DNA of 40,342 nt from Deltaproteobacteria bacterium (lineage in GTDB: Bacteria > Desulfobacterota > Binatia > HRBIN30). A program made the translations under genes and the position numbers. The notes under the pieces are model-generated. The model was not told where the DNA came from, searched no databases, and saw only the letters and a list, made by a program, of their open reading frames with translations. Positions within the stretch are counted from its first letter, which is position 1, and every line of letters starts with the position of its first letter. Below are positions 1 through 40,342 of the stretch, piece after piece. Location of the stretch: positions 1 through 40,342 of the forward strand of contig JAGDMS010000004.1 of the NCBI GenBank assembly GCA_017860575.1, given 5' to 3'.

Positions 1-485
1 GCAGCCGGCGGTTCATAGCCGGCAAAGCGGAGAGCATCGGCGGACGGTGCCGTGGGCTCCATCAACGGAGGCATCACCTCACGCGCCGACGTGCGCAGGG
101 CCACACTCTCTACTGCTGCTTCAGGAACGGCCCCTTCGGACAGGGAGGACACGTGCGGAGCGGTGATTGAGGGCTCTGTGGCCGCAACGGCAAGCATTGC
201 TGGGGTGGAACTGGCCACCGGTTGTGGAGACCCGGTCGACGGTTCGGCAGCCGGCTGTTGCAGCATATTCGTCAGACTGGGTCCCGTGCCCGATTGCGCA
301 TGACTGGCTCCGGCCAGCCCGCACTCATCGGCGGGTGCCTTGGCCTCCTCAAAGGGCCGTTGTGTCCACTCCTGAGCCTGCCTCCGGCGGGAGCCGTCCA
401 ACAGTGTCAGCACGAAGGGAGCGACGTACAAAAGGAGTACGGCGGCGACGACGATTGCGATTTCCGCGGTGGTAATAGTGGGCAT
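1..485 (-). CDS. Uncharacterised protein with N-terminal TM anchor and Pro/Ala/Ser-rich tail, truncated by the window edge
   Basis: Minus-strand frame from ATG at 485 stays open to position 1: MPTITTAEIAIVVAAVLLLYVAPFVLTLLDGSRRRQAQEW... Absent from the ORF track because no stop lies in the window. Sits directly downstream of gspN. Confidence 0.6.
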   Translation of the reverse strand, partial: MPTITTAEIAIVVAAVLLLYVAPFVLTLLDGSRRRQAQEWTQRPFEEAKAPADECGLAGASHAQSGTGPSLTNMLQQPAAEPSTGSPQPVASSTPAMLAVAATEPSITAPHVSSLSEGAVPEAAVESVALRTSAREVMPPLMEPTAPSADALRFAGYEPPA

Positions 486-525
486 GGCAAGTACGGTGTC
501 CTGACGCCGGTCGGGCAGCGGCGCC

Positions 526-1446
526 TCAGCGAACGTGCGGCCGGGCAATTGTGCCGGTGAGCATGATCGGGGCGTCCGGTTTCGATCCAGCCGGCCGTGG
601 AATCAGGCCGACGAGTGTTTTTACGGCATCTGGCGTGGCCAAGCTTTGCTGGATGGTTACCCGCAGGTTGAGCATGCTTTCCTCGGGTGGATCCCGGAAC
701 ACGATGTTGCCGGACGCCTGCACGTCGATGTCGCCAGTTGCCTGAAACTCCTGCACCTCCAAGCGTCCCTCGCGCACGGCGAACTTGGCTTTGGTCTGCC
801 GCAGGCGCAGGTCTGGCACCGGGAATCCTCCGACCTTGGCTCCGGTGAGTGCGGCGCCGTCGACGAAAAGCTCGCCGGTGCCTTGGCCGGGATTCAGGTT
901 CGGGGCGCGACCTTCGAAATTCATGGCCCCGGAGACGCGCCCGGCCAGCTGGCCCTCGTCGAGGAGCGCGGTCAGCGCCCGATACCGTGACAGGCTGAGG
1001 TCCTTCCATTGCATGGTGCCGGCCATGGACGCACCGGTGATGCTGACCTCGCCAGTGGCGGCGCCGCCGTAGAGGTCGGCGTGCAGTAGGAAGTCGTACA
1101 GGTTGCCGCGCAACAAGGCACCCAGGGCGGGGCGGACCCACAGGCGGTTACACTCGATGTAGGGAGCTTGACCATCGGCGCTGGCCGACGCGATCTGCAC
1201 GCCGTCGATTTCGTAGCCGTTGAACCAGGCGAAGCGCACGCCGGTGAAGTCGATGACGGCCGGGCCATGCGCGGCGCGGAGCGCCCGGCGCACGACCAAC
1301 TCATGCGGAAAGGTGACCAGCAAGAACAAGAGGAAGAGGACGGAGGTGAAGCCGGAGTAGAGCACGGTCCGGCGTCCGCCGAGATTGCCGAGCCAATCGA
1401 GCGAGAACCGCAACTGCGGCAGGCGGAGCCGAGGCAGGCGCATCAC
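526..1446 (-). CDS. gspN: Type II secretion system protein GspN
   Basis: 306 aa, N-terminal TM, AsmA/GspN-like body (GVRFAWFNGYEIDGVQIAS...), last gene of a C-to-N gsp cluster. Confidence 0.85.
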   Translation of the reverse strand: MMRLPRLRLPQLRFSLDWLGNLGGRRTVLYSGFTSVLFLLFLLVTFPHELVVRRALRAAHGPAVIDFTGVRFAWFNGYEIDGVQIASASADGQAPYIECNRLWVRPALGALLRGNLYDFLLHADLYGGAATGEVSITGASMAGTMQWKDLSLSRYRALTALLDEGQLAGRVSGAMNFEGRAPNLNPGQGTGELFVDGAALTGAKVGGFPVPDLRLRQTKAKFAVREGRLEVQEFQATGDIDVQASGNIVFRDPPEESMLNLRVTIQQSLATPDAVKTLVGLIPRPAGSKPDAPIMLTGTIARPHVR

Positions 1447-2009
1447 TGGTTCACCGCCTTCAGTACGGACACCGTGGCGGTGACATCGAAGTTGCGAATG
1501 TCATTGTGCCGCTTTTTGACCTGCAGACGGCTGAAGCGGAGGGGGTGCTCGCCTTTCTCGATGCGATACATGAGGTCGACCAACTGGGGCAAGCTGATCT
1601 GGTTGAGATGAATCTCCACCATTTGTTCCTGAAAGTCCGTGTTCGGGATGTTCTTCTCCGCTGGATTCATCGAGGTGACATGTTCGCGGCCAACCGCCTG
1701 GGTCACGGCGCTGTTGAGGTAGGGGAAGAGTGAGAAATTCGGGTCGCCGGGGTTGAGCGCGGTCTGGTTGGCCTCGATCCGGCGCTGCAGGTCGAGGTAC
1801 GTCTGGCGCTCCTTCTGGATCTCCACAAGGTCCTTTTCCTTGAGCGCGATGCGCCGTGCAATCTGTTCGCGGCTGCTCTGCAACGGCTCCCACACGAAAC
1901 TGTACAACGAGATGAGAACGACGCTGATCGCCGCGGCACCGACGAGCAAGCGCTCGCGGGGCGCCAACCGGGCGTAGTAGCTGAGGAGCGCACGGGGGTC
2001 GTAATTCAT
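1443..2009 (-). CDS. gspM: Type II secretion system protein GspM
   Basis: 188 aa; N-terminal TM (LLVGAAAISVVLISLYSFVWEPL) followed by coiled coil; between gspL and gspN. Confidence 0.85.
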   Translation of the reverse strand: MNYDPRALLSYYARLAPRERLLVGAAAISVVLISLYSFVWEPLQSSREQIARRIALKEKDLVEIQKERQTYLDLQRRIEANQTALNPGDPNFSLFPYLNSAVTQAVGREHVTSMNPAEKNIPNTDFQEQMVEIHLNQISLPQLVDLMYRIEKGEHPLRFSRLQVKKRHNDIRNFDVTATVSVLKAVNQ

Positions 2010-3529
2010 GGGGTTCCTTGCGGCCCGCTGCTGGCTGCGGTGTCCTTGTTGAGGGTGAGCACGAGCCGGAAATCGACCTTGCCATCCTGGGCAGCCTTGA
2101 CCTCTTTCACCTGCACGTCGCCGAAGTAACGCGTGTTCAGCAACTGCTGCTTGATAGCGTCAACCGCCTCGAAGGAATCGGCCTTCGCCTTGATTCGCAC
2201 AGCCTCGGGGTCCATCACATACTCATCCGTGTCGACCTTGGTGCTGTCCGGAATAGCCGTGGCGATCGTGCGCAAAACATCGATGGCGGTGGCACCGCTG
2301 ACGGGAGCAAGGCCACCGAGGATTTGTAGCCGTTTTTGTGCCGCGTCGATCTCTGCTTTGAGTTGTGTGCGTTCGTCGACCACGCGGTGCACATCGGGTA
2401 GGGTTTGCGTGAAGACGTTGCGGATGCCCGTCTGCAGCGCGGCCAAGCGACCCGCGAGTTGCTGGTAGCTCATGTATTGATTGGTGACGACCAACGCCAG
2501 CAGGACCGCGGCGAGCGTGCCGGTACCCCACAGGGCGCGGCGCATCTCGTCTTGGCCACGATGGTAGGCAAACTCGCCCTGCCGGAAGTTGACGCCCACG
2601 GCGCCGCTGGGTGAGGCCTCGCGCAGCGCCAAGCCGAGCGGGACCGCGAAGCGTTCGACCTCGCCGCGCAGCGCCGGCGGGATATTGCGCAGTGGAGAGT
2701 CGCCGAGACGGTGCAGGGACAGGCCCAACTCGCGTGTGAGTGTCGCGCCCAATTGGTCGAAGAGGGGGCCCTCACCGGCCAACCAGCAGGGGAACGCCGA
2801 CTCCAGCGGTCCGGCGTTGAAGGCGAGCAGCGACCAGCGGATCTCCCGCACCAGCTCCTGCAGATAGGTCGCACTTGGTGCCGCGTGGCCGTTGCCGGAG
2901 ACGGCGGCTTCGATCTCACCGGTGGCCACGCCCATCGCCGGCGTCAACGTGCGCAGGCCCAGCAGGTGCCGGTTGCGGAAGAGGGCCACCACTGTACGCC
3001 ACGGGTTGCCATCAACGTACACGAAGTTCTCAGGGACGGTCGTCCCCAGCAGTTGCAGCACGTTCAGCGTAGCGAGCGGTGCCAGGTCGACGACCTTGGG
3101 ATCGAGGCCGGCCTCACGGAGGATGGTGAGGTGCCGCTCCAGATCCTCACGCAGCACCGTTGCCGCGAGTACCATCGTGCCTTCGCTGTCGCGTCGCAGG
3201 ACGTGGTAATCCACAATCATGTCGTCCAGGCCGAACGGCACCTGCGTCTCGAGCTCGAACGGGACGGTCTGGTCAAGCCGCTTGCGGTCGCGAAAGGGCA
3301 GAAAGAACGTGCGCAGCGCCACCAGGTGGCCGGGCAGTGAGGACAGGACGGTGTCGGCCTGGGCTTCGTGGCGGCGCACGAAGTCGCGCACCTGTTGGGA
3401 GACGGCGTCGGCGGACGCAAGCGGTTCGCCATAGAAGCCGACCACGCGATAGTCGCGGAACGTCGTCTCGATGACGACGGCCTTCAATTCGTGCGCGGCG
3501 ACTTCCAGCGCCAAAATGCGTTGCGGCAT
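2006..3529 (-). CDS. gspL: Type II secretion system protein GspL (PilM-like plus PilN-like)
   Basis: Starts MPQRILALEVAAHELKAVVIE; actin-like fold then TM and periplasmic part. The listed ORF start at 3664 would overlap gspK; ATG at 3529 is preferred. Confidence 0.85.
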   Translation of the reverse strand: MPQRILALEVAAHELKAVVIETTFRDYRVVGFYGEPLASADAVSQQVRDFVRRHEAQADTVLSSLPGHLVALRTFFLPFRDRKRLDQTVPFELETQVPFGLDDMIVDYHVLRRDSEGTMVLAATVLREDLERHLTILREAGLDPKVVDLAPLATLNVLQLLGTTVPENFVYVDGNPWRTVVALFRNRHLLGLRTLTPAMGVATGEIEAAVSGNGHAAPSATYLQELVREIRWSLLAFNAGPLESAFPCWLAGEGPLFDQLGATLTRELGLSLHRLGDSPLRNIPPALRGEVERFAVPLGLALREASPSGAVGVNFRQGEFAYHRGQDEMRRALWGTGTLAAVLLALVVTNQYMSYQQLAGRLAALQTGIRNVFTQTLPDVHRVVDERTQLKAEIDAAQKRLQILGGLAPVSGATAIDVLRTIATAIPDSTKVDTDEYVMDPEAVRIKAKADSFEAVDAIKQQLLNTRYFGDVQVKEVKAAQDGKVDFRLVLTLNKDTAASSGPQGTP

Positions 3530-3537
3530 ACTGGTTC

Positions 3538-4689
3538 TTATCCACCCATTCCCGGGAAACCCATGTCCAGCGGGTTGTTCATGCCGGGGTCCTGGTCGGA
3601 CTCTTGCTCGAACAACACCGCGCCCCCCTCCTTTTGCCAATCTAATTGGGTCAAAGTCCAGCACGGCACGGTCGGCGGCGACTTCGGGGGGTTGCAGGGG
3701 ACCTGCCGACGGTAGACCAGCATGGAGGCCGAGCGGCTGATACCGCCCTTGCCAGTGAGCGGGTTGGCGTTCACCGTGGCGCTGGCGCGAATGAGGAAAA
3801 AGTTGCTGGTGACTCCAAGCATGTTCACAACGTAATTGTTCGAAGGGTCCCGGCCCATGCCGTCAAGCAATCCACGGAGATCCTCGACCGTGAGTCCCTG
3901 GTCTTGACGCTGCGAGATGATGTTGTCAACCACGCCGGCATCAGGGATGATCGCTCCCAGGACCTCCCTCGGGGCGGTGTTGACGTTGACCTTTGGCGGC
4001 TGGCGAAAGTCGAGGGCGCTGAGGACCGGGCGTGCGCGTCGCACCAGCGCCGGTGTGAGGCCCGCAATCACGCTGGCGTCGTCCAGGGACGGAAAGTCCC
4101 ACTGCGAGGGATTGGTGGCTTGGCTGGTCCCCGGCGTAGGTGTGCCAGTGGCCTGGCCGGTCTGACCGGGGTTGCTAGTGGATTGCGAGAGGATCTGGAA
4201 GAGCTGGCTCCAGTAATCGCTAATGGCATCAGCCACCATTCCGGAGCCGCCACGTTGCTCGAGAAGCGTGCCGACCGCGGTGGTCCAGCGCTTGAACAGG
4301 GGCGGGTTGGCGTTCTCGGGATTTTGTGCTTGCCGCCATTCGAACGGGGTGCGCGGGCGCGTCAAGTTGAGGTTGAGCTTCCCGCCCTCATCGATGATTT
4401 GAACCCGCAGCCGCATGTTGTCCGGCAGGATGAACTGGCTGTTCAGCTGCTCGGGATTGCCCCAGTCCTCGGTATATGCGTCGAACTTGATGTTGTCGTC
4501 GTGGAGCAGGACCGCCTCGCCCAGATTGATGCCCGAGCGCGCCAGCAGGGAGGCCTGCAAGCCGTTCAAGGCGTTGCGTGCCATGTGGGCGTCGATTTGC
4601 ACGGAGTAGGTGAACTCCACCACGATGATGGTGAGGATGGCGACGACCATGAGGGTCACGATCAGGGCGATGCCGCGCTCGTTCCTCAT
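3538..4689 (-). CDS. gspK: Type II secretion minor pseudopilin GspK
   Basis: MRNERGIALIVTLMVVAILTIIVVEFTYSVQID prepilin-like N-terminus and SAM-like helical repeats (LNLNLTRPRT..., PKVNVNTAPREVL). Confidence 0.9.
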   Translation of the reverse strand: MRNERGIALIVTLMVVAILTIIVVEFTYSVQIDAHMARNALNGLQASLLARSGINLGEAVLLHDDNIKFDAYTEDWGNPEQLNSQFILPDNMRLRVQIIDEGGKLNLNLTRPRTPFEWRQAQNPENANPPLFKRWTTAVGTLLEQRGGSGMVADAISDYWSQLFQILSQSTSNPGQTGQATGTPTPGTSQATNPSQWDFPSLDDASVIAGLTPALVRRARPVLSALDFRQPPKVNVNTAPREVLGAIIPDAGVVDNIISQRQDQGLTVEDLRGLLDGMGRDPSNNYVVNMLGVTSNFFLIRASATVNANPLTGKGGISRSASMLVYRRQVPCNPPKSPPTVPCWTLTQLDWQKEGGAVLFEQESDQDPGMNNPLDMGFPGMGG

Positions 4690-5405
4690 CGTTGAACTCC
4701 GGGAGTTGGGGGTGGGGCATACAAGGGGAGGTCGACAATCGTACTGAAGTCGTGGACACCCCCTTGGCTATCGGCCAGGAACAGCGTCACCTCGACGGCG
4801 CCGGGCAAACCGATGGGGGGCTGCCCCGTCGGTACCTGAACAGTGGTGTCCCAGGAATCCGTCCATTCTCCGCCCTGCGGATTCAGGTAGCGGAAACGCA
4901 GGCCCGCGACCTGATCGAGGAGGTACGCGGCGAAGGCCACTGGTGCGGGCGCCGCGGCAGCTTCATCGACGCTGTCGGCGTTCAGGTCGTCGGTGGCGAC
5001 GTCGGTCAGCAATTGTTCCTGGCGCCGGAGCGCGAACAGCGACCGCGTGTTTTGCATCGGGTCGAGGGAGTAGGAGACCAGTGCCCGGCCACCCCGATTC
5101 TGCGAGACGCCGTACAGGCGCCGCACAACGAGGGCGAACTGCACCGCGTCGGACGGCGTGCGGCCCGTGCCGGGGATGCCGATAAATCCTATGTTGCGGC
5201 CCGCGGTGGGGGGCAGGGCGCCTTCCAACTCGTCCGCGATCTTCAGCACCACCTCACGGCCCGACGCATACAGCTCGGCCCGATCTTCCGAATGGTTCTT
5301 GGCATACAGTGCCCGCGACAGGACCCCATATACGGTGAGCATGATGATCCCGAGGATGGTGGTCGCGATCATGATCTCGATCAACGTGAAGCCGCGCCGC
5401 GCCAT
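4686..5405 (-). CDS. gspJ: Type II secretion minor pseudopilin GspJ
   Basis: Prepilin motif [22 protein letters not shown] at ATG 5405 (ORF-track start at 5591 is upstream read-through). Confidence 0.88.
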   Translation of the reverse strand: MARRGFTLIEIMIATTILGIIMLTVYGVLSRALYAKNHSEDRAELYASGREVVLKIADELEGALPPTAGRNIGFIGIPGTGRTPSDAVQFALVVRRLYGVSQNRGGRALVSYSLDPMQNTRSLFALRRQEQLLTDVATDDLNADSVDEAAAAPAPVAFAAYLLDQVAGLRFRYLNPQGGEWTDSWDTTVQVPTGQPPIGLPGAVEVTLFLADSQGGVHDFSTIVDLPLYAPPPTPGVQR

Positions 5406-5406
5406 G

Positions 5407-5823
5407 TCACACCCCCGGATCGCGGACGAAGTACACGAGCTCACACGCACTCGGTGCGGATTCGTCCCAGATGACGCGGATGACGACCTCGCGCATCTCG
5501 TCGAGTCCTGTCGACAGGACGCGGCGTTCCCAGCGATACCCCGGATAGCCGTCGAACGTGCCTTGGTCGTCGCCGAGGTCGCCCAGGCCATTGCTGGTCA
5601 CCTGGAACTGGATCTGGCTGATGAGCTCGCGGGCCAACAGCGTGGCGCGGGTGAGGTTCTGATCGCGCGCGACGATCTTGATGTTGCGCGCGTGCAGTCC
5701 CAGCAGGCCGACGACCGCAAAGGCGATGATTGCCAGTGCGACCATGACTTCGAGCAGGGTGAATCCGGCGGGCAGGCGGGGCAGGCCGCGGCGTGGCGAT
5801 GCGGGTGCGTGGCGCATGCTCAC
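5407..5823 (-). CDS. gspI: Type II secretion minor pseudopilin GspI
   Basis: Prepilin motif GFTLLEVMVALAIIAFAVVGLLGLHARN; position between gspH and gspJ. Confidence 0.88.
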   Translation of the reverse strand: MSMRHAPASPRRGLPRLPAGFTLLEVMVALAIIAFAVVGLLGLHARNIKIVARDQNLTRATLLARELISQIQFQVTSNGLGDLGDDQGTFDGYPGYRWERRVLSTGLDEMREVVIRVIWDESAPSACELVYFVRDPGV

Positions 5824-6410
5824 TCCGAGTACTGCACCTCACGGTAGCCCGCGTCGGTGTTCAGGCGGCCGTTCATCGGGTTGAGCCACAGCGTATAGGC
5901 CTCGCGGCCGTTGCCGAGATGAATCACCGTGGGGTCGACCGAGCCGTCGGGGTAGAAGACGGTGTACACTTGCCCTTGCGCGATCTTGCCCGCAAGGGTG
6001 GGCAGGACCACGTCCATCATGCTGATCGGGTGTTCCAACTTGGTGCCGCGCGCCAAGCTGCCGATGTCGTGCGCGAACTGCGCCAGATCGACGGAGGCGT
6101 CGGCGGCGGAGACCCAGTAGCGCTGCTGGTCGAGATCGTAGTTCAGGCGGTAGGCGCTTCCGTTGAGGACGGCCTCACTGCGCAGGAGGCGGAACGTCAG
6201 GGCAAGACGGTGCGACTGCGCCTCGAGCTCGGTGCGTCCGGGATCGCGCAGGCGCGGAATGAGCAGTGCAAACACCACCGTCATGATGATGAGCACCAGC
6301 GCGAGTTCGATCAGCGTAAAGCCGGAAGAACCGAGAGCCCCCTTCTGCTGTCCTCGTCCGCACTGCCGCGTCCCGTGCGCCTCACGTCGCGCGGTTGTCG
6401 ATATCGGCAT
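5820..6410 (-). CDS. gspH: Type II secretion minor pseudopilin GspH
   Basis: Prepilin motif [28 protein letters not shown]; the start could be further downstream than 6410. Confidence 0.85.
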
Positions 6411-6798
6411 TCTTACCTTCGCCGCCCTCTTGTCCGTCGCCGCCGTACGACTTGATGATGTAGTTCTGTCCGTCGCAAAAGTAGGCGTAGGGGTTGCCCC
6501 ACGGGTCCACGGGGACCTTCTCCAGGTAGCCGTCCGGGCTGTAGTTGCGGGCGTTGGACGGGCGCGTCACCAGAGCCTGCAGGCCCTGATCGGTGGTCGG
6601 GTAGAAGCCGTTGTCGAGCTTGAACAGGTGCAGCGCCTCTTCGATGCCCTTGATGTCCGCCAGGGCCTTGGTGCGCCGTGCTTCGTCGGTCCGACCGATG
6701 ATCTTGGGCGCGACGAGCGTGACCAGCAGACCCAGAATGAACACCACGACCATGATCTCGATGAGCGTGAAGCCCGCATGGGCGCGCAGACGTTGCAT
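6382..6798 (-). CDS. gspG: Type II secretion major pseudopilin GspG
   Basis: [32 protein letters not shown] and ...GLQALV...[18 protein letters not shown], the classic GspG signature. Confidence 0.97.
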
Positions 6799-6856
6799 GA
6801 GCTTGTCCTCCTGAGACTGCCTATCCTTGGGGATGTAGCACCCGCCCTGGAAGCGA

Positions 6857-8092
6857 TCAACGCACCAGTTGGTTCAGTTCGAAGATCGGCAGCAGAATCG
6901 CCATGACGATGAACAGCACCACCCCGCCACCGATCAGGATCATCATGGGCTCGAGAATGCTGGTCAGGGCGGACACCGCCGACGAGACCTCGTTGTCGTA
7001 GGCATCGGCGGCTTTGGACAGCATCTGTTCGAGTTCGCCGCTCTTCTCGCCTACTGCAATCATGTGGATGAGCATGGCCGGGAACAGTCCGCTCCGCTTT
7101 AACGGCGGTGCGATGCTTTGGCCCTCGCGAATGCTGGAGCGGGCGTCCTCAATGGCCTTGCTCAGAACACTGTTGTTGACCACGTTCTTGACGATGTCGA
7201 GCGACTGCATCAGCGTGATGCCGCTGGTGAGCAGTGTCGATAGGGTGCGGGCAAAGCGTGCCAAGGCCACCTTCTTCAGCAGCTTCCCGAAGTAGGGGAT
7301 CGACAGGACATAGCGGTCGTAACGCAGTCGTCCCGCGGGAGTACGCGTGCTGACGCGGATGGACACGACGACGGCGATGATGGTGCCGAGGACCAGCCAC
7401 CAGTACTCCTGCAGGAAGCCGCTGATAGCCAGGAGGACGGTGGTCATCAGTGGCAGCGCCGCTTTGTTTTCACTGAAGATCTTGGTGACCTTCGGGACGA
7501 CATAGGAGAGCAGGAAGAACAGGATGCTGCTGCCCACGATCGCCATCAGGGTGGGGTAGGTGAGGGCGGAGCGGACCTTGTCGCGCAATGCGGCATAGTT
7601 CTCGGTGTAGTCAGCCAGTCGCAGCAACACCAGGTCCAACGCGCCACTGGCCTCGCCGGCCCGGACCATGTTGACATACAGGTCGCTGAAGATGCGGGGA
7701 TGCGACTTGAGGGCGTCGGCCAGTGAAGTCCCTTCGGTCACCTGCTCGCGAATGTGCGACAAGGTGCGCTTGATGCGCGCGCTCTCGACCTGGTCGATCA
7801 GCGCCGACAGGCAGTCCACCAATGGCAGGCCCGCACCGACCAGAGTGGAGAGCTGGCGGGTCAGCAACGCCAGTTCTTGCGGTTTGATCCGTTCGAGGAA
7901 CCGGGCGACGTTGAACTGCGCGCGCGTCGCGGCGGCGTCGCGCACCGTCTGCCGTTGCTCTTCGGTCACGTCGGTGGGGAAAATGCCGCCGCCACGCAGC
8001 TTCTGGCGCGCCGCCTTCGGGGTGTCGGCGTCGATGATGCCGCTCACCGCACGCCCCTCCCGGCTTAGGCCTTTGTATGCGTATACCGGCAT
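6857..8092 (-). CDS. gspF: Type II secretion inner membrane protein GspF
   Basis: 411 aa [23 protein letters not shown]..., two T2SSF domains. Confidence 0.96.
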
Positions 8093-8120
8093 GCTCCGCG
8101 TTACTCCGACGACAGGTGAA

Positions 8121-8194
8121 CTAAAAAAATTCGAGGCGGCGCGTTACGGTAATCGCCTGGCCACGCCTCGGCGTGCGCGCGCCGGCCGAGGCGG
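8121..8194 (-). terminator. Candidate intrinsic terminator with competing upstream hairpin in the gspE-gspF intergenic region
   Basis: On the minus transcript: CGCCTCGGC (8193-8185), GCCGAGGCG (8172-8164), CGCCTCG (8138-8132), then AATTTTTTTAG. Segment 2 can pair with segment 1 (9 bp) or with segment 3 (7 bp, followed by 7 U). Confidence 0.5.
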
Positions 8195-8226
8195 AGGTGT
8201 GCACGCACCCGTCCAGGCCCCCTCAA

Positions 8227-9936
8227 TCAGACGAGGTCTTCCTGCGTGACGCGCAGGACCTCTTCGATGGTGGTGACGCCCTCGACCACTTTGTCCGCAC
8301 CGTCCTCGCGCAACGTGTTCATCCCGCGCGCCGTCGCGGCGCGACGGATCGTGGCGGCGTCGGCATTCTTCATAACCAGCGCGCGGATTTCGTCGTCGAC
8401 CACGAGCAATTCGTGAATGCCGGTGCGGCCGCGATATCCCGTCCGTTTGCATTGCGGGCAGCCCTCGCCGGGCTTGAAGATGGTCCGGCCGATGAGACGT
8501 TGCGGCGCGATGCCCAATTCCTCCATTTCCTCCCGGCTCGGCTGATAGGACTCCCGACAGGCGATGCAGACCCTGCGGACGAGCCGCTGGGCCATCACGG
8601 CGATCACCGACGACGAGACCAGAAACGGTTCGATGCCCATATCGAGCAGGCGGGTCATGGCGCCGAAGGAGTCATTGGTGTGCAAGGTCGAGAACACCAG
8701 GTGGCCCGTCAACGCGGCCTGAATGGCGATTTCAGCCGTCTCCAAGTCGCGAATTTCGCCGACCATGATGACGTCGGGATCCTGCCGCAGGATGGAGCGT
8801 AAGCCGCTTGCAAAGGTGAGTTCGATCTTCGGGTTGACCTGGATCTGGCCGACACCGTGTAACTGGTATTCGATCGGGTCCTCGATGGTGATGATGTTCT
8901 TGTCGGTCGTGTTGATCTTGGACAGTGCGGCATACAGGGTCGTCGTCTTTCCACTTCCCGTTGGGCCCGTCACCAAGATGATGCCGTGACTCTGCTTGAT
9001 CAGACGACTGACCATCTCGTGTTTGGCGCCGAGGAGACCGAGTTCTTCGAGGTGTAAGACCGTGGTCGCCTTGTCGAGCAGGCGCATGACGACCCGCTCG
9101 CCGAAGGCGGTCGGGACGATGGAGACACGGATGTCGATATCCTTACCGGCCAGGCGGATGCGGATGCGGCCGTCCTGGGGAAGGCGCTTCTCGGCGATGT
9201 TGAGGCCGGCCATGATTTTCACGCGCGAGATGATTACCGGCTGGAAGCGCTTGGGCGGTGACAGAATATCGTACAGGATGCCGTCGATGCGAAAGCGCAC
9301 CGTCAAGGCGCGCTCGAAGGTTTCGATATGAATGTCGCTGGCCCGGTCCTTTGCGGCCTGGAACAAGAGCGAATTGACCAGGCGGATAATCGGCGCCTCG
9401 TCGTCAGATTCGAGGAGATCGCGCGGCTCATCGAGGTCGGTGGCGATCAAATCGAGACGCTCTTCATCGAGGCCGTCCATCAATTCCGACGCGGAGCCCG
9501 ACGCCAGGTCATACACGCGGTTGATCGCATCGATGATGACAGGGCCGGGCGCGACCATTACGCGGATAGGCTTGCGCAGCAGCAGCCGCAGATCATCGAG
9601 CGGTCCCACATTCGCCGGGTCGGCAGTGGCGACCAGGACCGCCTCCGCGTCCTGGGCGACGGGAAGCAACTGGCAGCGCTTGGCGAAGTTGATCGGCAGG
9701 GTATTGATCAGCGGGAGGATGTCGCCGTCCTCGGGGAGGCGCTCATTGAAAGGCAAGCCGAAATACTCGGCGACCGCACGCGCCCACGTGGTGCTGTCGA
9801 TCGCGCCCATTTCCTGAAGCACTTCGCCCAGGCTTTTGCCGTCGCGCTGCTTTTCGCGTGCCTTGTCGAGCGCCTCCGGAGAGACGGCGCCCTGTTCGAG
9901 CAACGAGGCTTCGAGTGATCCCACCGCAAACGTCAT
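8227..9936 (-). CDS. gspE: Type II secretion ATPase GspE
   Basis: 569 aa with Walker A GPTGSGKTTTLYA, VGEIRDLETAEIAIQAALTGHLVFSTLHTN, CxxC...CxxC zinc motif. Confidence 0.97.
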   Translation of the reverse strand: MTFAVGSLEASLLEQGAVSPEALDKAREKQRDGKSLGEVLQEMGAIDSTTWARAVAEYFGLPFNERLPEDGDILPLINTLPINFAKRCQLLPVAQDAEAVLVATADPANVGPLDDLRLLLRKPIRVMVAPGPVIIDAINRVYDLASGSASELMDGLDEERLDLIATDLDEPRDLLESDDEAPIIRLVNSLLFQAAKDRASDIHIETFERALTVRFRIDGILYDILSPPKRFQPVIISRVKIMAGLNIAEKRLPQDGRIRIRLAGKDIDIRVSIVPTAFGERVVMRLLDKATTVLHLEELGLLGAKHEMVSRLIKQSHGIILVTGPTGSGKTTTLYAALSKINTTDKNIITIEDPIEYQLHGVGQIQVNPKIELTFASGLRSILRQDPDVIMVGEIRDLETAEIAIQAALTGHLVFSTLHTNDSFGAMTRLLDMGIEPFLVSSSVIAVMAQRLVRRVCIACRESYQPSREEMEELGIAPQRLIGRTIFKPGEGCPQCKRTGYRGRTGIHELLVVDDEIRALVMKNADAATIRRAATARGMNTLREDGADKVVEGVTTIEEVLRVTQEDLV

Positions 9937-9944
9937 ATGGGCAG

Positions 9945-12821
9945 TCAGTACGAGCGCGCCCAGTTGGTGGTGCTTAAGGTGGCCGGCTCGCTCGGCTCAC
10001 GCCAGTGCAGGAACGTGGGTGGTGACGCGCTGAGGTGCATGCCCTCTGGGTAGCTCACAAACGCATCCTGGGGTGTTGCGAAGACGTCCAAGCACAGATA
10101 GCTGGCCGCATAGCCGTGGCTCTGGAACTGGTACCCTTCACCCTTGCGAAACAGATCCGCGAGCGGCGAGTTGTTCGGCACCGCCAACGCGAGCAACCCG
10201 TTGCTGCTGCCGAGGCTTGCGGGCGGTGTGCCCGACTCCCAGACACTGGCCAGAAGGACGTATCGGTCGCTCGCCGCCGCAGTCGCGCCGGCCGTCCGAG
10301 ATCCGGCCATGGCGAGCGTGTCTTCATCGGCGCCGCCGGCGGGTTCGGCTGGTGCTGGGGGTGGCGGTGGCACGGGGCCCCGCCGCGGCTGCCGTTGGGC
10401 GTTCGGCTCACGATTTGGAGCCTCCCCCTCCTCAGGTGTCGGCTCGAGCGACGGGCGTGCCTCCCAAGAGGGGCGGTTCAGGGCCTCCCAGGACGGGCCG
10501 CGCATGCCGCGCTCATCAAATGGCTTCTGGATGATGCGCTCGCGCTCGCCGACCGAGACGTTACGCTGTTCGCGTTCGCTACGGATGATGTGCGGCGTGA
10601 GAAAAACCAGGAGATTCGTCTTGCGGTTACGGAAGTTGGTGTAGCGGAAAAAATTGCCGACGAACGGGATGTCACCAAAAAAGGGCACCTTGGTCTGGCT
10701 CTTGTTCTGCACATCGAAAATCAAACCGCCGATCACCACCGTTTGCTTGTCCTTGGCCACCACCGTTGTGGTGGCCGAGCGAATCGTCGTTGTCGGTCCG
10801 AGCCGTGGGTCCGTGGAGATCACGTCCGAGACCTCTTCGAAGATGTCGAGTCGGACGCTGCCGCCCTCGGAGATTTGCGGTGTGATGCGCAGAGTGATGC
10901 CGACGTCGCGCCGATCGATGGACTGAAAGGTGTTGGAAAGGTTGACGTCGGTCGTTGCCACGCTGGCCACAAAGGGCACGTTCTGGCCGGCAACGATTTC
11001 GGCTTCCTGGTTGTCGGTCGTCAATACGGTCGGTGCTGACAGGATGTTGGCGTCCGTGTCTTGCTCGAGCGCCCGCAGCAGTGCCTGCTGCGCCGGGATG
11101 GTGATCCCGTTCACGGTCACCGTTTGATTGCTAGCGGCCGCCAAAACGAGACCGGACAGGTTGGCGGGTTGCAGCAGGCTGTTGATGTCGCCGCTGAGAT
11201 TGGTGCGGGCGATACCGACCCCGTTGTTGAGTTCCGTCACCCCCTGGAATTCAATGCCGAGCTCCCGGGTTTTGTCGAGCGATACTTCGGCGATGATGGC
11301 CTCGACGTAGACTTGTCGGCGCCGGACGTCGAGCTTCTCGATCACGTCCTTCAGTGTCTCGAAATCCTGCGGTGAGGCATCGATGATGAGCGCATTGGTC
11401 GATGGGTCCGCCGAGAGGCGCACGCCGCCCTGGAATTGGCTCTGTTGCTGTCCGGGGGTCGTGGCGCCCCCGGTGACGCTGCCCACGCCTCCCATGGCGC
11501 CCCCCACACCACCGAATGTGCTGCCTCTGCTTCCTCCGATGCTACCCGACGTACCGAATCCCGTTTGGCCGAAGCCGCCATAGCCGCCGCCGAAGGACCC
11601 CGCACCGCCGTAGCCACCCAGGCCACCATAGCCGCCACCACCGTAGCCACCCACACCACCATAGCCGCCGCCATAACGGCTGCTTCCCGACGACCTGCTG
11701 AAGCTGCTCCCGCGCATGCCACCGATACCGCCCATGCGGCCGCCCATGCCGAAGCCGCCAACGCCCCCGCCGCCGCCCCCGCCAATCAATGAGCTCAGTA
11801 CGCCGATCATCTCAAAGGCGTTGGCGTACTTCAGGTAGTAGACGTGGATACGCCCGGTGCCGAGGGGGAGCGGGACATCCAGCCGTGCAATCAGGTCCTT
11901 GATCCGGCGGGTCTCCAGCGGACCGGCCATGAGAATGAGTGTGTTCGTGCGCTCATCGGGAATGATCTTGAAGGAGCGTTCCGGCGTGGTACCGCCCGTG
12001 ATTGCGCCGGCGGCACCCGGGGCTGGTACGCCTGTTGTCCGCGCCGCGCCGCGTCGCAAGCGGGCGTCGGGTGCGGCCCCCGGTTGCGTCGTCGGGGCGC
12101 CGGCGGCGCCGGCCCCGCCCTGCTCACTCAGCACTTGCTGCAGCAGCGCCGCAATGTCCGTGGCAAACGCGTAGTTCAAGCGCACCACCTCGATGCCCTG
12201 TTCGGAGCCTTCGACATCCAGTTGCATGAGGATCTTGGTGAGCCGCTCGGTTTGTGCGGCCGTGTCGATCACGATCAGCGTGTTGGTGGTGCCGTAGGCC
12301 GCCAACAATCCGTCCGGCGATATCAACGGTTGGAGGATGCTGATCATGTTATTGGCGTCCACGTACTTCAGTGGGATCAGGCGGGTGATGTATTCATCCG
12401 TTGCCGCCGGCGCCCCGTTGGGGTTGACGGTGCGAATGGTGTTGCTCTTCGCCTCCTTACTCGGAACGATCTTGATGATCGACCCGGCTGGAACGGTGGT
12501 GAATCCCTTCACTTGCAGAACGGACTGGAAGACAAGGTAGGCTTCGTCGACCGAGATCTTCGACGGGGAGATAATGGTGACCTTGCCCCGCACCTTCTCA
12601 TCGACGATGAAGTTCTTGCCGGTCAACTCGCTGATGAACTTGACGAGGACGGCGAGATCGACATCCTGGAAGTCCATCTGAATCAGACGTTGGCTGTTCT
12701 GCGCGTCCGTGCCGCCTGTTGGCGCCGGGGCGGGTTGGGCGGAGGCCGAAGTCGTCGCGTACCATGAGAATCCCAGCACCATCCAGCTCAGCGCCAGAAG
12801 GCATTTTACCAATTGCCGCAT
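9945..12821 (-). CDS. gspD: Type II secretion secretin GspD with long Gly-rich insert and C-terminal extension
   Basis: 958 aa: N0/N1-N3 and secretin domain (VPFFGDIPFVGNFFRYTNFRNRKTNLLVFLTPHIIR), Gly/Tyr-rich segment at about 11450-11785, Pro-rich linker and a terminal domain. Confidence 0.95.
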   Translation of the reverse strand: MRQLVKCLLALSWMVLGFSWYATTSASAQPAPAPTGGTDAQNSQRLIQMDFQDVDLAVLVKFISELTGKNFIVDEKVRGKVTIISPSKISVDEAYLVFQSVLQVKGFTTVPAGSIIKIVPSKEAKSNTIRTVNPNGAPAATDEYITRLIPLKYVDANNMISILQPLISPDGLLAAYGTTNTLIVIDTAAQTERLTKILMQLDVEGSEQGIEVVRLNYAFATDIAALLQQVLSEQGGAGAAGAPTTQPGAAPDARLRRGAARTTGVPAPGAAGAITGGTTPERSFKIIPDERTNTLILMAGPLETRRIKDLIARLDVPLPLGTGRIHVYYLKYANAFEMIGVLSSLIGGGGGGGVGGFGMGGRMGGIGGMRGSSFSRSSGSSRYGGGYGGVGGYGGGGYGGLGGYGGAGSFGGGYGGFGQTGFGTSGSIGGSRGSTFGGVGGAMGGVGSVTGGATTPGQQQSQFQGGVRLSADPSTNALIIDASPQDFETLKDVIEKLDVRRRQVYVEAIIAEVSLDKTRELGIEFQGVTELNNGVGIARTNLSGDINSLLQPANLSGLVLAAASNQTVTVNGITIPAQQALLRALEQDTDANILSAPTVLTTDNQEAEIVAGQNVPFVASVATTDVNLSNTFQSIDRRDVGITLRITPQISEGGSVRLDIFEEVSDVISTDPRLGPTTTIRSATTTVVAKDKQTVVIGGLIFDVQNKSQTKVPFFGDIPFVGNFFRYTNFRNRKTNLLVFLTPHIIRSEREQRNVSVGERERIIQKPFDERGMRGPSWEALNRPSWEARPSLEPTPEEGEAPNREPNAQRQPRRGPVPPPPPAPAEPAGGADEDTLAMAGSRTAGATAAASDRYVLLASVWESGTPPASLGSSNGLLALAVPNNSPLADLFRKGEGYQFQSHGYAASYLCLDVFATPQDAFVSYPEGMHLSASPPTFLHWREPSEPATLSTTNWARSY

Positions 12822-12845
12822 GCCACCCCTCTCCGATCGCGAGAC

Positions 12846-13742
12846 TCACCTGCCGATGTTGTACTGCAGGTTGACCAATTCCTTGTTCCGCAAAACTTGC
12901 ACGTTCAGTTGCTGCGCGCTGCGCAACTCCTGCAACAGAGCGAGCGCACGGGTCGGGTCATTGATCTGGGAGCCATTGATGCTCTGGATGATGTCGCCGT
13001 TGCGCAGGCCGATGTTGTCGAAAAGACTGTTCTGACGAATGGCGAAGAGGCGGAAGCCGGTCGACTGCCCCCCTTCGAAGTGCGGCACCGCGCGAATCTG
13101 GGTGAACAGCTGACTCATGTTGTCGAGGGCCGAGTCCACCTCGCTCCGATCGATGTTGTACTGCGTGTCGCTGACCTGTCGGATGTGCGGATTCCCGGAC
13201 GGGCTGGCTGCCGCCGCGGCGGGACCGGAGGGCGCCGCGACTGGCGCGGGGCGCGCGATGGCCGGACCGCCCTGCGAGGCGGCCAGTTCCAACACCTCGT
13301 CCCGCCCGTCGCGCTCCAGGATGATGCGATCCCATTCGACGGCCTTGATGGTGACATTGCCCGCCATCTTATCGTTCACCCGGTAGAGTTCCTGCTTGTG
13401 GCTGGTCAAGTCTTCGATGATGCAGTACGAGGGCCGGCCATCCGAATGGATGGCCACCCCCCAGAGCTTGAGCTTGAGTTCCGTGGGTTTTGGTGGCTCG
13501 GCTGATTTCTCCGGCTCCGGTTTTACCGAATTGAAAATGTCGCGGTTGTGGATGGCGGCGTAATAGGAGGCCGGACGGCGAGGGCCGTGTTCGATCGGTG
13601 GCGGCGGTTGGCTGAGGTGCACTTGGGGCAGCGGCGTCAACCGCGCCGCAGCCGCGGTGCTTACGGTGGACGCGCCCCAGTACGCGATCAACCCCAGCAG
13701 AACGAGATTGACCCAAAGCAGATGTCGCGGTGAGATCTTCAT
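12846..13742 (-). CDS. gspC: Type II secretion protein GspC (PDZ-containing)
   Basis: N-terminal TM, HR-like region (LKLWGVAIHSDGRPSYCIIEDL), C-terminal PDZ-like region (GFRLFAIRQNSLFDNIGLRNGDIIQSINGSQI). Confidence 0.92.
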   Translation of the reverse strand: MKISPRHLLWVNLVLLGLIAYWGASTVSTAAAARLTPLPQVHLSQPPPPIEHGPRRPASYYAAIHNRDIFNSVKPEPEKSAEPPKPTELKLKLWGVAIHSDGRPSYCIIEDLTSHKQELYRVNDKMAGNVTIKAVEWDRIILERDGRDEVLELAASQGGPAIARPAPVAAPSGPAAAAASPSGNPHIRQVSDTQYNIDRSEVDSALDNMSQLFTQIRAVPHFEGGQSTGFRLFAIRQNSLFDNIGLRNGDIIQSINGSQINDPTRALALLQELRSAQQLNVQVLRNKELVNLQYNIGR

Positions 13743-13756
13743 GCAGGGCCGAGGCT

Positions 13757-13786
13757 TCTATAGTCGAAAAATCCTGACGAATTCAA
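13757..13786 (-). promoter_or_regulatory. Candidate sigma70-type promoter for the gsp operon
   Basis: Minus strand TTGAAT-N18-TATAGA; the predicted start site would lie only about 8 nt upstream of the gspC ATG. Confidence 0.35.
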
Positions 13787-13802
13787 GCATTGGGTTGCGA
13801 GG

Positions 13803-13831
13803 TTGACACACCACAACCCCCTGGGTACCCT
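13803..13831 (+). promoter_or_regulatory. Candidate sigma70-type promoter for the Fe-S carrier/heme cluster
   Basis: TTGACA (13803-13808), 17-bp spacer, TACCCT (13826-13831), divergent from gspC. Confidence 0.4.
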
Positions 13832-13904
13832 TACAGACGAACAAGGTTTCAGAAGCTTCAAGGCGCGAACACCTGATCTTCGATCACAGAAGAAGGATAC
13901 CAGT

Positions 13905-14285
13905 ATGCAGGAGATTGCGAGCCCGGACACTACGGGGGCTGGTGCGGCGTCGTCAGGGCCCGTGCTGAGTCTAACCGAGGCGGCTGCGGAGATGGTGAAA
14001 GTCGCGATGCAACGCGAGGGGTTGGTCGGTCATGCCCTGCGCATCTCGGTCGTAGGCGGGGGCTGCTCCGGGTTGCAGTACAGTCTGAATTTCGACGACA
14101 GCACGCGTCCGGACGATTCCGTGGTGGAGCAACACGGGGTCCGGTTGGTGGTGGATGCGACCAGTGCGCCATACCTGGCGGGCACGACGATCGACTACGT
14201 CAAGGGATTGCACGGCGCGGGCTTCAAATTTGTCAACCCCAAGGCCGCGCGCACCTGCGGTTGCGGCTCCTCATTTTCCACCTGA
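13905..14285 (+). CDS. A-type iron-sulfur cluster carrier (IscA/ErpA-like)
   Basis: GGGCSGLQYSLNFD... and C-terminal CGCGSSFS motif (three conserved Cys). ATG 13905 preceded by GAAGGA. Confidence 0.9.
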   Translation: MQEIASPDTTGAGAASSGPVLSLTEAAAEMVKVAMQREGLVGHALRISVVGGGCSGLQYSLNFDDSTRPDDSVVEQHGVRLVVDATSAPYLAGTTIDYVKGLHGAGFKFVNPKAARTCGCGSSFST

Positions 14286-14373
14286 TTGGGATCCGCTGCC
14301 GCCAGAAAGCCGGCCGGTCGTCCAGATCTGAGGCGTCGTTGGTACGGGCGTGACGGACAGGCGCACTGCCGAG

Positions 14374-15039
14374 ATGAAATATTACCCCGTATTCCTACGG
14401 GTGGTGGGCCGACCGTGTGTCGTCATTGGCGGTGGGAGTGTTGCGCAGCACAAGGTGGAGGCCCTGATGCGCGCGGGGGCACAGGTGTCGGTGATCAGCC
14501 CCACGCTGACGGCGCGCCTCGCGGCCCGGGCGGCGGCGCGGCAAATCGTGCATGAGCGCCGCTGCTATGCCAAAGGGGATCTGCGCGGGTGCGTCTTGGC
14601 GTATGCGGCGACCGACGATGCGCACGTGCAACAGCAGGTAGCAGCCGAGGCGCGTGAAGCGGGCGTGTTGCTGAACGTGGTCGACCGCCCAGACCGCAGT
14701 GACTTCATCACGCCTGCGATCGTCGAACGGGGGGATCTCGTTGTCGCGGTTTCGACGGGTGGCGCGAGCCCGGCGCTGGCCAAGCGTATCCGCCACGATC
14801 TCGAAGGCACCTTCGGTGCGGAGTACGAGTTCGCCTTGCACTTGTTTCGACGCCTGCGCACCGAACTCACGGCGCAGCGGCGATCGCCGGCGGAGCGGCG
14901 GCGTATTTTCTCGGCGCTGGCAAATTCAGCCTTGCTCGACTATCTACGGTTGGGCCAAACGCAGGCAGTGAATCGGTTATTGGCCGAAACGGCGGGCGGC
15001 GGGATTTCGCTGACCGCGTTGGGTATGGAGCTGAACTGA
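14374..15039 (+). CDS. Precorrin-2 dehydrogenase/sirohydrochlorin ferrochelatase (CysG N-terminal type)
   Basis: MKYYPVFLRVVGRPCVVIGGGSVAQHKVEALMRAGAQVSVISP Rossmann motif; NVVDRPDRSDFITPAIVERGDLVVAVSTGGASPALAKRIR. Confidence 0.92.
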   Translation: MKYYPVFLRVVGRPCVVIGGGSVAQHKVEALMRAGAQVSVISPTLTARLAARAAARQIVHERRCYAKGDLRGCVLAYAATDDAHVQQQVAAEAREAGVLLNVVDRPDRSDFITPAIVERGDLVVAVSTGGASPALAKRIRHDLEGTFGAEYEFALHLFRRLRTELTAQRRSPAERRRIFSALANSALLDYLRLGQTQAVNRLLAETAGGGISLTALGMELN

Positions 15040-15042
15040 GCG

Positions 15043-15873
15043 ATGAGTAATGTTCTCCTGGCGCATGCGCTGGCGTTCTACCTGCTGAGTACGATTACGG
15101 GGGTCGCGCACCTGGTCACCGGGCAGGACGCCATGCGGCGCTGGGCCTTCGCCTTGCTCGCCTGCGCCCTTGGCGTGCATGCCGGGGCCTTGGCGGTTCG
15201 GGCGGTGATGATGGGCTATGAGGCCGTCGCGACCTTCCAGGATGAGTTATCCTTCATCGCGTGCATCATGGTCGGGACCTACGTGCTGATGGCGGTGGTG
15301 CTGGTGCCGCGGGCTGATTTGACGGTGGTGGGGGTCCTGGTGACGCCGCTGGCGTTTCTGTTTACCCTGTCCGCATATGCGTTCAATAGTTCGACGGCTG
15401 CGCTGCCCCCGCAATTGCAGAACGTGTGGCTGCCGGTGCACGTCGCGCCCGCGTTCCTCGGCTACGCGATTTTCGCCCTCGCGTTCTGCCTGAGCGTCAT
15501 TTACTTGTTGCAGGAACGGCAGCTCAAGGCCAAGCGCAAGAGCAATTTGTTCCGCCGCCTGCCATCGCTGGAGACACTTGACCAGCTCAATCACCGCTTC
15601 GTGAGCTGGGGATTCGCGCTGTTTACCGTCGGCATCATCACCGGGACGCTGCTGGCGAAGGAGACCTGGGGGGCGTTGTGGTCGTGGCAGCCGGTGGAAC
15701 TGGCGTCCGCGATCACCTGGGTGTTGTACGCGCTGCTGGTGCACGCGCGCCACACCGGTTGGCGCGGGCGGAAGGCCGCCACATTGACCGTGGTCAGCTT
15801 CGTGGTGCTGGTGGTGTCGTTCCTGAGCGTCAACCTGCTGTTTCCAGGGAAACACTCGGGGTCGTTCGACTGA
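15043..15873 (+). CDS. Cytochrome c assembly protein, CcsA/HemX-like
   Basis: Multi-TM protein with the WGALWSWQPVEL tryptophan-rich motif; stop overlaps the hemA ATG. Confidence 0.88.
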   Translation: MSNVLLAHALAFYLLSTITGVAHLVTGQDAMRRWAFALLACALGVHAGALAVRAVMMGYEAVATFQDELSFIACIMVGTYVLMAVVLVPRADLTVVGVLVTPLAFLFTLSAYAFNSSTAALPPQLQNVWLPVHVAPAFLGYAIFALAFCLSVIYLLQERQLKAKRKSNLFRRLPSLETLDQLNHRFVSWGFALFTVGIITGTLLAKETWGALWSWQPVELASAITWVLYALLVHARHTGWRGRKAATLTVVSFVVLVVSFLSVNLLFPGKHSGSFD

Positions 15874-17153
15874 TGCAACGGGAAGTCCTTATCGTCGGCG
15901 TCAACCACCGCAAAGCGCCGGTGGAGGTGCGCGAACGGCTGAGCTTTGCGGACGGGCGGCTGCAGGAGGGATTGCGGACGCTGCTGACGCTCCGGCCCAT
16001 TGACGAAGGCGTGATCATCTCGACGTGCAATCGCGTCGAGATCGTGGCGGCCACGGTCGATGGGGACGACGCAGTGGAGGCGTTGACGGATTTTCTCACG
16101 TCCGGCGACCGGATCGCCCGTGGGCAGTTGGCGGAGCACCTGTCCGTGTATCGGGGGCGTGAAGCGGTCCGCCATCTGTTTCGTGTAGCGGCCAGCCTCG
16201 ATTCCATGGTGGTTGGGGAACCGCAGATTCTGGGTCAGCTGAAGGATTCGTACAGTCACGCGGCAAGTGAGGGCAGCGCGGGGACGGTGCTGCACCGTTG
16301 CTTTCACAAGTCGTTCAGCGTGGCCAAGCGGGTACGCAGTGAGACGGGCGTGGCGGGCAAGGCGGTGTCGGTGAGCTCGGCGGCCGTCGAACTGGCGACG
16401 AAGATCTTCGACCGCTTTGACGACAAGACGGCGCTGCTTTTGGGCGCGGGAACGATGAGCGAGTTGGCAGCGCGCCACCTGCTCGCGCACGGGGTCAGCC
16501 GCCTGATGGTGGCTAACCGCACGTTCGAGCGTGCCGTGGAGCTGGCACACGAGTTTCAGGGCACTCCGGTGCCGTTCGAGGAGTTCTCCCGCTATCTGTC
16601 GATGGCCGACATGGTCATCGGTTCCACCGCCGCCGATGGGTACGTGTTGACACGCGACCGCATGCAAGAAGTCCTGCGTGCGCGCCGCTACCGGCCGATC
16701 TTCCTCATCGACATGAGCGTTCCCCGCAACTTCGATCCGTCGATCAACGAACTCGACAATGCCTACCTCTATGACATCGACGATCTGGGGGAGGTCGCCC
16801 AGGTCAACCGTGAAGAGCGGGGTCGCGAGGCCGAGAAGGCGGAATCCATCGTCGACGCCGAGGTGGAGACCTTCTGGAAGTGGCTCGCCGCGCTCGAGGC
16901 CGTGCCGACGATCGTCGCATTGCGGGAGAAGATGGACGCCATTCGCAAGGGGGAACTGGAGAAGACGCTGGCGACCTTGCGCGATTTGGCGCCGCGGGAA
17001 CGCGAGGCGCTCGAGGCGATGACGGCGGCGATCGTGAACAAGATCCTACACGGACCGATAACCCATCTAAAACAGCACCATCGAGAGCACGAAGCCTTTT
17101 ACGTGGCCGCCGCCCGTCAGCTCTTCGATCTGCAGGAGCCGGAGAACCAGTGA
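15873..17153 (+). CDS. hemA: Glutamyl-tRNA reductase
   Basis: MQREVLIVGVNHRKAPVEVRERLSF..., STCNRVEI, VASLDSMVVGEPQILGQLK, LLLGAGTMSELAARHL. Confidence 0.97.
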   Translation: MQREVLIVGVNHRKAPVEVRERLSFADGRLQEGLRTLLTLRPIDEGVIISTCNRVEIVAATVDGDDAVEALTDFLTSGDRIARGQLAEHLSVYRGREAVRHLFRVAASLDSMVVGEPQILGQLKDSYSHAASEGSAGTVLHRCFHKSFSVAKRVRSETGVAGKAVSVSSAAVELATKIFDRFDDKTALLLGAGTMSELAARHLLAHGVSRLMVANRTFERAVELAHEFQGTPVPFEEFSRYLSMADMVIGSTAADGYVLTRDRMQEVLRARRYRPIFLIDMSVPRNFDPSINELDNAYLYDIDDLGEVAQVNREERGREAEKAESIVDAEVETFWKWLAALEAVPTIVALREKMDAIRKGELEKTLATLRDLAPREREALEAMTAAIVNKILHGPITHLKQHHREHEAFYVAAARQLFDLQEPENQ

Positions 17154-18070
17154 AACGAACCATTCGGATCGGAACGCGCGGCAGCCAGTTGGCGCTGGTG
17201 CAGTCGCGATGGGTACAAGCCTGCGTGCAACGCCAGCTTCCCGATTTCACCGTGGAGTTGGTAACGATCACCACGTCCGGGGATCGTTTCGTGGAACAGC
17301 CGCTCAGTCTGATTGGCGGCAAAGGGTTGTTTGTCAAGGAGATTGAAGAAGCTCTGCAATCGGGTGTCATCGATTGCGCCGTACATTCGCTGAAGGACGT
17401 GCCGGGGGAGCTGGCTCCGGGGTTGGTATTGGCGGCCATTCCGCCACGCGAGGACGTCCGCGACGTGCTGATCACGACGGATGGCAGGCGGCTGGACCAA
17501 CTCGTCCCGGGGGCGCGCGTCGGGACCAGCAGCCTGCGGCGGATGGCCTTGGTGCGAGCTGCGCGGCCCGATCTTGAGGTCGTGAATTTACGCGGTAATG
17601 TCGACACGCGCCTCCGCAAACTGGATCGCGGCGATTTCGGTGCGGTCATCCTTGCGGCTGCAGGCCTCAATCGGCTGGGGATCAAGCGCAGTGGTGTGGC
17701 GTATTGCGATCCCGGCGAATTTGTTCCCGCGATTGGTCAGGGTGCGCTCGCGATCGAAAGCCGTGCGGACCAGACGGCGGCGCTGCTGGCGCCGTTGGAC
17801 GATACGATCACGCGGAGCGCGGTTGTCGCCGAGCGCGCCTTCCTGGCGCGTGCTGGTGGGTCGTGTCGGACGCCGTTGGCGGCGCACGCCACGATTACGG
17901 AGCATCACCTCGTGCTGCGCGCCCTGATCGCGAGTCCCGATGGACGGCAAGTCGTGCGCGGCGAACGCCGCGGCGCCGCCGTGGACGGTGCGGCGCTCGG
18001 CGCCGAGTTGGCGGAGGAGTTGCTTGGCAAAGGCGGCGCGGAGATCTTGCGGGCCCTGTTGGCCAATTAG
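17150..18070 (+). CDS. hemC: Hydroxymethylbilane synthase (porphobilinogen deaminase)
   Basis: GTG start at 17150 overlapping the hemA stop; RIGTRGSQLALVQS..., FVKEIEEAL, HSLKDVP, GSCRTPLAAHA cofactor Cys. Confidence 0.97.
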   Translation: MKRTIRIGTRGSQLALVQSRWVQACVQRQLPDFTVELVTITTSGDRFVEQPLSLIGGKGLFVKEIEEALQSGVIDCAVHSLKDVPGELAPGLVLAAIPPREDVRDVLITTDGRRLDQLVPGARVGTSSLRRMALVRAARPDLEVVNLRGNVDTRLRKLDRGDFGAVILAAAGLNRLGIKRSGVAYCDPGEFVPAIGQGALAIESRADQTAALLAPLDDTITRSAVVAERAFLARAGGSCRTPLAAHATITEHHLVLRALIASPDGRQVVRGERRGAAVDGAALGAELAEELLGKGGAEILRALLAN

Positions 18071-18123
18071 GAATCTTGCGGTGCGCCCGCGCCCCGCGTG
18101 CGGACGCCCGACCGAGGTTGCCG

Positions 18124-19662
18124 GTGACCGGTAAGGTGTATCTGGTCGGTGCCGGGCCTGGTGATCCCGGCCTCTGCACGCTGAAAGGCAAACGTTGCCT
18201 GGAGGATGCCGACGTCGTCATTTACGATTACCTGGCCAATCCGCGGTTGCTGGAGTTCGCACGGCCCGAGGCGCAACGGATTGAGGTCGGCAAACACGGG
18301 GGTGGCAAGCACGTCGACCAAGACGTGATCACCGGACTCCTCATTGAGCACGCGCGGGCCGGGCGCACGGTGGTCCGACTGAAGGGTGGAGACCCGTTTG
18401 TGTTCGGCCGCGGCGCCGAGGAGGCGGAGGCCATCCGCGATGCTGGAGTGAACTTCGAGATCGTTTCCGGTGTGTCGTCGGCCGTTGCGGTGCCGGCCTA
18501 TGCCGGCATCCCGCTGACGCATCGGCGGTTCGCATCCAACGTCATCTTTACAACGGGGTACGAATACCCAACCAAGGAGGAACCTGCCGTGCGCTGGGCG
18601 GAACTGGCGCGCAGCGGCAGCACGCTTGTGATTCTCATGGCCACGCGGCAGCTGCGCGCCAGTATGGAGAAGCTGATGGCGGGCGGCCTGGTGGCGGACA
18701 CGCCGGTCGCGGTGGTGCGTTGGGGGACGCGCGCCAGCCAGCACACGATCGTCGGTACGGTAGGGACGATCGCCAGCCTTGCCGAAGCCGAGCAGCTCCA
18801 GCCCCCGGCGATTGCGGTGGTCGGGCAGGTGGTACGGCTGCGCGACAAGTTGAACTGGTTCGAGCGTAAACCGCTGTTCGGTCGTCGCATCGTCGTTACG
18901 CGTCCCCGCGCGCAGGCCGCGGAGTTTGCGGAGCAACTGGAGGCCTGGGGTGCCGAGGTCATTCCGTTCCCGACGATCGAAACCGTGGTACCAGCAGCGC
19001 TGGACCGGCTGGACGACGCCATGCGCCGCGCCCGGGACTTTGACTGGGTGGTCTTCACCAGCGTGAACGGGGTGCGGGTGTTTTTTGACCGCTTGCGGGA
19101 GATCGGGGCCGATGTGCGCGATTGGCATCGGGCGCGTCTGGCCGCGATCGGCCCGCAGACGGCAAAGGCGCTACAGCGCCTTTGCCTGCGGGTGGAAACG
19201 ATTCCCGAAGAGTTTCGTGCCGAGGCGGTGGTGGCCGAGATGGTTAGAGCCGGCGTGGCGGGAAAGCGCGTGTTGCTGCCGCGCGCGGCTGCCGCCCGCG
19301 AAGTCCTGCCGGTGCAACTGCGCGAGCACGGCGCGATCGTCGAGGAGGTGGCTACCTACACCACGACGCTGCCTGCCGTCGCGCCGGAGTTGCGTGCGTT
19401 GCTCCTCGGCGGTCAAGCGGACCTCGTCACGTTTACCAGCTCCAGTACGGTGCAGAATTTCGCCGCGATTTTTCACGATCAAGTCCCCCGGGTGCTGGCG
19501 CATGCGGCGGTGGGTTGCATTGGCCCGGTGACGGCGGACACGGCGCGCCAACTCGGGATTCGCGTGGATCTCCAGCCCCGTTCGTACACCATACCTGCCT
19601 TTGTGGAAGCGATCGTGCAGTACTATTCCGCAGGCTCGCGCGCCGTCAGGCGCGGCGACTAG
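18124..19662 (+). CDS. Uroporphyrinogen-III C-methyltransferase / uroporphyrinogen-III synthase fusion (CobA-HemD)
   Basis: VYLVGAGPGDPGLCTLKGKRCLEDADVVIYD... SUMT domain then HemD domain (GRRIVVTRPRAQAAEFAEQLEAWGAEVIPFPTIE). Likely GTG start 18124 after GAGG. Confidence 0.93.
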   Translation: MTGKVYLVGAGPGDPGLCTLKGKRCLEDADVVIYDYLANPRLLEFARPEAQRIEVGKHGGGKHVDQDVITGLLIEHARAGRTVVRLKGGDPFVFGRGAEEAEAIRDAGVNFEIVSGVSSAVAVPAYAGIPLTHRRFASNVIFTTGYEYPTKEEPAVRWAELARSGSTLVILMATRQLRASMEKLMAGGLVADTPVAVVRWGTRASQHTIVGTVGTIASLAEAEQLQPPAIAVVGQVVRLRDKLNWFERKPLFGRRIVVTRPRAQAAEFAEQLEAWGAEVIPFPTIETVVPAALDRLDDAMRRARDFDWVVFTSVNGVRVFFDRLREIGADVRDWHRARLAAIGPQTAKALQRLCLRVETIPEEFRAEAVVAEMVRAGVAGKRVLLPRAAAAREVLPVQLREHGAIVEEVATYTTTLPAVAPELRALLLGGQADLVTFTSSSTVQNFAAIFHDQVPRVLAHAAVGCIGPVTADTARQLGIRVDLQPRSYTIPAFVEAIVQYYSAGSRAVRRGD

Positions 19663-19681
19663 CGCGTGTTGAGGAGGCCCC

Positions 19682-20665
19682 ATGGAATTTCCGGAGTACC
19701 GTCCCAGGCGTTTACGTAAGAATGAGAACCTCCGCCGTATGGTGCGAGCAACCCGGCTGAGCGTTGACAATCTGATCATGCCTCTGTTTGTTGTGCCCGG
19801 TGCCCGGGTACGGAACCCCGTCGCCAGCATGCCGGGCGTCGAGCAACTCTCGGTGGATTACCTGGTCGACGAGTGCAAGGGCATCCACGATCTTGGCATT
19901 CCTGCGGTGATTCTGTTCGGCATTCCGGAGAACAAGGATCCGGCCGGCTCGGGGGCCTACAACGACCACGGGATCGTGCAGCAGGCCCTGCGCGCCCTGA
20001 AGAAGCAGGTTCCCGGCTTACTGGTGATTACCGACGTCTGCCTGTGTGAGTATACCGACCATGGCCATTGCGGTGTGGTGGTGGACGGCGATGTTGACAA
20101 CGATGCGACACTGGACCTTCTGGTGAAGGAGGCACTGTCCCACGCCAAGGCCGGCGCGGATATTGTGGCACCGTCCGACATGATGGACGGCCGGGTTGGT
20201 GTCATCCGGGAGGCGCTGGATGAGGAGGGGTTTGACCATATTCCCATCATGGCGTACGCGGCCAAGTTCGCGTCCGGATTCTACGGTCCTTTCCGCGATG
20301 CGGCGGAATCCACGCCGCAATTTGGCGATCGCCGTTCGTATCAAATGGACCCGCCGAACGCCGACGAAGCCCTGCGGGAGGTGCGGTTGGACATCGAGGA
20401 AGGCGCCGATATCGTGATGGTGAAGCCGGCATTACCATATCTCGATATCCTTTGGCGCGTGAAAGAGACCTTCGGCTACCCGTTGGCAGCGTACAACGTC
20501 AGCGGTGAGTACGCGATGATCAAGGCCGCTGCACGAAACGGCTGGTTGGATGAAGAGCGTGTCGTGATGGAAATGTTGATTGCGATCCGCCGGGCCGGTG
20601 CGGATATGATCTTGACGTATTTTGCAAAGGATGCGGCGCGACAACTGGCGCGGGGAGGTCGCTAG
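19682..20665 (+). CDS. hemB: Delta-aminolevulinic acid dehydratase (porphobilinogen synthase)
   Basis: 327 aa; [65 protein letters not shown]. Confidence 0.98.
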
Positions 20666-20676
20666 AGTCGTGAAAG

Positions 20677-20811
20677 GTGCCCGCCGTGGCAGCCGCGCAA
20701 CCACTCTGGTATACGGACGGCGTGCTCCGACGCGTGGACGGCGCGGACGTAGTGACGAACGCAGCAGGAAACGACTCCGGGACGGTGAAGGAGGTACGGG
20801 GTGAGTCGTGA
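20677..20811 (+). CDS. Candidate 44-aa small protein overlapping the infA start
   Basis: GTG 20677: MPAVAAAQPLWYTDGVLRRVDGADVVTNAAGNDSGTVKEVRGES*, overlapping infA by 11 nt. Below the ORF-track size cutoff. Confidence 0.3.
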   Translation: MPAVAAAQPLWYTDGVLRRVDGADVVTNAAGNDSGTVKEVRGES

Positions 20812-21019
20812 GGATTTGATTCAGATCGAAGGCACGGTGAAAGAGGTGATGGCCGGGGGCCAGTTCCGGGTCGAATCGGACAAAGGCCAGCAGTTTCTGG
20901 CCAAGATCAGTGGCCGGATGCGCCGTTTCCACATCAAAGTGATCCCTGGTGATCGCGTCACCGTTGCCGTCTCCCCCTACGATCCGAGCCACGGTCTGAT
21001 CGTCTATCGCAGCACGTGA
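20801..21019 (+). CDS. infA: Translation initiation factor IF-1
   Basis: 72 aa GTG-start MSREDLIQIEGTVKEVMAGGQFRVES...GRMRRFHIKVIPGDRVTVAVSPYDPSHGLIVYR; strong GAAGGAGG SD. Confidence 0.93.
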   Translation: MSREDLIQIEGTVKEVMAGGQFRVESDKGQQFLAKISGRMRRFHIKVIPGDRVTVAVSPYDPSHGLIVYRST

Positions 21020-21073
21020 GCCGTTTGTCCCTTCCGAGTTCTCGGGCGGGTGCCGGTGGGTGTTAGCGCGGCG

Positions 21074-21577
21074 CTAGACTCGACCGTACGAACCCGCGGC
21101 GGAATGGAGCGGAGGGGGCGTACCGTCCATTTCCGCACTCGATGTGAGGCCACGGTCGATGGCTTCCAGGGCCCGGGCCCGCGCCACCGCGCGCAAGTGC
21201 GTCTGCACACAATTGACCAGGGCGTCCCGCATGACCGGGCGTGGGAGGAAATCCACGGCGCCCTCCTTCATGGCACGTTCTCGGATCGCGAGGCGGTCGT
21301 CGCACGAAAAGACGACGACGGCGATCTTTCGGGTTGCCGGTTCGTCACGCAGTGCCGCCAACGTTGCCCACCCGTCCATCTGCGGCATGAGGAGATCGAG
21401 CAGGATGAGATCAACCGGTTTGTTTTTTGCGATCTCAATGCACTCCCAACCGCGCTGCGCGGTCAAACACTCGATGCCAATCTTGCGCAGCGAATGGGTT
21501 GTGAAAGTGATGTTGTCCGGGGTGTCATCGACGACCAGAACCGTTCCTTTTGTACCGTTTGCGATTGGCGCGCGCAT
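21074..21577 (-). CDS. CheY-like response regulator receiver protein
   Basis: VLVVDDTPDN...VDLILLDLLMPQMDGW...VVVFSCDD receiver-domain signature. Confidence 0.9.
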   Translation of the reverse strand: MRAPIANGTKGTVLVVDDTPDNITFTTHSLRKIGIECLTAQRGWECIEIAKNKPVDLILLDLLMPQMDGWATLAALRDEPATRKIAVVVFSCDDRLAIRERAMKEGAVDFLPRPVMRDALVNCVQTHLRAVARARALEAIDRGLTSSAEMDGTPPPLHSAAGSYGRV

Positions 21578-21620
21578 GCTCGGGATCGAGGTCCTTTCCT
21601 TGACGTGCTACCGCAACCCT

Positions 21621-21636
21621 CGCAAATGCTGTTCCA
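21621..21636 (-). promoter_or_regulatory. Candidate sigma-54 promoter for the response regulator
   Basis: Minus strand TGGAACAGCATTTGCG: GG and GC separated by 10 nt, against consensus TGGCACG-N4-TTGCW; about 44 nt upstream of ATG 21577. Confidence 0.4.
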
Positions 21637-21789
21637 ATGCAATATCACTTGTAAACGATGGAAAGGATGCGTGGTGTCGTGGTAGGCGTGCTGTCGATCC
21701 GTCACGTTGTTGGCGCTGTCACAAAATTCCGCAACGCGCCGCAGTCTCCCAATTCACTGGCGGGGCCGCATTGCGACAGCGGTCTCCGG

Positions 21790-22137
21790 TCATCGCTGCC
21801 GCGGCGTGTCCCCCTTCTGCCGCCAACGGTCATACTTGCGTTGGAACTGCTCTCGCTCTTGCGGAGGAAGCTGCTGGAAACGCTGATAATTCTGCTGAAT
21901 TCGCGAGCGCTCCTCGGGCGACATGCCGCGCCAGCGCTCGTATCGCTGCTCGATCTCGCGCTGCCGTTCCGCCGGGAGCTGCTGGTGCTGCCAGTAGTTT
22001 TGCAGTGACCGGTAGCGCTGCTCTGGGCTCAGGTCACGCCATTGCTCGGCCATCAGCATGCGCGCAACCGCCGGCCCTGCCAGAGTGCACAGGGTGATCA
22101 CGATTAACAATTTGCCGGCGGAGTGACGCGCCTTCAT
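21790..22137 (-). CDS. DUF3106-like exported protein
   Basis: Signal peptide then repeated WRDLSPEQRYRSLQNYWQHQQLPAERQREIEQRYERWRGMSPEERSRIQQNYQRFQQLPPQEREQF pattern. Confidence 0.75.
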   Translation of the reverse strand: MKARHSAGKLLIVITLCTLAGPAVARMLMAEQWRDLSPEQRYRSLQNYWQHQQLPAERQREIEQRYERWRGMSPEERSRIQQNYQRFQQLPPQEREQFQRKYDRWRQKGDTPRQR

Positions 22138-22146
22138 TCGACAGCA

Positions 22147-22665
22147 CTACCCGTGATGCGAGGTCTCATCGTCATCCAAAGGTTCGGATTGCACCGTATC
22201 GAAGTTCTCCAACGCATCCAGTTGCTGGATGAGCTGATAGTTTTCAAAGAGATCCGGCTCGCGGGTGACCGCCACGGGGGGCGAGGTCACGCCCAGTGGG
22301 ATCAAAACGGCACTCGGGCCACCCGCAACGGAAAGGAGAACCAGGATGAGGCCGGCCATGAGTGCGGCACCGGCCAGAACCATGGGTCGGATCGGTCGCG
22401 TCCACGGTGCCACGGTCGCACGCCGCTCCGCAAGCAGGACCGAATGCATCGTATTCTGGAAGGAAATGGTCTCGAGTGCCCCCCCCGTCAGCAGATGAGG
22501 CAACGCACGTCGATGCCAGTGCACGGCCGAACGTAGGTGTTCGGCTTCCCGTGAGCATCTGCTGCAGGCGTCGAGGTGATGGCGAAGGCGGCGCGTGCGT
22601 GGTTCCGGCAATTCGCCGTCGAGCCAGGCTGTCAGGTTTCTCTGTGCGAACCAGCAGCGGATCAT
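22147..22665 (-). CDS. Putative anti-sigma factor with zinc-finger-like N-terminus
   Basis: LTAWLDGELPEPRTRRLRHHLDACSRCSREAEHLR (HxxxCxxC) and one TM; 4-nt overlap with the sigma gene. Confidence 0.8.
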   Translation of the reverse strand: MIRCWFAQRNLTAWLDGELPEPRTRRLRHHLDACSRCSREAEHLRSAVHWHRRALPHLLTGGALETISFQNTMHSVLLAERRATVAPWTRPIRPMVLAGAALMAGLILVLLSVAGGPSAVLIPLGVTSPPVAVTREPDLFENYQLIQQLDALENFDTVQSEPLDDDETSHHG

Positions 22666-23324
22666 GCGGTTCCCTCCTCTTCGAGCTGTTCCCGCAATGT
22701 CACTGTCGCCCGGTGAATGAGGCTCTTGACGGCCGACACGGAGCAGGAGAGGCTCAGGGCCACTTCCTCGTACGAGAGGCCGTTCGCCCGCGCGAGCAGC
22801 AGGGCGGCACGCTGCTGTGGTGGCAATTGTGCGACGGCGACCCGCAACCTCTCAATGGCCTCGCGGTCCAACGCCGCCTCTTCGCTGCTCGGGGTTGACG
22901 GCTCTGCCATGGGTGGCGGATCATCGGTGTGTTCCTGCGTCGAGCGATCGAGGGATCGCACCCGCGCCCTGTGCTCGGGCCGTCGCAACTCGCTCAGGCA
23001 CGCGTTGGTCACCATGCGATACAGCCAGGTCCTGAAACGTGCGCGTGGCACATAGCGCGCCCGCGTCCGATAGAGCTGAAGAAACACGTCTTGTGCCAAT
23101 TCTTCGGAACGAGCGCGGCTGGAGATGAACTGCATGGCGAACCCAATGACGCTGGAAATATGCTTCTCAAACAGCTGCTGAAACGCCCCTTGCTCCCCTC
23201 GTTGCACTGCCAGCATGAGCTGCACATCGGGATCTGCGGCAATATCCGCAGGAACACCCGGGTCTTTAAACGCGGCAGAACGCTCCGGGTTGCGGCGGAG
23301 ACGGAGGCTTAGCCGGCGAATCAT
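22662..23324 (-). CDS. ECF-type RNA polymerase sigma factor (sigma-70 family)
   Basis: Region 2 AQDVFLQLYRTRARYVPRARFRTWLYRMVTNACLSELRR and region 4 QLPPQQRAALLLARANGLSYEEVALSLSCSVSAVKSLIHRA. Confidence 0.92.
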   Translation of the reverse strand: MIRRLSLRLRRNPERSAAFKDPGVPADIAADPDVQLMLAVQRGEQGAFQQLFEKHISSVIGFAMQFISSRARSEELAQDVFLQLYRTRARYVPRARFRTWLYRMVTNACLSELRRPEHRARVRSLDRSTQEHTDDPPPMAEPSTPSSEEAALDREAIERLRVAVAQLPPQQRAALLLARANGLSYEEVALSLSCSVSAVKSLIHRATVTLREQLEEEGTA

Positions 23325-23584
23325 GGGATTATAGCCCCCTGCCTGCGTTCACCTGCGGGCGCCGTGCGGCCGGCGACATTGGCGCTGGGCAACGCGCACG
23401 TGGCATGCTCACTCTGGTCCGCGTCAGTAGCATTTCCGACCCAGGGATGCGATGCATCTGACCGTCACGGGAGCGGGGGCGTTGACGTAGTTATTCCTTC
23501 GGCCGACATCCGATCGAGACGCCAAGGCGTTCAGCGGTGGTAGAGGCGCGCCCGTCGCCCGCGGGCAGCCCGCGACTGCGGGGG

Positions 23585-23902
23585 TCAGCGAGATTGGGCC
23601 CGCTTCGCTCGTGCCGTGCGGGCCGCTCGGCGCGTCGCCGTCTGTGCCTGTCCGCGGGCGGAGTCGCGAGCCACGATGCGCCGCAGCAGCTGATATTTCA
23701 CTTTGCTAGCGAGCTGACCGAAGAGCATGTTGAGCCGGTCCGGATCGTGCCGGCGCAGGGCCTCCTCGATCCGCTGGCGGTGGTCGTCGAGATAGGTGAT
23801 TCGGTACTCGCGCTTCTGCAGCCGCACCCGCTCGGGTACTTTCGCACGGGTTTGGATAACATGCGCAATTTCGTGCAGGATTGTCGAATCGAGACGCGCC
23901 AC
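23585..23902 (-). CDS. Small basic protein with HExxH motif, unknown function
   Basis: GTG 23902 with AAAGGA upstream; MARLDSTILHEIAHVIQTRAKVPERVRLQKREYRITYLDDHRQRIEEALRR... with Arg/Ala-rich C-terminus. Confidence 0.5.
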   Translation of the reverse strand: MARLDSTILHEIAHVIQTRAKVPERVRLQKREYRITYLDDHRQRIEEALRRHDPDRLNMLFGQLASKVKYQLLRRIVARDSARGQAQTATRRAARTARAKRAQSR

Positions 23903-24075
23903 CAGTGTCCTTTCAGCCTGTTTTCAGTCTCTTCTCGCTACCACTGTTGCATCTCTTTAGCATGATTTGTTGCGTGCCACAAAAAGCGCTGGCAAAATGC
24001 CGGTCCAAGGCAAAAAAACCCTTTATTTATCAGCAGCTTGTTGCGTGTTTGCCGGAGGTGTGAACAGGGGGGCGA

Positions 24076-24441
24076 TTACAGACCGCGCAAGCGCCGTTCC
24101 TGGGCTTCCTGATCGGATTTGCAGTCAATGCACAGGGTGGTCACCGGTCTCGCCTTCAGTCGGTCCAGAGCAATGGGGCCCCCACAGGCTTCGCAAAGGC
24201 CGTAGCTACCGTTGTTGATTCGTTCCAACGCCTCGTCGATCTTGCTAATCAGCTTCCGCTCGCGATCACGGATCCGCAACATGGCATTGCGGTGCGATTC
24301 AAGCGACGCCCGGTCTGTCGGATCGGGGAAGTTCTCCTTGGCGTCCGTCATGCCGCCAACTGTTCGCAGCGCCTCGTCCAACAACTCGTGACGCCGCGCC
24401 ATCAAGAGCCTGTAAAACGGCTTCAATTGCCGCTGGTTCAC
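24076..24441 (-). CDS. DksA/TraR family zinc-finger transcriptional regulator
   Basis: 121 aa; ALERINNGSYGLCEACGGPIALDRLKARPVTTLCIDCKSDQE four-Cys zinc finger. Confidence 0.93.
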   Translation of the reverse strand: MNQRQLKPFYRLLMARRHELLDEALRTVGGMTDAKENFPDPTDRASLESHRNAMLRIRDRERKLISKIDEALERINNGSYGLCEACGGPIALDRLKARPVTTLCIDCKSDQEAQERRLRGL

Positions 24442-24528
24442 CGCTGTGCCTCCGAATGTGAAGGTGTCCTACCATCGTGATTCTTGTGTGTAAAGCGGTG
24501 GGCGGAGCGGGTTGGTACCGCCCAATGC

Positions 24529-25257
24529 TCACTCGATGCTGTATGTGACCTGCAGCGTTGCGGATACGGCCACAGTGCCGGGTTCGATGGGCGTGGGGGC
24601 GCGCGCCTCCATGGCGGCCACGCCGCGGTCGAAGTACCTCGGCTGCACAGTGGGACCGGTCACGGTGGTGGCCGATGCCACCTCTCTGATCCGCACCCCG
24701 AGCGCCGTGGCGACACTGTCCGCCTGCGCCCGTGCCTCCGCACCGGCCTTCTCTAGGGCGGCTCGCAATTGCTCGTTGCGATTCGATAACGTGAACTGGA
24801 TACCGCTGATGCGGTTTGCCCCGGCGTCGTTGGCGGCGTCGATCAGGGCGCCGACGCTGTCGACCTTGTGCGTCTCGACCTGCACCTCGTTGCGGGCCAC
24901 GTATCCGGTGATGCGCGGCTCGGTCAGCTCTCCGGGTTTAGGAGGCTGATAGCGCGGCTCGAGCGCATACCTGGCCGTTGTGACCGTGTCATCCTTGCCG
25001 ATGAGGCCCTTGATTGCGTTGGCGACGGCGGCGCTGCGCTTGGCGTTCTCGCTGCCTGCGGCGGCGGCCTTCGGTGCCGTGGTCTCCACCGCGATCGTGA
25101 GGATCGCGAGGTCGGGCGCCGCCGCCACCTCGCCCTGTCCGGTGACGGAGATGGTGCGGTGCTCGGCGGCCTTATCCTCCGCCTTGGCGGCCGAAAGGGG
25201 CACCGCGGCCAACAGGCTGGCGGTCACGAGCGACCAATGCACAACGATTGCACGCAT
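24529..25257 (-). CDS. SIMPL domain (DUF541) exported protein
   Basis: MRAIVVHWSLVTASLLAAVPLSAAKAED signal peptide then ISVTGQGEVAAAPDLAILTIAVETTA; start moved from 25446 to ATG 25257. Confidence 0.88.
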   Translation of the reverse strand: MRAIVVHWSLVTASLLAAVPLSAAKAEDKAAEHRTISVTGQGEVAAAPDLAILTIAVETTAPKAAAAGSENAKRSAAVANAIKGLIGKDDTVTTARYALEPRYQPPKPGELTEPRITGYVARNEVQVETHKVDSVGALIDAANDAGANRISGIQFTLSNRNEQLRAALEKAGAEARAQADSVATALGVRIREVASATTVTGPTVQPRYFDRGVAAMEARAPTPIEPGTVAVSATLQVTYSIE

Positions 25258-25346
25258 GACGACTCCTCTGGTTATGGGGTAGCGCAGATGGGATTCATCG
25301 GTCGTGTGGTAGCGACGGACGTGCTTGGCATGGTCCCTGCCTGTGC

Positions 25347-26714
25347 TCACGCCGCGCGTGCCGCGACGGCCGACTGCAGCTCGATCAGTGTAATTTCGCG
25401 CGGCGTATTCAGCCGAATGCGCTGGCCGGTTACCCCGAGCCCGCAATTGACATAGAGGTAGCTGCCCTCACGGTGGTACAGCCCGCGATCGAAGGGCGTG
25501 ATGAATTCCGCGAGATTACGAATGCGGCCGTTGAACCATGGCACCCCGATCTGGCCACCGTGAGTGTGGCCGGCCAGGGTCAGATCGACGCCCAGTGCGG
25601 CTGCTTGTGGGAAGACATCCGGACGATGCGAGAGGAGCAGGACCGGTTCGCGCGCAGGCCCCGCGAGCGCCGTGTCGAGGTACGGGACCCGCACCAGGCC
25701 GCGTGCCCAGTCGCGTCCATGGTCGTCGAGCCCGATCACGTGCAAACGGGTGCCGTTGATGTTGATCGCGGTGTGCTGATCCCGGAGTACGGTGAAGGAC
25801 GTGAGGCGACGTAGCGCGGCCGCGACACGATCGGCGCCGGCATAGTGATCATGGTTCCCAAGGATCGCGAACACTCCGTAGCGGGCACGTAATCCGCCGA
25901 GTACGGGGAAGAACGTCTCCAAATCTGCGGCGGGGGAGTCCGCGATGTCGCCGGTGATGCAGATGACATCCGGCGCGAGGTCATTGACGCGGGCCACGAA
26001 GCGCTCGAGTTGGGCGTGATCGATGTTCCGGCCAACATGGATGTCGCTGATCTGCGTGATGCGCAAGCCGCTCCACGACGACGGGCAGTTGCGCAAAGCA
26101 AGGACCAGGTGTCGGACCCGTAGACGGAGTTGTCCAAGCGTGTACCCATACGCGAACGCGATGGTAATGGCCGCCATACCTACGTTGGCGACCCAGCCGA
26201 AGGTGCTGTCGAGGTCGGGGCCGATCTCGAGGTGGGGGTGATGGCGGGTGCGGGCTTCAACGGCAATTGCGCCGACCACCACCTTGGCGGCGACCCACAA
26301 CAGATCGGTGCAGAGGAGAAAGAGGACGCAGAAGAGGCAGGTGAAGGCAAGGGCGTAATAGAACCGCGGCATACTCCCCACGGGATTGTGGTTGCACCGC
26401 TGCTGGTGCGCGCGCTGCGCCAGATAGCGGTTGAAGAGGAATATACCCAGAGGTGCCACCAGATGTGCGAGCGGCGGTAGCGACCGGACGCTGCGGAAGA
26501 CATGCGCAAGGACAATCCATTCGGCGACGCTCACAGCGCACAGCAGCAGGCGAAAGAAATTGCTGAAGCACGCCTGCACCAGCTGCCCCTGCAGGCGACG
26601 GAGCGTCGACAGTTCCATTTTTTGCATGAGCAGGATGAAGCGTAGCGGAAGTGTTGCGGCTTGGCCAGCTGCCAATGGCAGGCGGGAGGGGCGCTGCGCG
26701 CCATTGTCTCCCAC
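25347..26714 (-). CDS. Membrane-anchored metallophosphoesterase
   Basis: Several N-terminal TM segments; TQISDIHVG, GDIAD, LGNHDHYAG, GHTHGGQIG metallophosphatase motifs. True start may be downstream of 26714. Confidence 0.9.
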   Translation of the reverse strand: MGDNGAQRPSRLPLAAGQAATLPLRFILLMQKMELSTLRRLQGQLVQACFSNFFRLLLCAVSVAEWIVLAHVFRSVRSLPPLAHLVAPLGIFLFNRYLAQRAHQQRCNHNPVGSMPRFYYALAFTCLFCVLFLLCTDLLWVAAKVVVGAIAVEARTRHHPHLEIGPDLDSTFGWVANVGMAAITIAFAYGYTLGQLRLRVRHLVLALRNCPSSWSGLRITQISDIHVGRNIDHAQLERFVARVNDLAPDVICITGDIADSPAADLETFFPVLGGLRARYGVFAILGNHDHYAGADRVAAALRRLTSFTVLRDQHTAININGTRLHVIGLDDHGRDWARGLVRVPYLDTALAGPAREPVLLLSHRPDVFPQAAALGVDLTLAGHTHGGQIGVPWFNGRIRNLAEFITPFDRGLYHREGSYLYVNCGLGVTGQRIRLNTPREITLIELQSAVAARAA

Positions 26715-26772
26715 GCCCGACCAGTGTAAGGTAAGGTCGCTCTGGCAAGGAGCGTAGAAAGAAGGAGGTCAT

Positions 26773-27411
26773 TTGGCGTTTCGCGGAAGAGGCCCTCGGT
26801 TTGTCCCACCCCCACCGGATGCACATCGCATCAATCGTCACATTCGTGTCCCGCAGGTCCGCTTGGTTGGCGCAGACGGAAGCCAACTCGGAATCGTGCC
26901 AATCGAGGACGCATTGCGGCGGGCGGAGGAGGCGCAGCTCGATCTGGTCGAGGTGGCACCGGCCGCACAGCCGCCAGTCTGCCGCATCCTCGACTACGGG
27001 AAGTTCAAGTACCAGCAGCACAAGAAGGAGGCCGAGGCGCGGCGCAAGCAGGCGACGACGACGGTGAAGGAACTGCGGCTGGGCTATCGCACGGATGTGG
27101 GTGACCTGGAGCGGCAGATCCAAAAAGCGCGCGAGTTCCTCGTGGAGGGGGATCGGGTGAAGTTTTCCTTGCGCTTTCGCGGCCGCGAAATGGCCTATCA
27201 GAACCTTGGGCGTGAGAAACTGACCAAGGTGTGCGAGGCGTTGAGCGATGTCGCAACCGTGGAAGGCACGCCGCGCATGGAAGGGCGCCTGATGGGCGTC
27301 GTGCTGGCACCGGGTGTCAAGAAGAAGGCCGCCAAGCCGGCTCCGCCCCGGCAAGAGCCCCCCAGGGAGGCTCCACCGCCTGGACCTTCGGGCGGTGCAA
27401 CACCTGCCTGA
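26773..27411 (+). CDS. infC: Translation initiation factor IF-3
   Basis: TTG start after AGGAGG; INRHIRVPQVRLVGADGSQLGIVPIEDALRRAEEAQLDLVEVAPAAQPPVCRILDYGKFKYQ; Pro/Ala-rich C-terminal tail. Confidence 0.97.
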   Translation: MAFRGRGPRFVPPPPDAHRINRHIRVPQVRLVGADGSQLGIVPIEDALRRAEEAQLDLVEVAPAAQPPVCRILDYGKFKYQQHKKEAEARRKQATTTVKELRLGYRTDVGDLERQIQKAREFLVEGDRVKFSLRFRGREMAYQNLGREKLTKVCEALSDVATVEGTPRMEGRLMGVVLAPGVKKKAAKPAPPRQEPPREAPPPGPSGGATPA

Positions 27412-27499
27412 GGGGGGCTTGGGGGCTTGCGTCGTGGCCTGTTGGCCCTCACGCCCACAAGCCCACAAGCCCACAGGCCCTCAAGCCCTCAAGCCCTCC
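27412..27499. terminator. Candidate long hairpin between convergent infC and purN (possible bidirectional terminator)
   Basis: Arm GGGGGGCTTGGGGGCTTG (27412-27429) pairs with CAAGCCCTCAAGCCCTCC (27482-27499): 18 bp including two G.U wobbles; arm 2 overlaps the purN 3' end. Confidence 0.45.
27458..27497. repeat. 8-bp tandem repeat, five units (CAAGCCCA/CAAGCCCT)
   Basis: CAAGCCCA CAAGCCCA CAGGCCCT CAAGCCCT CAAGCCCT read directly, preceded by a partial ACGCCCA unit. Confidence 0.9.
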
Positions 27500-28154
27500 T
27501 CACCCGCACCCTCCGGCCGACGATCTCCAGTCGGCCTTCGGCCCAGAGGCGGATCGCCTCGGGATACAGCGCATTCTCGAGTTCGTGCACGCGCGCGGCG
27601 AGCGTTTCCGGCGTATCGTCATCGAGGACGGGGACGGCACCTTGGAGGATGATCGGCCCAGTGTCGTACTGCTCATCCGCAAAGTGGATGGTGCAGCCGC
27701 TGATTTTCACGCCGGTCTCCAGCGCGGCACGATGTACTTTCTCCCCGTAGTATCCCTTACCGCAGAACGCGGGAATGAGGGCAGGATGAACATTGAGCAC
27801 GCGGCCGCTGTAGCGGCCGCGCAGCTGAAACGGGGACAGAAAACCGGCGAGTACGATCAGATCGAAGGCATAGCGATCGAGGGCTTCGTGGAGGGCGTCA
27901 TTGAAGGAATCGAGGTCGCTGAATTCCTTCCGCGGAACGACCACGGTCGGGATACCCGCCTGCTGTGCCCGTTCCACGCCTCGTACGCCGGGACGTGAAC
28001 TGATGGCCACCACGATCCGCGCCGCTAAGCGGCCGTCCGCGATGCGGTCGATGAGGTTCTGCAGCGTGGTCCCGCCGCCGGACAGCAGCACGGCGAGCCG
28101 GACCGGTGCCGCCGGCGCAATGGGCGGTGCAGCGCTCGAGGGGGGGGTGCTCAT
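27489..28154 (-). CDS. purN: Phosphoribosylglycinamide formyltransferase
   Basis: VRLAVLLSGGGTTLQNLIDRI..., NVHPALIPAFCGKGYYGEKVHRAALETGVKISGCTIHFADEQYDTGPII. Confidence 0.96.
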   Translation of the reverse strand: MSTPPSSAAPPIAPAAPVRLAVLLSGGGTTLQNLIDRIADGRLAARIVVAISSRPGVRGVERAQQAGIPTVVVPRKEFSDLDSFNDALHEALDRYAFDLIVLAGFLSPFQLRGRYSGRVLNVHPALIPAFCGKGYYGEKVHRAALETGVKISGCTIHFADEQYDTGPIILQGAVPVLDDDTPETLAARVHELENALYPEAIRLWAEGRLEIVGRRVRVRRA

Positions 28155-28238
28155 GGGCGGTCGCCTCTCATCCTCGAGGGGCGTTGCATCAAGAAATCCG
28201 CATCGACGCGCATGTCACGTGTCTCCTGACGCACAGTG

Positions 28239-28991
28239 CTAACGGAACAGATCGAACTCAGCGGCGCGGATGAGGTGCCGGCCGCTACCCTCAGCCGGGG
28301 TGAAGTCGTACCCGCGGACCAGTGCGGCGGGGATGCCATCCCCTTTGCGCATGACGAGACCAGCGGCGGCGGCCAGGGCGTCGGCCTGCGCCATCACGGT
28401 GTGATGCAGTTCACGGCCGTTCAGGTCGTGTTGCCCGCGCAGGTCGAGAATGCCGTTCATGCCGGCGACACCGATGGCGAAATCGACTAAGCCCTCACGC
28501 CACGGGCGACCAAACGTGTCGGTGATCAACACGGCGACGCCTCCGCGCGCCCGCCGCTCGAAGGCCGCGCGCAGGCGCTGTGCTGAGGCGTCGGGGTCCA
28601 ACGGCAGGAGCACGACGGCGTGCGGTGCCAGGCTGTTCGACTCGTCGACTCCGGCGTTCGCGCAAATCCAGCCGGGGCCCGTTTCGGTAATGAGGTGTCC
28701 GCGGTCCATTCTCACGATGCGGCGCGTTTCCCGCAGCACAACCTCGACGATGCGAGGGTCCTTGCCAGTCGTTTGCGCGGCGAGCGTGCGCGCGAAGGTC
28801 GATGGCGTGACGCTGTTGAGATCGACGATGCGTCCTTCCGCCTTTGACACGACCTTCTGGCAGACGACGACAATGTCGCCCGCGCCAAGGGTCAATCCGG
28901 CGGCGTCCAAGGAAGACAACAGCAGCGCCGCAAGGTCGTTCCCAGGCTGAATGCTCGGCACGCCAGGGATCGGGGTGATCGAGATGGTCAT
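28239..28991 (-). CDS. cofE: Coenzyme F420-0:L-glutamate ligase, single-domain CofE
   Basis: GDIVVVCQKVVSKAEGRIVDL..., ICANAGVDESNS, LITDTFGRPWREGLVDFAIGVAGMNGILDLRG; no C-terminal nitroreductase domain. Confidence 0.94.
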   Translation of the reverse strand: MTISITPIPGVPSIQPGNDLAALLLSSLDAAGLTLGAGDIVVVCQKVVSKAEGRIVDLNSVTPSTFARTLAAQTTGKDPRIVEVVLRETRRIVRMDRGHLITETGPGWICANAGVDESNSLAPHAVVLLPLDPDASAQRLRAAFERRARGGVAVLITDTFGRPWREGLVDFAIGVAGMNGILDLRGQHDLNGRELHHTVMAQADALAAAAGLVMRKGDGIPAALVRGYDFTPAEGSGRHLIRAAEFDLFR

Positions 28992-29932
28992 TGGCGGAGT
29001 TCGGAAAGGACGGTGGCCGCCAATCGCCGCGACGCTGCCGCATTGGTCATAAGGGTGTCGGTGACGACCGGACGCAGGCCCAGTGCGGCGATGCGCGGCG
29101 CGAGTGCGGCGTCACGCTGGTCGATGACGAAGAGGTCGGCCAGGTTCCGGTACAGCCGGGCCACGCCCACGGGCGAGACCTCGTGGCCAAGCCCGGTGAG
29201 CATGTGATGCAAGGGGCCCTTTACCGGGGCGCCGGCGATGATCGGACTGACGGCGGCGATGCGGGCGCGGCGGGCGGTCAGGACCGCGCGCATGCTGGGA
29301 AGGGCGAGGATCGGTCCGATGCTGACGAGTGGATTGCTCGGGGGGATGATGACATTGGTGGCCTGCCGGAGCGCCCGCAGGGCGGCGGGGACCGGGCGGG
29401 CCGCCCGGGCGCCACGGAAGCGGATGCCGGTGACGCGGCCGCGGCCGCCACCGTGGACGAGATAGCGTTGGAAGGGCAGGGAACCACGCTCCGCGACTTC
29501 GACGACCGTGCGAACGGGGGCGTCGCACATCGGCAGGATCGTGGCGCGCACGCCATACGCACGCGCGATGGCCGCGGTCACCGCCGTCAGCGTCTGACCG
29601 CGGTGCAGCGCGTCGGTGCGGAAGATGTGTGTCGCCAGGTCCTGGTCGCCCAGGCGGAACCAGGTTTCATCGTAGAAGCGCGCCAACGTCGTCAAGGAGG
29701 TGAAGCGGTCGCCCCGAATCCCCCAGCCGGGCAGCGCGTTGACCACGCCCGCCAATGTGTAGATCACCGTATCCACATCCGGCGACACGTGTAACCCAAA
29801 GAAGGTCTCGTCGTCGCCGGTGTTGACGATGACGGTGAGGTTCCGCGGATCAAGAAGCGAACTGAGGCCCCGTAGAAAGCGCGCCGCGCCCACTCCGCCA
29901 GCCAGTACCGTCACTCGCTCCGTGCGCTTCAT
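28988..29932 (-). CDS. cofD: 2-phospho-L-lactate (or PEP) transferase CofD/FbiA
   Basis: VTVLAGGVGAARFLRGLSSL..., NTGDDETFFGLHVSPDVDTVIYTLAG, IIPPSNPLVSIGPIL. Confidence 0.94.
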   Translation of the reverse strand: MKRTERVTVLAGGVGAARFLRGLSSLLDPRNLTVIVNTGDDETFFGLHVSPDVDTVIYTLAGVVNALPGWGIRGDRFTSLTTLARFYDETWFRLGDQDLATHIFRTDALHRGQTLTAVTAAIARAYGVRATILPMCDAPVRTVVEVAERGSLPFQRYLVHGGGRGRVTGIRFRGARAARPVPAALRALRQATNVIIPPSNPLVSIGPILALPSMRAVLTARRARIAAVSPIIAGAPVKGPLHHMLTGLGHEVSPVGVARLYRNLADLFVIDQRDAALAPRIAALGLRPVVTDTLMTNAAASRRLAATVLSELRQ

Positions 29933-31094
29933 GTCCCGAGACCTTGCCATATGTCGTTGTCCGCTGTTGCGGGATGCGGCCGGCGGCTTCGATGAGCGCG
30001 CGGATGCGCTCCGCCGGCAGATACTCGCCCGCGTCGGCGCCTGCCGATTTGGAAATTTGTTCCTCCATCAGCGTCCCACCGAAGTCATTGCAGCCGGTAT
30101 GCAAACTCAATTTTGCCAACTCCGTGCCGAGCTTGACCCACGAGGTTTGGATATTGTCGATCGCCCCCCGCAGCATCAGGCGCGAGACTGCGTACAGCCG
30201 CAGGTCGATGTGGCCTTGCGGTGTGGGGGTGACGAGGCCCTTCCGGTACAGCGTCGTGTACGTGTGAATGAACCGCAGCGGCACGAACTCCGTGAAGCCG
30301 CCGGTGTCCCGCTGGATGGAGCGCAGGAGCTCGATGTGACGGACGATGTGCTCGGGCTTTTCGACGTGGCCGTACATGAGAGTGGATGTCGTCGGGACGC
30401 CGAGGCGATGGGCCGTGGTGATGATTTCGACCCAGGTGCGCACGTCCACCTTCTTGTGGCTGAGGATTTCGCGCACCTCATCATCGAGGATTTCAGCCGC
30501 CGTGCCGGGGATGGTATCGAGACCGGCGTCCTTGAGCATGCAGATATAGTCCCCATAGTTCATGCCGGTCCGCCGGGCGCCATACATGATCTCCATCGGT
30601 GAAAAGGCGTGGATGTGCATGGCGGGGAAGCGGGATTTGATCGCGCGGAGAAGGTCGCGGTAGTGGAAGGCGTCCATTTCCGGGTTGATGCCGCCCTGCA
30701 TGCAGACTTCGGTCGCGCCGCGATCCACCGCCTCCTGGACCTTGTCGAGCACCTGCGCGATATCATCCGTGTGGGCCTCCGCGTCGTTGCGGTGGTGGGC
30801 GAAGGCGCAAAACTGGCAGCCAACGAAACACACGTTGGTGAAGTTGATGTTGCGATTGACGATGTAGGTCACCACGGGGCCGATATCGACGGCGCGGACG
30901 AAGTCGGCCGTGCGCAGCAGGGCGAGGAGGTCATGCCCCTCCGTGTGCAGCAGCCGGACCCCGTCTTCGAAGGTGAGCTCGCGGGCGGCGAGCGCGCGCT
31001 CGAGGCTGGCGGCAACGTCGAGTTGCGCCGCGGCAATCAGCGCCTCGAGCGGGCGGCTGTCACTGAGCAGGTCGGGGAGATGCTCTCTCAACAT
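29850..31094 (-). CDS. cofH: FO synthase subunit 2 (radical SAM CofH)
   Basis: NRNINFTNVCFVGCQFCAF radical SAM motif, VCMQGGINPEMDAFHY, ITTAHRLGVPTTSTLMYGHVE; 83-nt overlap with cofD. Confidence 0.94.
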   Translation of the reverse strand: MLREHLPDLLSDSRPLEALIAAAQLDVAASLERALAARELTFEDGVRLLHTEGHDLLALLRTADFVRAVDIGPVVTYIVNRNINFTNVCFVGCQFCAFAHHRNDAEAHTDDIAQVLDKVQEAVDRGATEVCMQGGINPEMDAFHYRDLLRAIKSRFPAMHIHAFSPMEIMYGARRTGMNYGDYICMLKDAGLDTIPGTAAEILDDEVREILSHKKVDVRTWVEIITTAHRLGVPTTSTLMYGHVEKPEHIVRHIELLRSIQRDTGGFTEFVPLRFIHTYTTLYRKGLVTPTPQGHIDLRLYAVSRLMLRGAIDNIQTSWVKLGTELAKLSLHTGCNDFGGTLMEEQISKSAGADAGEYLPAERIRALIEAAGRIPQQRTTTYGKVSGHEAHGASDGTGWRSGRGALSTGPQFAS

Positions 31095-32299
31095 AACGCT
31101 CCTCCTCTAATGGCAGCATGCTGCGAGATCGCAACATGCATGGACGGCTCGAGAAAGCCGGGTCGCCCGATGTACTCCGTGTAGATCGGCAGGCGGGCTT
31201 CGAGCTGGAACCCTTCTTGGGCGCACGTGTCGGCCAGCGCGGAGACGTGCGGCCACGGCGCCTCGGGGTTGACGTAGTCGGGAGTCAGTGGAGAAATGCC
31301 CCCCCAGTCATTGATGCCGGCCGCCAGAAACAAGCGGTGATCGTACGGGCTGAGGTTGGGTGGCGCCTGGATGTTCATATCGCCCAACAGCAGGCGGGCC
31401 ACGGCAATGGTCTGGGCGATGTCGAGACTTTCCGGTTCCGGTGCTCCCGCCATCTTGGTGGTGGGCTTGGCGCGGAAGTTTTGAATGATCACTTCCTGTA
31501 TGTGTCCGTAGCACGTGTGCAGATCGCGGATCGCGGCGAGGCTGGCGACCCGCTCCGCCCGCGTTTCGCCGATGCCCAACAGGATGCCGGTGGTGAAGGG
31601 GATCTGCAATTCGCCCGCCTCGCGCAGCATCTGGAGACGTCGTTGCGGGTCCTTGTCGGGCGCGTGGAAATGCGCCTCGCCCTTGCGGCGTAGCCGCGGG
31701 CTGATGTTCTCGAGCATCAGTCCCATGCTCACGTTGACCGGCTTCAATCCCGTCATTTCCTCCCGGCTCATGACTCCCGCGTTGGTGTGCGGCAACAACC
31801 CTTCGTCCAAGGCGATTTCACACGCCTGGTGTACATACCCAATCGTGGTGGCGTGGCCAAGCGCCTGCAGTGTTTCACGGTAGGCACGAAAGGCTCGCTC
31901 CGGTTTGTCGCCGAGGCACATCAGCGCCTCGATGCAGCCCTGGGCGCGGCCGCTGCGGCAGCAGCCGCGGATCTCCTCCGGGCGCATCGTCCAGGCGTGC
32001 GGATCGTCGGGGTCGCTGCGAAACGTGCAATACGAGCAGCGGTCGCGGCAGAGATTGGTAACCGGCAGGAACACCTTCGGGGAATAGGTGACCACCGTGC
32101 CCTTCAGACGGGAACGCAGGTGTCCAGCCACCGCCAAAATGGCGCTGACGTCGTCTGGCGCGTCGGCTTCGATCAATATGCAGGCGTCAGCCTCGCGGAT
32201 GCGGATGCCCTCCAACGCTTGGTCCAGGAGGGCGCGGACGTCGGGGCGCGCACGGCGCAGGTATTCCGGAGCCATCGAGCCATCGACGATGCACGGCAT
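31088..32299 (-). CDS. cofG: FO synthase subunit 1 (radical SAM CofG)
   Basis: VFLPVTNLCRDRCSYCTFRSDP radical SAM motif, IQEVIIQNFRAKPTTKMAGAPEP, LFLAAGINDWGGISPLTPDYVNPEAPWP. Confidence 0.95.
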   Translation of the reverse strand: MPCIVDGSMAPEYLRRARPDVRALLDQALEGIRIREADACILIEADAPDDVSAILAVAGHLRSRLKGTVVTYSPKVFLPVTNLCRDRCSYCTFRSDPDDPHAWTMRPEEIRGCCRSGRAQGCIEALMCLGDKPERAFRAYRETLQALGHATTIGYVHQACEIALDEGLLPHTNAGVMSREEMTGLKPVNVSMGLMLENISPRLRRKGEAHFHAPDKDPQRRLQMLREAGELQIPFTTGILLGIGETRAERVASLAAIRDLHTCYGHIQEVIIQNFRAKPTTKMAGAPEPESLDIAQTIAVARLLLGDMNIQAPPNLSPYDHRLFLAAGINDWGGISPLTPDYVNPEAPWPHVSALADTCAQEGFQLEARLPIYTEYIGRPGFLEPSMHVAISQHAAIRGGALC

Positions 32300-32437
32300 G
32301 AAATTTAGCTACCACAAACATCTGTGCTGAAATAGAGGGCGTGCGAAGGAATCTGGGTGCAGCGCTGCATCGCTCGGTCAAGAGGGGAAGTCCCGCGCCC
32401 CGCGGCGACCACGCACAGCAGGGACGAGTGGCGCAGG

Positions 32438-33121
32438 TCAACTGTGCGCGACGACGAACTCGCGCCGCACACGCAACGCCAGCAGGCCGTCCGCCTCGCG
32501 GTTCTCCTGAAGAAACTTGGCTACCGTTCCAAATTCGGACGGGTCGAAGATCTCAGCGCAGCGGTCCACCAGTTCCTGATAGGTCTCGTCGGGCATCGGC
32601 GCGATACTGACCGCCGGATCGTCGGCGTCGTCGAACGCGACGGACAGGTCGTCGGGGCGAACGTGGCTGATGACCTCGTGAACGAGCGAGACGAAGCGGT
32701 CGAGTGTCGTGAGGCGCAGGGCGTGCGGTTGAAACGTGCGATCGAGGCCACGGCGTAGGTCGTAGTCGTCGATCAATACCCTGGCGCTCGCCAGGTGCAG
32801 TGCCCCCGGCGCGAAGCGGTACGTACGCGGCTCGTCAATCGAGGTGCGGCTGCTGACCACCACGTAGGTCTGCTGGCCGTCGGTGGCTTCGAACGTAATG
32901 GCGGCCATCGGATCCCACAGCGGATGGTCGGACGAGGCTTCGGCACCGTGGCGTCGGAACCAGGCCAGCTGGTGCGTCTGGTGCTCGCCGATAAATTGCC
33001 CGAACGCGACGAGCGACTCGTTGGTTGCGTCGTCCGGCGGATTGGCCGCGGCGCAGACCGCTGGATGCAGCAGCCCGCAGTCACGACAGGCAACGAACAG
33101 CATGTTTCCCCCGGTGACCAT
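32438..33121 (-). CDS. Conserved hypothetical protein
   Basis: 227 aa intact ORF with bacterial-looking composition, adjoining the REC-HK gene; start may be MLFVACRDCG (about 33103). No domain recognised. Confidence 0.65.
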   Translation of the reverse strand: MVTGGNMLFVACRDCGLLHPAVCAAANPPDDATNESLVAFGQFIGEHQTHQLAWFRRHGAEASSDHPLWDPMAAITFEATDGQQTYVVVSSRTSIDEPRTYRFAPGALHLASARVLIDDYDLRRGLDRTFQPHALRLTTLDRFVSLVHEVISHVRPDDLSVAFDDADDPAVSIAPMPDETYQELVDRCAEIFDPSEFGTVAKFLQENREADGLLALRVRREFVVAHS

Positions 33122-34224
33122 CAGTGCAGGAATGCGTTTGGACTGCCCGGCCGGGTTGGGATGGTTAACGTGACCCGGGTGCCGCGACCGCGTTCGCTAG
33201 CCACGTGTAATTGGCCGCCCATCAACTCCGTCAACCGCGTTGCGATGCGCAAACCCAAGCCAAGGCCTCGGTAGCGGCGCCGCGAGGAGGGATCCGCCTG
33301 GGACAGTCCCTCCATCACCCGGGAAATTTCGTCATGATCCATGCCGATGCCGGTGTCGGCAATTTCAATCTCGATGGCGGTGGTATGCGGCGCCCGCCGC
33401 GCCGCGATCGAGATCATGCCGCTCTGAGTGAACTTCACGGCATTGTCGAGCAGGGCCCAGAGGACCCGTTCCAGCTTCTCGGTGTCGGCGACCACGCTCA
33501 GGTCGGCAAGCGCGATGTCCACGCCCAGGAGCAAACCCTTTTCGGCGGCAGCCGGCTGAAACTTGTCGGCTGCGTGCCGGACGATCTCAGCGAGATCGGT
33601 GCGCTCCAAGTTGAGGGTCACGTCGCCGGAGTCGATGGCGGTGAGCAGCAACACGCTTTCCACCAGCGAGAGCAGTTCGGCGGAATTGGCCTGGATCCGC
33701 TCCAGGGCGCTGCGTTGATCCTCGTCCACCACCTTCTCGAGCTCTTCGGCGAGGATGGCGCTGTATCCGATGATCGCGCTCAAGGGGGTGCGCAACTCGT
33801 GCGACAGGTTTGCCAGGAAATCCTCCTTCATGCGGCGCGTGCGCTGGTTCGCCCGCCGCCGTGCCACCGCGCGGCGCACCAGATCGGAGATCTGCGGGAC
33901 GTCGAACGGCTTGGAAACATAGTCGAACACGCCCTGGCGCAGTCCGCGGATGGCGGAGTCGAGCGAACTGTACCCGGTGACGATGATCACCTCGACGTCA
34001 GGGTCGAAGGCCTTGATGTGCTCCATCACTTCCACGCCCGACATCACCGGCATACGGAGGTCCAACGTCACGACGTCGATGGGGGTTGAGCGGATGATGT
34101 CGAGCGCTTGCGGGCCGCTGCTCGCAGTGAAGACGTTGTAGGACGGCTTGAAAATCATTCGGAGTGATTCCGCCGGTCCCCGTTCGTCGTCGACGATCAG
34201 GAGGGATGCACGCTCTTCAACCAT
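33121..34224 (-). CDS. REC-HisKA-HATPase hybrid histidine kinase
   Basis: LLIVDDERGPAES...VVTLDLRMPVMSG receiver; FLANLSHELRTPLSAIIGYS H-box; ALLDNAVKFTQSG, ADTGIGMD, GLGLGLRIATRL. Confidence 0.94.
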   Translation of the reverse strand: MVEERASLLIVDDERGPAESLRMIFKPSYNVFTASSGPQALDIIRSTPIDVVTLDLRMPVMSGVEVMEHIKAFDPDVEVIIVTGYSSLDSAIRGLRQGVFDYVSKPFDVPQISDLVRRAVARRRANQRTRRMKEDFLANLSHELRTPLSAIIGYSAILAEELEKVVDEDQRSALERIQANSAELLSLVESVLLLTAIDSGDVTLNLERTDLAEIVRHAADKFQPAAAEKGLLLGVDIALADLSVVADTEKLERVLWALLDNAVKFTQSGMISIAARRAPHTTAIEIEIADTGIGMDHDEISRVMEGLSQADPSSRRRYRGLGLGLRIATRLTELMGGQLHVASERGRGTRVTLTIPTRPGSPNAFLH

Positions 34225-34259
34225 TCCACCTCACCTCGCATTAGGTTCCAGCGGTAACG

Positions 34260-34275
34260 AGCACGGACAATGCCA
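34260..34275 (-). promoter_or_regulatory. Candidate sigma-54 promoter for the REC-HK gene
   Basis: Minus strand TGGCATTGTCCGTGCT: GG and GC separated by 10 nt, about 36 nt upstream of ATG 34224. Confidence 0.35.
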
Positions 34276-34582
34276 GCGCTCACCGGGAGCTAGAAGGTGG
34301 CTTAGAACAATATTGTAAGTTATTGATATGGCAATGCTTTAGGTGCGTTGACGGCGACCGTGTGACGTCCGGGACTGGGGTGCTGGACGACTTGCCGTGC
34401 ACAAATTTGAACGCTGTGGCAATGAAATGGCGGGACCAAGGGTGCGATCGCTCATCGCGCTGCCATGCGTCTCGAGGACGCGACCGAGGCTTTGGCGGTT
34501 CCTGCGATCCGCTGCGTGCCTCGGAGAATTCCGAGGTGGTCGGCACGGCCGCGCAGCTGAGTGGCCGAAGGGTAGGGGTCAG

Positions 34583-34642
34583 TCGGCGCTGGCGATGCCC
34601 AGCTTGTCCATGATGCAATCGAGGCGCTGTGCGTTCGGTAGG
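34583..34642 (-). repeat. Copy 1 of duplicated C-terminal coding tag (...NAQRLDCIMDKLGIASAD*)
   Basis: Roughly 60 bp similar to 36421-36480, in the same orientation, with an in-frame stop in both. Confidence 0.75.
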
Positions 34643-34870
34643 GTTAGCGCAGTATGAAAAATCATGGAACTTCTCGCTTGGTGGGTCCGCTCAATTCGCC
34701 TGGGCGTGCGGCGGCAGTGGCGTGGCTCAAAGCCGTGCGAGAAGGTCCAAAAGCCACAGCCCAAACCGGGCACAGCGCGCTAGGAGCGATGAATGGGGGG
34801 CGATAAGGGCAGGGTCGCTATCCACTGCACGCCCCCCAGGCGACAGGGCCATCTCGTCGCGCTGGGAAGC

Positions 34871-35362
34871 CTACGCTGGTCTGCACTCCGGGAGCGCACA
34901 GATATCGCCATTGTTCAACACCTGCCCCTCAGTGCAAGGATTGAGAGAGGGCGGGTCCTCACAAGTGAATTCGATGGAGATAATTCGAATCGGGTTCGGA
35001 CAGTTACTCTGCAAATACTGCGGTGCACCGGGATCAAACGGGCTGACGGTTTGCTTCCCGCAGTCGGCATCCTTGATCGTAATGGTGTTGCCGTTCGCGT
35101 ATGCGAGGCCTGCCAGCGCGGTCAGCGCAGCCACCAACGCGACCTTGCCGACTGCCCCTGCGCGTGTACGCCGCAGGAGATGTGCACCACCGCCCGCAAG
35201 CATGACACCCAGCAGGACCATCATGGGTATGCTCATGGCAGGTGCAGGCACATACGGAGCAGTCGTCACAGTGCCGATGAACTCGGCATATGCAACCGTC
35301 GCGAGTGGCCCCACCAGCGTCGCCAGGCCACCGACGATCTGAAGCAATCTGCGCGGCATCAT
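34871..35362 (-). CDS. Probable midcut-by-XrtH-type protein (internal exosortase signal)
   Basis: MMPRRLLQIVGGLATLVGPLATVAYA signal, internal PAPAMSIPMMVLLGVMLAGGGAHLLRRTRAG sorting-like segment, second TM, then Cys-containing C-terminal domain NGNTITIKDADCGKQTV.... Confidence 0.5.
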   Translation of the reverse strand: MMPRRLLQIVGGLATLVGPLATVAYAEFIGTVTTAPYVPAPAMSIPMMVLLGVMLAGGGAHLLRRTRAGAVGKVALVAALTALAGLAYANGNTITIKDADCGKQTVSPFDPGAPQYLQSNCPNPIRIISIEFTCEDPPSLNPCTEGQVLNNGDICALPECRPA

Positions 35363-35496
35363 GGACAAGCCCTCCCTCCTCATCAACGGGGTGCGCTCCC
35401 GGCCACGCATTGTCTAGCGCAAAAGCGGTTCGGATCAAAGAGCACTGGCCCGCGCACCCGTTCGGCGACTCTGTGGTTGCAGGCACGGGGGCGGCG

Positions 35497-35723
35497 ATGA
35501 CGACGGCAGCGAGGCGCCGCGCGGCACAGGCGGCGTTGATGAGCATTCTCGTGCCGATCGCCGACCCCAAGGTGTGTGGGCGGTTCTTCGAGTGGGCGAC
35601 GTGGGACACGTGGAAGGTGCTTCTCGCAAGGTGTTCGGGCTCCCGATGACCCCGGAGATGCTGGCGCTCTGGCAGAAGTACACCGGCCGCACGCAGGCGC
35701 CGGGCGCTGCCGTAACTCAGTGA
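35497..35723 (+). pseudogene. Frameshifted N-terminal remnant of a phage terminase large subunit-like gene
   Basis: Frame 1 MTTAARRRAAQAALMSILVPIADPKVCGRFFEWATWDTWKVLLA, continuing in another frame from about 35620 as KVFGLPMTPEMLALWQKYTGRTQAPGAAVTQ*; together resembles a TerL N-terminus. Confidence 0.5.
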
Positions 35724-35750
35724 GTGATGGTCTGCATCGCATGGCGAGGT

Positions 35751-35798
35751 CTTTAGCCGGCTTTAGCCGGAGGCGAACCCACCGCCTTCAGGCGGTGG
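35751..35798. repeat. 10-bp tandem duplication followed by perfect 8-bp stem hairpin
   Basis: CTTTAGCCGG x2 (35751-35770), then CCACCGCC-TTCA-GGCGGTGG (35779-35798). Confidence 0.7.
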
Positions 35799-35802
35799 AG
35801 CC

Positions 35803-36000
35803 TCAGTGCAACGTCGGGTCCGGATCAGGGATGGGCTTGCCCACGTCGGAGAGCACAATCCAGGCAGCGAGACAGCGCACGCAGTGGCGATGCCAGTGCG
35901 TCCCGTCGAGACCAGTGCAGTCGGGGGCCGGTTCTGCCGGGCCGCAGCGCTCCATCAGCGAGTAGCGATAGCCACAGGTAGGGCAGGGCAGGGCGGCCAT
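35803..36000 (-). CDS. Small zinc-ribbon-like hypothetical protein
   Basis: MAALPCPTCGYRYSLMERCGPAEPAPDCTGLDGTHWHRHCVRCLAAWIVL..., CxxC...HxxHCVRC pattern. Confidence 0.5.
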   Translation of the reverse strand: MAALPCPTCGYRYSLMERCGPAEPAPDCTGLDGTHWHRHCVRCLAAWIVLSDVGKPIPDPDPTLH

Positions 36001-36007
36001 GACAGCG

Positions 36008-36187
36008 TTACCGGCAGGCCTTCGAGGGCTTCCAGGGGCTCGGCTGATCGAGCCCCTGTGTCAGCACATGCTCCGCCGACCCGAGCAGCAGGAACGGCAC
36101 CGCCAACGGCAGCAGCACAACAGCGAGCGCCAGGCGCCCGCCCCACACCCCTTCAACCACCCACCGCTTGCGTTCCACGCACTTCAT
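36008..36187 (-). CDS. Small single-TM protein, phage-like
   Basis: 59-aa ORF under the track cutoff: MKCVERKRWVVEGVWGGRLALAVVLLPLAVPFLLLGSAEHVLTQGLDQPSPWKPSKACR*, same strand and adjacent to the 35803-36000 ORF. Confidence 0.35.
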   Translation of the reverse strand: MKCVERKRWVVEGVWGGRLALAVVLLPLAVPFLLLGSAEHVLTQGLDQPSPWKPSKACR

Positions 36188-36420
36188 GCCGCACTCCCAT
36201 ACCGGCCGCCACAGCGGGCACGACCGGGGCCCGAATCAACAGAACGTTAACGGCACGAAGCGCGGCAGGCGGTAGCGCACTGCACGCACAGCGACCTCGA
36301 ACAGGGTGTTTCGAATGCTCAACGTCATGGTTCCACGCTACACCCTGCGCGCGTTCAAACAAGTGGGGGGGCACGTGGCGTAACGCAGCGCTAGCTGATT
36401 GTCTCCGGAGGATGACCTAC

Positions 36421-36480
36421 TCGGCGCTGGCAATTCCCAGCTTGTCCATGATGCAATCGACGTGTTGCCTGTTCGCTGGG
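36421..36480 (-). repeat. Copy 2 of duplicated C-terminal coding tag (...PANRQHVDCIMDKLGIASAE*)
   Basis: See copy 1; stop TAG at 36418-36420. Confidence 0.75.
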
Positions 36481-36576
36481 TGCGGGCCAGTTCGGGAAAT
36501 CAAGGCGATTCCGGGGGCGGAGGTGGGCCAAGGTTACCTCTGGCGAGTGGGAATGGTAGACTCACGGTAGCAAGAA

Positions 36577-36639
36577 TTGACCAGTTCGCCGCGGCTAGGC
36601 TGATCACCGAAAACCCGGCACCACACCGGGCCGCCGCGG
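36577..36639 (+). repeat. 63-bp direct repeat, copy A, in the leader of the dockerin/DUF1566 gene
   Basis: TTGACCAGTTCGCCGCGGCTAGGCTGATCACCGAAAACCCGGCACCACACCGGGCCGCCGCGG, identical to 37521-37583. Confidence 0.97.
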
Positions 36640-36682
36640 GGATTCTCTCCGTGCGGAGCGCAATTCAACCGAGGAGGGTGAA

Positions 36683-37423
36683 ATGAAGCGTGCACGAACG
36701 AAAGCGGCGATGGTGGTACTGCTGTGGGGGTTCGGGGTGGTGTGGAGCCCCCCGCGGGCGGTGGGCCAGTGTTGCGGGGACTGCAACGGCGATGGACAGG
36801 TGACCATCGATGAGATCCTCAAAGCGGTCAACCGGGCACTGGGGGGCACTTGCACGTCCCAATCCGGCGGGCAGCGGTTCCCGGCCACGGGGCAGACGAG
36901 CTGCTGGGATCCCAACGGCACCGTGATCGCCTGCAGCGGCACGGGTCAAGATGGTCAGATTCAGGCTGGTGGCGCCTTGGCCTACGTCGACAACGGCGAC
37001 GGGACCATCACTGACCTCAACACGCATTTGATGTGGGAGAAGAAGAGCGCTGACGGCAGCATTCATGGTTGGGACAATCCCTACACGTGGGCAGGTGCGT
37101 TCACCACGTTCATTGTCGGACTGAACGCGGGTGGTGGCTTTGCGGGGCATACGGACTGGCGGTTGCCGAACGTCAAGGAATTGCAGGGCATCATCAACTA
37201 CCAGAACGTCGTTCCGGCGGTCAGCGCGGCCTTCAACGCCAACTGCGCGCCGGGCTGCACCGTGACAACGTGCAGTTGCACGCAGTCGGGCGGATACTGG
37301 TCGTCTACTACGTACCAGCTCGGTCCTAACTCCGCGTGGAGCGTGTTCTTCCTCGACGGCGGCATGAACGGCAACGATAAGCGCGACGGCCTCTCTGTCC
37401 GTGCCGTTCGTGGCGGCTCATGA
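36683..37423 (+). CDS. Secreted protein with dockerin-like EF-hand segment and DUF1566 (Lcl C-terminal type) domain
   Basis: Signal peptide, CCGDCNGDGQVTIDEILKAVNRALGGTC, then GDGTITDLNTHLMWEKKSADGS...GHTDWRLPNVKELQGIINY...YWSSTTY...VRAVRGG. Confidence 0.88.
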   Translation: MKRARTKAAMVVLLWGFGVVWSPPRAVGQCCGDCNGDGQVTIDEILKAVNRALGGTCTSQSGGQRFPATGQTSCWDPNGTVIACSGTGQDGQIQAGGALAYVDNGDGTITDLNTHLMWEKKSADGSIHGWDNPYTWAGAFTTFIVGLNAGGGFAGHTDWRLPNVKELQGIINYQNVVPAVSAAFNANCAPGCTVTTCSCTQSGGYWSSTTYQLGPNSAWSVFFLDGGMNGNDKRDGLSVRAVRGGS

Positions 37424-37520
37424 TCGATATATCGGCTTGAGTTGGGATGAACAAAGGCCGCAGAAAGGCGCCCGGCGCGCTGATGCGGCTGGGCTTTGTT
37501 TGCAGTATTGTGATCGCGTG

Positions 37521-37583
37521 TTGACCAGTTCGCCGCGGCTAGGCTGATCACCGAAAACCCGGCACCACACCGGGCCGCCGCGG
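37521..37583 (+). repeat. 63-bp direct repeat, copy B, in the leader of the 37617 ORF
   Basis: Identical 63 bp to copy A; in copy B TCGCCGCGGC (37530-37539) pairs perfectly with GCCGCGGCGA (37577-37586), enclosing CCCGG-N7-CCGGG. Confidence 0.97.
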
Positions 37584-37616
37584 CGATTTCCTTGTGGGCA
37601 CCAAGTGGGAGGTGCA

Positions 37617-38375
37617 ATGGCAATCAAGAAAGAAAAGGCGGCTGCGGCATTCAGGAAGCGCAAGATTCCTTCAGAAGAAGCCAAGCGGTTTGCGCAGTGG
37701 CAGGGAGAGCAGGAACGGCGGCTTCGAGAATGGCTGGAACAATTCAAGTTCGTAAAGGCACCGATCGCGCCAGGTACGCTACGGCGGCTTAAGGTGGAAC
37801 TTCCCGACGAAGTGTGGCGCCAAGTCACGCCGACACTCCCTCTTGAGGCTGCAACGGCATTTTCCGTCAGGGAACGACTCCATGATCGCGCTGCCGACTC
37901 ATGGCGCGAAGGCGAACTGCATCAACTCGTCACCCGGAGCAAGAAGGAAGCGATTAATCGACGGTGTCGCCCGGATCAGGAGGTCGTCAATCTGTACTGG
38001 AAATCTGGGGCGGCGGCGATCGCAAATGCGGCCCAGGGTGCGTTAGAACAGCGCCTCCCCGTCCGCTGCTTTCTTGCCGGGTTGCGGCTTGCCCAGATAA
38101 ACCTTGAAGCCGGTTTCCCTGAAATTAGCCGTTCGATCAAAGCCTTCGATCGAGCAGGGCCAGAGCAATATGCACGGGAGCAAGCAAAAGGCATTGTCAT
38201 TACCGAAGCGCGGCGGCTGTTCAACCAGCGCTCCAGTCGGAGGCCCTCCGGCAAAGAGGTTGCCGAGCTTATCGCCGGCATGGACTTGGTGCAGGAGCGA
38301 ATTGAGAATCTGATCGGGCAGCCGTGGAAGGCATCCAACATCCGCAGGATACTTCGAGAAGCAAAACTGAAATAG
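37617..38375 (+). CDS. Hypothetical protein
   Basis: 252 aa MAIKKEKAAAAFRKRKIPSEEAKRF...QPWKASNIRRILREAKLK*, with GGGAGG SD; no domain recognised. Confidence 0.75.
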   Translation: MAIKKEKAAAAFRKRKIPSEEAKRFAQWQGEQERRLREWLEQFKFVKAPIAPGTLRRLKVELPDEVWRQVTPTLPLEAATAFSVRERLHDRAADSWREGELHQLVTRSKKEAINRRCRPDQEVVNLYWKSGAAAIANAAQGALEQRLPVRCFLAGLRLAQINLEAGFPEISRSIKAFDRAGPEQYAREQAKGIVITEARRLFNQRSSRRPSGKEVAELIAGMDLVQERIENLIGQPWKASNIRRILREAKLK

Positions 38376-38398
38376 CTGATACGTAGTCTACGTATCAG
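38376..38398. repeat. 23-nt perfect palindrome (11-bp arms)
   Basis: CTGATACGTAG-T-CTACGTATCAG directly after the stop codon of the 37617 ORF. Confidence 0.95.
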
Positions 38399-38406
38399 GC
38401 TTGTGC

Positions 38407-38438
38407 GCGTGCGATGCTGCATACAGCATGTCGCACGC
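38407..38438. repeat. Imperfect inverted repeat covering the start codon of the downstream HTH gene
   Basis: GCGTGCGATGCTG-CATA-CAGCATGTCGCACGC: 13 bp paired with a 2-nt bulge; ATG 38428 lies in the right arm. Confidence 0.9.
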
Positions 38439-38643
38439 CAACATAAACGAATTTCTTGAGTCAGCTGATGTTGCCCGCCTTCGCGGCGTGACGCCGGCGA
38501 CAGTCCGGCGCGATGCCGCGCGCGGGGTCCTCCCCGTTGCGGCGGTGACCAGCAAGGGCACTCGTCTCTTCAGACGCGAGGATGCCGAGCGCTATGCGGC
38601 ACGGGGTGGAGGGGTGGGGGATGGTCAGGGCGCCCGCGCGTAG
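38428..38643 (+). CDS. Small HTH (excisionase/AlpA/MerR-like) DNA-binding protein
   Basis: MSHANINEFLESADVARLRGVTPATVRRDAARGVLPVAAVTSKGTRLFRREDAERYAARGG winged-HTH/excisionase pattern. Confidence 0.8.
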   Translation: MSHANINEFLESADVARLRGVTPATVRRDAARGVLPVAAVTSKGTRLFRREDAERYAARGGGVGDGQGARA

Positions 38644-38848
38644 GCCCCCCGTGGGGGGCCCAGCACTGGCGGACGCGCTCCGGCATCTTCGACGAGTCAG
38701 CAACTCGCTGAACCGGCGCCTCCTGGCCGCCCGGCGCCGCGGTGACGTGTTGCGCGAGGACTTCTTCGCCACCGCGCTCATCCGGCTCAACACTGCGACG
38801 GACGATCTCCGCGAACTCCACGCCTATCTGAAAGCGGAGCAGCCGTGA
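38621..38848 (+). CDS. Small helical hypothetical protein
   Basis: MVRAPARRPPVGGPALADALRHLRRVSNSLNRRLLAARRRGDVLREDFFATALIRLNTATDDLRELHAYLKAEQP*, overlaps neighbours as in a compact element operon. Confidence 0.6.
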   Translation: MVRAPARRPPVGGPALADALRHLRRVSNSLNRRLLAARRRGDVLREDFFATALIRLNTATDDLRELHAYLKAEQP

Positions 38849-39699
38849 CGCAGCCGGACCCCACAGTGATCCCGCTCACGCTGCGCGCTCTGCCGCACTG
38901 GGTGTGTTGGCAGACCGTCGACCGGGCAGGCAAGGCAACGAAGGTTCCTATCGATGCGAAGACCGGCGCCTTCGCGTCGGTCATGGACTCGACAACGTGG
39001 AGTCCGTTTGCAATCGCTCTGGCGGCGGCGGATCGCTTCGACGGCCTGGGCTTTGTGCTCACAGGCGCGCCCCCCTTCGTGGTCGGTGTCGATCTCGACG
39101 CCTGCCGTGATCCCGAAACGGGCGTGCTGCATCCGACTGCGCAAGAGATCATCGGGCGACTCGGCACCTATGCGGAAGTGAGCCCGAGCGGCCGCGGTGT
39201 GCATTGCCTGGGCCTTGCCGAGATTCCCGCGGACCATCCCTGCCGCACGGGTACGATCGAGGTCTACAGCCGGAAGCGCTTTCTCACCGTGACTGGCTGG
39301 CACCTCGAGGGCACCCCCGGCGAGGTGCAGGACATCACCCGGGGGCTCTACTGGCTGTTCAAGACGTTCTTCGCCACACGCCCACAGCCGGCGAGCGCCC
39401 GCCCCCGCACCACGGTCACGATGACCGATCACATGGTGATCGAGAAGGCACTTGCCGCCCGCAACGGTGTGGAGTTCGCCAAATTGTGGGAGGGCGACTG
39501 GCAAGCCGCCGGGTACATGAGCCAGAGCGAAGCGGACCTAGCGCTGCTGTCGCACCTCGCGTTCTGGACGAACGGTGACGCCGCCCAGATGGAACGCCTG
39601 TTCGCGGCGTCGGGCCTGGCGCGGCCGAAGTGGGTGCAGCGTGCCGACTATCGGGCGCGGACGCTGGCACGGGCCCTGGCGGGGGTGGGTCATGCCTGA
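38845..39699 (+). CDS. Primase-polymerase, phage NrS-1 polymerase-like
   Basis: LPHWVCWQTV...KVPIDAKTGAFASVMDSTTWSPFAIAL...GLGFVLTGAPPFVVGVDLDACRDPETG...SPSGRGVHCLG, C-terminal SQSEADLALLSHLAFWTNGDAAQMERLFAASGL helical domain. Confidence 0.85.
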   Translation: MTQPDPTVIPLTLRALPHWVCWQTVDRAGKATKVPIDAKTGAFASVMDSTTWSPFAIALAAADRFDGLGFVLTGAPPFVVGVDLDACRDPETGVLHPTAQEIIGRLGTYAEVSPSGRGVHCLGLAEIPADHPCRTGTIEVYSRKRFLTVTGWHLEGTPGEVQDITRGLYWLFKTFFATRPQPASARPRTTVTMTDHMVIEKALAARNGVEFAKLWEGDWQAAGYMSQSEADLALLSHLAFWTNGDAAQMERLFAASGLARPKWVQRADYRARTLARALAGVGHA

Positions 39700-40342
39700 C
39701 GACTACACCTTTGCCGAGTGGACCACCGAACAAGAGGAACGCGACGCCATCCGCGAAGAGGACTGCGGCCCAAACGGCGAAGATCCGGGGGGAGCCAACG
39801 GACATGACTCCGCGCCCGCTTCGCCGCGTCTGCAGCTCTCCCCCCGACTCACGCGGGATGAGATGGCGGCGCAGTCGATCGAGTTTCTGTGCCAGGAGGC
39901 GCGCTTTCTCGCGCGTGGCGTGTCGACGCTCCTCACGTCCATCGGCGGCGTCGGCAAAACACGGATGCTGTTGCAGCTCCTCTCCGAACTGTCCCAGGGT
40001 GTGCCGCTGTTTGGCTGCGACCTGTTGTGCCCGACACGTCCGATGAAGTGCCTCTACATAGGCGCTGAAGATAGCCAGCCGTTCTTCAACTATTTGGCGC
40101 AACCCCTGCTCGCCAACAGCTCCGATACGCTGCCGTTCGACGTGATCCTGCTTCCCGAGGTGTGGCCGGGCTTTACACTCACCCCGACCACGACGGGCAC
40201 CCTGGCGGCGTTCGTCGAAGACTACCGGGCACAGCACGGGCTCGATTGCGCCGCGCTTGATCCGATGGTGTCACTCATCGGCCGCGAATACGCGGACATG
40301 ATGAAAAATCCCGTGGTCGCGCGGGCCTTCTTCAACGACTGC
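39692..40342 (+). CDS. RepA/AAA_25-like ATPase, truncated by the window edge
   Basis: Open frame from ATG 39692 to the end: ...LLTSIGGVGKTRMLLQLLSELSQGVPLFGC...KCLYIGAEDSQPFFNYL...LDCAALDPMVSLIG. Not in the ORF track because it has no stop in the window. Confidence 0.85.
   Translation, partial: MPDDYTFAEWTTEQEERDAIREEDCGPNGEDPGGANGHDSAPASPRLQLSPRLTRDEMAAQSIEFLCQEARFLARGVSTLLTSIGGVGKTRMLLQLLSELSQGVPLFGCDLLCPTRPMKCLYIGAEDSQPFFNYLAQPLLANSSDTLPFDVILLPEVWPGFTLTPTTTGTLAAFVEDYRAQHGLDCAALDPMVSLIGREYADMMKNPVVARAFFNDC

Follow-up and report, generated by a model that had tools for sequence, protein, structure and literature searches.

The 63-bp repeat that precedes two adjacent genes of the window (i.e. 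the whole stretch of 40,342 nucleotides analysed here) consists of two copies of int-alpA RNA, a known family (Rfam RF02996). We favour, with a probability of about 0.7, a joint account in which both copies are int-alpA leaders: the downstream one, copy B, would be complete and control translation at the head of the early operon of an integrative element, while the upstream one, copy A, would be a recent truncated duplicate associated with a host-type cargo gene. As the family itself is already known, the useful part of the analysis is the architecture of the leader. The features are collected in Table 1.

Table 1. Position, strand and basis of the features of the window
Feature	Positions	Strand	Basis
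Histidine kinase gene, chromosomal flank, with the regulator gene on its 5' side in relatives	33121..34224	-	gene order in relatives
att1, outer left site with presumed native regulator 3' end, histidine-kinase side	34598..34611	-
att-flanked unit of 1.84 kb without integrase	34612..36430	.	arms like those of the main element
Gene weakly like midcut-by-XrtH	34871-35410	minus	score below curated cut-off
att2, where the small unit abuts the main element's left end	36431..36449	-	19 nt identical to attR on C469
Duplicated tract, copy A	36577..36644	+	63 identical, 1 mismatch, 4 identical
Copy A, int-alpA match, 3'-truncated (duplicated part to about 36639)	36588..36656	+	cmscan
Dockerin-like and Lcl_C (DUF1566) gene, 246 aa, host-type cargo	36683..37423	+	Pfam Lcl_C 1.7e-26
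Duplicated tract, copy B	37521..37588	+	comparison with copy A
Copy B, complete int-alpA RNA, P1/P2/P3	37532..37598	+	cmscan, E 2.2e-8
Pseudoknot 3' strand UGUGG, partner P3 loop CCACA (37565-37569)	37593..37597	+	5-bp run; family swap and covariation
Hairpin P4, GCACC-AAGUGGGA-GGUGC, over the Shine-Dalgarno GGGAGG of the 252-aa gene	37598..37615	+	predicted pairing; family swap test
252-aa gene, first after copy B, in no known family	37617..38375	+	Pfam, PHROGs, NCBIfam
AlpA/MerR-type helix-turn-helix protein	38428..38643	+	Pfam HTH_17/MerR; PHROG 66 excisionase
Satellite/phage-type DNA primase (NrS-1-like)	38845..39699	+	PHROG 1829, E 9.9e-70; Pfam NrS1-1_pol-like_HBD

The repeat is a pair of int-alpA RNAs

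The tracts 36577-36644 and 37521-37588, spaced by 944, are identical at 67/68 positions, of which 63 are consecutive. Since an exact match of 63 bases falls within 3.6 kb, the repeat is not due to chance. Direct comparison confirmed both the repeat of the first-pass annotation (63 bp, 67 of 68 with the extension) and its place upstream of the ATGs of two different genes, 36683 (dockerin-like and Lcl_C/DUF1566) for copy A and 37617 (252 aa) for copy B. In copy A the duplication extends in effect only to 36639: the sole mismatch, at 36640 (C to G), breaks the terminal pair of P1, and the four matching bases that follow it could be a chance match. These are the two copies of the whole assembly, with no third, and an exact 33-mer of the repeat gave no match in IMG/VR.

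By cmscan both copies match the full 71-position RF02996 model above its gathering score of 35.8 (47.6 bits for copy B and 38.6 bits for copy A), and they are the only Rfam matches of the window. The three-helix fold P1/P2/P3 is present with its UAGG and CCGAAAA core, the end pair of P1 being broken in copy A. The fold that had been described for copy B is borne out, with mean pair probabilities of 1.0 for P1 and 0.74 for P3. The family's association with an integrase and alpA is found as well, with an AlpA-type gene at 38428 and the integrase on contig C469, at the opposite end of the element. Thus the earlier proposal of a structured RNA leader was right as to the leader, but the leader belongs to a family already in Rfam, so the repeat is not the undescribed system for which it had been taken. 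The simple local duplication that had been named as the refuting outcome comes close to the truth for the duplication itself; the unit repeated is nevertheless a real structured RNA. As the helices of int-alpA differ much between elements and yet 63 bases are identical here, recent copying or gene conversion is indicated; the exact identity could come from gene conversion instead of recent duplication.

The RNA was found in 7/58 genomes of a sample of relatives and in 47/297 genomes of a sample of the phylum (the source genome counted in both); within these samples the source genome alone has two matches on one contig. Pattern scans gave 13 viral stretches, 52 genome stretches and, with a looser pattern, at least 120 viral stretches, with one match each among the matches listed. 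Among these, no other locus of the genomes and contigs examined has a second int-alpA copy nearby. A crude integrase signature lies upstream in 8/87 other int-alpA loci with enough upstream sequence, so an adjacent "int" is not a reliable mark of the family. At one locus int-alpA is immediately followed by an integrase-like gene (L071, 368-1480, minus strand).

Our literature search found int-alpA mentioned only in a presence/absence table of one paper, the discovery paper, reportedly of 2017, being outside its reach. As far as this literature shows, int-alpA is so far a catalogue entry without function.

Architecture of the int-alpA leader

For 154/179 int-alpA loci the leader could be parsed. 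The start codon of the next gene on the same strand lies at a median of 32 nt past P1 (25-75% range 29-36, 138 parsed loci). When made non-redundant, 96 loci including the two of the window have first genes that fall by BLAST into 82 unrelated clusters; the leader is thus what the loci share, and the unrelated genes that had been noticed behind one repeat are normal for int-alpA.

A short stretch 3' of P1, often AGGG, pairs with the loop of P3 to form a pseudoknot. The run between a loop and its own downstream stretch is 4.76 nt, against 3.20 nt when the partners are swapped between loci (sd 0.07, maximum 3.41 in 200 swaps), a result repeated in four separately collected locus sets. Behind the pseudoknot strand stands hairpin P4, with the Shine-Dalgarno in its loop or its 3' arm; in all four locus groups the own stem exceeds in length that of every swapped set. 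The covariation check that had been suggested for the repeat as an RNA was run on a MAFFT alignment of 36 leaders: P1, P2, P3, the pseudoknot and P4 together scored 0.440, versus 0.159 on shuffling and at most 0.174 on sliding, and pairs with changes on both sides occur in every helix. The alignment is poorer for P4 than for the rest of the helices, with 44% of its cells paired, so the support for P4 comes from the swap tests. In the structure line of the Rfam model the AGGG stretch is unpaired and the model ends there; the pseudoknot and the Shine-Dalgarno hairpin go beyond that line.

Because of the fixed spacing, the pseudoknot and the co-varying hairpin over the Shine-Dalgarno, int-alpA looks like a 5' leader that controls translation, despite its Rfam type. 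That type, "Gene; sRNA", and the compact domain formed by P1-P3 with the pseudoknot would both suit a free-standing small RNA whose place before a gene is incidental. But neither a constant spacing of about 32 nt to a start codon on the same strand nor a co-varying hairpin over a Shine-Dalgarno is expected of such an RNA, and the interval between RNA and gene in this region contains nothing resembling a terminator, so we hold this explanation to be unlikely. The fixed distance and the Shine-Dalgarno sequestration of a cis-acting translational leader are found in the family and in copy B; copy A does not have them in the same form.

The comparison yields a testable proposal for int-alpA: a 5' leader, built with a pseudoknot and a Shine-Dalgarno hairpin, that in mobile elements precedes first genes unrelated to one another. 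Should a ligand or a protein open it, satellites and prophages would share in int-alpA a common entry switch.

Copy B and the genes behind it

Comparison with the family gives good support to the proposed leader architecture of copy B. In the predicted ensemble the pair probability of its P1 is 1.0, and that of hairpin P4 is 0.97-0.99. The most likely function of copy B, judged from sequence, is control of the translation of the first gene. The leader stands immediately ahead of the gene that opens the element's putative early operon (252 aa, AlpA, primase). Its pseudoknotted P1-P3 domain may stack on hairpin P4 and so keep the ribosome site closed, and a signal or a protein would open this site, a switching step that we infer.

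No Sigma-70 promoter consensus was found near copy A or copy B. Visual inspection suggested a shared -10 box ahead of P1, and a count by position did not confirm it.

The 252-aa protein has no family in Pfam, PHROGs or NCBIfam and no homologues in IMG/VR or phage records; among 148 genomes of the class it has one weak match of 72 aa.

The integrative element and its att sites

The element was reconstructed across two contigs, the window and C469, and its middle is missing. It lies between an NtrC-type regulator gene and the histidine kinase, inserted in the 3' end of the former. In two relatives (G001 and G008) the kinase adjoins the regulator gene. In the source genome the pair is split, the regulator gene being on C469 and followed directly by a tyrosine integrase. 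The att core ATGGACAAGCTGGG, which lies in the 3' end of the regulator gene, is present on C469, at 36431-36449 and at 34598-34611. In a third genome (G012) a related integrase (56%) directly adjoins that same regulator gene and a related primase lies in the region, and a fourth (G013) has an integrase relative (45%) near the gene. From the att cores, the split neighbours and the pairing of integrase and target, we infer an integrative element that starts at 36431 and whose left part is in the window. As the element replaces the last codons of the regulator gene, the att junctions encode slightly different C-termini; this replacement is seen on C469 (L255, 3716-3775), and the C-termini are MDKLGIVEPG, MDKLGIASAE and MDKLGIASAD. 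In G012, a sister element beside the same regulator gene (L270, contig C7, 3262-13384) carries an AlpA-type gene, a primase and an integrase.

Copy A lies within the element, about 140 bp from its left end. In the linear map no integrase stands directly upstream, since it sits at the other end; once circular, the element would read integrase, attP, copy A, DUF1566, copy B, 252 aa, AlpA, primase. As in the Rfam family, an AlpA-type gene lies downstream and, in the inferred circular form, an integrase upstream; the difference here is the presence of two copies 944 bp apart, the upstream one truncated. By its genes alone, the middle being missing, the element resembles satellites of the phage P4 type, with a tyrosine integrase, an AlpA-type excisionase/regulator and a primase; it differs from them by its insertion in an NtrC-type regulator gene and by its NrS-1-like primase. 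The record of phage P4, of which only the annotation was compared, annotates no int-alpA RNA.

The att sites also bear on the suggestion that the 63-bp tract is a recombination site and that repeat A with the DUF1566 gene forms a mobile cassette of 944 bp. Here one gene is indeed flanked by direct repeats, the tract is nearly exact while its flanks differ, and the DUF1566 gene has chromosomal paralogues. However, the element's integrase uses a different site, the regulator 3' end, with att at 34598, at 36431 and on C469; about 150 other int-alpA loci, among the matches listed, are single-copy and have no such cassette; and the helices drift by paired changes, which fits an RNA better than a fixed recombination core. 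The cassette is therefore unsupported, and we regard it as quite unlikely. For the 63-mer as a site of this integrase, the true att sites elsewhere exclude it; other recombinases are possible, and ordinary homologous recombination over 63 bp could delete the 944-bp unit.

We also considered that the assembly joined unrelated contigs through a shared repeat node, or misplaced a unit. The assembly is fragmented (601 contigs, with an estimated contamination of 6%), and a repeat of 63 bp can confuse short-k assembly. Against this, the assembly has only two copies of the repeat, and att2, immediately to the left of copy A, is where the element's left end would be expected; such an artefact seems very improbable.

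Copy A, a probable truncated duplicate beside a cargo gene

In copy A the duplicate reaches as far as the final base pair of P1, and copy A is without the full pseudoknot partner and the standard hairpin of the family. Its longest run between loop and downstream stretch is 3 nt versus 5 in copy B, and the probability of its P1, in the predicted ensemble, is 0.0-0.62 depending on the stretch folded versus 1.0 in copy B. A weak near-match to the pseudoknot strand remains (UGCGG, with one mismatch), together with a small hairpin around its own Shine-Dalgarno, so copy A is possibly partly functional. The DUF1566 gene has paralogues elsewhere in its own genome, at 60% and 52% identity, and its ribosome site AACCGAGGAGGGTGAAATGAAG resembles that of the chromosomal paralogue on contig C455, AACGGAGGAGCTGACATGAAG. 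Because the duplicate ends at P1, the ribosome site is paralogue-like and the gene has paralogues, we take copy A for a duplicate of domain length that has been joined to a gene of host type.

Most likely, copy A is a recent partial duplication that came with the cargo gene, i.e. a truncated by-product of cargo capture. The 63-bp duplicate of the P1-P3 domain may have arrived recently with the DUF1566 gene, or the insertion of that gene may have created copy A; the insertion place of the dockerin/DUF1566 cargo would be the left end of the element. Copy A is probably not a working translational switch for the DUF1566 gene.

If both copies were working leaders, the duplication would have put the cargo gene under the control of the element. 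The P1-P3 sequence of copy A is intact as far as the final base of P1, first genes without relation to each other are normal behind int-alpA, and the weak pseudoknot partner and the small Shine-Dalgarno hairpin point the same way. But P1 of copy A is disrupted in the predicted ensemble, its pseudoknot run is only 3 nt and its ribosome site looks like that of the paralogue gene, all of which makes a working copy A doubtful. It is similarly doubtful, if conceivable, that satellites and prophages use int-alpA as a modular translational switch, responsive to a signal, ahead of whichever gene opens the early operon, and that its sensing domain was copied here to control a captured surface-protein gene. 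Under the preferred account, with copy B complete and copy A truncated, the tandem is a natural test case within one element.

The sister element of G012 (whose left end is off the contig), the C469 portion of the element and the 1.84-kb unit showed no second or diverged int-alpA RNA.

A small att-flanked unit beside the element

The unit spanning 34598-36449, whose left and right arms resemble those of the main element, may be a non-autonomous passenger. Cis-mobilisable elements (CIMEs) are att-flanked passengers. The unit is like them in having att arms similar to the main element's and no integrase; it differs in being very small, with one recognisable host-type gene. Parts of it recur on three other contigs, C324 (77%), C34 (90%) and C154 (70%, near a stop-containing integrase). 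Its midcut-by-XrtH-like gene, a weak match, would be a second host-type surface-protein cargo gene next to an att site.
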